A DNA stretch of 64,000 bases from Candidatus Puniceispirillum sp. (GTDB taxonomy: Bacteria; Pseudomonadota; Alphaproteobacteria; Caedimonadales; UBA1908). Positions within the stretch are counted from its first letter, which is position 1. Each line of letters begins with the position of its first letter. Both the position numbers and the translations under genes were made by a program. Positions 1-64,000 of the stretch are shown piece by piece. The DNA lies in assembly GCA_013822015.1 (NCBI GenBank), contig PNJU01000002.1, positions 62,001 to 126,000 of the forward strand. The letters run 5' to 3'. The notes beneath the pieces were generated by a model, which ran no database searches, was not told where the DNA came from, and saw only the letters and a program-made list of their open reading frames with translations.

Positions 1-774
1 TCATCGGGCCACAGCGTGCAAGATCCCTTCACTACCCATGACCCTAGATACGCTACTCTGACAGGGAGGGCCTTCCCCACACCTCGCCACATGTGCGAAC
101 CGGACACCTTACCATTGCCACAAAAACTCCACGCATACGCCGTTACTGCACTTGAAGAGGCAATCATCATGCAAAGCGCATGGCCTGAGCAATATCATGA
201 TGTCATGATGGGATCCTATGAATCCCCTCGCGAGCATGTTGTCTGGGATCTTGTGCTTTTTCTACAAAGACGCAATACCACTGGGACGTGCTTCTTCACA
301 CATTTAGAAATCCACGCAGACGCCCTGGATGCCTTAATAGCGCACCAGGATGGTCCCAAAATCTTGCAGGAAAACGCGGGTCTGATTTCTTTGGCACTTT
401 ACGGGCAAGCAGGGGAGAATACATATACAGCGCTCAGATACTTTCCCTATTTGAAACGACTAGACTTATCAAAATCACAGTTTCTTTCGTGGACAACGCC
501 GACATTGATAACGTGCATAAGTCATCTGCACGCCCTCCAGTCATTCACGGCGCCAGACCAATTATACGAATACATGATAGTCAACGCTGTCATTGTCGCA
601 AATAGCCCGTGCAGATCTGAGAAACCGCTGTGCGAAGACGCCCTCGGGCACTATCGAACACTTAGGGAGTTGTGCAAAACCATCAACGAAAATCATCGCA
701 AAAGGAGTGCATTCATGCTGACCATGCTCTTAACCGACTTAATGAGCGAGAACTCACAAGATGCGCCATCATAA
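1..774 (+). CDS. Leucine-rich-like repeat protein, 5' end outside window
   Basis: The frame is open from base 1, so the gene probably begins before the window; the first in-frame start is GTG at 16, with no clear ribosome site. From there 252 residues are visible, ending at TAA 772-774. Residues about 122-178 have a leucine-rich-repeat rhythm (for example YLKRLDLSKSQF near 145-156, flanked by two weaker copies). No signal peptide can be judged because the N-terminus may be missing. The C-terminal 50 residues look helical and charged. Function unknown; in host-associated bacteria such repeats often bind proteins, which is inference only. It does not resemble mdh, which often precedes sucC in alphaproteobacteria. 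Confidence 0.55.
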   Translation, partial: SSGHSVQDPFTTHDPRYATLTGRAFPTPRHMCEPDTLPLPQKLHAYAVTALEEAIIMQSAWPEQYHDVMMGSYESPREHVVWDLVLFLQRRNTTGTCFFTHLEIHADALDALIAHQDGPKILQENAGLISLALYGQAGENTYTALRYFPYLKRLDLSKSQFLSWTTPTLITCISHLHALQSFTAPDQLYEYMIVNAVIVANSPCRSEKPLCEDALGHYRTLRELCKTINENHRKRSAFMLTMLLTDLMSENSQDAPS

Positions 775-812
775 CCACGAAGCCTACACATGATTTTCTC
801 GCCCTTTTCCCT

Positions 813-853
813 TGATCGCACGCATGTTATAATGCGATCAGCATGCGTATAAT
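813..853 (+). promoter_or_regulatory. sucC promoter with inverted repeat
   Basis: An extended -10 element (TG at 825-826, TATAAT at 828-833) lies about 40 bases before sucC. It sits inside a perfect 8-base inverted repeat, TGATCGCA at 813-820 and TGCGATCA at 833-840. A second TATAAT is at 848-853, so the block GCATG..TATAATG occurs twice 20 bases apart. No good -35 is visible. The repeat could be an operator for the whole suc operon. Confidence 0.45.
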
Positions 854-871
854 GAAAGGCAGGGCAAAAAA

Positions 872-2041
872 ATGAAAATACATGAATATCAAGCCAAAGA
901 GCTGTTAAAAGCTTGTGGCGTACCGGTGCTGGCTGGGCGCATTGCCTACACGCCAGAAGAGGCCAAAGAGGCTGCCACCGCACTGGGGGGCAATGTCTGG
1001 GTCGTCAAAGCGCAAATCCACGCAGGTGGTCGCGGCAAGGGTGGCGGCATTAAGCTTGCAAAGTCCGTGGACGAAGTCGCCTCTTACGCCAAAGACATGT
1101 TGGGGATGCACCTTGTGACACCTCAAACGGGTCCCCAGGGTCAAGAAGTGCGCCGTCTTTATATCGAGCAAGGCTGCGCCCTTGAAAAAGAACTCTATTT
1201 CAGCCTTCTTGTTGACCGCGCCACAAGTCGGGTCAGCGCCATTGCGTCCTCCTGTGGTGGCATGGACATTGAAGAAGTTGCAGCCACCATGCCCGATAAG
1301 ATCATGACCATTGAGATTGATCCGGCCCTTGGACTCATGCCCTACCAAGCACGTAATATTGCCTTTGGCTTGGGGCTGGCGGGTAAGGCCGCCCTGCGCG
1401 CCGCCACCCTTTTTGAAGGATGTTACCGCACATTTATGGCCCATGATGCCTCGTTGGTGGAAATCAATCCTGTGGCGGTCACATCAAACGGGGACGTTTA
1501 CGCCCTTGACGCCAAGGTCACCTTTGAGGAAAACGCCCTTTTCCGTCACGAGTACTTGGAAGAGCTGCGTGACATTACGGAAGAGGATCCAACGGAGCGC
1601 GAGGCCTCCAAGCATTCACTCAGCTACATCAAGCTTGACGGCAATATTGGATGCCTCGTCAACGGTGCGGGTCTTGCCATGGCCACCATGGACGTGATCA
1701 AGCTTTATGGGGGTGAGCCTGCCAACTTCCTCGACGTGGGAGGAGGCGCGCCGCGTGAGCGTGTAACAACAGCCTTCAAGCTGATCTTGGCCGACAAAAA
1801 CGTGGAAGGTATCCTCGTGAATATTTTTGGTGGCATTATGCGCTGCGACATCATTGCCGAGGGCATTGTGGCGGCCGCGCGCGATGTGGGCATGACGGTT
1901 CCCCTTGTTGTGCGCCTAGAGGGCACAAACGTTGATTTGGGTAAGAAAATTTTGGCCGAGTCTGGTCTTGCCATTATTCCTGCCAATGATTTGGGAGACG
2001 CGGCTGCGCGTATTGTGAAAGCTGTGAAGGAGGCCGCCTGA
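872..2041 (+). CDS. sucC: Succinyl-CoA synthetase beta subunit (ADP-forming)
   Basis: 389 residues, the normal family length. With SucD it converts succinyl-CoA, ADP and phosphate to succinate, ATP and CoA in the TCA cycle, in the cytoplasm. The N-terminal part (to about 235) is the ATP-grasp fold, with the typical start [12 protein letters not shown] and the glycine-rich AGGRGKGGG near 50; the C-terminal part is the CoA-ligase fold with FLDVGGGA near 288 and [10 protein letters not shown] near 318. ATG 872 follows a purine-rich AAAGGCAGGG. The stop is one base before sucD, so the two are translationally linked. First gene of a five-gene operon. Confidence 0.97.
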
Positions 2042-2042
2042 T

Positions 2043-2948
2043 ATGTCCGTTTTAATTGATCATACAACGCGCGTTATTTGCCAAGGTTTTACAGGTGCAC
2101 AAGGGACATTTCACAGCGAGCAAGCCATTGCCTATGGGACGAAAATGGTGGGCGGTGTCACACCCGGCAAAGGGGGGTCCACTCACCTTGATTTGCCTGT
2201 CTTTGACACAGTCGCCCAAGCCAGGGAAGCAACACAGTGCGACGCCTCCGTCATTTACGTGCCACCACCCTTTGCGGCGGATGCCATCCTTGAGGCCATT
2301 GACGCAGAAGTGCCCCTCATCGTGTGTATCACGGAAGGCATTCCCGTTCTTGATATGGTGAAGGTGAAGGACGCCCTCACCCGCTCAAAGTCCCGCCTCA
2401 TTGGTCCAAACTGCCCGGGTGTGATCACACCTGGCGCGTGTAAAATCGGGATTATGCCAGGTCACATCCATCAAGCGGGACGAGTTGGTATTGTGTCTCG
2501 CTCGGGGACCCTCACCTATGAAGCCGTCTGGCAGACAAGTCAGGTCCATCTGGGCCAGTCCAGCTGCATCGGTATTGGCGGTGATCCCATACCAGGCACA
2601 ACCTTTGTGGACTGTTTGGAGCTGTTTTTAGCCGATCCCCAATCTGAAGGCATCATCCTCATTGGTGAGATTGGCGGAAGCGCAGAAGAAGAAGCCGCTG
2701 ATTTTCTCATGCGCTCGAAAACGAAGAAGCCCGTTGTTGGCTTCATTGCGGGTGTGACGGCCCCTCCAGGTCGCCGCATGGGACATGCCGGCGCAATTGT
2801 CTCCGGCGGACACGGCACGGCCCAAGGCAAAATGGAAGCCCTGCGCCGGGCGGGCGTTGTGGTGGCGGACTCGCCTGCGGAGCTTGGACGCACCATGCTG
2901 GCGGCCTTTGAAAACAAGGTCCCCCACGCAGCAGGAACGCACAAGTAG
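2043..2948 (+). CDS. sucD: Succinyl-CoA synthetase alpha subunit
   Basis: 301 residues, partner of SucC. The N-terminal CoA-binding Rossmann domain carries GVTPGKGG near 39-45. The ligase domain carries the active-site histidine, H248 in [13 protein letters not shown], which is phosphorylated during the reaction, and the preceding [12 protein letters not shown] loop near 208. The start codon is two bases after the sucC stop. Sequence and length are ordinary for the family. It is followed by a 153-base gap holding a possible promoter before sucA. Confidence 0.97.
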
Positions 2949-2985
2949 ACGACGGATGTATAGCGAGATCCTGATCGATTTAGGA

Positions 2986-3014
2986 TTGGGAATAGAACCT
3001 ATGGCGTGTATAAA
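2986..3014 (+). promoter_or_regulatory. Possible internal promoter for sucA
   Basis: TTGGGA at 2986-2991 and TATAAA at 3009-3014 are 17 bases apart, inside the 153-base sucD-sucA gap. A transcript from here would start near 3021 and cover sucA-sucB-lpdA, so the E1-E2-E3 part could be expressed apart from sucCD. Confidence 0.4.
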
Positions 3015-3101
3015 AGGACACGTACATTGGTGCCCGCCACAAAGAGAGAAAGGACTCGCTATAAAATGACAAGAAGTGCGACAAAGGAGACCACATACGT
3101 T

Positions 3102-5918
3102 ATGGCACAACCATCCGAGACCCCCAGCCTAAACGGCGAGTTCCTTGAGGCACTGTATGAAGCGTGGGCCGCAAATCCCGCGTCTGTTGACCCGAGTTGG
3201 GCCGCGTACTTTACGGCCTATCCCGAAACCTTTCCGCCGCGCACGGGTGGGCCGAGCTGGACACCAAAGCCCCCTGCCCTAGTGCAGCCTAAGCAGACTG
3301 GTGCGCCGCTTGCTCCCACTGACGAGGCCATGCGCCATCTTTTGTGGGGCAGCATTCGGGCGCTGCGTCTGATTCGCGCATACAGGTCAGGTGGACATTT
3401 TGCCGCACAGCTTGATCCTCTGGGTATTGAAGGGGGGCGCACCCATCCAGAACTTGACCCAGCCTTTTACGGTTTTACAGCTGACGACATGGATCAAACC
3501 TTCGTTCTTGATGGCTCTTTAGGGATTGAAAAAGCAACCCTTCGTGAGATTTTGGACATCCTTAAGCGTACGTACGCCGACACCATTGGCGTTGAGTTCA
3601 CACACATCCAGAACCCCCAAGAAAAACACTGGATTCAGGAAAGGTGCGAAGCCCGTCACGCAAGCCTTACAGCAGATGAGAAAAAAGCGGCTCTTTTGTC
3701 TCTCACACGTGCGGAAGGCTTTGAGCGCTTTCTGGCCATTAAATATCCTGGCGCCAAGCGCTTCGGTCTGGAGGGAGGCGAAAGCCTGATCCCCGCCCTT
3801 GAAACCCTTTTTGAGGTGTCTGCAGCCAACGGTGTGCGTGAGGTTGTGCTGGGCATGCCCCATCGTGGTCGCCTCAATGTTTTGACCAACATTTTGGGCA
3901 AAGCGCCGCGCATTATCTTTTCTGAGTTTCAGGGGAAATCTGCCACGCCTGAAGACGTGCAAGGATCCGGTGATGTGAAGTACCACTTAGGAGCTTCTTC
4001 CGAACGCTCCTTCGGTGGGCAAACCTTGAAACTATCTTTAACCGCCAACCCTTCCCACCTTGAGGCCGTCAACCCTGTGGTTGTGGGGAAGGTGCGCGCC
4101 AAGCAACAACAGCGCGCTGACACGGCGCGTAAAGAGGTCATGGGCGTGCTCCTGCACGGCGACGCAGCCTTTGCTGGCCAAGGCCTTGTGGCAGAGACCC
4201 TTCTTTTGTCCGACCTTGCGGGCTACCGCACGGGTGGCACAATCCACTTTATTGTGAACAACCAGATTGGGTTCACAACCTCCCCCAATAAGTCACGCTC
4301 CTCACCCTACAGCTCCGACGTGGCGAAAATGGTGCAGGCGCCCGTCTTCCATGTGAACGGTGATGATGTGGAGGCCGTGATCTGGGTGTCACGCCTGGCC
4401 GCCGAATACCGTCAAACATTCCACCGCGATGTGGTCATTGACATGTTCTGCTATCGCCGCCATGGCCACAACGAGATGGATGAGCCTTCCTTTACCCAAC
4501 CTCTTATGTACGCGGCCATTGCCAAAAAGCCCACAACGCGCACGCTGTACGCCCAGGCGCTTGCCAGCCAAGGCGTCATCACACAAGAGGCGGCGCAAAC
4601 AGCGCTCGATGACAACCACGCGGCCCTTCAAAGCGAGTTTGACGCGGCTTCCTCCTTTACATCCTCTAAGGCGGACTGGCTGGAGGGTGTATGGTCGGGC
4701 ATTACTCAAAAGTGGCCCGAGGGTACTGAGCCCGAGACAGGTCTTTCCATGGAAGTCTTGCGCGCCCTTGGTAAGGAGCTCGTCGTGATTCCTGGTGACT
4801 TTGCCCTCAATGATAAACTTGCCCGCCTGTTTAAGACCAAGGAGCAAATGTTTACTTCAGGTGAAGGATTTGACTGGGCGACCGGTGAGGCCCTCGCATT
4901 TGGCGGCCTTTTGAAGGAAGGGTTTTCTGTGCGGCTGAGCGGTCAAGACTCAGGACGCGGGACTTTCTCCCACCGCCACGCGGTCTTGGTTGACCAAAAA
5001 AATGATGCAACCTACGTCCCCCTTGCCCATCTTGTGGACGCCAAAGGGCGTATTGAGATTGTAGACAGCCCCCTGGCGGAGGCGTCTGTCCTTGGATACG
5101 AGCTTGGATATACACTGGCGGATCCCCAGGCTTTGGTTATGTGGGAGGCGCAGTTTGGTGACTTCGCCAACGGCGCTCAAGTCATCTTTGACCAGTTTAT
5201 TGCGGCGGGTGAGGCCAAGTGGCTGCGCCTATCTGGTCTTGTCATGCTCTTGCCCCATGGATATGAGGGCCAGGGGCCTGAGCACTCCTCAGCGCGCCTT
5301 GAGCGCTATCTCCAGGCCTGTGCCCAGGACAACCTGATTGTGGCTAACTGCTCCACCCCCGCCAGTTATTTCCACATCCTGCGACGCCAACTGCACCGCC
5401 CCGTGCGCAAGCCACTCATCATCATGACACCAAAGTCTCTCCTGCGTGATAAGCGTGCGGCGTCCGCCCTTGCGGACTTTGGACCAGGCACCGCCTTCCA
5501 ACCCATTATCGCCGACCCACGCATGGATAAGATTCAACCCGCAAAAGTAAAGCGTATTATCATGTGCTCTGGTAAGGTATATTATGAGCTCATGGACGCC
5601 CTTACGGCCTCGAAAAATAACGAGATTCTGGTCCTGCGTCAGGAGCAGTTCTATCCCTATCCTGAGGCGCTCCTTGTGAAGATGCTTGCGCCTTACAAAG
5701 CGGCAGACGTCGTGTGGTGCCAAGAGGAGCCGGAAAACATGGGCGCATGGCACTTCATTGACAGGCGCTTGGAGAAAGTCCTTGTGGCCGCCCACTTTAA
5801 AAATCCGCGTCCGCGCTATGTGGGACGCCCGGAGGCTGCCGCGACCGCGGCGGGCCTCTTGTCCCGCCACAAAGCGGAAGAAGAGCGTTTTATTCAAGAA
5901 GCAATACGCTTGTTGTAA
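3102..5918 (+). CDS. sucA: 2-oxoglutarate dehydrogenase E1 component
   Basis: 938 residues from ATG 3102, chosen because AAGGAGA at 3084-3090 precedes it and the protein then begins with the conserved E1 head (NGEFLEALYEAW). In-frame upstream ATGs at 3006 and 3066 would add a non-conserved tail. The enzyme decarboxylates 2-oxoglutarate with thiamine diphosphate and passes the succinyl group to SucB. Visible family blocks: MPHRGRLNVL near 255, the HLGASSERSF and NPSHLEAVNP stretch, HGDAAFAGQG near 355 and the C-terminal GQDSGRGTFSHRH. Length matches the family (about 930-1000). Followed after 28 bases by sucB. Confidence 0.97.
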   Translation: MAQPSETPSLNGEFLEALYEAWAANPASVDPSWAAYFTAYPETFPPRTGGPSWTPKPPALVQPKQTGAPLAPTDEAMRHLLWGSIRALRLIRAYRSGGHFAAQLDPLGIEGGRTHPELDPAFYGFTADDMDQTFVLDGSLGIEKATLREILDILKRTYADTIGVEFTHIQNPQEKHWIQERCEARHASLTADEKKAALLSLTRAEGFERFLAIKYPGAKRFGLEGGESLIPALETLFEVSAANGVREVVLGMPHRGRLNVLTNILGKAPRIIFSEFQGKSATPEDVQGSGDVKYHLGASSERSFGGQTLKLSLTANPSHLEAVNPVVVGKVRAKQQQRADTARKEVMGVLLHGDAAFAGQGLVAETLLLSDLAGYRTGGTIHFIVNNQIGFTTSPNKSRSSPYSSDVAKMVQAPVFHVNGDDVEAVIWVSRLAAEYRQTFHRDVVIDMFCYRRHGHNEMDEPSFTQPLMYAAIAKKPTTRTLYAQALASQGVITQEAAQTALDDNHAALQSEFDAASSFTSSKADWLEGVWSGITQKWPEGTEPETGLSMEVLRALGKELVVIPGDFALNDKLARLFKTKEQMFTSGEGFDWATGEALAFGGLLKEGFSVRLSGQDSGRGTFSHRHAVLVDQKNDATYVPLAHLVDAKGRIEIVDSPLAEASVLGYELGYTLADPQALVMWEAQFGDFANGAQVIFDQFIAAGEAKWLRLSGLVMLLPHGYEGQGPEHSSARLERYLQACAQDNLIVANCSTPASYFHILRRQLHRPVRKPLIIMTPKSLLRDKRAASALADFGPGTAFQPIIADPRMDKIQPAKVKRIIMCSGKVYYELMDALTASKNNEILVLRQEQFYPYPEALLVKMLAPYKAADVVWCQEEPENMGAWHFIDRRLEKVLVAAHFKNPRPRYVGRPEAAATAAGLLSRHKAEEERFIQEAIRLL

Positions 5919-5946
5919 AGTTATATAAGAAGGAGCATTCAAAACC

Positions 5947-7194
5947 ATGGTAAACGCCGTTAAAGTTCCCCCCCTAGGAGAATCCGTGACCGAGGCCACC
6001 GTTGCAAAGTGGCTGAAAAAAGTTGGGGAAATGGTCAAGGCCGACGAAACCCTTCTTGAGCTTGAAACGGATAAGGTGACCTTGGAGGTGAACGCACCCG
6101 TGACGGGCGTCTTGACAAGTGTGTCTGCTGCAGAAGGCGCAACGGTGGGCGTGGGAGACTTACTGGGTGAGCTTGACGCCAGCGCCACCGCGTCTGCGCC
6201 ACAGGCTGCAGCCGCACCAGCACCTGCCCCCGTGGCACCAGCGCCCCAAGCAGCACCTGTGAGTGCCCCTGCCCCCATTGCAGCATCTCCAACGGCGCCA
6301 ACGGCTGCTTCTCTCGATCCAAAGCTTTCGCCAGCTGTGCGTAAAATCGCCGAAGAAAATGCGCTGAACCTGAGCGCCATAGCAGGCAGCGGCAAAGACG
6401 GGCGCCTCATTAAGGGGGATGTGCTTCAAGCGGTGGCAAGTGGCGCAGCGCCTTCCGTGAGCCCCTCAGTATCTGTGGCAAACGTCGCCCAAGGCCCCCT
6501 TGAAGAGCGCGTGAAGATGTCACGCCTGCGCCAACGTATTGCCGTGCGCTTGAAGGAAGCCCAAAATACCGCCGCCATGCTGACGACCTTTAACGAGATT
6601 GACATGGGCGCCGTCATGGCCACCCGCAAGCGATACCAGGAAGCTTTCGAGAAGAAGCATGGCGTAAAGCTTGGATTTATGTCCTTCTTTACAAAGGCCT
6701 GTGTTTTGGCTCTCAAAGAGATCCCAGCCATTAACGCCGAGATCCAGGGTGACGAAATTGTCTATAAGAACTATTACGATATCAGCGTGGCTGTGTCCTC
6801 GCCCCAGGGTCTAGTTGTGCCCGTTGTGCGCGGCGCAGATCACATGAGCTTTGCCGATGTTGAGAAAACCATTGGACTTTTGGGACGCAAGGCAAAGGAC
6901 GGCAAACTGTCCATGGAAGACATGACAGGCGGCACATTTACTATCACCAATGGCGGTATCTTTGGCTCTCTCATGTCGACCCCCATCCTCAATCCTCCCC
7001 AGTCAGGTATTCTGGGCATGCATAAGATTGAAGAGCGTCCCCGGGTTATTGACGGCAAAATTGAGATTCGCCCCATGATGTATGTGGCCCTGAGTTACGA
7101 CCACCGTTTGGTGGATGGCCGTGAGGCTGTGACTTTCCTCGTGCGGGTGAAAGAGTGCATTGAAGACCCAGAGCGCCTTCTCCTCGACATCTAA
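5947..7194 (+). CDS. sucB: Dihydrolipoyl succinyltransferase (E2 of 2-oxoglutarate dehydrogenase)
   Basis: 415 residues; AAGGAG at 5930-5935 sets ATG 5947. Domains in order: lipoyl domain (1-75) with the lipoylated lysine K43 in the ETDKVT motif; an Ala/Pro-rich flexible linker (about 78-118); the small E3-binding domain (about 122-158, [10 protein letters not shown]); and the catalytic acyltransferase domain (about 185-415) with H386 and D390 in [13 protein letters not shown]. It transfers the succinyl group from E1 to CoA and forms the core of the complex. The single lipoyl domain and the REAV ending favour the 2-oxoglutarate over the pyruvate enzyme, as does the position next to sucA. Confidence 0.97.
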
Positions 7195-7222
7195 CAAAAA
7201 ATATAGAAAAGGAGCCCTTGTG

Positions 7223-8626
7223 ATGGCTGAATCCTTCGATTTGATTATTCTGGGCGCGGGACCCGGCGGCTATGTGGCAGCCATTCGCGCGGCCCAGCTA
7301 GGCATGAACGTCGCGTGCGTTGACGCGCGCGATACCTTGGGTGGCGTTTGCCTCAATGTGGGCTGTATTCCGTCAAAGGCACTCCTTGAGTCCTCCCATC
7401 TTTTCGTCCACACCCGCGATGATCTGGCGGGGCACGGGATCACAACCAAAGGGGTTTCCGTTGATTTGGGCAAGATGTTGGCGCGCAAGGATAAAGTTGT
7501 TGAAGACCTCACAAAGGGGATCACCTTTCTCTTTAAAAAGAACAAGGTCACCTTTGTGCAAGGTTACGCCTCTTTCACGAGCACCACGAGCGTCTTAGTT
7601 AAGGGGAAGGACGGGCCACGCGAGCTTTCGGCTCCCCGCATCATCATCGCAACGGGCTCTGCGCCAACGGAGCTGCCTGGTGTGACCATTGATGAGAAAA
7701 CCGTGGTTACCTCAACGGGCGCTCTAAACCTTGCCAAGGTGCCTGAGCACCTCGTCATTATCGGGGGCGGATACATTGGTTTGGAGATGGGCTCCGTTTG
7801 GCGGCGCCTGGGCGCAAAGGTCACGGTTATTGAGTATCTTGATTCCCTTGTGCCCTCCATGGACAAAGAGGTGTGCCTAGCGCTCACCAAGAGCCTCAAA
7901 AATCAGGGTATGGATTTCTTGCTGTCCACCAAAGTCGTGCGTGTGGACCAGACCAAAAAGGGCCTCACCGTTGTGACGACCCCTTCCCAAGGCGGCGTTG
8001 AGTCAACTTTGTCCTGTGATGTGCTCTTGTCATGTGCGGGAAGGCGCCCCTATACCCAAGGCCTAGATTTGGATAAAATTGGGCTATCCTTGGACGCGCG
8101 AGGTTTTATCCCTGTGAACCACGATTTTGCCACAAGCGTGCCTGGCGTTTACGCCATTGGAGACGTCATTGGCGGCGCCATGTTGGCCCACAAGGCGGAA
8201 GAAGAAGGCATTGCCTGCGTTGAAGGCATGGCGGGACAAAAGCCCCACGTGAACTACGGCGCCATTCCGGCCGTGATTTACACCTCTCCCGAGGTGGCTT
8301 CCGTGGGCAAGACCCAGGAGCAGCTGGCCCAGGAAGGCGTCCCCTTTACCGTTGGCAAGTTCCCCTTCTCCGCCAATAGCCGCGCCCGCGCCACTAGCGC
8401 AACGGAAGGATTTGTGAAGATTTTGGCCCACGCGCAAACGGACGAGGTTTTGGGTGTTCACATCATCCACACAGATGCTGGCACCCTCATTGCGGAAGCG
8501 GCTCTGGCCATGGAATACCGCGCCTCCAGCGAAGATATTGCCAGAACCTGCCATGCCCACCCCACAACAAGTGAGGCTGTGAAGGAAGCGGCCCTGTCTG
8601 CCCTGGGGCGCGCCATCCATATTTAG
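7223..8626 (+). CDS. lpdA: Dihydrolipoyl dehydrogenase (E3)
   Basis: 467 residues from ATG 7223, preceded by AAAAGGAG at 7208-7214. An in-frame start at 7160 inside sucB is rejected because FAD-binding begins directly after MAESFDLIILGAGPGG. The enzyme reoxidises lipoamide on SucB with FAD and NAD. The redox disulfide is C43/C48 in GGVCLNVGCIPSK; a second Rossmann motif (GGGYIGLEMG) lies near 185; the C-terminal dimer domain carries H446 and E451 in HPTTSE. Last gene of the suc operon; no convincing terminator follows, only a T-run near 8645. Confidence 0.96.
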   Translation: MAESFDLIILGAGPGGYVAAIRAAQLGMNVACVDARDTLGGVCLNVGCIPSKALLESSHLFVHTRDDLAGHGITTKGVSVDLGKMLARKDKVVEDLTKGITFLFKKNKVTFVQGYASFTSTTSVLVKGKDGPRELSAPRIIIATGSAPTELPGVTIDEKTVVTSTGALNLAKVPEHLVIIGGGYIGLEMGSVWRRLGAKVTVIEYLDSLVPSMDKEVCLALTKSLKNQGMDFLLSTKVVRVDQTKKGLTVVTTPSQGGVESTLSCDVLLSCAGRRPYTQGLDLDKIGLSLDARGFIPVNHDFATSVPGVYAIGDVIGGAMLAHKAEEEGIACVEGMAGQKPHVNYGAIPAVIYTSPEVASVGKTQEQLAQEGVPFTVGKFPFSANSRARATSATEGFVKILAHAQTDEVLGVHIIHTDAGTLIAEAALAMEYRASSEDIARTCHAHPTTSEAVKEAALSALGRAIHI

Positions 8627-8666
8627 GAGAAAGCCGCAGCGGATTGTTTTTTAAGCGCGAGCGCGT

Positions 8667-9158
8667 GTGCGGCGCTTGTTGATGCCTGCCCACAGGAACG
8701 GCACGTTGGAATTTGCAAAAATTGTGGCAGCTCTTTTTTTTGGCGACTCTCCTCAGTACCGGCACCATTTCTGTGACGGGCTTTTCTTGGGTTTGATGGC
8801 CTCCGTTTATCAAGGAAAAGAGAGTGATGACGATCTTGCAGGAATTCGCAAGGCCCTTGCCAAGGGCGCGGACATCAATTGCCGTGATTTATTGACTTGG
8901 ACGCCCTTGATGTATGCTGCCTACGGTGGATTTCCAAAAATTGCTCGTTTTCTCATTGAAAATGGTGCTCGTCAGGACTTAGAGATCACCGAAAGAGGTG
9001 GGCTTCAAAACTGGAAGGGCTATACAGCACCCAAGATTGCTGCCTACTACCTGCAGAAGAACAAAGATCTGCTAGGAATATGCAAGCCAGAAAGGCGTGA
9101 GGAATATACAAGGACAATTGCCAAGTACCAAGAACTGGTGGATATGCTACAGCGATAG
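8667..9158 (+). CDS. Small ankyrin-repeat protein
   Basis: 163 residues from GTG 8667; ATG 8682 or ATG 8796 are possible starts because no Shine-Dalgarno decides. The core (about residues 55-125) is ankyrin-like: KALAKGADINCRD, then LTWTPLMYAAYGGFPKIARFLIENGARQD written as two adjacent helices and a hairpin, followed by a degenerate third unit (YTAPKIAAYYLQ). No signal peptide is obvious, though residues 18-50 contain a weakly hydrophobic stretch. Ankyrin proteins bind other proteins and are frequent in intracellular bacteria. The partner is unknown. A hairpin follows at 9190-9218. Confidence 0.7.
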   Translation: MRRLLMPAHRNGTLEFAKIVAALFFGDSPQYRHHFCDGLFLGLMASVYQGKESDDDLAGIRKALAKGADINCRDLLTWTPLMYAAYGGFPKIARFLIENGARQDLEITERGGLQNWKGYTAPKIAAYYLQKNKDLLGICKPERREEYTRTIAKYQELVDMLQR

Positions 9159-9189
9159 TTTTTCCTTCAAAAGTATAGTTAAATACAAA

Positions 9190-9218
9190 TCCCAGACAGA
9201 CAGTTAGTTTGTCTGGGA
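9190..9218 (+). terminator. Hairpin after ankyrin gene
   Basis: TCCCAGACA at 9190-9198 pairs perfectly with 9210-9218; three more inner pairs (one G-U) leave a 5-base loop. No strong T-run follows, so it may be an incomplete terminator or an RNA-stabilising hairpin. Confidence 0.45.
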
Positions 9219-9238
9219 TATCTGCCTTTGAAAAAACA

Positions 9239-9268
9239 TTGACAATGGAGGACTGAAGAATATATAAG
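9239..9268 (+). promoter_or_regulatory. Strong sigma-70-like promoter
   Basis: Consensus TTGACA at 9239-9244, with TATATA at 9261-9266 (spacer 16) or TATAAG at 9263-9268 (spacer 18). It would start a transcript near 9274, about 25 bases before the next gene. Confidence 0.6.
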
Positions 9269-9297
9269 TAACGCTTCTTATATTACGAGTTTTACAT

Positions 9298-11262
9298 ATG
9301 TCTTACATGCGCACACGCTACCTCTTTCTTTCACTTACAACTTTTCTCACATGCGCGCCTCTCATAGCGGACCCATGGGAAGAAATGGCTTTTCTTAAGG
9401 AGCAAGATAAAATAACCGTAAAGGTTACTGTTGACGAAGATGTTGGAAAACGAACAATCGCTGCCTACGCCCACTGCTGTAAGCAAGGTGATGAAGAGGG
9501 CGCCCTTACTTTGTATGAGTCCTCTGATAGTCTTTTTAACGTAGGCATCTATGAATTTGATATATTGGCAGCAAATTTTTACTTAAACGCCATAGAGCAC
9601 TGTGAAGACCCCACACGCAAAGCCCATGTGCTACATCACGGTAAAGCTGTTATTGCGCGACTCCTCACATCAAAGCCTGAGGACACGACACTCCTGCGCA
9701 TGGCATGTCGTGTTGCCAATGCCAGCTTTGAGAGTGCGCACTTTTTTGAGTTAGCCAATCGTCTCTTGACTGTTGCCGGCGCTGATATCTCACCAGGTGA
9801 CTATAAACTGGCCTTATTGGCAGCCATCGGTGTGGGTGAGCACGTTACTGCGCACAGTCATTGGAAGACACTTATATCACAATACCCTGACTCCTCTCAC
9901 CTTACCGCAATGACGTGTATGGTTGGGACCCAGTGCTCGTTTCATACGGCGCATTATGCTGATGCCATTGAAGCGGCCAAGTTGACCATCGCGCGTTCCC
10001 ATGACAAGGAAATAGTGCAGGAAGCAAGCAAACTCGTAGCCCTCTCTCTCATCAATCAGAAACGCCCTCTAGAGGCCGCACAGCTCATAGAAAAGTGCGT
10101 AAAGAAAGAGGCAAGGACTTCCGATGAGACCGTCTGTTTAGCTGCCCTATTCAGTCAAGGCGGCGATCACAAAAAAGCCATGAATGATCTCAAAGAGGTT
10201 GATTTTAACCAGCCCCTGTCCGCGCCCTACTTTAAAAATGCCATTGCCACCTTTGACGCTGCCATCAAGAAAGCTTCTGGTCCTTTAAAGACACTTTACA
10301 CCAAGCAAAAGGGTGCGCTCCTCACCAAAGCCAAGGCACAGCATCCGGATGTCTTTGCACCTCAAGTGACAAAAGGCCCCAAGACAGCAGCTTCCTCCTC
10401 CATATCCTGCGACGTTGCAAGCCTTATCCGCACAAGTATTCTGTCTAATTGCAAAAGGGAAGCTGGTGAAATCTTAGAGGAGATCGCGGCAGTAGGAGAT
10501 AGTGAATTCCTCACCCTCAAGGAAGCAATTTTTATGGCGTATAAGACCATCATGGCATGCACGCCTGGGGCCATTGAGGTATCACCCTCTAGCTCTAGCT
10601 CTAGCTCTAGCTCATCCTCCTCGTCAAGTACCTCTACTTCCCATGGATTGAGCGCAGCGCAGCGCGCCCTTGACGTCATGCGCGCCGAAAAAGGCCACTT
10701 GATGCACGCTTTTAACTTAAAAGAGTCCCAAAGACGCAAAGAGCATGCGCGTGCAGCCGCGCATGATGCCAGCTCAGCCCTTGAAATCCCATCCAGTGCG
10801 CCGACTCACAACCTCCGCAAAGAAGTGCTTGAGGCGCACGGCATGCCTCTGTCTTTCCCAAAGACACCGGCGGATGGCAATGTCACCTGGGACTCTCCCG
10901 CATCAAGCTCTGCGCCCGTTGAAGGCGCCGCTCGCTTCGTGCCTGCACCCTTGTCTGTCAGTTTCCTGGGCGGAACGGCTGCCAAAACCTTTACAAGTAT
11001 CATGGCACTCCGCCACCAGGACGTGACCAACGAGAACGTGCGCACACTCATTGAAGCCCTTGGGGCCTCCCCTGCCTTTGAGAGGGCGACCTTTGACGTA
11101 AAGTCTGGCAAGGGTTCCCACAGCAAAATCAGGCTGATCCGCACAGGCACCCCAAGGGATCAAAGGCTAGCCGCACTCACGCTGGCGCAACATGATACTT
11201 TGCTGGATTATTCAGTGAGGCAGCTGCGTGATCTGCTCCTGACCTGTGGCTTGACCCAGTAG
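9298..11262 (+). CDS. Exported helical-repeat protein with HicA-like C-terminal domain
   Basis: 654 residues, unrecognised as a whole. A signal peptide covers about 1-25 (hydrophobic LFLSLTTFLTCAPLIA, then DPWEE). Residues about 55-350 look like alpha-helical TPR-type repeats (for example PLEAAQLIEKCVKKE). Fourteen consecutive serines lie near 431-444, nine of them coded by an AGCTCT hexanucleotide repeat. The last 86 residues (569-654) resemble the HicA fold: GSH at 606-608, then AQHDTLLDYSVRQLRDLL and a final CGLT, where HicA toxins have GSHH, a proline-histidine and a T-L-IL-GL ending. No HicB follows. ATG 9298 and ATG 9307 are both possible; no ribosome site is clear. Export plus a HicA-like domain is unusual. 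Confidence 0.6.
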   Translation: MSYMRTRYLFLSLTTFLTCAPLIADPWEEMAFLKEQDKITVKVTVDEDVGKRTIAAYAHCCKQGDEEGALTLYESSDSLFNVGIYEFDILAANFYLNAIEHCEDPTRKAHVLHHGKAVIARLLTSKPEDTTLLRMACRVANASFESAHFFELANRLLTVAGADISPGDYKLALLAAIGVGEHVTAHSHWKTLISQYPDSSHLTAMTCMVGTQCSFHTAHYADAIEAAKLTIARSHDKEIVQEASKLVALSLINQKRPLEAAQLIEKCVKKEARTSDETVCLAALFSQGGDHKKAMNDLKEVDFNQPLSAPYFKNAIATFDAAIKKASGPLKTLYTKQKGALLTKAKAQHPDVFAPQVTKGPKTAASSSISCDVASLIRTSILSNCKREAGEILEEIAAVGDSEFLTLKEAIFMAYKTIMACTPGAIEVSPSSSSSSSSSSSSSSTSTSHGLSAAQRALDVMRAEKGHLMHAFNLKESQRRKEHARAAAHDASSALEIPSSAPTHNLRKEVLEAHGMPLSFPKTPADGNVTWDSPASSSAPVEGAARFVPAPLSVSFLGGTAAKTFTSIMALRHQDVTNENVRTLIEALGASPAFERATFDVKSGKGSHSKIRLIRTGTPRDQRLAALTLAQHDTLLDYSVRQLRDLLLTCGLTQ

Positions 11263-11281
11263 CGCGAAGGTCCCTTGACTT

Positions 11282-11331
11282 GAAAATCTCTCTTGCCTAC
11301 CCTTAACTGGCTACAGGGCAAGGAGATTTTC
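11282..11331 (+). promoter_or_regulatory. Hairpin that buries the ribosome site of the next gene
   Basis: 11282-11297 pairs with 11317-11331 over 15 base pairs, with one bulged T and a 19-base loop. The 3' arm contains the AAGGAG (11320-11325) of the gene starting at ATG 11333. The arm would hide the ribosome site, or act as a terminator of the upstream gene, though no T-run follows. Confidence 0.55.
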
Positions 11332-11332
11332 A

Positions 11333-12082
11333 ATGGGTCAGCGCCTTCTTTCATGTCTTTTTCTCTTGCTTGCATACGTCGCTCACGCGTCCTCTAACGC
11401 TGGAGAGTTTGTGGACATCACCCTGGTCGATCCTTCTCTTAAAGTGTCCTTGCGCTACGCGACTTCTGAGAATTTCCTGGGCCGCGTGGTGCCCGGTTAT
11501 GAAGATGCAAAGCCGGTCTTGACCCGTCAGGCCGCCGATGCCCTGAAGGTGGCACAAGCCCTTGCCATTGAACAAGGCTATTGCCTTGTTATTTACGACA
11601 CCTATCGCCCCCAACGCGCCGTTGATGCATTCATGGCCTGGAGCAAAGATCCCCACGATCTGCTCGCCCAAGGACACTATTACCCGCACGTGGATAAGTC
11701 CCGGGTGTTTGAGCTCGGTTACGTCGCAGAAAAATCAGGTCATAGCCGTGGGTCCACCGTTGATCTCACACTGATTGAGAGTGGACATAATGTTAAACCT
11801 GTGGAAGTGAGTCAGCGTGTTCTGCTTGATGGACGAAGGGTGCCTTATCTAGATGATGGCACATGGGATATGGGAACGTCCTTTGATCTGTTCGATGCAG
11901 CCTCACACTTTGAAAATACGGTTGTGGAGCCCCGCTTCCATGAAAGGCGCGCACGTCTGAAAGACATTATGGACGCAGCCGGATTTAAAAAGGACGCAGC
12001 AGAATGGTGGCACTTCACCCTAAGAAACGAGCCCTTCCCTGACAGCTACTTTGATTTCCTGTCCGGTGACGTGGGCAAATAG
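11333..12082 (+). CDS. Exported D-alanyl-D-alanine dipeptidase, VanX/DdpX family
   Basis: 249 residues. Signal peptide 1-19 (LSCLFLLLAYVAHA, cleavage after AHA). The rest is peptidase family M15D, which cleaves free D-Ala-D-Ala. Zinc ligands are visible: H137 and D144 in SGHSRGSTVD and H227 in EWWHF, with E224 as catalytic base; YDTYRPQRAVDAF near 85-97 is also typical. The location would be the periplasm, where it could degrade the dipeptide or related peptides. There is no vanH, vanA or vanR/S beside it, so a role in glycopeptide resistance is unlikely. The ribosome site lies in a hairpin. It converges with the cupin gene, four bases away. Confidence 0.85.
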   Translation: MGQRLLSCLFLLLAYVAHASSNAGEFVDITLVDPSLKVSLRYATSENFLGRVVPGYEDAKPVLTRQAADALKVAQALAIEQGYCLVIYDTYRPQRAVDAFMAWSKDPHDLLAQGHYYPHVDKSRVFELGYVAEKSGHSRGSTVDLTLIESGHNVKPVEVSQRVLLDGRRVPYLDDGTWDMGTSFDLFDAASHFENTVVEPRFHERRARLKDIMDAAGFKKDAAEWWHFTLRNEPFPDSYFDFLSGDVGK

Positions 12083-12086
12083 TTTT

Positions 12087-12428
12087 TTAAGAGACGTTCT
12101 TGTGCTGCCCAGCGTCCCAGGGAGGGGTGCAAACCATGTAAAGGGTCATGCTGCCCTCCCATGCGTAAAGGTCACCCGGTTTGATCATCACAAGATCCCC
12201 TGCGCGAAGAGAGCGCCTTGCCTGGGGCGTCTCGATAAAGCCTTCCCCATCAAGGATGTACGCGAGCTCGTGACATACTTCGTTCAAGGCAAAGTGTGCG
12301 TCAGGATAGCGCCCTTCAATGCGGGAAACAGCCGCGTTCATGGGCGCGTCCAGGGGCCCGTATTCAAAGACTGCACAGGACTGAGTCACCTCTTTGGTAA
12401 ACCCCTGGGCACGCGCCACGACTTTCAT
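12087..12428 (-). CDS. Small cupin-domain protein
   Basis: 113 residues forming a single cupin barrel. Motif 1 is partly recognisable in the stretch around NEVCHELAYILDGEGF (residues 49-64), motif 2 in LRAGDLVMIKPGDLYAWEG (about 74-92). The metal-binding histidine set of classical cupins is incomplete, so metal binding is uncertain. AAGGAA precedes ATG 12428. It lies 44 bases downstream of nlpD in the same direction and may share its transcript. Substrate unknown. Confidence 0.7.
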   Translation of the reverse strand: MKVVARAQGFTKEVTQSCAVFEYGPLDAPMNAAVSRIEGRYPDAHFALNEVCHELAYILDGEGFIETPQARRSLRAGDLVMIKPGDLYAWEGSMTLYMVCTPPWDAGQHKNVS

Positions 12429-12472
12429 TTGGTATTCCTTCTTTTATTATATGGTCACGTCACCCAGAACAA

Positions 12473-13576
12473 TTACCCAAGGAAATCCCTGGGGTTCACA
12501 GGCGTTGAATTCTTGCGCACCTCAAAGTGAAGTTGAGGCTCTTTTACCCCGCCACTTTTGCCAACATACCCAAGGACTTGCCCCTCTTGAAGGCGCGCAC
12601 CCTGGGCCACAGTAAAGCCGTCAAGATGGGCGTAGGCGCTCATCCAGGGGCCATCGTGCTTCACAAGGATAAGATTGCCAAATCCTTTGATATCGTTGCC
12701 TAAATAAACAACGGTACCCGCCCTGCCCGCCTTCACAGGCGTCTTAAAGGCCGCCGCGATATTAATGCCGTCGTTACGCTTTGAGGCAGAGTCCTGGGAA
12801 AACTCCTTCAAAATCGCGCCCGTCACAGGCCAGGAAAAGCGCACGGCCCCAGAAGCGGCTGGCTTTGCCCCATCGGATGCCGGGGCCACATCACCCGGAT
12901 CCTTGGCCACTTCTTTTTGAGTTGGAGCAAGCTTTTGAGGCCCTTTTGGCTCATCCTTTGGGGCCGTGTCATCGTGGAAAAAGTCCTCTTCCTCCTGGGC
13001 AGGCAGCTCTTTTTTGGCCTTTTGAGGCGGAAGCTTTTTCTGAGCTTCTTCTTTCAAAGATTCTTGCTTTTTGGTGTCCTCTTGTTTTTCAGGCGTACTT
13101 TCCTCGATAGGGCCCTCAAGCTCTGCAGGCGCGCCTTGGTCTTTAAGAGGCTCCTTTTTAAGGTCTTTCTTTTTCTCTTCTTTCTTTTTGTCCGGTACGT
13201 TTTCAAGGGTCCCTAGAATCTCATCCTCAAAGGAAGAGTCTTCGACGTCTTGCTTCTTCTCGTCTTTGTGGGCACGCAGAACAATCTTTTCTGGGGCGGA
13301 CTCTTCTTCAGCTTTAGGCTCAGGATGCTCCCTCAGGACAATTCTGTCATCGCTGACCTCTGAAGAAGAGGACGAGGAAGTAGAGAACGCGCTCTCATCT
13401 TCACTTTTGGAGCTTGCAGGTGGCTTGTAAACTTCCTTTGGCATTTCAAAAGCTTTTGGCGTTTTGTTGCGCCGCTCATCCCCGTGAACAACTGGCGCTG
13501 GAGGATCCGTGCGGTCTGCACACGCGCTCAGAAAAAGACTCAGCAACAATGGCGATACACGAAGGGTCGTCCTCAC
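12473..13576 (-). CDS. nlpD: NlpD/EnvC-like lipoprotein with inactive LytM domain
   Basis: 367 residues from GTG 13576, with AAGGAGG 7 bases before. A lipobox (FLSAC, Cys19) marks it as a lipoprotein. Residues about 55-225 are a low-complexity, Lys/Glu-rich linker. The C-terminal 115 residues are an M23/LytM domain, but the zinc ligands are gone: the usual H-x-G-x-D reads NDGIN and the final H-L-H reads QLHFEVR. Such degenerate domains activate cell-wall amidases during septation (NlpD, EnvC), which is the likely role. The LysM domain of E. coli NlpD is not visible. GTG overlaps the surE stop by one base; surE-nlpD neighbourhood is conserved in proteobacteria. Confidence 0.8.
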   Translation of the reverse strand: MRTTLRVSPLLLSLFLSACADRTDPPAPVVHGDERRNKTPKAFEMPKEVYKPPASSKSEDESAFSTSSSSSSEVSDDRIVLREHPEPKAEEESAPEKIVLRAHKDEKKQDVEDSSFEDEILGTLENVPDKKKEEKKKDLKKEPLKDQGAPAELEGPIEESTPEKQEDTKKQESLKEEAQKKLPPQKAKKELPAQEEEDFFHDDTAPKDEPKGPQKLAPTQKEVAKDPGDVAPASDGAKPAASGAVRFSWPVTGAILKEFSQDSASKRNDGINIAAAFKTPVKAGRAGTVVYLGNDIKGFGNLILVKHDGPWMSAYAHLDGFTVAQGARLQEGQVLGYVGKSGGVKEPQLHFEVRKNSTPVNPRDFLG

Positions 13577-14400
13577 TAGCTTGCCTCCTTCTTGAACGAA
13601 ACAACATCACTGTCACGGGGAAAACGCTGCTGAAGTGTGTGCAACGTATGGGTGTGGGTCAGATCAAGGTGAAGGGGAGTAACCGCAATATACCCTTGCT
13701 GAATGGCCTCAAGGTCCGTGTCTTGTTCTGTGGGGCTATCGTCTCGGTCCGCGCCGCCAATCCAAAAGAAGGTGTTGCCACGCGGATCTTTCCACTCCAC
13801 AAGGCTATCGCGAATGTTGCGAAGACCTTGGGACACGTACCGCACGCCCTTGACGGAAGACGTCACGAGATTGGGGAAGTTCACGTTCATAAGCACGCTC
13901 TTGGGCCATCCCACGGACAAGAGATCCCTCAAAACCAAGGGCGCAAAATGCTCGGCCGTTGCCCACTTCACGTTTTGACCAGGCTTCGTGACTTGGCTAA
14001 AGGCAACGGAAGGTATGCCCAAAAGCGTCGCCTCCATGGCCGCCGCGACAGTGCCCGAGTAGGTCACGTCCTCGCCCATGTTAGAGCCATGGTTAATGCC
14101 AGACAGCATCAGCGTTGGTTTTTTGTCCCCTTCAAAAATCTTAGAGACCGCCACCATGACACAGTCCGTAGGCGTCCCGTCCACGGCAAAGCGCCGCGGG
14201 GAGATTTTATGAATGCGCAAGGGGCGGCGCAGGGTCAGGGAGTGAGCAGCCCCGCTTTGCTCACTTTCCGGCGCCACAACCCACACGTCATCGGTCAAGG
14301 TATGGGCAATGTTTTCAAGCACCTTAATGCCGGGGGCGTGCACACCATCATCGTTGGAGATTAAAATGCGCAGATCTTTTGTGTTCTCAATTCTGACCAT
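13576..14400 (-). CDS. surE: 5'/3'-nucleotidase SurE
   Basis: 274 residues from ATG 14400, with AAAGGAT just upstream; a longer frame reaching 14526 runs inside serS and is not conserved. SurE removes phosphate from nucleoside monophosphates, using a divalent metal, and is linked to survival in stationary phase. Metal ligands D17 and D18 lie in SNDDGVHAPG; the SGINHGSNMGEDV and YSGTVAAAMEA blocks (about 110-130) complete the active site. It overlaps the serS end by 14 bases and the nlpD start by one. The pcm gene often found between surE and nlpD is absent. Confidence 0.95.
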   Translation of the reverse strand: MVRIENTKDLRILISNDDGVHAPGIKVLENIAHTLTDDVWVVAPESEQSGAAHSLTLRRPLRIHKISPRRFAVDGTPTDCVMVAVSKIFEGDKKPTLMLSGINHGSNMGEDVTYSGTVAAAMEATLLGIPSVAFSQVTKPGQNVKWATAEHFAPLVLRDLLSVGWPKSVLMNVNFPNLVTSSVKGVRYVSQGLRNIRDSLVEWKDPRGNTFFWIGGADRDDSPTEQDTDLEAIQQGYIAVTPLHLDLTHTHTLHTLQQRFPRDSDVVSFKKEAS

Positions 14401-15670
14401 GGGTAATCCTTTCTTGTCCGCCCATATAGGGACGCAGTACCTCGGGAACAAGAATCGATCCATCGGCTTGTTGATAATTTTCAAGAACGGCCACAAGGGC
14501 GCGCCCGACGGCCACACCCGATCCATTCAGGGTATGGGGATACTTCAGGGCGCCGCGCTCGTCCTTTTCTTTGAGACGTGTTTCCATACGACGGGCTTGA
14601 TAGCTTCCTGTATTAGAACAGCTTGAAATCTCACGGTAAACATTGTCACCAGGCAGCCACACTTCAATGTCATAGGTTTTACGCGCTGTGGCGCCTGTAT
14701 CTCCCTGACACAGTGTCACAACACGGTAAGGTAGCTTGAGTGCCTGTAGGACCGACTGGGCCGCTGTAAGCATGCGCTCGTGCTCCTCCTTAGAAGCGTC
14801 GGGATGGACAATGCTGACAAGCTCAACCTTATGGAATTGGTGCTGGCGGATCATGCCCCGTGTGTCGCGCCCGGCCGCGCCTGCCTCGGAACGAAAGCAA
14901 GGGGTTGCGGCAACATAGCGCATGGGAAGCGCGCTTGGATCAAGGGTTTCCTCGCGCACGAGATTTGTGAGGGAAATCTCGGACGTGGGAATCAGCCAGC
15001 GCCCATCAGTGGTTGAGAAGGAATCGTCCGCAAACTTTGGCAACTGCCCTGTGCCAAACATACACGCCGAGCGCACAAGATAAGGTGGCGAGACCGGCGT
15101 GTACCCATAGGCGCTCGCGTGGTGATCCAGCATAAAGGAGGTAAGCGCACGCTCGAGACGTGCAAGGGCACCCTTGAGGACCACAAAGCGCGCACCCGCA
15201 AGCTTTGCGGCCGCCTCAAAATCCATAAGTCCTAGGCCTTCACCCAGATCATAGTGGGACTTGGGTGTAAAGTCGTAGGATGGAATGTCCCCCCATGTGA
15301 TGCGCACGACGTTGTCTGCTTCGCTGTTGCCCTCTGGCACATCCGCGTCAAGGCTGTTGGGAAGGGCTGCAACATAGTTAAAAAGGGTCTCCGAGGCTTC
15401 TTTTTCCTCGACTTCCAGGGCGGGAATAATTTCCTTCAGCTCGGTTGCTCTGGCCATGAGGGCGGTCGCGTCCTCTTTTTTGGCCATACGCGCACCAATT
15501 TCTTTGGCCACAAGGTTGCGCTCGCTTTGAAGATCCTGGAGCCTGGCCACACACGCCTTACGCGCCGCGTCCATCTTAGCAATCTCATGGGACAATGGTC
15601 CAAGTCCCCTGCGTGCCATCAGGCCGTCAAAGTGCTCAGGGTTTTCAAGGATCCATCGTATATCATGCAT
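14387..15670 (-). CDS. serS: Seryl-tRNA synthetase
   Basis: 427 residues from ATG 15670 (MHDIRWILENPEHFD is the standard SerRS start); 17 extra residues upstream are not conserved. It charges tRNA-Ser. The N-terminal 100 residues form the coiled-coil arm that contacts tRNA. Class II motifs: motif 2 around FRSEAGAAGRDTRG and motif 3 in GSGVAVGRALVAVLE near the end. Located directly after tatC with a 7-base gap, in the order tatA-tatB-tatC-serS-surE known from many alphaproteobacteria. Confidence 0.97.
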   Translation of the reverse strand: MHDIRWILENPEHFDGLMARRGLGPLSHEIAKMDAARKACVARLQDLQSERNLVAKEIGARMAKKEDATALMARATELKEIIPALEVEEKEASETLFNYVAALPNSLDADVPEGNSEADNVVRITWGDIPSYDFTPKSHYDLGEGLGLMDFEAAAKLAGARFVVLKGALARLERALTSFMLDHHASAYGYTPVSPPYLVRSACMFGTGQLPKFADDSFSTTDGRWLIPTSEISLTNLVREETLDPSALPMRYVAATPCFRSEAGAAGRDTRGMIRQHQFHKVELVSIVHPDASKEEHERMLTAAQSVLQALKLPYRVVTLCQGDTGATARKTYDIEVWLPGDNVYREISSCSNTGSYQARRMETRLKEKDERGALKYPHTLNGSGVAVGRALVAVLENYQQADGSILVPEVLRPYMGGQERITHGQN

Positions 15671-15677
15671 TTTATTC

Positions 15678-16499
15678 TCACTCCGTTGGTGTGTTTTCGC
15701 GAGTCCCGCGTTTTGATTCAACCCACTTTACAAGGGGAATCGATATTTCAAACAGCGCGTACAAGGGACACGCCAAACCTAGCATACTCAAGACATCGGG
15801 CGGTGTCAAAATGGCTGATATAATTAAAATACCCAAAAAAGCAAAGCGCCGTTTTTCCCTCAAGGCCTTTGAGGACACAATCCCCACGCGCCCTAAAAGA
15901 ACAAGCAGCACAGGAAGTTCAAAACAAATCCCAAAGGCCAGGATTAGTTGCATGGAAAGAGACAAATATTCGCTGATGCGCGCCTCCAGCTGGATGGGAA
16001 GCCCCGTCTGCAGGGGCGTCGTCTCAAAGCCCAGGAAGAAGGACCACGCAGCTGGCATGATCAGGAAATAGGCAAAGGCTGCACCGATGAAGAAAAGAAA
16101 CGGTGTGGCCACCAAAAAAGGCAAGAAAAAGCGCCGCTCCTTCTGGTAAAGCCCGGGACTGACAAACATCCAAACCTGGGACGCGAGCACTGGAAAACTT
16201 AAAAAGGCCGCCCCGAAAAGCGCCACCTTAATATACGTCACAAAAGCCTCAGCCATGCCGGTGTAGATCAGGCGCCTGTCGGCTGTCCCCTCCATGGCGG
16301 CGAGTAGCGGCTGAATTAAAAGGGCGAAGATCTCCTGGGCAAAGGCATAGCACAGGGCAAAGGCCCCTAAAAACGCCACCGTCACCCATAAAAGACGCTT
16401 GCGCAGCTCCAAAAGATGCTCAATCAAACTTTGACGCGCTCCCGCGTCCTCATCTTCCTGAATAGCTTCAGGCTCTTGTTGAAGGGCGTAAAGGCTCAT
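15678..16499 (-). CDS. tatC: Twin-arginine translocase subunit TatC
   Basis: 273 residues, multi-spanning inner-membrane receptor for twin-arginine signal peptides. The conserved N-terminal EHLLELRKRLLW (about 28-39) precedes the first membrane segment; six hydrophobic segments can be counted, with the conserved FxxSPGLY-type motif visible as FVSPGLYQKE. The ATG overlaps the tatB stop by four bases (ATGA). Length is normal. Confidence 0.96.
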   Translation of the reverse strand: MSLYALQQEPEAIQEDEDAGARQSLIEHLLELRKRLLWVTVAFLGAFALCYAFAQEIFALLIQPLLAAMEGTADRRLIYTGMAEAFVTYIKVALFGAAFLSFPVLASQVWMFVSPGLYQKERRFFLPFLVATPFLFFIGAAFAYFLIMPAAWSFFLGFETTPLQTGLPIQLEARISEYLSLSMQLILAFGICFELPVLLVLLGRVGIVSSKALREKRRFAFLGILIISAILTPPDVLSMLGLACPLYALFEISIPLVKWVESKRGTRENTPTE

Positions 16500-16765
16500 G
16501 AGGGGTCTTGCACTTTCTTCTTGGGACGGGGCTCCACCTGATCTTGTTCGTCAGCTTGGCGGCGCGCTTCCTTCATGTAGGCCTCAATTTCGCCCTCTTG
16601 CAAAAAAGGCTCAACCTGGGCTTTGAGGGCTGCTGCAATGGAGCGCACCTTAAAGACCCAGCGCCCGAGTGTCCGTAAAATGACAGGAAGCTCCTTGGGG
16701 CCCACAAGCACAAGGGCTGCGACCACAATGATGAGGATTTCCCCCCAACTTCCCATATCAAACAT
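16496..16765 (-). CDS. tatB: Sec-independent translocase protein TatB
   Basis: 89 residues. One N-terminal membrane helix (GEILIIVVAALVLVGPKELP) with the Gly-Pro hinge, followed by an amphipathic helix and a charged tail. GPKELP is the TatB signature, against FGAGKVP in the next gene. It forms the substrate receptor with TatC. It is short for TatB, which often exceeds 120 residues. Overlaps tatC by four bases and tatA by one. Confidence 0.93.
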   Translation of the reverse strand: MFDMGSWGEILIIVVAALVLVGPKELPVILRTLGRWVFKVRSIAAALKAQVEPFLQEGEIEAYMKEARRQADEQDQVEPRPKKKVQDPS

Positions 16766-16989
16766 TACGCGCCCTCGCCCGTCTTCTTTTTGTGAGGCGG
16801 AGGCAGGATTTCCGGCGCACTTGTATTGGCGCTTTTTGTCTCATCCTCTTCATCGCCTTCCGCAAGACCGTCCTTAAACGCCCGCACACCACGCGCCAAA
16901 TCACGCATCATAGTCGGCACTTTGCCCGCGCCAAATATCAGCAATACAACAACTAAAATCAGAATAAGTTGGCCAATACCAATGCCCAT
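16765..16989 (-). CDS. tatA: Sec-independent translocase protein TatA
   Basis: 74 residues: membrane helix (IGQLILILVVVLLIFGAGKVP), FGAGKVP hinge, amphipathic helix (MMRDLARGVRAFKDG) and acidic tail. It forms the pore-like oligomer of the Tat system. Starts 11 bases after the M50 protease stop and ends in the tatB start (TAATG). None of the exported proteins in the neighbouring array shows a twin-arginine motif, so the adjacency looks positional, not functional. Confidence 0.95.
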   Translation of the reverse strand: MGIGIGQLILILVVVLLIFGAGKVPTMMRDLARGVRAFKDGLAEGDEEDETKSANTSAPEILPPPHKKKTGEGA

Positions 16990-17000
16990 CGTGTTTTCTC

Positions 17001-17684
17001 CTAAGCAATACCAGCAAGTTTAGAGATCATCATTAGCACAATTTCCCGCGGTTTGTGTAGTAACCATGAGATAGGATCGATCTGATTGCCCAACTTTTGC
17101 GTGACAAAGGGCACAAAAAAGATGAGACCAAACAGAATGAACATACCGTAGCGCTCGAGTCTTGCCAGTGGCTGAGCCAAAAGATTGGGCAAAAGGCCCA
17201 CGGCCACACGGCCGCCATCGAGGGGGGGCAAAGGGATCATGTTAAATAGAGCCAACGTCACATTGATCATCACAGACATGGAAAGAGCTTGATGCAAGGA
17301 GTCTGCCCAGCTGCTTGGGAAGAAATCAATCAAGTGAAATGCAAAGGCTGACACAAAGGCCAGAAAGATATTGGTGAGGGGGCCTGCCAAGGCCACACTC
17401 GCCATATCAAGGCGTGGATGGTCAAGACGATCAAAGTTCACGGGCACAGGTTTTGCGTATCCAAAAAGAAACGGCGCGCCTGTGAGCAGCAGAATGCCTG
17501 GAATCAAGATTGTTCCAATCATGTCCACGTGAGCAAAGGGATTGAGGGTCAGGCGACCTGCCCGCAGCGCCGTGTCATCGCCGTAGTGAAGGGCCACATA
17601 GCCGTGGGCCGCTTCGTGGAGGGTGACCGCCAAAATAATGGGCACCCCCATGACGAAGACTTTCAAGATGACATCAAAATCCAC
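17001..17684 (-). CDS. Membrane-embedded site-2-type metalloprotease (M50)
   Basis: 227 residues from GTG 17684 (AAAGGA 8 bases before). Zinc motif H23-E-A-A-H27 in the first hydrophobic segment and N148-M-I-P...D156-G-G in a later one define family M50 (short, PDZ-free type). Four to five membrane segments are visible. Such proteases cut transmembrane substrates; this short subgroup often lies beside scpA/scpB, and here it marks the left edge of the place where those genes would be expected. It is the first gene of the run M50-tatA-tatB-tatC-serS-surE-nlpD. Confidence 0.9.
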   Translation of the reverse strand: MDFDVILKVFVMGVPIILAVTLHEAAHGYVALHYGDDTALRAGRLTLNPFAHVDMIGTILIPGILLLTGAPFLFGYAKPVPVNFDRLDHPRLDMASVALAGPLTNIFLAFVSAFAFHLIDFFPSSWADSLHQALSMSVMINVTLALFNMIPLPPLDGGRVAVGLLPNLLAQPLARLERYGMFILFGLIFFVPFVTQKLGNQIDPISWLLHKPREIVLMMISKLAGIA

Positions 17685-17764
17685 AAAGCGTTCCTTTCAA
17701 TGTTTGGCGCGTTGGGTGACATCCTACACACCTTCATGCGCAGAGGCCAGATCTTTGGCGGTTC

Positions 17765-19126
17765 TCAAGCTGCAGAGCCTGGATAGGGATGTGGCAAGTG
17801 CTGCGCGTCATGGGGCCATAAAGCGTCCCCAAAGTCCTCTTCATCCGTATCTGTATCATCATCAGAGTCTGGAGCCTCATCTTGGGCTATAGAATCATCT
17901 ACGAAATCCAGTGGACTGTGTCCTGCCGTGTCCATGTGCCCCATAAAGACGGTCATGCGATCTTGCAAAATATCGTTCACAGCTTTTGCAATGGTAAAGG
18001 ACGGCCAAGATCCCATGGGATCTGCGTTTGGCGACCAAAGAGTGCGAAGTTGTGTGGCAAGCTGCGCACCTGGTTCCTGGGCAATGAGGACCCGGTCAAC
18101 AGACCAGAAAAATGCTGTCATCTCCTCAAGACAAAACAGCGTTGAGAGAAGGCTGTCAGATGCATTTTGGATTGCACCAACATCTACCATTGGCCTATCT
18201 CCCACTGCAAAGCGCAGTGAGTGCATCTTGAGTGCGTCCATGCTTCTCTTGTATACATCAGAGTCCATTTCAAGAAGCGAAAGAAATGGCGCAATGTGAC
18301 CCAATTCTTCCTGCGGGTCTAGCCCCTTCTCTAGAACGGCACGTTTCATGTCTGCATAGAGCGCGCGCTGCATATCGCAAAAGCTCTCACTGACAGCCGG
18401 GCGATCAAAGGTCCACAATACATTGCGCATTCCTACAGGGAGCGTGCGAAAGTTCGACCAAAATGCGTCATCCACGCCGTCGACGTTCTGTTGGCGCGAG
18501 AGCTCATCCCACAGCCAGAGGGGCGGGATCATGTCAAAGTCCAATTGCGCGGTCGTCAGACCATCTTTCATAAAATCCATAAGCGCTTCATTGAGAAGGA
18601 GATCGACCCGCCTGCCCCCGAGGTTGCCCAGGTCGTCGGGCGCATCTACATCCACACTAAAAAGCTCCCTAGAGGCCGCTTTCTTTTGGTGGTCCAAAGG
18701 CCTTTCAAAGGGTCCATATCGTTGGTCCAGCTCAGTGTCCAACTCTCGCATTGAATCCTTGGCGGCAGCGCCCCAAAGACGCACCTCTTCTCCAAAGGAC
18801 GACATGAGACCATCCTCAGCCTCTTGCCAGGTCATCCCTTGGACGCCGACCTGCCAATCATCACGCCCCCCTCTTGATTCCCATATGTCATCAAGAAACT
18901 GCCTGGTTGATTCTTGTGTCTTTGCCGTAAGGGCAGCCGCGAGCTGAGTTGCAGTGTCCATGGCCCTCTGGAAGGACTGCTGGGACGGCGCACCTACAAA
19001 ATCCATGCGCGTGCGCCTAAGCTCGTCCTTCAAATCGCCGGGTGATAGGTCAATACTCCCGTGGGCATTTGACACAAATAACAGTGCTATAAAGCACTTA
19101 ACTTTAAATGTTTGGCGTTTCTTCAC
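17765..19126 (-). CDS. Family A exported protein, member A9 (most divergent)
   Basis: 453 residues from GTG 19126, preferred because GGAG lies 10 bases upstream and it gives a proper signal peptide (KKRQTFKVKCFIALLFVSNAHG). A longer reading from ATG 19177 lacks this. It belongs to the nine-member family of this array: the N-terminal DF-APSQQSF block, a central DAFWSNFRTLP, FFWSVDRVLI and LWSPNADPMGSW correspond to blocks of the other members. The central TKGD-HP-W motif has been replaced by WTFDRP, and the last 30 residues form an acidic tail (DSDDDTDTDEEDFGD). Start overlaps the A8 end by 23 bases. Last gene of the array. Function unknown. Confidence 0.75.
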   Translation of the reverse strand: MKKRQTFKVKCFIALLFVSNAHGSIDLSPGDLKDELRRTRMDFVGAPSQQSFQRAMDTATQLAAALTAKTQESTRQFLDDIWESRGGRDDWQVGVQGMTWQEAEDGLMSSFGEEVRLWGAAAKDSMRELDTELDQRYGPFERPLDHQKKAASRELFSVDVDAPDDLGNLGGRRVDLLLNEALMDFMKDGLTTAQLDFDMIPPLWLWDELSRQQNVDGVDDAFWSNFRTLPVGMRNVLWTFDRPAVSESFCDMQRALYADMKRAVLEKGLDPQEELGHIAPFLSLLEMDSDVYKRSMDALKMHSLRFAVGDRPMVDVGAIQNASDSLLSTLFCLEEMTAFFWSVDRVLIAQEPGAQLATQLRTLWSPNADPMGSWPSFTIAKAVNDILQDRMTVFMGHMDTAGHSPLDFVDDSIAQDEAPDSDDDTDTDEEDFGDALWPHDAQHLPHPYPGSAA

Positions 19127-20381
19127 CTTTAAATGACTCCTGATCGTCTTCGATGTGATTACGACCAAGAATTTCACGTATACGCGCCATTGTCAAAATA
19201 GATCTGGGGTGCAGGGCTTCTTTGTACTGTTTCAAAATCCCGGACGCCCCCGTTTCGGTCCCCCAACGCTCAAGAAGCGCGTCGTAAAGAGGTGTAGGTG
19301 ACCTTGCGCCGCCCCCTGTACACTCCCCCATAAGCACACCTACAAGAGCTTTTTCAACCTCCCAGTGTGCATTGAGCGCTTCGCTCGCGCGGCACTGAAA
19401 GCGCGTGTAGGACGCGAGTGCGCTCTCGAAGTCTTCACGCGTTCCAGGTTTGCTCCCTTGGTTACACTCCTGCAAATGAACTTTGAGGCTTGCTAGACTT
19501 CGATCAAAGATATCTTTATCCATGTTCATGAGCTCAATCCAGTTTCCACCCGTTCGCCCAAGGCTTTCCGGAAAATGACTTTCCTGGAGGGCCTTTCTGA
19601 GCGCATTATGACTTATGCAAGAAAACAGAAATCTGCGGTCGACCGCCCCCTCATCTTGGCCACAGATAAAAAGCAAGGGCACCAGATCAAAGGGAAGATC
19701 CTGCGCGCTCAGCCAAAAAAAGTGATCCACACCTTCCAGTGAGGTAAATTCCTTTAATTTCTCCCAGGCAGGCTGGGCAGACGTTATGTCGAAAAGCTGT
19801 TTGCGCACTTGAAAGTGATGAGGCAAATGCCTTCCCACTTCCTCTTCAATAAAACAACCGATAAGGTGCTGGCGCATATGCATCACATGCCTCACAAAAA
19901 AGGAAAAATGCATGTACATCTTCTTATCTTCTTCTGAAAGACTGCGCGGATCACCCAACTCAGCTGTGATTGAGTACCCTCGCTCCAGGGTCATGCCCGG
20001 CACGTAGCGCCCAACAAAGGCGTCGGGATAGAGGGGGCCTGCGACGGCCTTGTCACGCAGGTCCATATAAAGCCCCCCATAGAGCTCTTGAAAGCCCACA
20101 GCCCACTGTGCGTAGTGCGTGCCTGCCGCAGCTTTCTCCTCTTCACAGCTTGCCCGCAAGCCCACAAGTAGATCCCTCGTTGCACCGCACACTTCATCCA
20201 AAGCCTCCACACTTGGATTATGGGCGAACGCTTGGGTCTTTGCCTGAAGGCACGCGGATTCCTCGGCGCATAGGGGGTTTGGGACGAGAGTCTGCGCCCC
20301 TTCCCCGGCAGTGGCGTGGACGCCTTGACCCAGCAATAACGTCAATACGGCCCGTGAAAAAAGAGTTGTTATTTTATGCAT
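19104..20381 (-). CDS. Family A exported protein, member A8
   Basis: 425 residues from ATG 20381, which has a strong GGGAGGAT directly upstream. Signal peptide MHKITTLFSRAVLTLLLGQGVHA. The N-terminal AF-HNPSVEAL block (about 55-80) and the central FFWLSAQDLP (about 210) align with the other family A proteins, and NAHWEVEKALVGVL matches the third block. The GD-HP-W motif and the C-terminal RPREL-MKRRFALT block are poorly kept. Largely helical with several cysteines. Function unknown. 40 bases after A7; its end overlaps A9. Confidence 0.75.
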   Translation of the reverse strand: MHKITTLFSRAVLTLLLGQGVHATAGEGAQTLVPNPLCAEESACLQAKTQAFAHNPSVEALDEVCGATRDLLVGLRASCEEEKAAAGTHYAQWAVGFQELYGGLYMDLRDKAVAGPLYPDAFVGRYVPGMTLERGYSITAELGDPRSLSEEDKKMYMHFSFFVRHVMHMRQHLIGCFIEEEVGRHLPHHFQVRKQLFDITSAQPAWEKLKEFTSLEGVDHFFWLSAQDLPFDLVPLLFICGQDEGAVDRRFLFSCISHNALRKALQESHFPESLGRTGGNWIELMNMDKDIFDRSLASLKVHLQECNQGSKPGTREDFESALASYTRFQCRASEALNAHWEVEKALVGVLMGECTGGGARSPTPLYDALLERWGTETGASGILKQYKEALHPRSILTMARIREILGRNHIEDDQESFKGEETPNI

Positions 20382-20421
20382 ATATATCCTCCCGGTTAGG
20401 TGGGCTCGCGGCCCCAAAGAC

Positions 20422-21558
20422 TTACGTCCTGTCGTTGTTACTCAAAGCAAGGGTCAAGGCAAAACGTTTGATCATAACCTCTTTAAGGCGCTCAAAAAGA
20501 GCATCATTGGCGCGCTGGTTTGAATCTTTTTCAGGCGCTGACCAGACAATCAAAAGGCTTCTTTGACGTCCTTGATGAACGGGCGCGCCCTCCTCATGGT
20601 CACGGGCACCTTCATGAATAACAACACGCTCCCCATCCCAAAAGAGCGATGCAACGGCCTGAAACACAACACTATAATCATTCCAGGTCTTAAATGCCAC
20701 ACGCACATCCATTACATCCTGGCGCGCCTCAACGGCAGCTTTTTGTGCGTCGTGGAGCGCAACAAGAGGCAGAAGCGCCCCTTTCAAATCTTGAGTCTCC
20801 ATGGCAACTATTGCGCGCCAAGAAGGGTCAATCTGCTTTTGAAGCCCTATTGTTTTGAGACGAGGAGACCACTGAGCGTGGGACTTATCTCCATGTGTGA
20901 TCAAAAGCAGTTCTTGAAGGTCTCGCTCAAGATTCCAAAACAGTGTGAGAAAAGGATCCAACAGATCCTTGTGTCTTGCACATTTTTCAAAGTCTTGCCA
21001 CGCTTCGTCTTTGCACCATGCATAGTGTGCCATACGAGCCCTAATAACTTCCGAGTAGAAATTTGTTTGCACGCGGCTCTGGGCTGCAAAGTGAAAAGCG
21101 GTTGAATGTGCCTTGTGGTAGACTGTCATAATCCTTTCAAGGGTTTCTTGCTGGCTGGTAGAAACCCCTTGTGCCGGGGGGAGGCAATGGGCCCGCACAT
21201 CTTTTTTCAAAAGGACCTCGTAATTTTGAATGATATCCTGCACCCGCTCCCGCGCGGCCAAAAGGGATGACGCAACACATGCTTGCCCCACACGCTGTGT
21301 GTCCTGGTCGTTGCAGCTCTCCATGATCTGCAGCAACGTATTCGCGCGGCACAAGCAGCTTTCAAGGTCACCGGGCGCATGACTTTGGTTAAAGGCGCTA
21401 TGTGCCTGTGCAAAACCCTCTCGTGCACCGTGAATCAAAGAGGCTACTTGGGCCCCTCCCTCCTCCATCGCAAGCGCTTCTCCCGGGTCTGAGGCCTGGG
21501 CTATGGGAGTGGCGCAAAAGGCTAGAAATACCCACATGCGCGCGCTTCTCATACCCAT
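20422..21558 (-). CDS. Family A exported protein, member A7
   Basis: 378 residues from ATG 21558 (AAGGAGGGG 5-9 bases upstream); ATG 21552 is an alternative. Signal peptide ends near ATPIAQAS. Family blocks: AHSAFNQSHAPGDL (about 40), the FHFAAQSR helix in the middle, FWNLERDLQELLLITHGDKSHAQW (as two adjoining pieces, about 205-228), YSVVFQAVASLFWDGERVV (about 295) and a final LKEVMIKRFALTLAL. It ends shortly after that block, without the Asn-Pro tail of A5 and A6. Function unknown. Confidence 0.8.
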   Translation of the reverse strand: MGMRSARMWVFLAFCATPIAQASDPGEALAMEEGGAQVASLIHGAREGFAQAHSAFNQSHAPGDLESCLCRANTLLQIMESCNDQDTQRVGQACVASSLLAARERVQDIIQNYEVLLKKDVRAHCLPPAQGVSTSQQETLERIMTVYHKAHSTAFHFAAQSRVQTNFYSEVIRARMAHYAWCKDEAWQDFEKCARHKDLLDPFLTLFWNLERDLQELLLITHGDKSHAQWSPRLKTIGLQKQIDPSWRAIVAMETQDLKGALLPLVALHDAQKAAVEARQDVMDVRVAFKTWNDYSVVFQAVASLFWDGERVVIHEGARDHEEGAPVHQGRQRSLLIVWSAPEKDSNQRANDALFERLKEVMIKRFALTLALSNNDRT

Positions 21559-21648
21559 GGCCCCCTCCTTATGCAATTGCGGGAAATCTCAGACAGGGGT
21601 GTTTGTACATCTGTGTCACACCTCCTCAATGAGGCATATCCCCAGTGG

Positions 21649-21681
21649 AAAAAAAACCATCACAGATGCAACAACACTGTG
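21649..21681 (-). terminator. Intrinsic terminator after A6
   Basis: On the minus strand CACAGTG (from 21681) pairs with CA-CTGTG (to 21661) with one bulged base, followed by ATGG and eight T (21656-21649). It lies just after the A6 stop at 21698, so A7-A9 probably need their own promoter or read-through. Confidence 0.6.
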
Positions 21682-21697
21682 GAGAAGATTTGTGACT

Positions 21698-22927
21698 TTA
21701 AGCATCCTTATCCTCCGGTGTTGCAGGCAAAACGGGCGTCAAATCCACCGTGGCGGCCTCTTCAAGGGCTGCAGGATTCACCGCCCTAGCAACAAACATA
21801 TAGGTCAACGCAAAACGCTTCTTCATAAGCTGTATTAGGGTCAGGTGGATCAGCTCTCTTGGCCTGTCATGGGGAGATTTATCTGAATCGGACCATGCCT
21901 CTAAAAGGGGCATAAAGCGACTTGCAACTGCCTGTGCGCTATTTTCCCTGTCCGCCATGATGGCATCGAGGAGTCCTTTTTCTACAGCCCAGTACAAAGA
22001 TGATGTGGCATTAAAGACCGTATTATAAGCGTCATACACACCGATGGCAGCGTGAGCTTGGTTGAGAGTCTCCTCCCCATCAATGGCTGCGATGCTCTGC
22101 CCATGCACCTCCACAAAGGGTGCAACTTTTTTCTTGAGTGCACCGAGCTCCATGGCGCAAATTGCTCCCCAGGCCTCACAGTTTTGAGCTTCTTCGCCTG
22201 ACATGAGAACGCGTTGCAGCCACTCTGGATGGGCTTTATCGCCGCCTGTCACAATAAGAACATCCTGAAGGGCTTTTGGGAGTGCCCAAAAGTGTTCAAC
22301 AAACTCTTGATCAAATGTGGAAGACCTGCTGGCCTCTTTGAGCTGCGTATGCGCCGTCTGCGCCTCACGCGCAAAAAGTGTCGCCTTTAACCGAGACACA
22401 TTTTCATAAAAACGTTGCTGAGCGATACCCCAACCTGCAAACAGCGTTGGTGGGTCAAAGGCCATACCTTGCTTCAACCCTTCAAGATAAGCAGACAGAA
22501 CACGATTGCGCAGGTCTCGTGCTTCTTCGGTGGGAACACGCCCCATGGGCATGTAGTGCGCTTGTACCGTCCCTTTAAGCAGCTCTAAAGGAACCTGTAA
22601 ATACGCTCTTTCTTGCGCTTGAGCGTCTACACAAAAGCGACTCATCGCAACTGGATCAAAAAGCGTTGTATCCTCTTCATTGCGCACCTGCAGGGCCGTA
22701 AAAAGACCTATAGTGGCATCGAAAGCGATCTTAAGATTTCCAGGTGTTGGATTTTGAATAAAATCCGCCTTTGCAGCCTGAAGCGCGTCTCGTTCCCCCT
22801 GAAAGAGACGTGTGGGCGCGGGCGCCTCTTGTGCGTCCTCAAGGATCGTCACTGGCTGGGCGCTCGCAAATAGGACTGCGTCTGTGTTCAGTGTAAGATA
22901 TATGGCCGTTAAGAGCATTTTTTTCAT
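21698..22927 (-). CDS. Family A exported protein, member A6
   Basis: 409 residues from ATG 22927 (AGGAGG 6 bases upstream). Signal peptide MKKMLLTAIYLTLNTDAVLFASA, mature start near QPVTILE. All family blocks are clear: ADFIQNPTPGNL (about 54), FAGWGIAQQRFYENVSRL (about 165), EHFWALPKALQDVLIVTGGD then HPEW (about 210-235), YNTVFNATSSLYWAVEKGLLD (about 310) and RPRELIHLTLIQLMKKRFALT (two joined helices, about 365-385), then VNPAALEEA. Roughly half its residues match A5 by eye, and the starts share long identical DNA, so A5 and A6 are a young duplicate pair. Function unknown. Confidence 0.85.
   Translation of the reverse strand: MKKMLLTAIYLTLNTDAVLFASAQPVTILEDAQEAPAPTRLFQGERDALQAAKADFIQNPTPGNLKIAFDATIGLFTALQVRNEEDTTLFDPVAMSRFCVDAQAQERAYLQVPLELLKGTVQAHYMPMGRVPTEEARDLRNRVLSAYLEGLKQGMAFDPPTLFAGWGIAQQRFYENVSRLKATLFAREAQTAHTQLKEASRSSTFDQEFVEHFWALPKALQDVLIVTGGDKAHPEWLQRVLMSGEEAQNCEAWGAICAMELGALKKKVAPFVEVHGQSIAAIDGEETLNQAHAAIGVYDAYNTVFNATSSLYWAVEKGLLDAIMADRENSAQAVASRFMPLLEAWSDSDKSPHDRPRELIHLTLIQLMKKRFALTYMFVARAVNPAALEEAATVDLTPVLPATPEDKDA
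22770..22826. repeat. 57-base direct repeat, copy 1 (in A6)
   Basis: Identical to 24223-24279 over all 57 bases. It codes the start of the mature protein (RLFQGERDALQAAKA). A further 26 identical bases cover both start regions (22902-22927 and 24355-24380). Confidence 0.9.
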
Positions 22928-23101
22928 GGCAAACCTCCTTCTGTTTTTTGCTGACGGCAGTGTCAGTAAATGTGAACGCATACACAAACAAAAATGTTCT
23001 TCATGCATACCTTTGGATCAACATAACCGGCTTCACAACATGGGAAAATGCTGATCACTGTATACAGATACCTTTTCCTGCAACGCTGCAAAACCTGTAA
23101 T

Positions 23102-23146
23102 CACAGAGTCCACGGCAAGTTCTGCATTTTTCCGTGGGCGTCTGTG
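23102..23146 (-). terminator. Hairpin after A5
   Basis: Two paired blocks, CACAGA (23102-23107) with TCTGTG (23141-23146) and CCACGG (23110-23115) with CCGTGG (23132-23137), give a 12-pair stem with a small internal loop and a 16-base loop. It lies right after the A5 stop in the 229-base A5-A6 gap. The T-run is weak (GGTTTTGC), so termination is uncertain. Confidence 0.4.
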
Positions 23147-23156
23147 GGCGAAACTT

Positions 23157-24380
23157 TTAGTCTTTTCTGGCCGCTTCCTCAAGAGCGGCAGGATTAAGCT
23201 CTTTTGCAATAAACATATAAGTGAGCGCAAAACGCTTTTTCATAAGCGCCACCAGCGTCAGGTGGATCATGTCCCGAGGACCCATTTTTTCTCCTTTTTC
23301 AGACTTTTGTGATTCGGTCGAATCGTCGGTTTTCTCTGCTTTTCGCCATGACCTTAAAAGGGGCTTAAAAGCGCTTTCACTCTTTGTAACGCCGCTGTTT
23401 TGATCTTTGATGATGGCATCGAATATCGCCTTCTCAGCCGCCCAGTATAGACAGGACACCGCATTAAAAGTGGTATTATAGGTCTCGTACACACCTAAGG
23501 CATAAAAAGCTTGTCTGGCTGTCTCGCTCTCACTAATTTTTGCACTGACTTTCCCATGAGCCTCCACAAGAGAGGCAACCTTTTCCTTGAGCGCATCGCA
23601 CTCCATGGCGCAAATTTCTCTCCAAGCGTCAGCGTGTTGGGCGTCTTCGCCAGACATGAGATGGTGTGGAAGCCACTCTTTGTGCGTCTGATCACCTTTT
23701 GTGATGATAAGTAGATTTTGCAGGGACTGTGGAAGCGCCCAAAAGCGACTCACAAATTCTTGATCGAAATCCGAAGACGCACTGACCTCCTTTAATTGAG
23801 CATTCACCGCCCGCTCCTGACGCTCGCAAAGGATGTTTTTCAAAGCCTGTAGAGTGGCATATGATTTTTGCTGAGCGAGTCCCCAAAAGGCAAAGACAGC
23901 CGTTGGCGCCGTAGACCCCTCTGGTGCCAATTTGTTAAGATACGTGGACAAAACACGCACGCGTTGCCGCTGTGCTTCTTGGGAAGAAGCGCTCTCCACA
24001 TTCATGTAATGCGCTTGGACCGTCTCGCTGAACAACTCCGAAGGAATTTGTAGATGTTCCCTCTCCAATGCTTCGGTGTCCGCAAGAAAGCGACTCACCG
24101 CCACGGGATCAAAGTGCGTTGTATCTTCTTCATTGCACCCATGCATGGCAGCAAAAATGTTTGGGATATTGGCAATGGCTACTCCAAGGGTCTCAGGGGT
24201 CGGATTTGCAATGAAGGCCGCTTTTGCAGCCTGAAGCGCGTCTCGTTCCCCCTGAAAGAGACGTGTGGGCGCGGGCGCCCCTTGTGCGCCTTCAAAAATC
24301 GCCTCGGGCTGGGCGCTGGCAAAGAGCGCCCCATGGCTCCCGAGCGCAAAACACATGGCCGTTAAGAGCATTTTTTTCAT
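23157..24380 (-). CDS. Family A exported protein, member A5
   Basis: 407 residues, ATG 24380 after GGGAGG. Signal peptide MKKMLLTAMCFALGSHGALFASA. Close sister of A6: the same MKKMLLTA start, the same mature head, then AAFIANPTPETL, FAFWGLAQQKSY, SRFWALPQSLQNLLIITKGD, HKEW, YNTTFNAVSCLYWAAEKAIFD and MGPRDMIHLTLVALMKKRFALT, ending in LNPAALEEAARKD. It has a Lys/Glu/Ser insertion (TESQKSEKGEK) before the last block that A6 lacks. The 229 bases between it and A6 hold only a hairpin and no gene. Function unknown. Confidence 0.85.
   Translation of the reverse strand: MKKMLLTAMCFALGSHGALFASAQPEAIFEGAQGAPAPTRLFQGERDALQAAKAAFIANPTPETLGVAIANIPNIFAAMHGCNEEDTTHFDPVAVSRFLADTEALEREHLQIPSELFSETVQAHYMNVESASSQEAQRQRVRVLSTYLNKLAPEGSTAPTAVFAFWGLAQQKSYATLQALKNILCERQERAVNAQLKEVSASSDFDQEFVSRFWALPQSLQNLLIITKGDQTHKEWLPHHLMSGEDAQHADAWREICAMECDALKEKVASLVEAHGKVSAKISESETARQAFYALGVYETYNTTFNAVSCLYWAAEKAIFDAIIKDQNSGVTKSESAFKPLLRSWRKAEKTDDSTESQKSEKGEKMGPRDMIHLTLVALMKKRFALTYMFIAKELNPAALEEAARKD
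24223..24279. repeat. 57-base direct repeat, copy 2 (in A5)
   Basis: Identical to 22770-22826; the surrounding coding sequence is clearly less similar, which suggests either recent duplication with fast divergence elsewhere or local gene conversion. Confidence 0.9.
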
Positions 24381-24474
24381 AGCAAACCTCCCTCTTTTTT
24401 ATGAGAGGTAGCGTAGCAAATTTATATCCGCCTGAATATATGCAAATAAATTACGCTCTTGCTCCCGGGCGGCC

Positions 24475-25599
24475 TTAGGACAAAGGCGCGGGCTCCTGTG
24501 TTTTTTCCCAAGATAGTTGTGTTAAAGCAAAGCGGCGTATCATCACACCGCGCAAGAGCTCCATAATCAGATCTCGTGGTCGTTGGGTAGCGAAACTCAC
24601 ATTTGGCGACCATACGTTTGCAAGGGCGATATAGAGGCTGTCCTGGTCCTGGCTGACGCGCCTTTGTGCATCATCAATGGCCGCGTCGAGAAGCCTTTTT
24701 TCCATGGACCAATAGAAATCGGCAACCATGTCATAGGATTTTTTATAATCATCAAACAAGGCAAAAGCACGCACTGCCCCCTTGTTTATGTCGCTGGCAA
24801 GAAGCGCCCCGTAGCTCTGGGCCAAGACTGGCATATGATTTTGCAGGAGGGATGCCAGATCCTGGGACCTGAAACACGCTTGTATAATATCGTTAAGGGG
24901 CTCGGCACACACAGTCCACCCGGGGTGCCTCGTATCTCCCTTTGTCTTAAGCAGCAGATCACCTAAGGGCTTTTTGAGCATGCGCAGTTTTAAAAGTACC
25001 TCTTTCCCATGGGCGCTTGCCTCAACGCTTGCCTCAAAGGCATTCCAAAGGATCTCCAGGAGCGCGTTATGATGCCTTTGGTGAAGCAGTCCCACACGCT
25101 TGTCTAGATACTCTTGGGCAAGATTTTGTCCTGCAAAAAGCTTTTGCCGTGTGTTGGCGATATCTAAATGACGCTCGCATGCCTGGACGCGCAGAGCCGC
25201 AGCTGCGTCAAGGGTTGAATCCCGGTCAAGACCATAGCGCGCATCGAGGTGTGCTTGAGAGCGCTCTTCTTTCACGCGCATCAGTCCCATCTCTTGCCAA
25301 GCGTAGGCGTCAGACATTGCCTGATTCAGCGTCGGTTCAGGAATTGTTTGCGCCTCCCGCTCGTTGATGTCGTGCATCTGCTTAAGCAAGTCATGCACAT
25401 ACATTACCGCGTCGCCAAAGCGTGCGTGAGTCATCTGTGCGTGAAAGATATCCTGTGCCGCGCGTGCCTTTTGTCTGGCATTTTGAAACGCCCAAATGGG
25501 CGCGTCATCACCGAAACCCGACCCCCAGAGCGCACTGGTTACGTCACTCCAAAGAGCTACAGCCACCACGAGCCAGACCTTTACCATTAGCTTCTTCAT
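24475..25599 (-). CDS. Family A exported protein, member A4
   Basis: 374 residues. ATG 25599 is chosen because AGGA lies 7 bases upstream; ATG 25605 would have none. Signal peptide KKLMVKVWLVVAVALWSDVTSA. Blocks: QDIFHAQMTHARF (about 50), LFAGQNLAQEYLDKRVGLL (about 150), MLKKPLGDLLLKTKGDTRHPGW (about 208-229), FDDYKKSYDMVADFYWSMEKR (about 290) and QRPRDLIMELLRGVMIRRFALT (about 340-360). No tail beyond QEPAPLS. Helical throughout by eye. Lies 45 bases after A3. Function unknown. Confidence 0.82.
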   Translation of the reverse strand: MKKLMVKVWLVVAVALWSDVTSALWGSGFGDDAPIWAFQNARQKARAAQDIFHAQMTHARFGDAVMYVHDLLKQMHDINEREAQTIPEPTLNQAMSDAYAWQEMGLMRVKEERSQAHLDARYGLDRDSTLDAAAALRVQACERHLDIANTRQKLFAGQNLAQEYLDKRVGLLHQRHHNALLEILWNAFEASVEASAHGKEVLLKLRMLKKPLGDLLLKTKGDTRHPGWTVCAEPLNDIIQACFRSQDLASLLQNHMPVLAQSYGALLASDINKGAVRAFALFDDYKKSYDMVADFYWSMEKRLLDAAIDDAQRRVSQDQDSLYIALANVWSPNVSFATQRPRDLIMELLRGVMIRRFALTQLSWEKTQEPAPLS

Positions 25600-25644
25600 T
25601 TTCATATCCTAATCATTTACTAAAAAACAATTTTGCTCACTCTT

Positions 25645-26853
25645 TTAATAGGGCTGTGTGGTGAGAGGCCCGATGAGCACGCTCGTTTGTGGATGGCCCC
25701 CACCAAACCTTTGGGAAGGAAAAAGAAGCGGATGAAACCCTTTAAGAAAATAAAAGTGGGTCAGGCCCTGGCGCCTTGTCATAAGCGCATTGAAGGTTTT
25801 CATCAAAAGCTCACGTGGTCCATCAAGCGTCCCCTCGCGCGCCGTACTCCACGCCAGAGAAAGGCTGTGGTAGGGCGTGCCCACTTCTTCAGTCGTATTT
25901 TCTGGCGCCATGTCCACAAGGGTCTTCTCCACAGCCCAAATGAACGCCGCAACCTCTTCGTAGGATTTCCGGTAGTCGTCAAATATCTCAAAGGCAAGAA
26001 AAGCCCTGCGTACACCTGCAAATTGGTGAACAGCTTCCATGATCGTTGCGTGCCTCTCTTCGAGGTCTCCAAGGACCCTGGCAAGGGGAGCGGGTTCAAC
26101 GCGGCAAATACGGTCCCAGGGTGTGTTTGTGTATGCGCTGGGCGCCGCCATTTCAGGTAGCACACGCCACCGCGGGTGTTCTCTGTCTCCCTTTGTTTCG
26201 ATCAAAAGCGCTTGCAAAGGCTTTGAAAGAGACCAAAATGCGTTTAAAAAGCCGTCATCAGGCATCTGGTGTCTTGTCAAGGTTTCAAGAAGTGCCCAGC
26301 TTTGGGAGGTGTGCAGGTCGTTGTATTGTGTACGCAACCCAGCCACCTGAGTAAAAAGTTTTTCGCGGGCAAGCGTTTGTTTGGCAAATTGAACGGGGGT
26401 GCGGCGCGCGTTATTAACGTGCGTGCAGCACTTAGTTAGTCGCCCGCCTTGACCATCAAGGCATCCCACCAGGTCGTAGTGCCCCTGAAGGGACAACTCA
26501 AGCTCCACCAAAGGAATCTGCTCGGTATATGCTGCATGGGCGTTGCTCACGTCCGACACCAACGTTTCCAAGTCGCGTGCGTCCACAACGGCGCAGTCGA
26601 GGATGTTTTGGGTGTGCATTGTCATAAGCAGAGCGTTACACCCGTGAATACAATTGTACAATGCCGCAGGTGTAGGATCTGTGCAAAAGGCTGCCCTTGC
26701 GCCTTGCAAAAAGGTGCGTACGCTGGTCAAAGACTGCTGGGTTTGTTGCCACAAAGCGCCCTCATCCATGGCGCCCTCCCCCATTTGTGAGGCGCCCGCA
26801 GGGCTATGCCAAGCAGCGCCTAAGCACACAAGAAGCATTGATAATTTTTTCAT
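25645..26853 (-). CDS. Family A exported protein, member A3
   Basis: 402 residues, ATG 26853, 18 bases after A2. Signal peptide MKKLSMLLVCLGAAWHSPAGA. Blocks: AAFCTDPTPAALYNCIHGCNALL (split across two helices, about 54-76), FAKQTLAREKLF (about 150), FWSLSKPLQALLIETKGD then HPRW (about 205-228), FDDYRKSYEEVAAFIWAVEKT (about 300) and GPRELLMKTFNALMTRRQGLTH (about 355). It is cysteine-rich in its first half (Cys at the NCIHGC and KCC sites). An extra C-terminal 30 residues end in LIGPLTTQPY. Function unknown. Confidence 0.82.
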   Translation of the reverse strand: MKKLSMLLVCLGAAWHSPAGASQMGEGAMDEGALWQQTQQSLTSVRTFLQGARAAFCTDPTPAALYNCIHGCNALLMTMHTQNILDCAVVDARDLETLVSDVSNAHAAYTEQIPLVELELSLQGHYDLVGCLDGQGGRLTKCCTHVNNARRTPVQFAKQTLAREKLFTQVAGLRTQYNDLHTSQSWALLETLTRHQMPDDGFLNAFWSLSKPLQALLIETKGDREHPRWRVLPEMAAPSAYTNTPWDRICRVEPAPLARVLGDLEERHATIMEAVHQFAGVRRAFLAFEIFDDYRKSYEEVAAFIWAVEKTLVDMAPENTTEEVGTPYHSLSLAWSTAREGTLDGPRELLMKTFNALMTRRQGLTHFYFLKGFHPLLFPSQRFGGGHPQTSVLIGPLTTQPY

Positions 26854-26871
26854 GGTGTTATGGACCCTTTG

Positions 26872-28029
26872 TTAAGATAAAGAACCAAAAGAAACCTCGG
26901 CAGCCAGGGCTGAGGGATTCACATCCAAAAGATAAAACAACTTTGTCACTGCAAAGCGGTGGACCATAAGGGCGCGCAGGCTTTCCATGATCATTTCTCG
27001 CCTCCACTCACCCATGGGACCGCCCTGATGTGGCCAAATGCCGGGTCGTGTCGGATAAAAACGCCTCCGTTGGTGCGTATCTTCTTCACGCTCATGCAAA
27101 GACTCTTTCAGAAGCTCCTTCTCAACGGACCAAACAAACTTTGATACAGCCGCGTATGAAGCACAGTAATCATCATATTTACCGAAGGCCTGGAGCGCCA
27201 TATTTACGGTTTGAAGGGACGAGAAGTATGCCATGATATGGGCGTGGGCCTGAAGCAAGGATTCAACGCGCCCAGCCAGGTGCTCGTTCCCCATAAAGTA
27301 GAGGCGGTTCCAGGCACGACTATTGACCCTCTCGGCACCAGTATTCTTGATCAAGGTGCTCCACTGAGGATGTTTTTTGTCACCTTTTGTGACCAGGAGA
27401 AGCTCTTTCAAAGGGGGGGTCAACAGGCGGAAATTTAAAAAGAAGAGGTCATCTGTGTGGGCTTCCATCTCCTTGTCTAACGCTTGCCATGCCATGCGCT
27501 CATATCGTGCCACATGTAGCCGTCTCATGCGCCTTATGTCGGCGTGCAATTTCTTTTGGGCAAGGTTTTGACCCGCAAAAAGAAAGGCCCTGTCTTGAGA
27601 CAGCTGAAGATAGTTATCCAATGCCCTTAGGTCTGCCTCATCATTCTGGGAAACATCTGAGAGAAACTGCTGCCGCACAAGGGAACTCACATCACCAACC
27701 CTAAGGGATTTAAGTTTCATCTCTTGTTCAATGGTTTCCTCCTCCTCAAAAACTTGATAGACACTTTGGGAAAAATAACGCGCATCTATCACATTTCCTC
27801 GGTCCATCACGCTTAAGAGCTCTTGAAGGCTTCCCATTGCCTCCTCAAAGGATTGCTGTGAGGGGTTCGCGCAAAACATACGCTGCGCGCACTCAAAGGC
27901 CTCGCGCCTGGCCTGAAAGGGATAGAGTGTGTCTTGGGCTTGATCACCCGCCCCATGCGTGGCCGAAACTGGATAAGACCCACACAAGGTCAAGGTAAAT
28001 CCAAGCATCCTTAGAATCATTTTAGTCAA
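26872..28029 (-). CDS. Family A exported protein, member A2
   Basis: 385 residues from TTG 28029, chosen because AAAGGA is 7 bases upstream; ATG 28020 is 16 bases away from that site but gives nearly the same signal peptide (MILRMLGFTLTLCGSYPVSA). Blocks: RMFCANPSQQSFEEAM (about 50), FLFAGQNLAQKKLHADIRRM (about 168), LTPPLKELLLVTKGDKKHPQW (about 225), YAAVSKFVWSVEKELLKE (about 305) and REMIMESLRALMVHRFAVTKLF (about 350), then DVNPSALAAE. Lies 25 bases after B1. Function unknown. Confidence 0.82.
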   Translation of the reverse strand: MTKMILRMLGFTLTLCGSYPVSATHGAGDQAQDTLYPFQARREAFECAQRMFCANPSQQSFEEAMGSLQELLSVMDRGNVIDARYFSQSVYQVFEEEETIEQEMKLKSLRVGDVSSLVRQQFLSDVSQNDEADLRALDNYLQLSQDRAFLFAGQNLAQKKLHADIRRMRRLHVARYERMAWQALDKEMEAHTDDLFFLNFRLLTPPLKELLLVTKGDKKHPQWSTLIKNTGAERVNSRAWNRLYFMGNEHLAGRVESLLQAHAHIMAYFSSLQTVNMALQAFGKYDDYCASYAAVSKFVWSVEKELLKESLHEREEDTHQRRRFYPTRPGIWPHQGGPMGEWRREMIMESLRALMVHRFAVTKLFYLLDVNPSALAAEVSFGSLS

Positions 28030-28054
28030 AGGGTTATCCTTTCTTTTAAACGGA

Positions 28055-28780
28055 TCATGACAGGTCACATCTTCTTGCAAGCATCATTGCCTGCTGTTTC
28101 AACGTCAGACTGCTGCATTTTGACTTCACGATGCGTTGAAAATAATGGTGCGCAAAGGCGTCATGCCCCAAAATCATCAAGGCTCTGCCAACGCCCAGGG
28201 CGCTCCTCCAGCGCAGGGCGCCTCCGTGGTGCAAGTACACATAGTAGAAGCCCGCAAGGGAAGCTAAAATATCACTCTTGGCGGTAAGTCTTTGTTCAAT
28301 GAGGCTCTCGCTCGTCTGGAAAAGTCCCAGATGTAGGAGACTTTTGGAAGATCTGTTGCACGCACCGAATTGTGTGTAACTTAGTATCTGAGCCTCATCC
28401 AAATCCATGACTGCGCTAAGCTCAGGCGGCAAAACACCTCTTTTAAACCGGCGCTGTGTCAAGGGGGGGCGCGCAGAAGCCTGCACCAGGGAAGGGTCGT
28501 GTGAAGGAAACAGTGTTTCATTGAAGGCAGAGTCTACGTCATGTGCCCATGGGTTTATTGTGTCTTTGTTTAAGGCGCACGCACGCGCATGAAACGATTC
28601 TTCACCCTCAAGGCTGACATCTGGCAGGAGCGTGCCTCCCAACTGATTATTTAAAGCCGCGTCACACAAAAGATCGCTCAAGCATAGCTCATCCTCCCTA
28701 TCCCATGATGCGCTTGATGGCAGCACGTCTAAAAGAAGTTGCATGAGTAGTGCGCAATAGACCAACGGCTTTTTTAGCAC
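28055..28780 (-). CDS. Family B exported protein, member B1
   Basis: 241 residues from GTG 28780 (AAGG 9 bases upstream), giving signal peptide LKKPLVYCALLMQLLLDVLPSSA; GTG 28801 would only add seven residues. The N-terminal half is unremarkable. The C-terminal half matches B2 closely: LSAVMDLDEAQILSYTQF, ILASLAGFYYVYLHHGGALRW, GVGRALMILGHDAFAHHYFQRIV. These are paired helices like TPR or Sel1 units. Unrelated by eye to family A, though always upstream of an A gene (B1 before A2, B2 before A1). Function unknown. Confidence 0.8.
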   Translation of the reverse strand: MLKKPLVYCALLMQLLLDVLPSSASWDREDELCLSDLLCDAALNNQLGGTLLPDVSLEGEESFHARACALNKDTINPWAHDVDSAFNETLFPSHDPSLVQASARPPLTQRRFKRGVLPPELSAVMDLDEAQILSYTQFGACNRSSKSLLHLGLFQTSESLIEQRLTAKSDILASLAGFYYVYLHHGGALRWRSALGVGRALMILGHDAFAHHYFQRIVKSKCSSLTLKQQAMMLARRCDLS

Positions 28781-28901
28781 AATTATCGCCCTTAAGGACA
28801 CCGTGTTAATCAGTTTTCATGTCAAATTGGCATATTCATAGCACTATCCGCACGCCATTGGAAGCCTCTGGAGGAGAAACTAACCGACCCATTGTAAAGC
28901 G

Positions 28902-30104
28902 TCAGGAGCAGGAGGTTGCGCTATTTGGGTGCATCGCGTCACCAGACATATCCCTATGGCAAGACATAGCGGTCAAGGAAAAACGGCGCACAAGCAGTGC
29001 GTCAAGAGCCAGCATGAGGAGCTCCCTTGGCCGCTCATCCACACTGAGCCCCGCATTTGCCCAGAGACTTGAAAGGCCCGTGTGAAAGCTTTCGTTGGAT
29101 TGCAAAGTGAAATTTGGCTGACTGAGCATCGTATCAAGGACGGTCCTCTCCACGGTCCAAAAGAAATCAGAAATTGTCTTGTATGCAGCATAGTATTCCG
29201 CGTGTCGATCAAATGCTTGCATGGCCATCATGGCATCACGGTTTTGCGTACTTTCGACACGGATTTTGTCATAAGTGCTTGCCAGAAAAGCTAGGCTTTG
29301 GGATCTGTGCAATTTGTCCATGGACAAAAGAGCCTGCCACCCACTGGAGTGGAGGGCGCGCCACACCACATTTGCGTGGGGTCCCTCCAAGGCACGCGCC
29401 ATACAAGGGATCCACTGGGGGTGGGTACTTTCGCCATTGGTCACGAGCAAAAGCTCCTGAAGAGGCTTTGGTATTTCCCAAAAATACGACGCAAGATTTT
29501 CCCCAATATTATGAGGTTTCGTAACCTCTTCGAACGCGCTCCAGACTTGATCTGCGTGTTTTGCCTGGCGTTCTTGACGCAAATCATTCACATGGCTCGC
29601 AAGCATTTCATGGACCAGATTCTGGGTAGCAAAGAGTTCACACACGCTGCCAGTCGAATGGATGTAAGAGGCACAGACATGAATGCGGCGCTGTTTTTCC
29701 TCTTCACTAAGCGCGGGTGACCCAAGGAGGTAACGATCGGCAAGATAGCTTGCGCGCACCTCGTGCGGGACCGCTGCCAGCGCCCGCGCTTGGCACTCAC
29801 AGGCAAACTTCGTAAAGCAGTCCACCTCCCCTGCCCAACAAGAACTTATATCGCACTCATTACCACACAACATCATCTTAAAAAGGTCGTTGAGCCGCTC
29901 AATACAATTGTTAAATGTGTGTGAGGTGGGACTTGCGGCAAAGGCATCCCTGGCTGCTTGGAGTTGGTTTTGCGGCTCTTGGAATGGAGAAATCCTGTGG
30001 GCACACACACGTTCTTCTTCAGGACCTTGCGCGTCCTGCAAAGACGTCGCACCTGTCGCTTGCGCGAAAGAAAGAAACAGAGCCAACATAAGTAACTTCT
30101 TCAT
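28902..30104 (-). CDS. Family A exported protein, member A1
   Basis: 400 residues, ATG 30104. Signal peptide MKKLLMLALFLSFAQATGA. Blocks: ARDAFAASPTSHTFNNCIERLN (about 51-72), LFATQNLVHEMLASHVNDLR (about 157), YFWEIPKPLQELLLVTNGE then HPQW (about 207-231), YAAYKTISDFFWTVERTVLD (about 315) and RPRELLMLALDALLVRRFSLT (two helices, about 362-382). Many cysteines in residues 67-105 (NNC, LCGNEC, SSCW, DCF, ACEC), suggesting disulfides after export. The cysteine positions are only partly shared with A3. Function unknown. Confidence 0.82.
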   Translation of the reverse strand: MKKLLMLALFLSFAQATGATSLQDAQGPEEERVCAHRISPFQEPQNQLQAARDAFAASPTSHTFNNCIERLNDLFKMMLCGNECDISSCWAGEVDCFTKFACECQARALAAVPHEVRASYLADRYLLGSPALSEEEKQRRIHVCASYIHSTGSVCELFATQNLVHEMLASHVNDLRQERQAKHADQVWSAFEEVTKPHNIGENLASYFWEIPKPLQELLLVTNGESTHPQWIPCMARALEGPHANVVWRALHSSGWQALLSMDKLHRSQSLAFLASTYDKIRVESTQNRDAMMAMQAFDRHAEYYAAYKTISDFFWTVERTVLDTMLSQPNFTLQSNESFHTGLSSLWANAGLSVDERPRELLMLALDALLVRRFSLTAMSCHRDMSGDAMHPNSATSCS

Positions 30105-30191
30105 AAGCGCACCCCCTGGTTCTTTATCTTTTAGAACGTCACGCCCTTACACGAGAAGATATTTTACACAACTTGTTCAGTATACATAGCC

Positions 30192-30971
30192 TCATTTTAC
30201 CGCTGCGCTAGGGTCTTCTTTTTCATTCAGCCTCGTCAAACGCTTGCGGGCCTCTTCTTTGTAAAGATCAGGCGCCCCTTTTGCGGCAACGACGCGCTCG
30301 AGAAACTCCCGGGCGCTTGCCAGGTGTCCCATGATCATGAGTGTGCGCCCAACGCCGTAACACGCCCGCCACCGCAGACTCCCAGAGTGATTCGCGTAGG
30401 CCGCATAAAAGCCAGCAAGGGCCGCAAGGGCATCGTGTGCTTGAACTTGCTTGCCCGTGAGGAGGCCTTCACTGACGTCACACACGTCTTGATAAAAGGT
30501 GCCCTTTGTGTATGGCGCACATGGGACAAACTGAGCAAATGTCAAAACACCAGCCTGATCTAAAGCCATGACACTGGCAAGATCTTCAGGGGTGTTCGCT
30601 TTGGTAAGGTGACTTGCTCTTCTTGGATGCTTGAGGGGCGTATGCGAGGCCGGACGCGTCGTATCTTCTGGTGCGCGCCTCTTGGCGCTTCTCTTTTTGG
30701 TAGAAGCAAGATGCACATACTGGGGAAAGTATGGTGGATGGGCGGCCTCCCGTTTTACGTGCACATCCTCGCACAGGTCAGGAACACTAACAGCGGGTAA
30801 GCTCAAGGGTGAGTCAACGTCATAATAAGGGCGCTCTTTATAAAAAACCGGCCTGTAAAGACAGGGATCGTTCAGCACGCGCGCGAAGATTTTCTGTTCC
30901 AAAGGATCTTCTAAGCTTGAGGCAATGGCAGGCTGGCAGAACAGGAGTGACAAGACAAAATGTAATCGCAT
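30192..30971 (-). CDS. Family B exported protein, member B2
   Basis: 259 residues, ATG 30971, first gene of the array in the direction of transcription. Short signal peptide MRLHFVLSLLFCQPAIASS. A basic middle region (KKRSAKRRAPEDTTR, about 93-107) is followed by the family B core: LASVMALDQAGVLTFAQF, DALAALAGFYAAYANHSGSLRW, GVGRTLMIMGHLASAREFLERVV, two or three helical hairpins as in B1. B1 lacks the basic patch. A promoter with paired TTGACA boxes precedes it. Function unknown. Confidence 0.8.
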   Translation of the reverse strand: MRLHFVLSLLFCQPAIASSLEDPLEQKIFARVLNDPCLYRPVFYKERPYYDVDSPLSLPAVSVPDLCEDVHVKREAAHPPYFPQYVHLASTKKRSAKRRAPEDTTRPASHTPLKHPRRASHLTKANTPEDLASVMALDQAGVLTFAQFVPCAPYTKGTFYQDVCDVSEGLLTGKQVQAHDALAALAGFYAAYANHSGSLRWRACYGVGRTLMIMGHLASAREFLERVVAAKGAPDLYKEEARKRLTRLNEKEDPSAAVK

Positions 30972-31011
30972 GGGCAGGTTTGAGTTCTATGTTTAAGGCT
31001 GAACCGACTGG

Positions 31012-31040
31012 AGACTATGGGAAACGCAAAATCATGTCAA
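31012..31040 (-). promoter_or_regulatory. Promoter for B2 and possibly the array
   Basis: On the minus strand TTGACA (31040-31035) and TAGTCT (31017-31012) are 17 bases apart, about 40 bases before the B2 start. A second consensus TTGACA lies 8 bases further upstream (31048-31043), which could be a second promoter or part of a binding site. Confidence 0.45.
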
Positions 31041-31055
31041 TGTGTCAAAATAACT

Positions 31056-31946
31056 TTACTGGGGCAAGACCTGCACTTGGACACCCATCTTCTCCATACG
31101 TCTTTTTAAATCATGGGCTTTTTCGGGAATCATGCCGGCCAGGCGTACATGATACTTCACACCAACACCGGTCCCATGATCAACGCGCACGTATTGGGGC
31201 GTCTGGGTTGCGATGAGGGGACCCACCTGGCGCAAGGTCTCCTGCCACGCCGTCTTTGCTTCGTCTTGAGTCGCCGCAGATGCCACCTCAAGGGCTAGCA
31301 TTTTTCCTTGAGAGACGTGAACATTATTGCCTTCAAGGGGGATGTTCACGCGCTTAAGCTGGGGTATAGCGTTTTGTTTTTCTTGCGCCACATGGAGCGT
31401 TGCCTTGGAGGATCCTGCCTGATGAACGGGAGCTTTTTCCTCAAAAAAGCCTTCGTCGCTTTCCGCGAAGGGGTCCGTCTGCGCCTCTCCTTCCGCAAAG
31501 GGGGACGAGACGTCCTGGGCCGCCTCAAGGTCTTTGGATGTCAAGGGGGACTGGGCAAGGGCTTTGACAAAATCGTCTGGAAGCGCTGGTGCTGACTCCA
31601 CGGGATCCTGAGGAACCTCGCGCAGACGCACCTCATCACTGGCCACACCCTGCCCCGTCAACTGATCGTAAATTGTTTTATCAGTATTGATAGTGTCTGT
31701 GTCTTGGGCACCTTGGGGGCGCACCTTATAGGGACCTTCTGGCGCCGCCACAAGGGGGATCTCTCCGCCTGATGAGAAAGACCAACCCATCCAAAAGTAA
31801 GCCGCTCCACCCAACAGCAAACTCGCACCTGCCACAAGAGCTGGCACAAGAAAACGTGTGCGACGCGGGGCTGACTGGGGCAACGGCACCCGCAGCTCAC
31901 GCCACATTTCTTGGGGTGGATAAGGGGTTTTCCTTTGTGGCTGCAT
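31056..31946 (-). CDS. SPOR-domain membrane protein
   Basis: 296 residues. Short cytoplasmic head, one membrane helix (about 32-55, FLVPALVAGASLLLGGAAYFW), an acidic, unstructured periplasmic linker (about 56-205) and a C-terminal SPOR domain (about 215-296, ending in LKRRMEKMGVQVQVLP). SPOR domains bind denuded septal peptidoglycan, so a role in cell division, as for FtsN-like proteins, is likely. The start codon lies in the argS stop (1-base overlap at 31946). argS followed by a SPOR protein is a standard alphaproteobacterial pair; after it one normally meets nagZ, scpA and scpB, which are missing here. Confidence 0.88.
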   Translation of the reverse strand: MQPQRKTPYPPQEMWRELRVPLPQSAPRRTRFLVPALVAGASLLLGGAAYFWMGWSFSSGGEIPLVAAPEGPYKVRPQGAQDTDTINTDKTIYDQLTGQGVASDEVRLREVPQDPVESAPALPDDFVKALAQSPLTSKDLEAAQDVSSPFAEGEAQTDPFAESDEGFFEEKAPVHQAGSSKATLHVAQEKQNAIPQLKRVNIPLEGNNVHVSQGKMLALEVASAATQDEAKTAWQETLRQVGPLIATQTPQYVRVDHGTGVGVKYHVRLAGMIPEKAHDLKRRMEKMGVQVQVLPQ

Positions 31947-33694
31947 TAGGACCTGAGCTCCTCCACGGCTTCAACACCAAGCACGTCAAGACCAGAGCGC
32001 AGCACCGTCCGTGTCCCTGCCACAAGGGCAAGTCGCACGCGGGTTTCCTCTTGGCTATCGGAATTAATAAAGCGCAACTCCGTCTCTTCCTTCCCCTTAT
32101 TCCACAGGCCATGGAAGGCCGCTGCCACATCATAGAGATAGTAAGCAATGCGGTGGGGCTCATGGGCGGCGGCCGCAATCTCAACTTGGCGGGGCCAGGA
32201 GGCCAAAAGCTTAATCAAAGACAAATCAGCCTCGTCTGTCAGTGTCGACACATCACAGGTCACCAAATCACTCTCCTTGGTGCCCAGCCCCGGAAACGCT
32301 TCAGCGCCGTGGCGCAAAATGGAATGGGCCCGCGCGCAAGCGTATTGAACGTAAAACACGGGGTTGTCTTTAGAGTGCTCCGTGACCTTTGCAAAGTCAA
32401 AATCCATGGGCGCATCGTTTTTGCGCGTCAGCATAATAAAGCGCAAAACGTCCTTGCCAACCAGTTCAATGGCCTCATGGAGCGTCACAAAGTTGCCTGA
32501 GCGCTTGGACATCTTCATGGCCTCACCGCCATCGATGAACTTCACCATTTGGCACAGCTTCACGTCCAGTTGGGCTTGGCCCTTGGTGATGGCCGTGACG
32601 GCGGCCGCGATCCGCTTCACATACCCGCCGTGGTCCGCACCCCAAACATTGATCATCTCATGGGCGCCGCGCTTATACTTGTCATAGTGATAGGCAATAT
32701 CGCCCGCCAGATAAGTCCACGCACCATCGGACTTCTTCAAGGGGCGATCCACGTCGTCTCCAAAATCCGTCGCCTTAAACAAGGTTTGTGGGCGTGGCTC
32801 ATAGTCTTCCACAACCTTACCCTTGGGGGGCTCAAGCACACCTTCATAAATGAGCCCCATGGCCCGCAAGGTCTCGAGGGCTTCCTCCACGCGTCCAGCG
32901 TCGGTCAGGGCTTTTTCTGAGGTGAAGACCTCATGGTGTACCCCTAAAAGGGCAAGGTCTTGTTTGATCAGATCAAGCATGGCCCCCACGGCAAAGGCCT
33001 GGAATGTTGCAAGCCACGCGCTCTCATCTTGACCCACAAACGCGCGGCCGTGCTCTTTGGCCAGAGCCTGTCCCACGGGCACAAGATAATCACCCCCATA
33101 TTGCCCCAGTGTGAAAGCCTCACCCAGCGCCTCAAGGTAACGCGCATAAGCCGAGCGTGCGAGCTCTTGCACCTGGCCGCCCGCGTCGTTCACGTAAAAC
33201 TCTTTAAGCACCTGGTAACCGGCCTTGGCCATAAGGCGCGCCAGTGCGTCACCGAAAATGGCGCCGCGTGCGTGCCCAATGTGCATGGGGCCCGTGGGGT
33301 TGGTTGAGACATACTCCACGTTCACAAGACGCCCCTGCCCCATGGGTGATGCGCCGTAAACGATCCCTGAGGCAAGAACTTCCTTCAACCGCGCGTGCCA
33401 AAACCCAGACCCTAGGCGTAGATTCAAAAAGCCGGGCCCGGCGATTTCACAGGCAGTGACATCGGGCAAGCTCTTCAGCTTATCCATGATAAGTTGGGCA
33501 ATCTCCCTTGGGTTTTTTCCAGCCGCCTTTGACAACACAAGGGCTGCGTTGGTGGCCACGTCACCATGGGAGGCGTCGCGTGGAGGCTCTACGGTCACAG
33601 GTGAGGTATCAAGGTCTTGAGGCAAAAGGCCTTCTTCTTGAAGAGTGGTAATGGCCTGGATAACCTGGGTCCGCAGGGCATGGAAAAAGTTCAC
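31946..33694 (-). CDS. argS: Arginyl-tRNA synthetase
   Basis: 582 residues from GTG 33694, with AAAGGA 8 bases upstream; a longer frame to 33802 would overlap the divergent gene and lacks conservation. Class I synthetase that charges tRNA-Arg. HIGH motif at 138-141 ([10 protein letters not shown]), KMSKRSGNF near 375, and an anticodon-binding domain ending in [15 protein letters not shown]. The N-terminal additional domain is present. Complete and of normal length. Confidence 0.97.
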
Positions 33695-33790
33695 GTCTTG
33701 TCCTTTAAATGATGAAAAACACTTTAATGGGTGAATCATATGCTTTACATAGAAGGAGGCAAGTCTTTTTTCAAACTTTATGGAGTTCCC

Positions 33791-34183
33791 ATGGACACGC
33801 ACACGCCAAATGAGGACGCACTTCTTGAGGCATTTGGCCCAGAGGGTGAGGCTCCCCTTCTTTTGCTGACCCCGCGGGCGTACGCGCGCTTGGTCATGCT
33901 CATGGAAAAACGCACGCCTCAGAAAACCTTTCTCTCAATCGTGGTGGACGCAGGCGGATGCGCAGGCTTTACCTATACCCTCAACCTTGTTGAGGACGCA
34001 AAAGATGACCAGATGGAGCTGACGTGCGGGGATATTACCCTTCTCATGGACGAGATGTCCCTTGATATGCTCAAAGGGTCCACCCTTGATTTTGCCACTT
34101 CCCTCATGGGAGAGGCTTTTTCTCTTAAAAACCCCTCCGCTACTTCGTCGTGCGGATGCGGCACCTCTTTTTCCATTTTCTAG
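33791..34183 (+). CDS. A-type iron-sulfur carrier protein (ErpA/IscA family)
   Basis: 130 residues from ATG 33791, with GGAG 6 bases upstream; the in-frame ATG at 33731 adds 20 poorly fitting residues. Three conserved cysteines of the HesB/IscA family: C57 in DAGGCAGF and C121, C123 in SSCGCGTSF. It would receive and deliver Fe-S clusters, for example to the TCA and respiratory enzymes. The N-terminal 22 residues are extra compared with the roughly 107-residue family members. It is divergent to argS and is followed after 22 bases by xthA. Confidence 0.88.
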
Positions 34184-34205
34184 CGCGCAACAAGGAAAGT
34201 AGACC

Positions 34206-34991
34206 ATGAAGATTGCAACGTGGAATGTGAACTCCGTCGGGGCACGCCTGCCCCATTTGATGCGATGGATACAAGAGGACGCCCCTGACGTTGCCCTTCT
34301 CCAAGAGATCAAGTGTGTGAGCGAGGCCTTCCCTTACGAAACCATCGAAGACATGGGATACAATGTTGTGGCCTTCGGGCAGAAATCCTACAACGGCGTT
34401 GCGATACTTTCCAAGTTCCCCTTGGAGGACGTGACGCGGGGCCTGCCCACCTTTGAGCAGGACACCCAGGCCCGCTATATTGAAGCCGTCACAAACGGTG
34501 TGCGCGTGGCCAGCATTTATGTCCCCAACGGCTCAGAAGTGGGCTCAGACAAGTTTTCCTACAAGATGGCATTCTACGGCGCTTTAGGGGATCACGCTGC
34601 ACAAAGCCTATCGTACGGCGAGCCCCTTGTGTGGGGAGGCGACTACAACGTGGCGCCTTACGCCCAGGATATGCACGACCCCGCCCTTTCAGGAGAGCCC
34701 CGCATCTTGTGCTCAGTGGAGGAGCAACGCGCCCTACGCACACTCATTTCCCAAGGATTTTGTGACGGCCTGCGCCAAGTCTTTCCCGCCACTCAGGAGG
34801 CCGGTAAAGGCCTTTTCAGCTGGTGGGATTACCGCGCGGGCTCCTTTAACCGCAACAAGGGATTTCGCATTGATCATCTTCTTTTGTCACCCCAGGCAAG
34901 TGACCGTCTGGAGGCTGCTGGCATTGACGCCCACACCCGTGGCTGGGAGCGCCCATCGGACCACGCGCCCGTCTGGATCACCTTGGTGTAA
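34206..34991 (+). CDS. xthA: Exodeoxyribonuclease III
   Basis: 261 residues, normal length. AP endonuclease and 3'-5' exonuclease in base-excision repair. Active-site residues visible: N7 (TWNVNS), E34 (LLQEIKC), the GGDYNVAP motif near 150 and D252/H253 (SDHAPVW). AAGGAAAG precedes ATG 34206. rsmD starts three bases after its stop. Confidence 0.95.
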   Translation: MKIATWNVNSVGARLPHLMRWIQEDAPDVALLQEIKCVSEAFPYETIEDMGYNVVAFGQKSYNGVAILSKFPLEDVTRGLPTFEQDTQARYIEAVTNGVRVASIYVPNGSEVGSDKFSYKMAFYGALGDHAAQSLSYGEPLVWGGDYNVAPYAQDMHDPALSGEPRILCSVEEQRALRTLISQGFCDGLRQVFPATQEAGKGLFSWWDYRAGSFNRNKGFRIDHLLLSPQASDRLEAAGIDAHTRGWERPSDHAPVWITLV

Positions 34992-34994
34992 GCC

Positions 34995-35576
34995 ATGAGT
35001 CTGCGTATTATTTCTGGCCACGCCAGGGGCCGCAAAATTGAGGCACCCAGCACGTCCCTCACACGTCCCACCTCCGACAAAGTGCGCGGCGCCATCTTCA
35101 GTATTGTGGCCAGTCGCTTAGCAAAGGACGAACGCTCCTTTGAAACATGTATGGTGCTTGATGTGTTTGCAGGGTCTGGCGCTTTGGGGCTGGAGGCATT
35201 TTCCAGGGGCGCCCAAGGCGGTGCATTTATAGAGCAAAATCCTGAGGCTTTTGGCACACTCCTTGACAACATCAACCATCTGGGGGCAAGCGACTGGCGC
35301 GCCTACCGTCGGGATGCGTGCGATCCTGGCAAGCCCCACGGTACGTTTAACTTAATTTTCCTGGATCCGCCCTACGGCAAAGGTTTGGTGCCGCGAAGCA
35401 TACGCGCCCTTGAGCGTTCAGGTTGGCTTGCACAGGACGCGCTTCTCGTGGTTGAGGTGGGGGCGGATGAAGCGCCCCCACGCATTGATGGCTTTACGTG
35501 CCTCGACTCACGCGTTTTGGGTGCCTGCTCCCTCTATCTCTTTACGCGATCCCAGGAAGAGAACGAGGTTCGCTAA
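34995..35576 (+). CDS. rsmD: 16S rRNA (guanine-966-N2)-methyltransferase
   Basis: 193 residues. Methylates G966 of 16S rRNA with S-adenosylmethionine. SAM-binding DVFAGSGALGLEA at 56-68 and the catalytic DPPY at 124-127; the start MSLRIISGHARGRKI is typical. Its last 69 bases (35508-35576) run antisense to the end of putP, an unusually long convergent overlap; both reading frames look genuine because both proteins have normal length. Confidence 0.94.
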   Translation: MSLRIISGHARGRKIEAPSTSLTRPTSDKVRGAIFSIVASRLAKDERSFETCMVLDVFAGSGALGLEAFSRGAQGGAFIEQNPEAFGTLLDNINHLGASDWRAYRRDACDPGKPHGTFNLIFLDPPYGKGLVPRSIRALERSGWLAQDALLVVEVGADEAPPRIDGFTCLDSRVLGACSLYLFTRSQEENEVR

Positions 35577-36905
35577 GAAGAAGCCGGGGATCATTGAAGG
35601 GATGTCCCCCGCAAAGGGCAGAGCTGGCCAAAGGGCTGAGACTCCCGCACCTGTCAAAAGCGCAAGGAGCGCTGTGTTCTCGCTGATGGCGCGGTTGGTT
35701 AAGGACCAGAGCACCAACGGCCCAAAAGAGCATCCAAGGCCCGCCCACGCATAAAATACCAAGGAGTAAATGCTCGACGTGTTGGACCACGCAAGACCTG
35801 TGGCCATGCAGCAAATGGCAATGATTGAGCCGCGTGTGAGCCACATTTCTTTGTGTTTTGGCACGTCAAAAATGTCTTCGGCGAGCGTTGAGGCTGCCGC
35901 CATAACCTGGGAGTCCAGGGTTGACAAAGCCGCCGCCAAGACCGCACACAAAACAACCTGTGCCATGACAGGAGACAGGAGGCGATTGGCCATTTCCACA
36001 AAAAGAAGCTCTGAATTCTTAATGTCGGGCAAAAGCTGCGCGCCCAAAAGACCGATCAGAGCCGCACACCCCAGGGCCAGTGCCTGCCAGGTCAGCCCCA
36101 CATACTTCGCCTTGCGGATATTGTCCACATGATCGATGGACATATACTTGTTAATGACGTGAGGAAGACCAAAATAACCAAGTCCCCAGCCAAAGGCTTG
36201 GAACGTACGCGAGTAGAGGGTTGTGGAGGACTCCTTTTCGGCAAACAGAGATGCCAAAGCAAAGTCACCGGGCAAGGACTGGAACGCCAAGACAGGGACG
36301 ATGATGATCATGAGAAGCAGAAAGACTGCCTGCAGCATGTCATTCCACGCAACGGCAATAAAGCCTCCCAAAAAGGTGTAAATCATAATGACGGAAGCTG
36401 CCACAAGAACGCCTGCCTTATAGTCCACCTCAAAAAGACTCTCAAACATACGCCCAAGTCCGACAAGACCGGAGGCGATATAGGCGATCAAAAAGAAAAT
36501 ACACACAAGGGCGCTCCACATCTGGAGACGCACCCCCGGCTCGCTTTTTCTGGCCTCTGTTGAGGGGTGGAAACGTACCGCAAAGAGGGATGAAAGTGTC
36601 AAACAGTTATATTTGGCCGTGACCACGCGAATGCGCGGCGCGACAAACTGCCATGACAGGAACATGAAAAAGACAAGGGAAAAAGCCGTCCACAGCTCAC
36701 CCATGCCGTAAGCAAAGACCGCTGCGGGGAAGCCCATAAAGAGCCACGCGCTCATATCACTGGCATGGGCTGACAGAGCCGTCACCCAGTAGTTGAGACT
36801 GCGCCCACCCAAAATAAAGTCGTCGGCCGCTTGATTCCGTTTTGAAAAATAAAACCCGACACATAAAAGAATTGCAAAATATGCAAAAAAAACAAAATAC
36901 GTCAT
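35508..36905 (-). CDS. putP: Sodium/proline symporter family protein
   Basis: 465 residues with about 12-13 hydrophobic segments, SSS family. The start resembles PutP: a first segment, then DDFILGGRSLNYWVTALSAHASDMSAWL (in two parts), which includes the sodium and proline site, and later GGFIAVAWNDMLQA and the LLGAQLLPDIKNSELLF region. It would import proline with sodium across the inner membrane. Slightly shorter than E. coli PutP (about 500). The C-terminus overlaps rsmD. Another sodium/solute symporter is possible, but PutP fits best. Confidence 0.85.
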   Translation of the reverse strand: MTYFVFFAYFAILLCVGFYFSKRNQAADDFILGGRSLNYWVTALSAHASDMSAWLFMGFPAAVFAYGMGELWTAFSLVFFMFLSWQFVAPRIRVVTAKYNCLTLSSLFAVRFHPSTEARKSEPGVRLQMWSALVCIFFLIAYIASGLVGLGRMFESLFEVDYKAGVLVAASVIMIYTFLGGFIAVAWNDMLQAVFLLLMIIIVPVLAFQSLPGDFALASLFAEKESSTTLYSRTFQAFGWGLGYFGLPHVINKYMSIDHVDNIRKAKYVGLTWQALALGCAALIGLLGAQLLPDIKNSELLFVEMANRLLSPVMAQVVLCAVLAAALSTLDSQVMAAASTLAEDIFDVPKHKEMWLTRGSIIAICCMATGLAWSNTSSIYSLVFYAWAGLGCSFGPLVLWSLTNRAISENTALLALLTGAGVSALWPALPFAGDIPSMIPGFFLANLVLFLGSRKEIEGAGTQNA

Positions 36906-37230
36906 AATGTTACTTTATCTTGTCCACTTCCATTGCTCGCCGCGCAAGCATACCTTTTTTCCACACGCGTACCCCGCGTGACACATTGTCTTTTACCGAG
37001 CTTAAGGATTTTTCTAAGCATGAAAAATGCCTCTAAACGAAGCATCATAGGCAAATCGCGCGAAAATGGAAAGGGCTAAATTAAATTCTTGTCCATCTGT
37101 AAAGATCAATACAAAAGCATATTTATCATTTTTCTTAATATGTTAGCGTCACACTATGTGAAAAAAGCACCACTTGTCAGAGCACTGTGTTTACAGCTAC
37201 AATATATTAAAAAATGATATTGGTAAAAAG
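36906..37230. other. AT-rich divergent intergenic region
   Basis: 325 bases between putP and the tautomerase gene, without a coding frame I would accept. It holds an inverted repeat (CACGCG 36964-36969 and CGCGTG 36975-36980, 5-base loop) about 60 bases upstream of putP and a promoter at 37174-37203 for the right-hand gene. Confidence 0.6.
37174..37203 (+). promoter_or_regulatory. Sigma-70-like promoter of tautomerase gene
   Basis: TTGTCA at 37174-37179 and TACAAT at 37198-37203, spacer 18. It leaves a leader of about 20 bases before ATG 37231 and excludes an upstream start at 37174. Confidence 0.6.
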
Positions 37231-37581
37231 ATGCCACATATAAAACTGGCCCTCAGTAACAATATTCAAGAGCGTGAAGATATTCAGGAATTTTTTCATG
37301 AATGCCACACGCTTTTAGTGCGTGATCTCCCCACAAAGCTGGACAGCTGTAAAAGCCGCCTCCTGGTTCATGATGTTTTCCGGGTGGGCGACGGCATTCA
37401 CCACAACGGTTTCATCCACCTTGAAGTACGCATTCTACCAGGGCGAGAAGACACCCTTTTGAATGAAATTGCCGCAAATCTTTTAAAGCTCCTCCAAAAG
37501 CACTTTGCGCAGTCACTCATGACCCTTAAGCCCGCAACCAGTGTTGAGATTGCAACACTCCAGCACTATCACAAAGTGTAA
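37231..37581 (+). CDS. 5-carboxymethyl-2-hydroxymuconate isomerase-like tautomerase
   Basis: 116 residues from ATG 37231. This start is required by the family because the proline after Met (MPHIKLALSNNI) becomes the N-terminal catalytic base. The rest follows HpaF: SRLLVHDVFRVGDG near 42-55, FIHLEVRILPGRE near 61-73 and a final VEIATL. HpaF isomerises an intermediate of homoprotocatechuate breakdown. No other gene of that pathway is in the window, so the real substrate is unknown. Ribosome site weak. Confidence 0.8.
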   Translation: MPHIKLALSNNIQEREDIQEFFHECHTLLVRDLPTKLDSCKSRLLVHDVFRVGDGIHHNGFIHLEVRILPGREDTLLNEIAANLLKLLQKHFAQSLMTLKPATSVEIATLQHYHKV

Positions 37582-37649
37582 GCTGACCACCTGGTTTTGC
37601 ACAAAAGATTTGTGATAGAGTGTAGAAAAATATGTGGAGGCTTTTCAAC

Positions 37650-37943
37650 GTGCACCGTGCAATTTTCTTAGTCGTTTCCGCCCTGGCCTGCGCCCCTCTT
37701 ATGGCCAAAAAAGAGGCTGTATGTCCCGATCACCTCACACCCAAGCACCTTGAAGAGCTGCGCAATCACGGGGAGGTCTCGTTGAATGATGTCTCTTTTC
37801 TCATCGATGGCGCTTCTGAAAAAAAACTAAAAAATATTGATATAAAGACCCAAGCCCCCTTCTCCTATGAGCGCACAGACAGTCATAAATTGGCGTGCTG
37901 GTATGAATGTAGCGACGGTTACCTGTGCGTGCGCGAGAAGTAG
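37650..37943 (+). CDS. Small exported protein of unknown function
   Basis: 97 residues from GTG 37650, chosen because GGAGG (37636-37640) is 9 bases upstream; ATG 37632 lacks a site. Signal peptide HRAIFLVVSALACAPLMA, mature start KKEAVCPDHL. About 75 mature residues with four cysteines (CPDH, CWYEC, LCVREK), probably paired. I do not recognise the family. Confidence 0.65.
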   Translation: MHRAIFLVVSALACAPLMAKKEAVCPDHLTPKHLEELRNHGEVSLNDVSFLIDGASEKKLKNIDIKTQAPFSYERTDSHKLACWYECSDGYLCVREK

Positions 37944-38041
37944 GTTTTTGCCTTCTCCCTCAACACACAGATATTCTTTATTTTTATCCTTTTGAAACCG
38001 TTTCGCGTCATACTAGAGGTGTGTTTTTAAGAGGATAGACC

Positions 38042-38782
38042 ATGCATCCTTCACGCGCGCTGAGCATTCTTCTTGCGCTCGCCATAACACCAAACATTGC
38101 TTCGGCCTCCCTCGAGGGCCGAAAGCCTATCCTGTCCCAGGATTTTTGCCGCGCGCTCATGGCGAACAGAACGGTCGCTGATGGGGGAGGCATTGACGCC
38201 TCTGGCAACCTTGTGGGGGCGACCCGAGAAGTACAGGGGGCCGACCTCCCCCAGGATGATCTTGGAAAAGACGACCTGGGTCGCGCCGTGCCAAGCGCCG
38301 ACCTACCCTCATCAAAAGCGTTAAAAATTCCAGACACCCTCACCATGCCCCTTTATTTTGCGCTCAGCAAAGCGCCTCTTCAGATTGCAACTCAAAATCA
38401 GAGTGCCACAACCACCACGGGCACGACAGTCACAACCACCAACACCCAGAGCACGACAACACCCAGTGGGACATCTTCGCTCACCGGGTCCGTGACAAAT
38501 CCAACCGCAAACACGTCTCAAAATTTGGCTGCGACAATCAAAACGCCCACCTCCACAACCACAGGTGCGGCGACCAACGTGGAAAGCACGGCTTCCTCAG
38601 CGCAAACAAGTGGCACAACCACAGGAACCATCGAAGGGTTTGACAAATCGGCACAGTTGTTGATAACCATACACAAGGACGGACGTCTTGAGCTTGGGGG
38701 TGAGCCCCTGCCCCAGGACGATACAAAAGAACTTTATGGTGCGTGCCAGGCGTTTCTTGCCCAGGCCGACCAAGGACAATAG
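38042..38782 (+). CDS. Exported protein with Thr/Ser-rich linker
   Basis: 246 residues, ATG 38042 after AGAGGAT. Signal peptide MHPSRALSILLALAITPNIASA. A small N-terminal part (about 23-110) is followed by a Thr/Ser/Asn-rich linker (about 118-200, long runs of T, S, N) and a short C-terminal domain (about 203-246, LLITIHKDGRLELGG). The pentapeptide LPQDD occurs in both the head and the tail. The layout suggests a surface or periplasmic protein with a flexible stalk. Function unknown. Three bases before the hydrolase start, so probably co-expressed. Confidence 0.7.
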   Translation: MHPSRALSILLALAITPNIASASLEGRKPILSQDFCRALMANRTVADGGGIDASGNLVGATREVQGADLPQDDLGKDDLGRAVPSADLPSSKALKIPDTLTMPLYFALSKAPLQIATQNQSATTTTGTTVTTTNTQSTTTPSGTSSLTGSVTNPTANTSQNLAATIKTPTSTTTGAATNVESTASSAQTSGTTTGTIEGFDKSAQLLITIHKDGRLELGGEPLPQDDTKELYGACQAFLAQADQGQ

Positions 38783-38785
38783 GTT

Positions 38786-39559
38786 ATGGACATCATATCA
38801 GAGAAAATTCTCTTCACGGGCAGTCAGGGCCATCTTCTTGTGGGACGCCTCGATCGCCCAGCAACAAACGCGAAAGCCTTTGCGGTTTACGCGCCGTGCT
38901 TTACCTGCACCAAAGACATTTTAGTAGCCAAGCGTATTGGTGAGGCCCTCGCCCAACGCGGTATTGGCATGCTGCGCATTGACTTCACTGGACTTGGTGA
39001 GAGCGGCGGGTCCTTCACCCAAGCCAACTTCACAAGTAATACCGAGGATCTCCTGGCTGCCGCGCGCTTTTTGGAAGCGCACTTCCAGGCACCTGAACTG
39101 ATGATTGGGCATAGCTTGGGGGGCACAACCGCGCTGGTTGCCGCTTCAAAGTCCCCTTCTGTGAAAGGTGTTGTGACCATCAACTCCCCCTCAAACCCCA
39201 AGCACGTGGGTAAGCGTTTTGAGGAAAAGTTGGAAGAGCTTTCCTGGACTGAAGAAGTTGATGTAAAAATTGAGGGGCGCGACTTTCGTATTCAAAAGCA
39301 GTTTGTGGATGATCTGCAAAGCTATGACATGGATACAATCTTGCCACAACTCAGCGCAGCGCTTCTTGTGTTTCACGCCCCCGACGACCCAGTCGTCAAC
39401 GTGCGCAACGCCAGCGCGATTTTTTCAACGGCGGTGCATCCCAAGAGCTTTATCTCCCTTCCTAATGTGGATCACCTTGTGACCAAGAAGGAAGACGCCG
39501 TCTACATCGCCCAAATAATTGACGCCTGGAGCGCCCTCTATATCACCCAGCAAAGCTAG
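38786..39559 (+). CDS. Alpha/beta hydrolase
   Basis: 257 residues, no signal peptide. Nucleophile elbow G-H-S110-L-G-G, oxyanion region around the cysteine-containing YAPCFTCTKD, acid candidate in FHAPDDPVV and final histidine in LPNVDHLV. It resembles the hydrolase domain sometimes fused or linked to OsmC-like proteins (the CFTCTKD block is typical of that group). No OsmC domain is present here. Substrate unknown, cytoplasmic. Confidence 0.85.
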   Translation: MDIISEKILFTGSQGHLLVGRLDRPATNAKAFAVYAPCFTCTKDILVAKRIGEALAQRGIGMLRIDFTGLGESGGSFTQANFTSNTEDLLAAARFLEAHFQAPELMIGHSLGGTTALVAASKSPSVKGVVTINSPSNPKHVGKRFEEKLEELSWTEEVDVKIEGRDFRIQKQFVDDLQSYDMDTILPQLSAALLVFHAPDDPVVNVRNASAIFSTAVHPKSFISLPNVDHLVTKKEDAVYIAQIIDAWSALYITQQS

Positions 39560-39568
39560 CACGCACAA

Positions 39569-39600
39569 AAAAGACAGGTGACTTGCGCCACCTGTCTTTT
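39569..39600. terminator. Bidirectional terminator
   Basis: AAAAGACAGGTG (39569-39580) pairs perfectly with CACCTGTCTTTT (39589-39600), 8-base loop. It ends in T on both strands and serves the hydrolase gene and the convergent Lys/His-rich gene. Confidence 0.85.
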
Positions 39601-39625
39601 AAGAGACGAACTACATTGGGTGAGA

Positions 39626-40015
39626 TTAGCCCTTGTGCTCTTCTTTTTTTGCTTCTTCCATATGCTCAGCAGGAGCTGCGTCCTTGGCGTCAGCCTTAGG
39701 CTCTTCCTTCTTTGCTTCTTCCTTGTGCTCAGCAGGTGCTGCGTCCTTAGCTTCTGTGGACTGTGCAGCAGAAGCTTTCTTCTTCTTGTGATGACGCTTT
39801 TTATGATGCTTCTTCTCTTGAGTTACCTTGTCAGGTGTCTCAGATGTTGCAAACTCGTCATGTGGCAAAACTTCTTTTTCGTTTTCTGCAGAACCAGCTA
39901 CATCCTTAGTTGTGATGTCATGCTCGTGGCGACGTTGCTCGCCTGCATCCTCAGATGCAAATGCGGATGTCACCAAAGCTAGGCTTGCAGCAAGTGTTAA
40001 AAGTTTAAAGTCCAT
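39626..40015 (-). CDS. Lys/His/Glu-rich exported protein with internal repeat
   Basis: 129 residues from ATG 40015 (GGGAGGAAAAC before it). Signal peptide MDFKLLTLAASLALVTSAFA. The mature protein is low complexity: HKKRHHKKKK near 73, then two copies of KDAAPAEH-EEAKKEE near the end, coded by a 63-base tandem repeat. It has no fold signature; highly charged periplasmic proteins of this type can bind metals, nucleic acids or the wall, but nothing here decides. Confidence 0.7.
   Translation of the reverse strand: MDFKLLTLAASLALVTSAFASEDAGEQRRHEHDITTKDVAGSAENEKEVLPHDEFATSETPDKVTQEKKHHKKRHHKKKKASAAQSTEAKDAAPAEHKEEAKKEEPKADAKDAAPAEHMEEAKKEEHKG
39638..39763. repeat. 63-base tandem repeat, two copies
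   Basis: Unit 1 begins at 39638 and unit 2 at 39701; the first 51 bases of each agree at most positions and the last 12 differ. In frame (21 codons), so copy-number change would lengthen the protein without shifting it. Confidence 0.75.
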
Positions 40016-40169
40016 GTTTTCCTCCCTATTGAACGAACCTATAACATAGAGATGGTATCCCACAACAAAAGAGCATTTCAACTGTATTTTCATAAAATTA
40101 AAAAAAAGAAGCCTTCTGACCGACTGGTTGGTATGGAGGGGCATTTTTAAACTTTTTGTGCTTTTCCTG

Positions 40170-40198
40170 TTGACGCGGCGCTCGTGTCCGGTTACTTA
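40170..40198 (+). promoter_or_regulatory. Possible tRNA-Leu promoter
   Basis: TTGACG at 40170-40175 with a weak -10 (TACTTA, 40193-40198) 17 bases on; the transcript would start just before the tRNA. Confidence 0.35.
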
Positions 40199-40209
40199 AG
40201 TAGCTACAT

Positions 40210-40295
40210 GCCCCTGTGGCGGAATTGGTAGACGCGGCAGACTCAAAATCTGTTGGTTTTTGACTGTGGGAGTTCGAGTCTCCCCGGGGGCACCA
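40210..40295 (+). tRNA. tRNA-Leu (anticodon CAA)
   Basis: 86 bases with encoded CCA. Acceptor stem 40210-40216 with 40285-40291 (one G-U), T-stem GGGAG/CTCCC around TTCGAGT (40273-40279), anticodon loop CTCAAAA giving CAA, and the long variable arm of class II tRNAs. Reads UUG codons. No terminator is seen before the convergent SulP gene 21 bases away. Confidence 0.97.
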
Positions 40296-40315
40296 TCCGT
40301 ATGAATAAACAAGCC

Positions 40316-41974
40316 TTACATGCTGCCTATTAATCCCCTTGCATAGGAAAGTGCGTCTTGCGGTGTCTCGTAGAACTTATCAGCACCGGCAGCGTCGAAG
40401 AAATGTGAGCGCTTAAAAAGAGACATAACTTGTGCATTTGCGCCTGCAATCAGGAGATACTTTCCTTGTCCACGCATATACGCTTGAAGCTTTCCAAGAG
40501 CCTCTACGCCTGATGTATCAAGATTAAGGAGATTTACAAGACTCAGAACAAGAATTTTGGGTGCGGACTTATGTGGCATCATCAGCTCTTCAAGGATATT
40601 GACCGTCCCAAAAAATAGCGAGCCGTAGACATGGTACATCTCTATCTCTCTTCCCAGCATGCTCTCATTGGGATACTCCACCTCCCCCACTGGCTCAAGG
40701 CGTGTGAGACTTTTAACACGGGCGATAAAAAACAAAAATGACAAAGCAAGACCAACCTCAAGAGCAACGCTCAAGTCCGCCACGACAGTCAAAACAAAGG
40801 TTGATAATAAAACCAAACGATAGAAGTTGGAGTAGCGCCACAAACGCACAAAAGCATGCCACTCTCCCATTCTGTAGGCGACGTAGATAAGGATAGCGCC
40901 CAAAACGGCAAGGGGGATACTTTTTGCAAGGGGCGCAGCAATGAGTAAGATTGCCAGAAGGGTGAGCGCATGAACAATGCCCGCAAGGGGTGTGCGTGCA
41001 CCCATACGCACATTTGTCACCGTGCGCGCAATGGTACCCGTCGCGCAGTAACCTCCCAGCATTGGCGCAACAACATTCGCAATCCCCTGTGCCATTAATT
41101 CTTGGTTTGGATCGTGCTGTTCACCTATTATATCATCCGCGACGCGCGCACAAAGCAAGGACTCAATGGCCCCCAAAAACGCAATTGTGATGGCAGGTCG
41201 GACCAAATGGGTCATTGTATCTAGATCAAAGTGCGGCACACTGATTTTTGGAAGCACGGAAGGAATCCCCCCAAACTCCGTTCCCAAGGTTGCAATGGGC
41301 AAATCCAACGCCACAGACAAGGCGGTTCCACCAATCAAAACGATCATGCTCCCAGGTATATAGGTCATTATGCGAAGACGGGTTTTGCTGACAAGCATGG
41401 GCCACCCAAAAAGCACGCATAAGCAAGCAATGCTTATAATTGCTGTTGGCAAACTAATGGTCTGGATATGGCTTGCAATGACAATAATTTTTGGAAAGAA
41501 GTCACTAGGAAGTGCCTGTATCTGCAGCCCCAACACATCCTTGACTTGCGATAAGGCGATCAAGACAGCAATCCCATTTGTAAAACCAGTTACAATGGCA
41601 ACGGGAACATAGCGTATAAGAGCACCCCACCTCAAAAGCCCCATAAGGAACAAGAGAATGCCCGCAAGAATCGTTGCAATCACAAGACCATGCACGCCAT
41701 ATCGCGCCACAATACCGTAAACAATGATGATATAGGCACCTGCAGGCCCACCTATTTGCACTTTTGATCCACCTAAAAGTGAAATCAAAAAACCTGCCAC
41801 AATGGCTGTATAAATGCCTGCCTCTGGTTTGAGTCCACTGGCAATGGCAAAGGCCATGGCCAGTGGGAGGGCAACAATACCAATGGTTAACCCGGCAGAC
41901 ACATCGTGCCACAGGTCCTTGCTTGTGTAGTTCTGGAACGAGGATAAGAGTTTAGGGCGAAAAATAAACGACAA
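40316..41974 (-). CDS. SulP-family anion transporter with STAS domain
   Basis: 552 residues. Membrane part (about 25-420) with 10-14 segments, including the family stretch GLTIGIVALPLAMAFAIASG near 28 and the GGYCATGTIART motif near 310; then a cytoplasmic STAS domain (about 440-550) with LSLVNLLNLDTSGVEAL, where the serine is the usual phosphorylation or regulatory site. SulP proteins carry sulfate, bicarbonate or dicarboxylates; the substrate cannot be read from sequence. Convergent with tRNA-Leu. Confidence 0.9.
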   Translation of the reverse strand: MSFIFRPKLLSSFQNYTSKDLWHDVSAGLTIGIVALPLAMAFAIASGLKPEAGIYTAIVAGFLISLLGGSKVQIGGPAGAYIIIVYGIVARYGVHGLVIATILAGILLFLMGLLRWGALIRYVPVAIVTGFTNGIAVLIALSQVKDVLGLQIQALPSDFFPKIIVIASHIQTISLPTAIISIACLCVLFGWPMLVSKTRLRIMTYIPGSMIVLIGGTALSVALDLPIATLGTEFGGIPSVLPKISVPHFDLDTMTHLVRPAITIAFLGAIESLLCARVADDIIGEQHDPNQELMAQGIANVVAPMLGGYCATGTIARTVTNVRMGARTPLAGIVHALTLLAILLIAAPLAKSIPLAVLGAILIYVAYRMGEWHAFVRLWRYSNFYRLVLLSTFVLTVVADLSVALEVGLALSFLFFIARVKSLTRLEPVGEVEYPNESMLGREIEMYHVYGSLFFGTVNILEELMMPHKSAPKILVLSLVNLLNLDTSGVEALGKLQAYMRGQGKYLLIAGANAQVMSLFKRSHFFDAAGADKFYETPQDALSYARGLIGSM

Positions 41975-42056
41975 GTAAGTATCCAGGCAAGATAACGCTC
42001 TTCATAAACATAGCGCAAAATATTATCTCATCTCAAGAAGATAGAAAGACTGTCTC

Positions 42057-42086
42057 AAAGAGGTGATGGAACGCCACCACCCCTTT
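42057..42086 (-). terminator. Terminator hairpin after gapR
   Basis: A 13-base-pair stem (two G-U pairs on the RNA) with a CGTT loop directly downstream of the gapR stop. A modest T content follows on the minus strand. Confidence 0.7.
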
Positions 42087-42094
42087 TGCAATTG

Positions 42095-42391
42095 TTAAGC
42101 TGCCTCAGACACATCCTCTACGTCGCGCACCTCACGGTTTGAACGGGACGCCATCTCAATGGCCTGGAAATAGACAGAGATCAACTCTTCTTGCTCTGCG
42201 CGCTCATCTTGATCCATTTTACGGATGCTAATCATTTTGCGGATGACCTTCGTGTCAAAGCCGTGGGACTTGGCTTCCGCGTAGACTTCTTTGATATCAG
42301 TCGCAATGGCTGCTTTATCCTCTTCAAGTCTTTCAATTTTCTCAATAATTTGACGCAGCTGCAAACCTGATACACCACCAAAACCTGACAT
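42095..42391 (-). CDS. gapR: GapR-family nucleoid protein (DUF2312)
   Basis: 98 residues, nearly all helical: LRQIIEKIERLEEDKAAIATDIKEVYAEAKSHGFD (as adjoining helices, about 11-45), then VIRKMISIRKMDQDERAEQEELISVY. GapR of Caulobacter binds overtwisted, AT-rich DNA and supports replication and transcription; it is a marker of alphaproteobacteria. Extra residues at both ends are short. Monocistronic with its own terminator. Confidence 0.92.
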   Translation of the reverse strand: MSGFGGVSGLQLRQIIEKIERLEEDKAAIATDIKEVYAEAKSHGFDTKVIRKMISIRKMDQDERAEQEELISVYFQAIEMASRSNREVRDVEDVSEAA

Positions 42392-42551
42392 GTTTGACTC
42401 CTTTATATGGGGGTTATTTTCTCACCCACGACACTACGCAGCTTTCACACGAAACACAAGGCGCAACGCGTCCAGATTCATGGGAAAATAACTAGCACCC
42501 ACGTGCCTGGCGCGCTATGATGACAACACACTTATACAAAGGCTTTTTTTG

Positions 42552-43466
42552 ATGCGTAAACTCATTGCACAAACGCCCATTGCGACTCTTGCGGTTCTTG
42601 CCGGGCTGATGACTGCGCTTCTTCTCGCCTTTGTGCCCATCTGTGTACGCTTGAGTGAGGTAGGCCCCATTGCGACCGGATTTTACCGCTTCTTCTTGTC
42701 CTTTCCATTTCTCATCTCCTGGATGGTCTTTGACCACATGCGCGAGCCAAATGCCAAGGTCCCCAAGACAAAGCGGGACTATTTCCTGATGTGGGGTGCT
42801 GGTGCTTTCCTGGCCCTTGATTTGATTTTCTGGCACTCCGCTATGCTGCACACAAGTGTTGTGAATGCCATGCTTTTGAGTAACCTTACCCCTATCTTTG
42901 TGTCCTTGGGCTCTTGGATCATTTTTAAGCAAAAACTGACTTGGACCCTGATCCTGGCCATTATTGCGGCCACTATTGGATCGATTATTTTGGTGGGAGG
43001 CACCTTTTCCCTGAACACAGGGCATGCTTACGGCGACATGCTTGCCTTTATCTCATGTCTATTCTTTTCAGCTTTTCTTGTGAGCGTTCAAGCGCTGCGA
43101 CAGCACTTTCGCTCCCCCACCATCATGGCCTGGGGCGCCATCCCTACCATGTATATTTTGGCGCTGGTGGCCCTCATCAGTGGTGAAAACATTATCCCGC
43201 ACAGCCTACACGGGTGGAGCGTTCTGTTCTTCATGGCCCTTGTGATACATATCTTGGGTCAAGGGCTTCTCACATTCTCCATGGCCCATATCTCAGCCAC
43301 AATATCGTCCCTCCTCATGTCCATGGCGCCGGTTTTCTCCGCGTTTTTGGCATGGATTTTCTTCCAGGAGCGCCTGTCTTCGGCTCAGCTTTTGGGTGGC
43401 TCCATCGTCCTTGCTGGCGTCTTTATCGCACGCATTCCCCAAGCAAAAGAAAGGAAACCTGACTGA
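42552..43466 (+). CDS. EamA/DMT-family transporter
   Basis: 304 residues from ATG 42552 (TTG 42549 is directly before it). Ten hydrophobic segments in two EamA repeats (about 15-145 and 160-295). The substrate of such drug/metabolite transporters cannot be predicted. Its TGA overlaps the pyk ATG by one base, so the two are coupled. Confidence 0.88.
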   Translation: MRKLIAQTPIATLAVLAGLMTALLLAFVPICVRLSEVGPIATGFYRFFLSFPFLISWMVFDHMREPNAKVPKTKRDYFLMWGAGAFLALDLIFWHSAMLHTSVVNAMLLSNLTPIFVSLGSWIIFKQKLTWTLILAIIAATIGSIILVGGTFSLNTGHAYGDMLAFISCLFFSAFLVSVQALRQHFRSPTIMAWGAIPTMYILALVALISGENIIPHSLHGWSVLFFMALVIHILGQGLLTFSMAHISATISSLLMSMAPVFSAFLAWIFFQERLSSAQLLGGSIVLAGVFIARIPQAKERKPD

Positions 43467-44914
43467 TGCGCAGACAACGCGCCACCAAAATTATCGCCAC
43501 ACTCGGTCCCGCAAGCTCCACCCCGGAGATGATCGAGACCCTTTTTCTAGCAGGTGCGGACCTTTTTCGCCTGAATTTTTCCCATGGCACTCATGCTGCC
43601 CACGAAGCGAACATCCAGGCCATTCGTGCCCTCAGTCAAAAATACAGTTACCCAATCGGTATTATTCAGGACCTCCAGGGACCGAAATTGCGCGTGGGCA
43701 CCTTCGCGCAAGGATCCGTCCTTTTGCAAAATAATGAAACCTTTATCCTTGACCTCGATCCCACCCCCGGGGACGTCACCCGTGTGTGCTTGCCCCACGA
43801 GGAAATCTTTGAGGCGCTGGCACCCAATCAGCGTCTTCTGTTGAACGACGGCGCCATTGCCCTGCGGGTGGTGGAAAAGTCCGCCTCACGCCTTGTGACC
43901 CGTGTGGAGGTTGGTGGCAAACTTTCGGACCGTAAGGGCGTGAATGTCCCCGACTGTCTCTTAAACCTTTCAGCCCTTACCCCCAAGGACCGTGAAGATC
44001 TTGCCTTCGGTCTGAAGATGGATGTGGACTGGGTGGCGCTGTCCTTTGTTCAGCGCGCCCAAGACGTTGAAGAAGCGCGCAGCATCATTGGCACACGTGC
44101 CAAGATTGCTTCAAAGATCGAAAAGCCCCAGGCCATTGATCACCTTGAAGCCATTGCAGTGGCCAGTGACGCGCTTCTTGTGGCACGCGGCGATTTGGGT
44201 GTGGAGCTTCCCCCAGAGGACGTTCCACCTCTTCAAAAGCGCATCATTAAGGTCAGCCGTTCCCTTGGAAAACCCGTGATTGTAGCAACCCAAATGCTGG
44301 AGTCCATGGTGTCATCTCCCACGCCCACACGAGCCGAGGCCTCGGACGTGGCCCACGCAGTTTACGACGGAGTTGACGCGGTGATGCTGTCGGCGGAGTC
44401 AGCCGCAGGCACCTATCCACAAGAGGCCGTCACTATGATGAACCGCATCACTGAGAAAGTTGAGCGCGACCCCCTCTACCGCCACTACCGCACCGTGGAG
44501 CGTGTTGACGAGCATGCCTCTTCCAGTGACGCCATCACGGCAGCTGCAAGGCAAGTCACCCACTCCATTGAAGCGCGCGCCATTGTGACACTCACCCTAA
44601 GTGGCTCCACAACCCTGCGTGCGGCCAAGGAGCGCCCCGAAGCCCTCATCCTTGCCCTCACCCCCCAAGAAAAGGTCGCGCGTCAGTTGACCCTTGCGTG
44701 GGGTGTCTTTCCTGAGATTACCAAGGAGATTGAAGGGTTTCCACAGATGGTGACCCTCACAACAGAAGTGCTTTTGAAGCGGAACTTTGCCAAACGCGGG
44801 GATAGCGTTGTCATCACGGCCGGTGGCAGCTTCATGCCCAATACGGGCGCAAAGCTTTTTGCCTCAGGCTCCACGCGTCTTTTGCGCATCCTGACGCTAG
44901 GAGAGCCCGTTTAA
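43466..44914 (+). CDS. pyk: Pyruvate kinase
   Basis: 482 residues. Converts phosphoenolpyruvate and ADP to pyruvate and ATP. Typical start TKIIATLGPASS, substrate site FRLNFSHG near 32-39, B domain about 70-170, catalytic lysine region KIASKIEKPQAI near 212-223, and metal/K+ site ARGDLGVELP near 239. C-terminal allosteric domain complete (about 345-482). AAAGGAAA lies upstream inside the previous gene. Its stop overlaps the next start (TAATG). Confidence 0.96.
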   Translation: MRRQRATKIIATLGPASSTPEMIETLFLAGADLFRLNFSHGTHAAHEANIQAIRALSQKYSYPIGIIQDLQGPKLRVGTFAQGSVLLQNNETFILDLDPTPGDVTRVCLPHEEIFEALAPNQRLLLNDGAIALRVVEKSASRLVTRVEVGGKLSDRKGVNVPDCLLNLSALTPKDREDLAFGLKMDVDWVALSFVQRAQDVEEARSIIGTRAKIASKIEKPQAIDHLEAIAVASDALLVARGDLGVELPPEDVPPLQKRIIKVSRSLGKPVIVATQMLESMVSSPTPTRAEASDVAHAVYDGVDAVMLSAESAAGTYPQEAVTMMNRITEKVERDPLYRHYRTVERVDEHASSSDAITAAARQVTHSIEARAIVTLTLSGSTTLRAAKERPEALILALTPQEKVARQLTLAWGVFPEITKEIEGFPQMVTLTTEVLLKRNFAKRGDSVVITAGGSFMPNTGAKLFASGSTRLLRILTLGEPV

Positions 44915-46251
44915 TGCATGAAAAGGGTGACGTCTCCACACGCCTCAAGCGCTACGTCCAGGTGGGCGGCGCGCTCACAAACGTTGCCTCGCGCCGCGTC
45001 ACGGACAAGATTTTAGGACGCACCACGGACGCGGCCAAAGAGTCGGCGCAAATGGCCGCCGTCATGGGGAGTCTCAAAGGCCCCCTCATGAAGGTTGCTC
45101 AATTTCTTTCCACGGTACCGGACGCCCTGCCCCAAGACTATACCCAGGCCTTTGCCGCCCTACAGTCCCAGGCACCAGCCATGGGCTGGGCGTTTGTGAA
45201 GCGCCGCATGCAGGCAGAACTTGGACCCGACTGGAGCGCGCGTTTTGGGGATTTTTCGAGGGAGGCTTGCGCCGCTGCGTCCCTCGGGCAAGTGCACAGG
45301 GCAACCCTTCTTGATGGACGCTTGGCTGCCTGCAAGCTGCAGTATCCGCACATGGCGGCCACCATGGAGGCGGACCTAACCCAGCTGAAGATGGGTCTGA
45401 AGCTCTATGAAGCAACTTTTGGTGCCCTTGAAACCGAAAACATCCTTCTTGAGATCGCGGCCCACCTGCGCGCAGAGCTTGACTACACACGTGAAGCGTA
45501 CCACATGGGGCTTTTTGCAAAGATCTTCCAAGAAGATGCGCACATTCGAGTACCCACCTGCATAGGGGATCTCTCCACAAAGCAGCTTCTCACCATGACA
45601 TGGCTCGACGGGCGTCCCCTTGCAGCCTTCAAGGACGAGCCCCAAGAAACCCGCAACGCCATCGCAAAGAATCTTTTTCGCGCGTGGTACAAGCCCCTTT
45701 ATCACTACGGCGTCCTCCACGGGGACCCCCACCTTGGCAACTACACCGTTGAGGGGGCGTCTATTAATCTTTTTGACTTTGGTTGCGTGCGCATCTTCTC
45801 GCCCTCATTCCTCCAAAGCACGCTAGATCTGCGCGAAGCCATTGGCAGTGGATCCAGGGACATGGCAGCGGCCGCCTACGCGTCTTGGGGTTTTGATGAT
45901 CTCTCCAATGCCCATATTGATGCCCTCAATATGTGGGCTGCAATGCTCTATGAGCCCCTCCTTGATGACCGCGTGCGCCCCATTCAAGAAGGCAACAGCG
46001 GCGTGGAGGGTCGCGAGCGCGCAGCCAGCGTTCACGCAAAACTGCGAGAGCTAGGCGGCGTACGCCCACCCAGGGAGTTTGTTTTTCTTGACCGTGCGGC
46101 CGTTGGCATTGGGTCCGCTTTCATGCACCTGGGTGCCGAACTTAACTGGCGCGCTCTTTTTGAGGAGTTGATAGCAGATTTCTCGCCCACAAAAGTAAGC
46201 GCACGTCAGGACGCGCTGATGGGCAAGGGGCACACGGCCCCTGCCCTTTAA
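44914..46251 (+). CDS. ABC1/AarF (UbiB-like) kinase-like protein
   Basis: 445 residues. Atypical protein-kinase-like ATPase; UbiB members support ubiquinone synthesis, but this short form without C-terminal membrane helices could have another lipid-related role. Visible: the KxGQ-type segment reads LMKVAQFLS (Ala for Gly, residues about 49-57), an alanine-rich AAASLGQVHRA loop, HGDPHLGN near 270 and FDFGCVR near 288 (metal site). Overlaps pyk by one base; convergent with the SDR gene 8 bases away. Confidence 0.88.
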   Translation: MHEKGDVSTRLKRYVQVGGALTNVASRRVTDKILGRTTDAAKESAQMAAVMGSLKGPLMKVAQFLSTVPDALPQDYTQAFAALQSQAPAMGWAFVKRRMQAELGPDWSARFGDFSREACAAASLGQVHRATLLDGRLAACKLQYPHMAATMEADLTQLKMGLKLYEATFGALETENILLEIAAHLRAELDYTREAYHMGLFAKIFQEDAHIRVPTCIGDLSTKQLLTMTWLDGRPLAAFKDEPQETRNAIAKNLFRAWYKPLYHYGVLHGDPHLGNYTVEGASINLFDFGCVRIFSPSFLQSTLDLREAIGSGSRDMAAAAYASWGFDDLSNAHIDALNMWAAMLYEPLLDDRVRPIQEGNSGVEGRERAASVHAKLRELGGVRPPREFVFLDRAAVGIGSAFMHLGAELNWRALFEELIADFSPTKVSARQDALMGKGHTAPAL

Positions 46252-46259
46252 GCTGACGC

Positions 46260-47078
46260 CTACAGGAAAAAGTCTGGAATAAGCTTGCCGCCCGGTGTCA
46301 CGGCGTAAGACGACAAATCCGTTACACCCGCTTTTGTCAGCACCTCATCATCCACAAAGAAGTTGCCCGTTGTTGTGCGCGCGTCCTGGGTCAGGATCCA
46401 ATAAGCCGCGTCTGCCATGATTTCAGGCTTGCGGGACGCCTTCATCAGCGCCTCACCGCCCAGCATATTCACAGCCGCCGTGGCAATGGTCGTGCGTGGC
46501 CAGAGCGCGTTCACTCCCACGCCGTCCTTGCGAAATTCCTCGCTCATGCCAAGGACGCACATGCTCATGCCGTATTTGCTCATGGTGTAGGCACAGTGGG
46601 GCGCAAACCACTTGGCCTCCATGTTCAAGGGAGGAGAGAGCATCAACACGTGTGGGTTGGAAGCGGCCTTCAAATGGGGGATGCAGGCCTGTGTCGTGGC
46701 AAAGGTCGCGCGCACGTTCACACCAAACATCAGATCAAAACGCTTCATGGGTGTATGCAAAGTGTCCGTCAGCTGAATGGCACTGGCGTTATTGACAAGA
46801 ATATCGATACCCCCAAAGGTCTCTACGCCCTTGGCAACGGCCGCCGCAATTTGATCTTCATCGCGCGCGTCCATTTGAATGGGAAGTGCGCGCCCACCCA
46901 ATTCTTCAATCTCCTTGGCAACGGAGTGGATGGTTCCCTCCAGCTGAGGATGAGGGTCACTTGTTTTGGCACATAAGATAATATTGGCGCCGTCCTTGGC
47001 CGCGCGCAAAATAATGCTTCTGCCAATGCCGCGGCTTCCTCCCGTGATAAAAAGCGTCTTCCCTTTTAAATCAGACAT
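46260..47078 (-). CDS. Short-chain dehydrogenase, HSDL2-like
   Basis: 272 residues. NADP-binding TGGSRGIGRSI near 12-22, NNAS near 96, catalytic YTMSK near 164. The long helix after the first strand and the WPRTTIATAAVNML stretch match the hydroxysteroid-dehydrogenase-like 2 subgroup, which is linked with fatty-acid metabolism. Last gene of the fatty-acid operon, 32 bases after the enoyl-CoA hydratase. Substrate not known. Confidence 0.85.
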   Translation of the reverse strand: MSDLKGKTLFITGGSRGIGRSIILRAAKDGANIILCAKTSDPHPQLEGTIHSVAKEIEELGGRALPIQMDARDEDQIAAAVAKGVETFGGIDILVNNASAIQLTDTLHTPMKRFDLMFGVNVRATFATTQACIPHLKAASNPHVLMLSPPLNMEAKWFAPHCAYTMSKYGMSMCVLGMSEEFRKDGVGVNALWPRTTIATAAVNMLGGEALMKASRKPEIMADAAYWILTQDARTTTGNFFVDDEVLTKAGVTDLSSYAVTPGGKLIPDFFL

Positions 47079-47110
47079 TTCTTGGTTCCTCTCGTGTGTT
47101 AACGGTTCTT

Positions 47111-47950
47111 TTAGCGCCCTTCAAAGGTGGGGCGTTTTTTGGCCAGAAAACTTCCCACAGCTTGGGGAAAGTCATGGGTTTGGGTGGAGGCAACAAAGGC
47201 ATCCTCCTCCAACTGCAGTTGCTGGGACAGCGTGTTTTCGAAGGACTGGGACAAGAGCGCCTTGGTTTTGGCAAAGGCAGCCGTCGGCCCACTGGCCAAC
47301 TGTTGGGCGAGTTGGCGGGTTGCCTCTTGAAGCGCCGCGTCCTCCACCACGCGGTTGAGAAGGCCAAGGGTGTGGGCTGTGTCGGCATTAAAGCGCTCGC
47401 AAAGAAGGGCAAGCTCCATGGCTTTTCGAAGGCCCACGAGGCGCGGCAGTGCAAAGGAGCTGCCTCCATCGGGGCTAAGCCCCATCTGAGCATAGGCCAT
47501 AGTATAGGTGCTGGAGGCGCATCCGATTGCCAGGTCACACGCCATCATAAGACTGAGCCCAAAGCCCGCGCACGCCCCATTCACGCTAGCAATCACAGGT
47601 TTTGGCATGCGCTTGATGGTGGTAATGGCCGGGTGGACATGGGCAAAAAAGGTGTGAAAGTCCTGGGCGCGCTTTGAAGCGTCCACGTCCATGTGCTTGG
47701 CAAACATGGTGATGTCACCGCCCGCCATGAAGCCAGCGCCCGCCCCCGTGATCACAACGGCGCGCACGCTCTCGTCATGCTCGGCTGCCAGGAGCGCCTC
47801 AAGCATCCCCTTGGCAAGATCGGCGTTCAGGGCGTTAAGAAGGGCGGGACGGTTCAAGGTGAGCGTGGCAACGGCCCCCTCACGCGCAACAAGAACGGGC
47901 GTGTTTTCGGGATCCTTGGAGGACACGTTACAAAGATGTTCTAAGGTCAT
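47111..47950 (-). CDS. Enoyl-CoA hydratase/isomerase family protein
   Basis: 279 residues from ATG 47950 (AAGGAAG upstream). Crotonase fold: GAGFMAGGDI near 74-83 binds the CoA part, NGACAGFGLSLMMACD near 119-134 forms the oxyanion hole, and the acidic residues near LSPDGGSSFALPR suggest an isomerase-like active site (one of the two hydratase glutamates seems replaced by the SPDGG segment). It would act in beta-oxidation, probably on unsaturated acyl-CoA. Overlaps the thioesterase by 23 bases. Confidence 0.85.
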   Translation of the reverse strand: MTLEHLCNVSSKDPENTPVLVAREGAVATLTLNRPALLNALNADLAKGMLEALLAAEHDESVRAVVITGAGAGFMAGGDITMFAKHMDVDASKRAQDFHTFFAHVHPAITTIKRMPKPVIASVNGACAGFGLSLMMACDLAIGCASSTYTMAYAQMGLSPDGGSSFALPRLVGLRKAMELALLCERFNADTAHTLGLLNRVVEDAALQEATRQLAQQLASGPTAAFAKTKALLSQSFENTLSQQLQLEEDAFVASTQTHDFPQAVGSFLAKKRPTFEGR

Positions 47951-48452
47951 TATCAACTTCCTTCCATCGCTCAAGAACTGGAGACAAGGGCTTGATGACA
48001 GGATCCATGCCCAATTTCTTTAACACTTCTGTTGTTGGAATGGGCTTTCCCTTAATGGTAAAGACGGCCCGTGCGAGCGCGTGGGCCACCATTTGACCAT
48101 CGGCGTCAAAGCGCTGCTCGATGTAGGCCCACTTTTCGTCAAGGCCCACAATACGCGTTGTGAGGGTGTACTTTTGAAAAGGGCGCAGCCCCCGGCGAAA
48201 GCGGATGTGGACGCCCCCTAAGACTGCTTGCCACTTTTCGGTAATGAAAAAACGCGCCAGACCCGAGCGCACCAAAAAGTCAAACCGTCCCAAATCCATA
48301 ATGCTCAAGTACCTGGCATTATTCATATGGATATTGAGGTCAATATCATTGAGAAGCACTTGAAACTTGCGCGTCAGTGGCTCGAAAAAGGTCACCTTTT
48401 TCCCCAAAAGGCCTGCGATTAAAATGCGCAAAACACGGTAGTACAGCGTCAT
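47928..48452 (-). CDS. Acyl-CoA thioesterase-like hot-dog protein
   Basis: 174 residues from ATG 48452 (GGCGGAT before it). Hot-dog fold of the 4HBT/THEM6 type, with the marker DIDLNIHMNNARYLSIMDLGR (as two adjoining parts, about 36-56). An N-terminal hydrophobic stretch (LYYRVLRILIAGLLG) may anchor it to the membrane. It would hydrolyse acyl-CoA. Lies 78 bases downstream of the acyl-CoA dehydrogenase in the same operon. Confidence 0.8.
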   Translation of the reverse strand: MTLYYRVLRILIAGLLGKKVTFFEPLTRKFQVLLNDIDLNIHMNNARYLSIMDLGRFDFLVRSGLARFFITEKWQAVLGGVHIRFRRGLRPFQKYTLTTRIVGLDEKWAYIEQRFDADGQMVAHALARAVFTIKGKPIPTTEVLKKLGMDPVIKPLSPVLERWKEVDNDLRTSL

Positions 48453-48530
48453 AATCCGCCCCCTTGGGTTTTTATGGGTTAAAGACGCACGCGCTTGAAC
48501 AGTCATGTTCTTTACGCGTGCGCCGGTACT

Positions 48531-50324
48531 CTAGAAAGGACCGAATCCTTCCTCTTTCATAGACATGAGGGGTTTTGCGCCCGCCATGATGGTTGCCAGT
48601 AAGCTAGAGGTTTGTGGCAGAAGCTTCGTGTAGAAGAACCTTGCGGTGTCAAGCTTGCTCTCATAAAAGAGCCCTTCCTCACCGGAGACCTTAGGGGCTG
48701 CAATCTTCACAGCCTTTGCCCATAGGTACGCATGGGTCACAAGGGCAAACATGCGTAGGTAATCAACGCTGGCCGCACCCGCCTCGTCGGGATTGCGCAG
48801 TGCACTCACCGCCAGATAACTTGTGGCCTGTTGAAGGCGTGTCACTGCCTTGACGAGAAGTGGCAGCATCTCGGCCAGAACCGCATTGTCTTTATTCTCC
48901 TCGATGAAGGCCAGCACTGGGTGGAAGAATTGGCGCAAATACCGCCCCGTATTGGCAGGAAGCTTACGCCCCACAAAGTCGAGTGCCTGCACACCATTGG
49001 TGCCTTCATAGATCTGAGAAATACGGGCGTCCCTGGCAAACTGCTCAAGGCCATATTCCTTGATATAACCATGACCGCCCAAAACCTGCATGGCCATGTT
49101 GGCCACGTCGTACCCACAGTCCGTGAAGAATGCCTTTACAACGGGCGTCATAAGCTGCACCAGATCCTCGGCCTCCTGCTTTTTGACAGGATCTTTCTCT
49201 TTGTGAGAAACATCAAGGGCGCGGGCAATCCACGCGCCAACCATACGGTTGCCTTCGTTGTAGGCTTTCATGGTGAGAAGCATACGGCGCACGTCCGGGT
49301 GAACAGTGATGGGATCGGCAGGCTTTTCAGGAAACTTAACCCCTGTCAGCGCGCGGCCTTGAAGGCGATCTCTGGCGTAAGCAAGTGCGTTTTGATAGGC
49401 CACTTCAGCCACACCAAGGCCTTGGTTCCCCACACCCAAACGCTCTGCGTTCATCATGGCGAACATGTTGCTGACACCGTGGAAGAGTTTACCAACAAGG
49501 TGCCCTTTGGCGTTTTCAAAATTCATCACGCAGGTGGCGGAGGCACGGATGCCCATCTTATGCTCGATGGAGGCGCACGTCACGCCGTTGGCGTCCCCCA
49601 AGGACCCATCATCGTTGACCCAGATTTTGGGCACAACAAAGAGGCTCACGCCCTTGATGCCGGCGGGCGCGTCGGGTGTTTTGGCCAAGACGAAATGAAT
49701 AATATTGTCCGTCAGGTCGTGTTCGCCAGAGGAAATAAAGATCTTTGTGCCCGTGATCCGGTAAGATCCGTCTTCTTGGGGCTCCGCCTTGGTGCGAAGG
49801 AGTCCCAGATCCGTCCCACAGTGGGACTCGGTCAGGCACATGGTGCCCCCCCAGGTGCCATTAATCATTTTAGGCAAATAGCGGTCCTTCAGCTCATCCG
49901 AACCGTGGGTGTGGAGCAAGATGGAGGCGCCGCGGGTCAGGCCCGGGTAAAGGCTAAAAGACGTGTTAGCGCCGCAAATCATTTCCTCAGTCATAAGGCC
50001 TATGGACTCGGGCAGACCTTGACCACCATAGGCGGGGTCAGCGGCCAAAGAGGTCCAGCTTCCCTCAACAAAGGTGTTGTAAGCCTCTTTGATACCCTTG
50101 GGCGTGAAGACTTGTCCATTTTCCCAGCGGCAGCCCTCAAGATCACCACTTTGGTTAATGGGGGCCAGGACGTCTTCGCAGATGCGCGCAGCTTCTGTAA
50201 GAACTGCGTCCACCAAATCCTCGCCCATATCCTCATATCCTGGAAGAGCTTGGATGTCCTTGTAATCAAAAAGTTCTTTGATACAAAAGTTTATATCCCG
50301 CAAGGGTGCTTTATATGATGGCAT
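48531..50324 (-). CDS. Acyl-CoA dehydrogenase (long, C-terminally extended type)
   Basis: 597 residues. FAD enzyme for the first step of beta-oxidation. Core: GGQGLPESIG near 101, MCLTESHCGTDLG near 157-169, catalytic glutamate in QIYEGTNGVQALD near 430, then the extra C-terminal domain typical of the roughly 600-residue group. Starts four bases after fadB ends, so coupled. The antisense strand has a long open frame here (48831-50318), a shadow of strong codon bias. Confidence 0.92.
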   Translation of the reverse strand: MPSYKAPLRDINFCIKELFDYKDIQALPGYEDMGEDLVDAVLTEAARICEDVLAPINQSGDLEGCRWENGQVFTPKGIKEAYNTFVEGSWTSLAADPAYGGQGLPESIGLMTEEMICGANTSFSLYPGLTRGASILLHTHGSDELKDRYLPKMINGTWGGTMCLTESHCGTDLGLLRTKAEPQEDGSYRITGTKIFISSGEHDLTDNIIHFVLAKTPDAPAGIKGVSLFVVPKIWVNDDGSLGDANGVTCASIEHKMGIRASATCVMNFENAKGHLVGKLFHGVSNMFAMMNAERLGVGNQGLGVAEVAYQNALAYARDRLQGRALTGVKFPEKPADPITVHPDVRRMLLTMKAYNEGNRMVGAWIARALDVSHKEKDPVKKQEAEDLVQLMTPVVKAFFTDCGYDVANMAMQVLGGHGYIKEYGLEQFARDARISQIYEGTNGVQALDFVGRKLPANTGRYLRQFFHPVLAFIEENKDNAVLAEMLPLLVKAVTRLQQATSYLAVSALRNPDEAGAASVDYLRMFALVTHAYLWAKAVKIAAPKVSGEEGLFYESKLDTARFFYTKLLPQTSSLLATIMAGAKPLMSMKEEGFGPF

Positions 50325-50328
50325 GATT

Positions 50329-52650
50329 TTAATTCCTCAATGGTTTGCCCGTTGCCAAGATATGCTCCATGCGGTCCCAGGTTCCCCTGTTATGCAGAAG
50401 CGACACGAACGCCTTGCGCTCTAGCTTCAAGATATCTTCCTCGGTTTGCTTGTCGGTCATATCAACGTCCCCGCCGCTTAAGACCTCGGCAAGCTTAGCA
50501 GACACAACCTCATCGTAAGGTGTCGCCTTGCCGGCCTTCACAAAGCCCTTGACGGCCATGGTCATGGCGACCTTGGCAACACCTCCTGGCAGGGAGATTT
50601 CAACGGGTGTGGGCACTTGGTAATTTTGCGCCTTTTCCAAAGCCACTGCCTTTGCGTCTGCCAGTAACCGGTCCCTGTTCATGGTGATTTTGTCGCCGGC
50701 GCGCAGGAACAGCATCTCCTTGGCCTGGGCCGCGGACTTGGCAACTTTGGCCGTGCCAATCATCTCAAAGACCTTACCAACAGCCACCATGGCGCCGCCC
50801 GGACGCTTGGACTCTGTCACCCAACGGGTGAGCATTTCCTTACATCCGCCCCACGCAGGCACGAGACCAACGCCGACCTCCACAAGGCCCATGTACAGCT
50901 CGCAGTGCGCCTGAACCGCGTCACAGTGGAGAAGCACCTCGCATCCCCCGCCAAGGGCCATGCCTGAGGGCGCACCAATCACGGGGAACGGGGCATATTT
51001 CAAGGCCATGTAAGCGTTTTGTCCGCCCTCGACCATTTCCTGGATCTGAGGCCACATGCCCACATTGACCGCAAAAAGAGCCATGCCAATATTGGCACCC
51101 ACGGAGAAGTTTGTCCCTTCATTGTGGATGACCATGGCCTTGAACCCCTGGTCCTTCACAATGCCAATGGACTTATGGATCATGGCCATGATGTCGGGGT
51201 CAATGGAGTTCATTTTGCTGGTGAACTCGAGGCAAACAACGCCGTCCCCAATATCCCACAAGGAGGCAGAGCCGTTCTTGGCCAAAGGCTTAGAGGCACG
51301 CTTGATGTCTTGAAGGAGCAGCTGACCAGGAAGACGCGTCACCTTCTTGTAAGATCCGTCAAGGTCCATGTACTGAAGAACACCTTCTTCCACGCGGTAG
51401 AAGGTCCCCTCGCCCACCTTTGTCAGAAGCGCTGGAATCTCCATGCCTTGCGCGGCAAGGTGTTTTGCAAACCAACTTGGTCCGAGCTTATCAAGGATCT
51501 CAAAGGGGCCGTACTGCCACGCGTATCCAAGCTTCATGGCTGTGTCAATTTCCGTGAGCGAGGCCGCAATATTGCCCACCAAACTCAGGGCGTACCAAAG
51601 GGTCTTGGTCATCACACTGAGGGCATACTCCGCCGCTTCTTCTTTGAAAGTCAAGAAGGCGCGCATGTTGCCCTTGGCCTCGAGACACGCAAGGCGTGGT
51701 TTGATGCTTTCGCGGTACACACCCGCCTTCAAATCCATGGCTTCTTTACGCTTGCCGCTCTCATCCTTTACAACGCGGTAAAAGCCGCCCTTTCCTTTGC
51801 GGCCCGTATTGCCCTCGGCGATCATAGTGTCCACAAGGGGCACCTCGCGGAAGGTTTTGCGGTAAAGATCACTTTCAGGAAGGGTTGCGTTCATGCTTTT
51901 GCCGATGAGGGGCATAAGATCGATACCCACAAGATCCATGAGGGCGAATACACCCGTCTTGGGAATGCCAAGGGGCTTGCCCATGACTGCATCGGCCTCT
52001 TCGATGGGCAGCCCGCGATCAAGGGCCTCCAAAAAGGCGGTCTGGATCCAAAATGTCCCGATGCGGTTGCCAATAAAGCCTGGCGTATCGTTACAGTTCA
52101 CAACGGTTTTACCCAGGGCGTGGTCCACAAACTGCGTGAGTGTGTCGTAGGCTTCTTGGCTTGTTGCCTGCCCACGCACCACCTCTAAAAGACGCATGTA
52201 GCGTGGGGGGTTAAAAAAGTGCGTGATGAGAAAGCGCTTGGCGAAGGAGTCCGAGCGCCCCGCCACAAGATCCTTCAGGGGGATTGTTGAGGTGTTGGAT
52301 GAAAAAAGCGTGTGGGCTGGGCACACCTCTTCAAGGCGTGCATAGAGATCGCGCTTGAGCTCTGCCTTTTCCACAATGACCTCAATGACCCAATCACAGT
52401 CTGCAACGTCCTTGAGATCATCGGTATTGCCAGCTGTGATCAGCTTGGCATTATTTTTGTGCATGAGGGGTTCAGGATCCGCCTTCAAAAGGCGCTCAAT
52501 GGCGTCCTCGGCCAAGGCGTTTTTCTTTCCAAAGCCCTTTTGTGGCAGGTCGAGAAGACGCACCGGAATGCCCGCATTGGCAATCTGGGCGGCAATCCCC
52601 GCCCCCATCACGCCCGAGCCAATAACAGCGACTTTCTTAATTTGCGTCAT
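50329..52650 (-). CDS. fadB: 3-hydroxyacyl-CoA dehydrogenase / enoyl-CoA hydratase
   Basis: 773 residues. Domains in order: NAD-binding Rossmann fold (1-190, VIGSGVMGAGIA near 9-20), 3-hydroxyacyl-CoA dehydrogenase C-domains (about 190-420), and a crotonase domain (about 465-690, PSGMALGGGCEVLLHCD). This order is the reverse of E. coli FadB and is usual in many alphaproteobacteria. It performs hydration and oxidation of enoyl-CoA. The stop of fadA touches its ATG (TAAATG). Confidence 0.93.
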   Translation of the reverse strand: MTQIKKVAVIGSGVMGAGIAAQIANAGIPVRLLDLPQKGFGKKNALAEDAIERLLKADPEPLMHKNNAKLITAGNTDDLKDVADCDWVIEVIVEKAELKRDLYARLEEVCPAHTLFSSNTSTIPLKDLVAGRSDSFAKRFLITHFFNPPRYMRLLEVVRGQATSQEAYDTLTQFVDHALGKTVVNCNDTPGFIGNRIGTFWIQTAFLEALDRGLPIEEADAVMGKPLGIPKTGVFALMDLVGIDLMPLIGKSMNATLPESDLYRKTFREVPLVDTMIAEGNTGRKGKGGFYRVVKDESGKRKEAMDLKAGVYRESIKPRLACLEAKGNMRAFLTFKEEAAEYALSVMTKTLWYALSLVGNIAASLTEIDTAMKLGYAWQYGPFEILDKLGPSWFAKHLAAQGMEIPALLTKVGEGTFYRVEEGVLQYMDLDGSYKKVTRLPGQLLLQDIKRASKPLAKNGSASLWDIGDGVVCLEFTSKMNSIDPDIMAMIHKSIGIVKDQGFKAMVIHNEGTNFSVGANIGMALFAVNVGMWPQIQEMVEGGQNAYMALKYAPFPVIGAPSGMALGGGCEVLLHCDAVQAHCELYMGLVEVGVGLVPAWGGCKEMLTRWVTESKRPGGAMVAVGKVFEMIGTAKVAKSAAQAKEMLFLRAGDKITMNRDRLLADAKAVALEKAQNYQVPTPVEISLPGGVAKVAMTMAVKGFVKAGKATPYDEVVSAKLAEVLSGGDVDMTDKQTEEDILKLERKAFVSLLHNRGTWDRMEHILATGKPLRN

Positions 52651-53790
52651 TTACATAGCCTCCAAAATTGTGGCAATTCCCTGGCCACCACCGATGCATT
52701 GTGTGGCAAGGGCGTATTTCTTGCCCTCACGCTGCAAAAGACTTGCAGCCTTGCCCACGATGCGTGCGCCAGTTGCACCCAGTGGGTGACCAAGGGCGAT
52801 GGCCCCGCCATCAAGGTTAATTTTCTTTTCGTCAAGCTTAAGATCTTGAATGCACGCAATGGACTGGGAGGCGAACGCTTCATTGAGCTCAATGATGTCG
52901 ATATCCTCAACCTTGATCCCTGCGCGCGCCGCCGCTTTGCGCGTCGCCTCCACAGGGCCAATGCCCATGACCTCGGGATCACATCCAGCAACGGCGAAAC
53001 TCTTTACCCGTGCCATGGGTTTCAGGCCACTCGCCTTCGCGTACGCTTCAGAGCACACAAGCACAACGCTGGCCCCGTCAGTGAGTGGAGAGGACGTACC
53101 CGCCGTCACAGAGCCACCTTCCTCAAAGGCGGGCGCGAGGCCAGCCAAGCCCTCAAGCGTTGTGCCGGGGCGAATACATCCATCAGCCTCAGCCACAATC
53201 TCATCGTTTCTTGAAATGGGGATGATCTCGTCCTTCAGCTTGCCTGCTTCCTGGGCGGCGGCAGCTTTCTTATGGCTTTCCACCGCAAAGGCCTCCTGGG
53301 CCTGGCGAGAAATATTATAACGACGGGCCACGTTTTCAGCCGTCTCACCCATGGACATGTAGGCGCCCGGGCGGTTGGCATAAAGGGTTGGATTTGGCAT
53401 GGGGTTAAAGCCGCCCATGGGCACACGCGTCATGGACTCAACGCCAGCGCAGATAAACAGATCCCCTGCCCCGCAGGCAATGGCGCCCACGGCCGTATGG
53501 ACGGACTGCATGGATGAGCCACAAAAGCGGTTGATGGTCGCGCCAGCCACGCAGTCAGGAAGCCCCGCATGCAGGACAATAAGGCGCGCGAGATTCAAGC
53601 CCTGCTCCCCTTCTGGGAAGGAACATCCAAGGAGCAAGTCCTCAATGTCAGCAGGCGTTACTCCAACACGCTTCACAAGGGCATTCACCACCTGTGCCGT
53701 CATGTCATCGGATCTTACTTTGATGAGCTGTCCCTTATTTGCAGGCGCGAATGGTGAGCGTGCATAGCCAACAATAACCGCATTTGTCAT
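52651..53790 (-). CDS. fadA: Acetyl-CoA C-acyltransferase (3-ketoacyl-CoA thiolase)
   Basis: 379 residues. Cleaves 3-ketoacyl-CoA to acetyl-CoA and a shortened acyl-CoA. Nucleophile C90 in NRFCGSSMQ, H335 in ALGHPLGATG and C365 in ATQCIGGGQG are all present. Directly adjacent to fadB, forming the usual FadAB pair; 53 bases downstream of fadD. Length is slightly below average, otherwise complete. Confidence 0.95.
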   Translation of the reverse strand: MTNAVIVGYARSPFAPANKGQLIKVRSDDMTAQVVNALVKRVGVTPADIEDLLLGCSFPEGEQGLNLARLIVLHAGLPDCVAGATINRFCGSSMQSVHTAVGAIACGAGDLFICAGVESMTRVPMGGFNPMPNPTLYANRPGAYMSMGETAENVARRYNISRQAQEAFAVESHKKAAAAQEAGKLKDEIIPISRNDEIVAEADGCIRPGTTLEGLAGLAPAFEEGGSVTAGTSSPLTDGASVVLVCSEAYAKASGLKPMARVKSFAVAGCDPEVMGIGPVEATRKAAARAGIKVEDIDIIELNEAFASQSIACIQDLKLDEKKINLDGGAIALGHPLGATGARIVGKAASLLQREGKKYALATQCIGGGQGIATILEAM

Positions 53791-53843
53791 AATTTTCCCC
53801 TTTTTGTTTTTTATAACGACAGCACAAGCATGTTAAAGATTTA

Positions 53844-55556
53844 TTAAGCTTCGTCCGTATCCTTTGCTTTTGCTGCCTCTTCCGCAACAAGCTCTTTCTT
53901 TGAGAGCTTTCCAATAATTGTTTTTGGGAGCTCCTGCCGAAACTCCACATGGACTGGAATTTCGAGTGGAGAAACTTTATCCCTTAAAAACTCACGCAGG
54001 TCTTCTTCTGTGAGGGCTGCCCCTTCGTGAAGCTTCACAAAAGCCTTAGGCACCTCACCCTTGCGCTTGTCTTGAATACCGATCACCGTTACCTCTTGAA
54101 CGGATGGGTGGAGATTAATGGCTTCTTCCACCACACGCGGGTAAACGTTGTAACCGTTTGTAATGATGAGATCTTTGATGCGATCAACCAGGAATGTGTA
54201 GCCTTCCTCGTCCATGTAACCCACGTCTCCGGTGTGGAAAAGACCATTATGGAGCACATGGGCCGTCTCGTCAGGGCGCTTCCAGTAACCTTTCATGACC
54301 TGGGGGCCTTGAATACAGATCTCACCTTTTTCACCCAAGGGCACTTCGTGTGTCTGATCCTCGCGTGACATGATGCGCACCGTGGTGCCTGGGAATGGGA
54401 GTCCAATGGAGTTCTCCTTGGAAATACCCATGAGCGGGTTAGATGTGGCCGCAGGCGACGTCTCGCTCAGGCCATAGGCCTCAATGAGCTTACATCCCGT
54501 GAGCGTCTCAAAGCGCCTTTTTACGTCAGCAGGCAGTGCCGCCCCACCTGAAAGACAAGCCTTGAGTGACGACAGGTCATACTCAGAGACCTTCGAGTGG
54601 CTGGCAATCATATTGTAGATGGTGGGTACAGCCGGGAAGAAAGTGATTTGGTGTTTTTGGATCAGCTTCATGGCCTCCAGGGTATCGTACCTTGGGAACA
54701 TCATGACCATCTCAGACCCCGTGCGCACGGCCAGGGTCATCACGGCCGTCATGGCAAAGACATGGAAGAGGGGTAGAGCTGCCAGAATCTTTTCGCCAGA
54801 GGGCTTAATGGGATCAAACCAAAGTTGCGCTTGGCAAACGTTGGCGTACACATTGGCATGGGTCAGCATGGCCCCCTTGGGGATGCCCGTTGTGCCCCCG
54901 GTGTACTGAAGGAGTGCAATATCCTCATGAAGATCAATGTCAATCTTACGGGGATCACCGTCATTGTCCACAAGCTGAGTAAAGGACACGTGGTGATCAT
55001 CCCACGTGATCTTAGCCACGTCCTTTGCCTTGAAAATAGGAAAGAGATAGTTTTTGGGAAAAGGTAGCGCGCCAGCCAACGGGCAAATGATAAGCTTCTT
55101 AAGACGCGTCTCACGCAAAAGCGGCAGCAGCTTGTCATAAAGAAGCGCGAGGTCCAGGGTGACCATAAAATCCGTTTCGGAGTCTTCAATTTGACTTGCA
55201 ATCTCGCGTCCTGCGTACAAAGGACTATAGTTTACAACCGTACCACCCGCCCTGAGCACACCAAAGTAAAAGAAGATATAGTGTGGCGCATTGGGCATAA
55301 AAAGGCCGACCTTCATGCCCTTTTTAAGACCCATGTTCTGCAGTCCCTTGGCAACACGGCTGACCAAATCATTGGTTTGTATATAGGTATACTTTTTTCC
55401 CATAAAATCGATGCAAGAGCTTTGGCCAAACTTTGTGGCAGCTTCCTCCATGAGATCGTGTACCAGGCCTTCAGAGATTTTTGAGTCCCATGGGATGTCA
55501 GTTGGATAGCTTTTCAGCCATGGGAATTGTGTCTGACTCTTTTTCTGACCGGTCAT
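53844..55556 (-). CDS. fadD: Long-chain fatty-acid-CoA ligase
   Basis: 570 residues from ATG 55556 (AGGAG 7 bases upstream). Activates fatty acids with ATP and CoA at the inner membrane. AMP-binding P-loop YTGGTTGIPKGAML near 221-234; adenylate-forming motifs EAYGLSETSP near 358 and the hinge/lysine region FLVDRIKDLIITNGYNVYP near 445-463; final KTIIGKLSKKEL with the catalytic lysine. First gene of the operon that continues with fadA, fadB, acyl-CoA dehydrogenase, thioesterase, hydratase and dehydrogenase. Confidence 0.95.
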   Translation of the reverse strand: MTGQKKSQTQFPWLKSYPTDIPWDSKISEGLVHDLMEEAATKFGQSSCIDFMGKKYTYIQTNDLVSRVAKGLQNMGLKKGMKVGLFMPNAPHYIFFYFGVLRAGGTVVNYSPLYAGREIASQIEDSETDFMVTLDLALLYDKLLPLLRETRLKKLIICPLAGALPFPKNYLFPIFKAKDVAKITWDDHHVSFTQLVDNDGDPRKIDIDLHEDIALLQYTGGTTGIPKGAMLTHANVYANVCQAQLWFDPIKPSGEKILAALPLFHVFAMTAVMTLAVRTGSEMVMMFPRYDTLEAMKLIQKHQITFFPAVPTIYNMIASHSKVSEYDLSSLKACLSGGAALPADVKRRFETLTGCKLIEAYGLSETSPAATSNPLMGISKENSIGLPFPGTTVRIMSREDQTHEVPLGEKGEICIQGPQVMKGYWKRPDETAHVLHNGLFHTGDVGYMDEEGYTFLVDRIKDLIITNGYNVYPRVVEEAINLHPSVQEVTVIGIQDKRKGEVPKAFVKLHEGAALTEEDLREFLRDKVSPLEIPVHVEFRQELPKTIIGKLSKKELVAEEAAKAKDTDEA

Positions 55557-55601
55557 TAAACTTCTCCTGCCCTGCATATTTTTCACACATCAATCTGTCT
55601 A

Positions 55602-55630
55602 TCTATACCCAAAAAATGGATCAACAACAA
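55602..55630 (-). promoter_or_regulatory. Promoter of the fatty-acid operon
   Basis: On the minus strand TTGTTG (55630-55625) and TATAGA (55607-55602) with a 17-base spacer, about 45 bases before fadD. The rest of the fadD-patatin gap (to 55843) holds an imperfect GC-rich hairpin near 55762-55794 that may end the patatin transcript; no gene is seen there. Confidence 0.5.
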
Positions 55631-55843
55631 CTCTCTATCGCATGGGTTTGTGCTCCTACAATGAGAACAGGACTTATGCGTGAGGGTCAAGACGTGCAAA
55701 AGGTGTGAAGGGGCATCAAAGTCAGTGCGAAGGGAAACCTCCTTCACAAAAGTCCCGTCCACCTCCTTGCGCGGCAGTCGCGCGACGGAGGCGAAGACGG
55801 ATAAGGCGCAAGGGGTATTTGCGCGAAGTTTGTTATGTAACTG

Positions 55844-56953
55844 TTAAGCGTGAACCGACGCGATGGGCGTAGAGCGAATGGGACGGCTCAGTATTCCTGC
55901 AAGAGACTCAATTTTTTCTTGGTTTTCATTAACGAAACCCCTTGCAACCTCAAGCAGTGCCGCCACATGCTCTGGCGTCGTTTTATCCAGCGCCCCCAAT
56001 TTTTCTGGGATATCTGGTTGAAGCCTGAAATAACGCTCACTGACGCCGATAATACTTCCGCTGCTTGAAGATGAAACGAGTCTGCGCATCTGATCGTCCA
56101 CAAGGCTCGCAACCCCGTTAATTCCCATGGTAACAATGGGTTTGATCCATGTTGTGGCACCCGCATCCTTCATGCGCTCATCATCAAGGGGCGCACTGAT
56201 CTTCCCTGTCCCCAAAGAGACAAGAAGCACATCTTGAGCTCTTGGATATATTTCCTTGGCAAGGGAGTACCCAACCAGGGATGGGTTATTTTGCACAACG
56301 CCGCCATCAACAACACAACACTCCTGCCCATAAAAACTCTCCATGCGCTTAGGAGGGAAGTAGGTTGGTGCACTAGATGTTCCGATGGCCACGTCCTTCA
56401 TGAGGAAATTCTCGCCAGGGTCCAATTTTGCCCGCTGACTTTCGAACACAATCGGTGCGTCATGGCGTATGTCAAATGCGGTCACGGCCACAGGAACAAG
56501 GGAGCTGCTTAGCGCTGTAGAGCCAAGGAGCTCCACGGACAAGCTCTCAAGTCCTTTTGAGCTGTACCTAGGGCGCAGGAGCCCTCCAAAACTAAAATAG
56601 TTTTTGTGTTTACTACCGAAGATTTCTTCACCTCTTGTTGTGTAAAGGGCGAGAAGCTCATCGGCTGTATAGCGCGGACCCGTACCATCATCGGCAGGTG
56701 CAGACAGTGAAAGCGCGATAATTCCTCCCGTTGAGGTTCCCGTGATCACATCAAACGACTCGCTAATTGGTTTACCTGTTCTCCTTTCAATTTCACTTAA
56801 AATCGTCAGTGGAATAACACCGCGCACCCCTCCGCCATCAATACTTAAGATGCGCACTAAGCGGGGCGCATCATCCTCTTGGGCGGATCCGAATACCGCT
56901 TGCGAAGCAAATACAAGAGAAATAAGAAACAAAGATGTTGAAATAATTATCAT
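55844..56953 (-). CDS. Exported patatin-like phospholipase
   Basis: 369 residues, ATG 56953 after GGAGG. Signal peptide 1-22 (ISLVFASQAVFGSA). Patatin domain: oxyanion loop DGGGVRG at 39-45, nucleophile S74 in GTSTG, catalytic D216 in DGG. All catalytic parts are intact, so an active phospholipase A is expected. Export places it in the periplasm or outside; related rickettsial patatins act on host membranes, so the same may hold here (inference). It lies upstream of fadD on the same strand, so lipid release and breakdown are adjacent. Confidence 0.9.
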   Translation of the reverse strand: MIIISTSLFLISLVFASQAVFGSAQEDDAPRLVRILSIDGGGVRGVIPLTILSEIERRTGKPISESFDVITGTSTGGIIALSLSAPADDGTGPRYTADELLALYTTRGEEIFGSKHKNYFSFGGLLRPRYSSKGLESLSVELLGSTALSSSLVPVAVTAFDIRHDAPIVFESQRAKLDPGENFLMKDVAIGTSSAPTYFPPKRMESFYGQECCVVDGGVVQNNPSLVGYSLAKEIYPRAQDVLLVSLGTGKISAPLDDERMKDAGATTWIKPIVTMGINGVASLVDDQMRRLVSSSSSGSIIGVSERYFRLQPDIPEKLGALDKTTPEHVAALLEVARGFVNENQEKIESLAGILSRPIRSTPIASVHA

Positions 56954-57198
56954 AATATATTACCTCCCATGTCAGTATATATTCTTTTTTTCCCACAAAA
57001 GACCTAACCAATTATTAACGGAATTATTTTTTATTTGTTTCGTTTCGTGTTTTTACTTATTGGGAAAATTAATATTTTTAACAATGAAGTAACGAGACTT
57101 CTTTATTTTTAAAGGGTTGAAAACGGTCTTTAAAAATGCTGGCCTGGGCGCCGTAGGCATGCTAGGAAAATACAGGGAGAAACATTGGAAGAAAGACA
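56954..57198. other. AT-rich divergent region with inverted repeats
   Basis: 245 bases between patatin and acpS. TTTTTAAAG (57106-57114) and CTTTAAAAA (57128-57136) form a perfect 9-base inverted repeat with a 13-base loop, about 60 bases before acpS; a smaller repeat (GAAGT/ACTTC) lies just left. They could be an operator. No gene seen. Confidence 0.45.
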
Positions 57199-57594
57199 AT
57201 GATATTTGGTATTGGCGCAGATCTTGTGGACATCCCACGCATAGAATCTCTTCTTTTACATTTTGGTGAATCATTTGTGCGCAGAGTTCTCACACCTTTG
57301 GAGCAAACCCTCTATCACGATAAGCCGACTCCAAAGCGCGCAGCTTTTCTTGCCAAACGCTTTGCGGCCAAAGAAGCGCTTCTAAAGGCTTTAGGCACAG
57401 GGCTTACAAGTGGCATTTCGTGGCATGATATGGAAATCACATCAACACCCAGTGGTGCGCCCTACATGTCCCTTTCAGGCCAAGCGCGCGCACATGCTTT
57501 AACGGCCAGTGACGGCAGGGAATTTAAGGCGCATCTGTCCCTGAGTGACTCACAAACCCTCGCCCAAGCTTTTGTGACACTGGAGTCTTTATGA
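57199..57594 (+). CDS. acpS: Holo-[acyl-carrier-protein] synthase
   Basis: 131 residues. Transfers phosphopantetheine from CoA to acyl carrier protein. GIGADLVDIPRIE at 4-16 holds the metal-binding aspartate, and RFAAKEALLKALG near 53-65 is the second signature. GGAAGAAAG precedes ATG 57199. tsaE starts within its stop (4-base overlap). Confidence 0.95.
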   Translation: MIFGIGADLVDIPRIESLLLHFGESFVRRVLTPLEQTLYHDKPTPKRAAFLAKRFAAKEALLKALGTGLTSGISWHDMEITSTPSGAPYMSLSGQARAHALTASDGREFKAHLSLSDSQTLAQAFVTLESL

Positions 57595-58067
57595 CACCCA
57601 TCATCAGTGAAAAGCGCCTGGCCAGTGAGGAGGCGACGAAGTCTTTTGCTGTGGCGCTTGGCGCCCTTCTTCAGCCAGGGGATCAGGTTGCCCTTGAGGG
57701 TTCCCTTGGCGCGGGGAAAACAACTTTCTCACGCCACCTCATTTGTGCGCTTTCCGGTGAAGAGGTGGACGTGCCAAGCCCCACGTTTACCTTGGTCCAG
57801 ACCTATGAAACGCCAAAGGGAGACGTATGGCACTTTGATCTTTACCGCCTTGAGGAGCCCACGGAAATATGGGAGCTCGGCTTCGAGGAGGCCCTGTCCC
57901 ACATCTCCCTCATTGAGTGGTCATCCAATATTGCCTCCTTGGCGCTGCTGGACAATGCCCTTACCCTGACCTTTCACCTGACGGACGTGGAGGGCGCGCG
58001 GGTTGTCACTCTGCAAGGTAATCACTCTTGGTGGCAACGCCTTGAGGCCCTTGATGCCAGTTTATAG
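57591..58067 (+). CDS. tsaE: tRNA threonylcarbamoyladenosine synthesis ATPase TsaE
   Basis: 158 residues. P-loop GSLGAGKTT at 37-45 (K43), PSPTFTLVQTYE near 63, HFDLYRL near 82 and the WxxS ending IEWSSN near 104. Works with TsaB and TsaD on t6A in ANN-decoding tRNAs. In many alphaproteobacteria two aminosugar-recycling genes (amgK, murU) lie between tsaE and addB; here addB begins within tsaE. Confidence 0.94.
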   Translation: MTPIISEKRLASEEATKSFAVALGALLQPGDQVALEGSLGAGKTTFSRHLICALSGEEVDVPSPTFTLVQTYETPKGDVWHFDLYRLEEPTEIWELGFEEALSHISLIEWSSNIASLALLDNALTLTFHLTDVEGARVVTLQGNHSWWQRLEALDASL

Positions 58068-60834
58068 CGTCGCCTCACAAGACAATCCCCTTGAGCTTAT
58101 TGCCCACTTTGTGGACGATACGTGCGCGGGCGACCCTTTTACCCTCACGCGCACCTTATGTATTTTGCCCACACGCAGGGCTTGCCGCATGCTGGAGCGT
58201 GCCCTCATTGCACACGCGAAAACGCCTTCCCGTTTGCTTCCTAAAATCCTGTGCCTGTCGGACCTTGCAACGAAAGATTTAGGGCTTGCGCCCCAAGCGC
58301 CCCACTCCTCCAACGAGACACTTTTTTCTTTGATGCGCTTTTTGTGCGAAGAGAACATCGCACCCCACCCTAGCCAGGCCTATCACTGGGCCCGCGCCCT
58401 GACAAAGCTTCTTGATGGTGCCAGACTTCACAAGATAGATCTTTACCAAGGCTTAGAAGCGCTTCTTGGTGCTGAACACGCGCTTCACCGCCAGGGGGCC
58501 CTGGAGGGGCTTTTGACCCTTCTTGCACACTGGCACAAGACGCCGCCTCTTCCCTCCCGGTGTGACGATCACGTGCAAGCGCTTGAAATGTTGATGGAAC
58601 GCTTGTGCACACACAACACCCACGCCCCCGTGATCACCCTTGGCATTCACCACAGCGCCCCCATTTACACGCGCCTTTTGGCCACGTGCGCGTCCCTTGA
58701 TAAGGGGACCGTCCTCATGAATGACTTTGACCACAGCCTTACCCAGGAGCACCTGAAAGGCCTCTCCTCCTCCCATCCTCAATGGATTCACGCACGCCTT
58801 CTTGAGGCGCTGGATCTTTCGCCGGAGGAGGTTTTGTCTTGGGGCGCCCGCACATGTTGCGCCACCTTGCCCTTTCTCGCGCGCGCCTTTGAAGACACCT
58901 TTGCAAAATCCAAAGAGGTTCCCAAGAACCTAGGCCTGAACCACCTTGCCATGATTGAGGCAAGGGACCGTTTTGAAGAGGCAACCTTTGCCAGTCTTCT
59001 CATCCGAGAGGCCTTAGACGATCCAAATAAAAAGGTACTTATGGTCACACCCGATCGTCAGCTGGCGGCCCTTGTGGGGCAAATGCTGCGCAAGTGGCAA
59101 ATCATCCCCGATGATGGTGCGGGGATGCCCCTTACGAGCCTGACACCCTTCGTGTTCCTCATGCGCGTCCTTGAGGCTGTGGGGGAGAACTTCTCGCCCA
59201 TGACACTTCTGGCCCTTTTAAAGCACCCCCTCTTTGGGGGTGGAAGCGCGGCGCGCACTTTCGCCCGCACACTCGAGACACGGGTACTGCGCCGCCCCCT
59301 TGCGCCTCAGACCTTGGAGGCATGTTTGTCGGCTTGCCAGGGGGACGAGGCGCTGTATGGTTTTCTCAAAGATCTCCAGGAGAAAGCAGCCCCGTTTACA
59401 GAAGCCTTGCGCCAGAAGGGCCAACCCCTTGCTGACCTTCTAGAGGCCCATCTTTCCCTCGCCTTGACGTTGTGCGCAAAAGAGACCCTTTGGGAGGGTG
59501 AACACGCAGCTGAAATGGCCACCCATTGGCAAGACGTGCTGGAAGCCGCGCCCCATTTCCCAGAGCTTTCCCCCCATACATACCTCAGCGTCTTCCCGCT
59601 TCTATTCAAAGACCAAACCGTGCGCCGGCAACATGGCATCCACCCGCGGGTGGCCATTTTGTCACCTCAGCAGGCCCAGCTTATGAAGGCGGACCGGGTT
59701 TTGATTTGTGGTCTTAGTGAAGGGCTGTGGCCATTACTGAGCCCGCCCAGTCCTTGGCTGAGCCCCGCCATGGAGGCCTCCCTGGGCCTGGGGGATGACA
59801 CCCATACCCTGGCCGAGGCGGGGCGCCTGTTTACGGAGTTCTGCCAGGCGGGGGAGGTGTTTCTGATGCGCTCCATGCGCCTGGACGGCACCCCCCAGAC
59901 GCCCGCCCGGGTGTGGCAACGCTTGGAAGCGCTTTTGAAGTCTGAGGGCATCACTCTAAGCACAAACAAATATGAGGAGCTCCAAGCATGGCAAAAGGCC
60001 CTTTACACCGAGACACACCCGGCCCCTTGTGAGCGCCCAGCGCCTCGGCCCAGGCGCGCCCTTCGCCCCAAGCAAGTGTCCGTGTCCTCCCTTGGGCTTT
60101 TACAACAAGATCCATATGCCTTTTATGTGCGCAACGTCTTGAAACTTTCGCCCCTTGAAGCCATCGCCCCCCCTCCCGACGCGCGTCTTTTTGGCACCCT
60201 CCTCCACGGATGCTTAGAGGCCTTTGTGGCGAGCGGCGTGCTTACCGTACCCCAGTGGGACGCGGTGTGCCAAGCGCGCCTTAAGCCGCTCTTGCCCTGG
60301 GGCGCTGTACACCTATTTTGGACCAAGCGTCTTGCGTCACTGGGGCCGTGGATTCTTGAGAGCCTGAGCGCCCTGCCCAAAGACACGCGCTTTTTCACAG
60401 AAGCCCACGCAAGTCTTGCCCTTTTTGAGGGCCTAACCCTTGTGGCCAAGGCGGACCGCATCGATGTGTCCGTGGCCACGGGGCACGTGACCGTCATTGA
60501 CTATAAGACGGGGGCGCTTCCCACAAAGGCCGAGCGGGAGGTGGGCCTTGCGCTTCAGTTGCCACTTGAGGCGCACATGCTGGCCCAAGGGTCCTTTGCA
60601 AACGTGCCAAAGCCTGTGTCCTCCCAGATCAACATGCAGTATTGGCACCTGAGGCCCCCCTATGACATTGTCGCCCTGGGTAACGTAGTGGACCAATCCC
60701 TTACCCACACGCAAGATTTGTGGGAGCACTTTTGGGTGAATGAAGCTCCCTACCTGGCCCCCTTCACGGCACCTTCCCAGACCTTTCTTCCCCAGGAACA
60801 CATGAGCAGGATTCAGGAATGGCAACACACGTAA
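58054..60834 (+). CDS. addB: Double-strand break repair protein AddB
   Basis: 926 residues from ATG 58054 (GAGG 6 bases before), overlapping tsaE by 14 bases. Partner of AddA in recombination repair. The N-terminal part is helicase-like without an ATP site (ILPTRRACRMLE near 34); a middle segment RVAILSPQQAQLMKADRVLICGLSEG (as two pieces, near 535-560) is typical; the C-terminal nuclease of the PD-(D/E)xK type has D816 and K818 in VIDYKTG and a QLPLEAHML helix. Long antisense frames here are shadows. Confidence 0.93.
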   Translation: MPVYSVASQDNPLELIAHFVDDTCAGDPFTLTRTLCILPTRRACRMLERALIAHAKTPSRLLPKILCLSDLATKDLGLAPQAPHSSNETLFSLMRFLCEENIAPHPSQAYHWARALTKLLDGARLHKIDLYQGLEALLGAEHALHRQGALEGLLTLLAHWHKTPPLPSRCDDHVQALEMLMERLCTHNTHAPVITLGIHHSAPIYTRLLATCASLDKGTVLMNDFDHSLTQEHLKGLSSSHPQWIHARLLEALDLSPEEVLSWGARTCCATLPFLARAFEDTFAKSKEVPKNLGLNHLAMIEARDRFEEATFASLLIREALDDPNKKVLMVTPDRQLAALVGQMLRKWQIIPDDGAGMPLTSLTPFVFLMRVLEAVGENFSPMTLLALLKHPLFGGGSAARTFARTLETRVLRRPLAPQTLEACLSACQGDEALYGFLKDLQEKAAPFTEALRQKGQPLADLLEAHLSLALTLCAKETLWEGEHAAEMATHWQDVLEAAPHFPELSPHTYLSVFPLLFKDQTVRRQHGIHPRVAILSPQQAQLMKADRVLICGLSEGLWPLLSPPSPWLSPAMEASLGLGDDTHTLAEAGRLFTEFCQAGEVFLMRSMRLDGTPQTPARVWQRLEALLKSEGITLSTNKYEELQAWQKALYTETHPAPCERPAPRPRRALRPKQVSVSSLGLLQQDPYAFYVRNVLKLSPLEAIAPPPDARLFGTLLHGCLEAFVASGVLTVPQWDAVCQARLKPLLPWGAVHLFWTKRLASLGPWILESLSALPKDTRFFTEAHASLALFEGLTLVAKADRIDVSVATGHVTVIDYKTGALPTKAEREVGLALQLPLEAHMLAQGSFANVPKPVSSQINMQYWHLRPPYDIVALGNVVDQSLTHTQDLWEHFWVNEAPYLAPFTAPSQTFLPQEHMSRIQEWQHT

Positions 60835-63800
60835 AAGAAGCGCACGCGTCTTCCCAAAATCCGACACTCTCCCAAAGTGACGCGGCTCACCCTGAGCGCA
60901 GCAGCTGGGTCAGTGCGTCCGCCGGCACGGGAAAAACCAAGATTTTGACAGACCGTGTGCTCAGCCTTCTCTTAACCGGCGCCCGTCCCCACAAAATTTT
61001 ATGCCTCACCTTTACAAAGGCAGGCGCAACGGAAATGACCCAGCGCCTGATGGCGCGCCTGGAGCGCTGGGCAACGGTGGACGAGCCCACACTCTATCAA
61101 GAGGTTGCAGCCCTGGTTGACCCCGCGCCGGAAACCCTGCACCGGGCTCGGCGCCTGTTTACCCAGATCCTGGACGCGCCCCAGGGACTGACTGTTCAAA
61201 CCATCCACAGCTTCTGCCAGAGTTTGCTGCAACGCTTTCCTGTGGAGGCGGGCGTTGCGTGGGCGTTTTCCATTGCCGATGATGCAACAACAAAGAAGCT
61301 CCTGACCCAGGCCCAAGAGGAGGCTTTGTGCGATCCAGAGCTTGCCCCTTTTATCGCGCCCCTTGTATCCACCTTCGGGCAAACCTATTTCCACGAGCTG
61401 GTGGAGAGTCTTTTTGCAAGCTTTCAAGCGGACAGACAATCGCTCACCCATGCCCCAGACTTGACACTGACGAAGCTTTTAAAGGTCAGCCCCTACGACA
61501 CGCCGGAAAGTCTGCTGGCACGCACCATCACACCCACGCGCATCCGTGCTTTGGTAAGCCCCCACATCCACCATCTTGAGGGCGGTGGGAAAGAGGATCA
61601 GGGACGCGCTCAGGCCCTTCATGCTTATCTGTCACTTGTTAATCCGAACGTTTTAGATTTCCTGACCCTGTCTAAATCATTTCTCACAGCCCAGGGGGAA
61701 GTACGCGCCCGCCTTGCCTCAAAGGCGGTGGTCCTCAAGGATCCCCTCCTTCTTGATAATCTGACAACCCTGGCCCAGGAGATGATGCAAGCCGTCCATC
61801 TTCTTCGCGCCCATCACATCTGTCAGGTGTCCCATGGCTTTTTTCGATTCTTCATCGGTGTGATGCTGCGCTTTCAAGCCCTTAAGGACGGTGCGTTCTT
61901 GCTGGACTACGACGACCTCATTGATAAAGCCTGTGCCCTTTTACACGACCCTGACGTAAGTGACTGGGTGCGTTTTCGCATGGATGGGGGGCTTGATCAT
62001 ATTCTGGTGGACGAGGCCCAGGACACCAATGGCCGCCAGTGGGCCCTGGTTGAAGCCCTCAGCCAGGAGTTTTTCTCAGGTGAGGGAACACGCAGCGCGC
62101 CAGCAACCCTTTTCGCCGTCGGGGACGTGAAGCAGTCCATTTACCGTTTCCAGGGCGCCATGCCCCACTTGTTTGAGCACATGCGCACCTCTTTCGCTAG
62201 CCGCGTTACCTTCGCAGGTCTGCCGTGGCAAGACATCGGGATGAATGTGTCTTACCGCTCCACATCTGCAGTCCTTTCCCTGGTGGATCAGGTGTTTGAT
62301 GGGCCAAGCAGTCACGGCGTGCGCAGCTTAGAGCGCGATCCCCTGCCCCACATTCCCCACCGTCAGGGATCTCCGGGACTTGTGGAGATCTGGCCTCTGG
62401 AGGTGGGAGAAGACGCCTGTGATGATGACGCCGAAAGCGACAACATAGATCGCCCCGACCGGCGCTTAGCCCAAAAACTGGCCCAGCACATTCACACGCT
62501 TCTCGCTCACCCGCCACTCATGTCATCAACAAACAAGGGCCTTCGGGCCTCAGACATTTTGGTCTTGGTGCAAAGGCGCTCTCCCTTTGTGGCCTACCTC
62601 ACCCGCGCTTTGAAGGATCTCCACATCCCTGTGGCGGGGGAGGACCGCCTGAGTCTTACCCGGCACCTGGCTGTCCAAGATATGCTGGCCCTTGCCCAGT
62701 TTATGCTTTTGCCCCAGGATGACTTTACCCTTGCGTGCCTCCTGAAATCTCCCTTAGTGGGCCTGGACGAAGATTCCCTCATGTCCCTTGCCGTGGGACG
62801 GGAAGGATCTTTGTGGCAGGAGCTTGTGCGCCAGCAAAGTGACGCGCCTCACCTGGAAAGGGCCCACACGTTTCTGGCTGAGTTTTTGCGCAGGGCAGAC
62901 CAAACGGACCCACTGGAGCTTTTCACCCACGCCCTTTACGACCTGGGGCGCATGGGGGCCTTTCGGGCGCGCTTTGGCGCAAGCGTTGAGGAGGTTCTCC
63001 AAGAGTTCCTTGCACTGACACAAAAAGACGCCGCACGCTTCGGGCCCAGCCTCCAGGGGTTTTTGGGGCGCTTGCAGGAAGAAGATATTATCCTCAAGCG
63101 CGATTTTGCCGCAAATGAGAGCAACGAGATCCGTATTATGACGGTCCACGGCTCGAAAGGCCTTCAAGCACCCTTTGTGATCCTGCCCGATACAACCATC
63201 AGTCCGTCTCTTAAGGAGAATTTTATCTGGCAGGAGGGCGTTTGTGTGTGGCTTGCGCCACAAGATCAAGACACGCCCACCTTAAGAAGTTTAAAGGCGC
63301 GCCCCTTGTCCCTGACTGAGGAGGACAGCAACCGACTCCTCTACGTGGCCCTCACCCGTGCCCAGGACCGCCTGCTTATATGTGGGTGGGAAGGCGCGCG
63401 GGCAAGCAAGGAGTCCTCGTGGTACGCACGTGTGCGCTGTGCCCTTGGAGAGAAGACCCATTTGGGAGAGATGCCGCCCCTTGCAGCATCAGACACAGCG
63501 CCCCCTTTCCATACGATGCCAGCGCTCACCCAGGCGCCTCCGTGGCTGAACACACCCCTTGTGCGCGAATATGATCCTTTCGCCTCAACCAGCACCCCAA
63601 GTTCATCGGAGACAGAAAGCGCTCACGAAGAAGCACGCCTTTTTGGGGAGGTCCTTCACCATCTCCTGGAGTGGTTGCCTACCCTTCATGAAAGTGAGCG
63701 CCCCGCCCGTGCTGAAGTCTTTGCCGGGACAAGCACTTTGCCGAAAGAGGAGCAGCAGCGCCTTGTGGAGACAGCACTGCGTCTTTTGAGCGCGCCGCAC

Positions 63801-64000
63801 CTGGCTCATCTTTTTGACGCACACGCCCTGCGTGAGGTGCCTGTGGCCGGAATGGCGGACGATACGCTCATCCGCGGGCGGGTTGACCTTTTGGTTTCGC
63901 GCGGGGACGAGATCATGATTATAGACTTCAAGAGCAGCCGGCATCCACCCAAGGAAATCCCCCAGGCTTACGTGGCGCAGCTTGCCAGCTACCGACGCCT
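60819..64000 (+). CDS. addA: Double-strand break repair helicase AddA (3' end outside window)
   Basis: Open from ATG 60819 to the window edge, 1060 complete codons, no stop. It overlaps addB by 16 bases. UvrD-type helicase motifs: Walker A ASAGTGKT with K39, LTFTKAGATEM (motif Ia), Walker B VDEAQDT at 397-403, GDVKQSIYRFQGA (motif III), MTVHGSKGLQ (motif V) and LYVALTRAQDR (motif VI). The nuclease begins near the end: D1036 and K1038 in IIDFKSS, then QLASY. Family length is about 1150, so roughly 90 residues are missing on the right. Confidence 0.95.
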   Translation, partial: MATHVKEAHASSQNPTLSQSDAAHPERSSWVSASAGTGKTKILTDRVLSLLLTGARPHKILCLTFTKAGATEMTQRLMARLERWATVDEPTLYQEVAALVDPAPETLHRARRLFTQILDAPQGLTVQTIHSFCQSLLQRFPVEAGVAWAFSIADDATTKKLLTQAQEEALCDPELAPFIAPLVSTFGQTYFHELVESLFASFQADRQSLTHAPDLTLTKLLKVSPYDTPESLLARTITPTRIRALVSPHIHHLEGGGKEDQGRAQALHAYLSLVNPNVLDFLTLSKSFLTAQGEVRARLASKAVVLKDPLLLDNLTTLAQEMMQAVHLLRAHHICQVSHGFFRFFIGVMLRFQALKDGAFLLDYDDLIDKACALLHDPDVSDWVRFRMDGGLDHILVDEAQDTNGRQWALVEALSQEFFSGEGTRSAPATLFAVGDVKQSIYRFQGAMPHLFEHMRTSFASRVTFAGLPWQDIGMNVSYRSTSAVLSLVDQVFDGPSSHGVRSLERDPLPHIPHRQGSPGLVEIWPLEVGEDACDDDAESDNIDRPDRRLAQKLAQHIHTLLAHPPLMSSTNKGLRASDILVLVQRRSPFVAYLTRALKDLHIPVAGEDRLSLTRHLAVQDMLALAQFMLLPQDDFTLACLLKSPLVGLDEDSLMSLAVGREGSLWQELVRQQSDAPHLERAHTFLAEFLRRADQTDPLELFTHALYDLGRMGAFRARFGASVEEVLQEFLALTQKDAARFGPSLQGFLGRLQEEDIILKRDFAANESNEIRIMTVHGSKGLQAPFVILPDTTISPSLKENFIWQEGVCVWLAPQDQDTPTLRSLKARPLSLTEEDSNRLLYVALTRAQDRLLICGWEGARASKESSWYARVRCALGEKTHLGEMPPLAASDTAPPFHTMPALTQAPPWLNTPLVREYDPFASTSTPSSSETESAHEEARLFGEVLHHLLEWLPTLHESERPARAEVFAGTSTLPKEEQQRLVETALRLLSAPHLAHLFDAHALREVPVAGMADDTLIRGRVDLLVSRGDEIMIIDFKSSRHPPKEIPQAYVAQLASYRR

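Follow-up and report, generated by a model that had tools for sequence, protein, structure and literature searches.

Tandem expansion of a genus-restricted family of putatively exported proteins in a likely intracellular alphaproteobacterium

Effector families of the Parachlamydiaceae expand in tandem, with dN/dS values of 0.29-0.63, and with positive selection left unsupported (PMC4209131). In Holospora, the periplasmic protein PRP1 is described as exiting the bacterium inside the host nucleus (PMC9866348), and type VI secretion is presented as the likely host-facing route in the Holosporales in a review (PMC11909080). The host dialogue of intracellular bacteria outside the well-studied pathogens is mostly dark. 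Here, a row of genes is described from a window of 64,000 nucleotides (the whole stretch of DNA that was analysed), with nine members of one family (family A, A1-A9) and two of another (family B, B1 and B2). By analogy, the closest systems to family A in behaviour would be the tandem effector families of the Parachlamydiaceae, with Holospora PRP1 as the parallel for the exit of a periplasmic protein. That intracellular bacteria expand exported proteins in tandem, each lineage its own, is an already known pattern; family A itself is undescribed.

ATP/ADP translocase is a mark of intracellular life. Because the translocase (PF03219) scored over its cut-off in 11/11 genomes of the order and in 0/14 controls, the window organism is likely to live inside other cells, in agreement with its previous description as a likely symbiont. 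A Holosporales-like placement of the order is a guess made from the translocase and PMC11909080.

Layout of the array and its two families

Positions 17765-30971 of the window are filled by eleven ORFs, all on the minus strand (ORF list with translations), and the eleven-gene array described in an earlier note was confirmed at the coordinates listed in Table 1. The order of transcription is SPOR-like gene, B2, A9, B1, A8, A7, A6, A5, A4, A3, A2, A1 and M50 protease gene. Gaps between neighbours, from the SPOR-like gene to the M50 gene (n=12), are -74 to +148 bp; with such short gaps on one strand, a single operon is plausible. The A1 ORF overlaps A2 by 74 bp, and for this reason the true A1 start is probably internal to the ORF; A8 overlaps B1 by 26 bp. 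Promoter-/terminator-like consensus sites occurred in the array at the shuffled rate (12 vs 11.8; 23 vs 21.7). The upstream boundary gene is presumed to encode a SPOR-like envelope protein, from its argS neighbourhood and the look of its C-terminus; no Pfam match was found for it at E 0.1.

Table 1. Features of the array and its boundaries (positions in the window)
Feature	Coordinates	Strand	Remarks
Peptidase_M50 family membrane protease, downstream boundary	17001..17684	(-)	PF02163, E 1.5e-11
A1, distant family A member (fair assignment)	17765..19177	(-)	470 aa from first GTG
A2, distant family A member (good assignment)	19104..20417	(-)	437 aa; profile alignment over 292 columns
A3, family A	20422..21576	(-)	384 aa
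A4, family A	21698..23008	(-)	436 aa; 54-56% identical to A5
A5, family A	23157..24380	(-)	407 aa; AlphaFold2 model, all-helical
A6, family A	24475..25605	(-)	376 aa
A7, family A	25645..26853	(-)	402 aa
A8, family A	26872..28080	(-)	402 aa
B1, family B, putatively exported	28055..28801	(-)	248 aa; C-terminal part common with B2
A9, family A	28902..30104	(-)	400 aa
B2, family B, putatively exported	30192..30971	(-)	259 aa; C-terminus resembling TPR (residues 177-233) but under the Pfam cut-off
SPOR-like gene, upstream boundary	31056..31946	(-)	putative envelope protein

A3-A9 are, as judged by sequence comparison, clear paralogues with similarity far beyond chance: 21/21 pairs were related at BLASTP E values of 1.7e-10 or better, and their alignment has 18 invariant columns. 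When scored with a profile built from A3-A9, A1 and A2 reached 15.0 and 22.5 bits (top of 1300 shuffled sequences, 5.3 bits), and they matched each other at a BLASTP E value of 3e-8, which points to a good assignment to the family for A2 and a fair one for A1, both as distant members. By their identity, A4 and A5 are the youngest-looking pair of the array. The earlier note had nine A genes with the same ordered blocks. This stood for A3-A9, where chance can be set aside as the source of the shared blocks; A1 and A2 are without most of the quoted blocks. The repeated tandem duplication that it had proposed agrees with the BLASTP paralogy of the A proteins and with the contiguous array. Its lengths of 374-453 residues were replaced by 376-470 aa, counted from the first possible start codon, the mismatch being due to start codon choice.

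A whole-genome profile search returned the nine array members and only one other match, on contig C12 (E 0.475); this match and another at C1:114659 (E 0.006) in the same genome were excluded from the family count. No Pfam family reached its cut-off for the nine A proteins or for ten ORFs of congeners, no NCBIfam family did so for family A, PADLOC gave no match for it, and a PDB sequence search with it gave nothing below E 0.03. In PHROGs, 1/18 members matched a function-less family (E 0.0024). No internal repeats were found in family A when three non-overlapping segment pairs were compared as profiles (best E value 0.058). The matches obtained in these databases all fell short of threshold and were judged to be chance, among them prefoldin beta for A8 (E 0.0021; 18 bits vs a cut-off of 73) and CENP-T for the 18-row A profile (E 0.031). 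The statement that no known domain is present was thus upheld for family A (Pfam, NCBIfam, PHROGs, PADLOC and PDB sequences) and not for family B, which is TPR-like in sequence.

B1 and B2 share their C-terminal part (40% over 114 residues), which is also found in six consecutive ORFs on contig C7 and in one on C10. Six of the paralogues elsewhere in the genome were scanned; three gave TPR hits with E values of 0.1 or lower, and one was over the Pfam TPR_19 cut-off (25.6 vs 25 bits). B2 gave the same signal under the cut-off, no Pfam match was obtained for B1 at E up to 1, and a PDB sequence search with family B returned none. Like the TPR_19 (PF14559) proteins, the B proteins would have a C-terminal helical hairpin; they differ in having only one or two repeats, placed after a long low-complexity stretch, and in their exported look, and the window members fall under the cut-off. 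Because no match to family B was found at E 0.01 in two congeners, it is not a required partner of family A.

Contig C7 of the window genome also holds two further rows of exported-looking orphan proteins, and tandem growth of exported genes is therefore a habit of this genome. In another array (L095) a HicA-like C-terminus was suspected, but the three of its five proteins that were scanned gave no Pfam match.

Distribution, genomic sites and copy history

Searches of other genomes with family A profiles, as had been suggested, returned matches within the genus only. With an A-only profile, 2/58 relatives matched: the window genome and a congener (G001; E 6.5e-4), in which the match falls within a set of shorter, exported-looking ORFs. 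Profile-profile comparison of the window set with the congener set gave a probability of 93% and an E value of 3e-7 over the C-terminal 78 columns, and single congener proteins match the N-terminal part of family A too. When eleven congener ORFs were scored with the seven-member profile, nine reached 15.1-29.5 bits, a broken copy 6.5 bits and g1_5, one of the eight candidate ORFs of G001, 1.0 bit, no higher than shuffles. With both sets as query, family A was found in 3/11 genomes of the order, namely all three of the window's genus, and in 0/8 outside the genus. Among 386 genomes sampled from the class, at least two have it, G001 and the window genome itself; distant members could be missed in this search because at most four candidates per genome were scored. 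Family A is genus-restricted in the genomes searched. In public genomes, the A4/A5 alignment gave no match, and a congener pair used as query found only G001 and a second congener, G002 (MAGs MCMED-G24 and CoA8N_C25), in a set from which the queries' own-genome records were perhaps left out.

In the order, 4/4 other genomes are without an array at this site. The M50 gene of G001 and G002 lies 12 bp after the SPOR-like gene; the argS-tatC interval of G003 (2.3 kb in total) and the argS-M50 interval of G008 (1.1 kb) are too short to hold one. In G001, the shorter members of family A flank accD on either side and extend as far as thyX. Copies were seen between accD and thyX in G002 as well; its contig begins 113 bp before the first copy, so further copies may lie beyond view. 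In the window genome accD is elsewhere, without A genes beside it.

A tree was built from 18 rows, with g1_5 and g1_7 omitted from it and from the 18-row alignment. Three G001-G002 orthologue pairs and one G001 pair were strongly supported. The seven core window copies grouped at 89/89, which falls short of strong support, and the full set of nine came together in only 49% of the bootstrap trees, because A1 and A2 are on very long branches. A separate expansion in the window lineage is thus well supported for the core seven, unlike for the two distant members. In G001 one copy is broken across two reading frames, and what G002 has in its place is a fragment some 100 residues long. The largely separate copy histories and the broken copy indicate birth-and-death evolution.

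Congener A orthologues are 56, 61 and 74% identical in amino acid sequence, vs 87-97% for nine flanking/syntenic genes. Pairwise dN/dS was 0.12-0.30 in six A pairs, 0.016-0.091 in the nine flanking/syntenic genes and 0.21 in a further exported protein encoded at that locus; dS was near saturation in several A pairs and differs between loci. In 60-codon windows, dN/dS was at most 0.57 in the 39/54 with a finite value. Family A evolves fast under purifying selection, and these values lend no support to the diversifying selection that had been suggested for it and show no trace of an arms race; weak site-level positive selection may be present, given that dS varies by locus and is close to saturated in several pairs.

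Export signals and structure models

All of the array proteins (11/11) begin with a positive, hydrophobic N-terminus with an A-x-A-like end, as judged by eye and hydropathy, and this fits the signal peptides previously assigned to the nine A proteins. Beyond the N-terminus, no 19-residue segment of A1-A9 reached a mean hydropathy of 1.6 (highest 1.52, in A9), and no additional membrane segment is indicated. The conserved hydrophobicity of family A has a 100-degree periodicity (7.29 vs at most 6.86 among 300 column shuffles). Secretins were found in 11/11 genomes of the order and in 6/14 controls; the three secretin loci inspected in the window genome did not reveal a type II secretion system, one being that of a Tad/Flp-type pilus and two matching no assignable system.

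AlphaFold2 models of A5 (18 rows; mean pLDDT 86.2, pTM 0.82) and of a short congener member (9 rows; pLDDT 84.2, pTM 0.78) contain helices only. The congener model has two long consecutive helices (123-163 and 167-203), and in the A5 model shorter helices lie between the long helices 159-202 and 286-329. In the alignment, A5 residues 184-280 (about 97) are without counterpart in the congeners, and the FW-LPKPLQ-LL-TKGD-HP-W block of the earlier note falls within them. From the alignment and the separate models, our reading is that a segment of about 97 residues, set between the two long helices, was either acquired or dropped. F56, W313 and W345 of A5 are kept in 18/18 rows, and the model places both tryptophans in or beside the C-terminal long helix. 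Among the best 1000 Foldseek-ranked PDB chains, the best Z scores were 7.5 and 8.1, for unrelated helical bundles. No listed chain stood out, and these scores neither assign the fold nor mark it as novel.

Proposed role and comparison with known systems

The explanation that we favour, at even odds (a probability of about 0.5), is that family A consists of undescribed, genus-restricted, Sec-exported, soluble, all-helical proteins that face the host; the A proteins are candidate host-contact proteins. The family would grow and shrink through tandem duplication and decay. Its members would form helical bundles once in the periplasm, the N-terminal helices packing on the C-terminal long helix, where the conserved residues (F-W-x-x-E and W) sit. 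They would act in the periplasm, or be released, and bind partners at the interface of bacterium and host. Every copy may offer a different binding surface, with the extra block of the window lineage as a candidate binding part, and the B proteins, made of a linker and a TPR-like hairpin and placed in the same operon-like unit, may be adaptors. A bolder form, which we consider improbable, would make them variable host-binding proteins of a new class. In it, a conserved helical stalk, with N-terminal helices packed on two long helices, carries an interchangeable block between those long helices (about 97 residues in the window lineage, missing from its congeners); the proteins are multiplied in tandem together with TPR-like B adaptors, and the binders that a bacterium displays or releases to its host form a set of its own. 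To speak of an undescribed system, as had been proposed, goes too far; what stands is an undescribed family in an operon-like array.

Somewhat doubtful, yet the best of the alternatives, is that the A proteins are periplasmic, helical structural or chaperone-like proteins of envelope maintenance, which stay inside and vary by drift, without a host target. The purifying selection, the envelope genes on both flanks (SPOR-like and M50 protease) and the secretin loci inspected, at which no route past the outer membrane was identified, would agree with such a role, and genomic drift was invoked for comparable expansions by the authors of the Chlamydiae study (PMC4209131). A maintenance role fits poorly, however, with the confinement of the family to one genus of the order, with copy numbers, sites and lengths that vary between congeners, and with two congeners that have zero copies at this site.

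That the array is a cassette, mobile or of phage origin, which landed between the SPOR-like gene and the M50 gene is very unlikely. The array is missing from the site in four relatives, the A genes are located differently by lineage, and the array GC (49-54%) is slightly below that of most of 19 other genes measured (48-58.5%); however, the GC ranges overlap, viral contigs gave no match with the A4/A5 alignment, the PHROGs match concerns a single member, and no integrase, transposase or tRNA was seen adjoining the array. Least probable of the alternatives is that the A proteins target membranes of the host as helical pore formers or membrane binders.

Family A is a compact, testable, exported-looking set for which good structural models exist, from a group in which the ATP/ADP translocase is universal among the 11 genomes searched. 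Two lineages that expand one family separately and at different places are a natural comparison for finding binding partners.

Compared by description only, and within the available text of PMC9866348, Holospora PRP1 (63 kDa) is a periplasmic protein of an intracellular alphaproteobacterium whose export route is left unassigned there, and the A proteins, putatively periplasmic, may resemble it in this. PRP1 leaves the bacterium during infection, a step that is only inferred for family A; it is described with a DNA-binding domain and, unlike family A, is not presented there as a tandem family. The PEX/NEX families of the Parachlamydiaceae (PMC4209131) contain F-box or BTB-box domains and tested positive for type III secretion, whereas family A is known from sequence, has putative Sec-type signals and is without such a domain (no F-box, BTB-box or other ubiquitination-related domain at the Pfam cut-off in the nine A proteins and ten congener ORFs). 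Both sets belong to bacteria of intracellular life, a likely one for the window organism, and share tandem arrays, species-specific copies, birth-and-death, fast evolution and dN/dS below 1, and the tandem, lineage-specific A copies under birth-and-death and purifying selection have the features of a Parachlamydiaceae-type expansion.

Tandem rows on contig C7

What looks like a third expanded family of predicted exported proteins was found on contig C7 of the window genome. An N-terminal unit is repeated in this five-ORF row, three times in the longest ORF, and the common C-terminus of the ORFs has a high content of G, S, H and W. Scanning three of the five ORFs gave no Pfam match that reached the cut-off. 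The B-like ORFs on the same contig have a low-complexity middle and a TPR-like end; one ORF of a different kind is interposed among the six, and an obgE-like gene adjoins the row.

Family A sites and their neighbours

The broken family A copy and the remnant occupy the same place in the two congeners, G001 and G002. Both further duplicated pairs of G001 are of kinds other than family A and are interspersed with its A members. Near accD in the window genome, an ORF pair, presumably a RES-like ORF followed by a small exported ORF (predicted), sits where the congeners have family A.

Features and coordinates (L, extracted locus with its own numbering; G000, window genome)
Feature	Locus	Genome
ORF pair near accD, G000	L087:12742-13786	
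Two more duplicated pairs, predicted exported ORFs	L029:7385-13496	G001:C1:398885-404996
Six consecutive B-like predicted exported ORFs	L027:5383-13516	G000:C7:57383-65516
Five tandem ORFs, 513-981 aa, signal-like N-termini	L095:661-10465	G000:C7:34661-44465
Broken family A copy, G001, split over two frames	L060:3318-4057	
Family A remnant, G002, shorter than the G001 broken copy	L061:5444-5749	
Patatin-like phospholipase gene (PF01734, E 2.7e-23)		window 55844-56953
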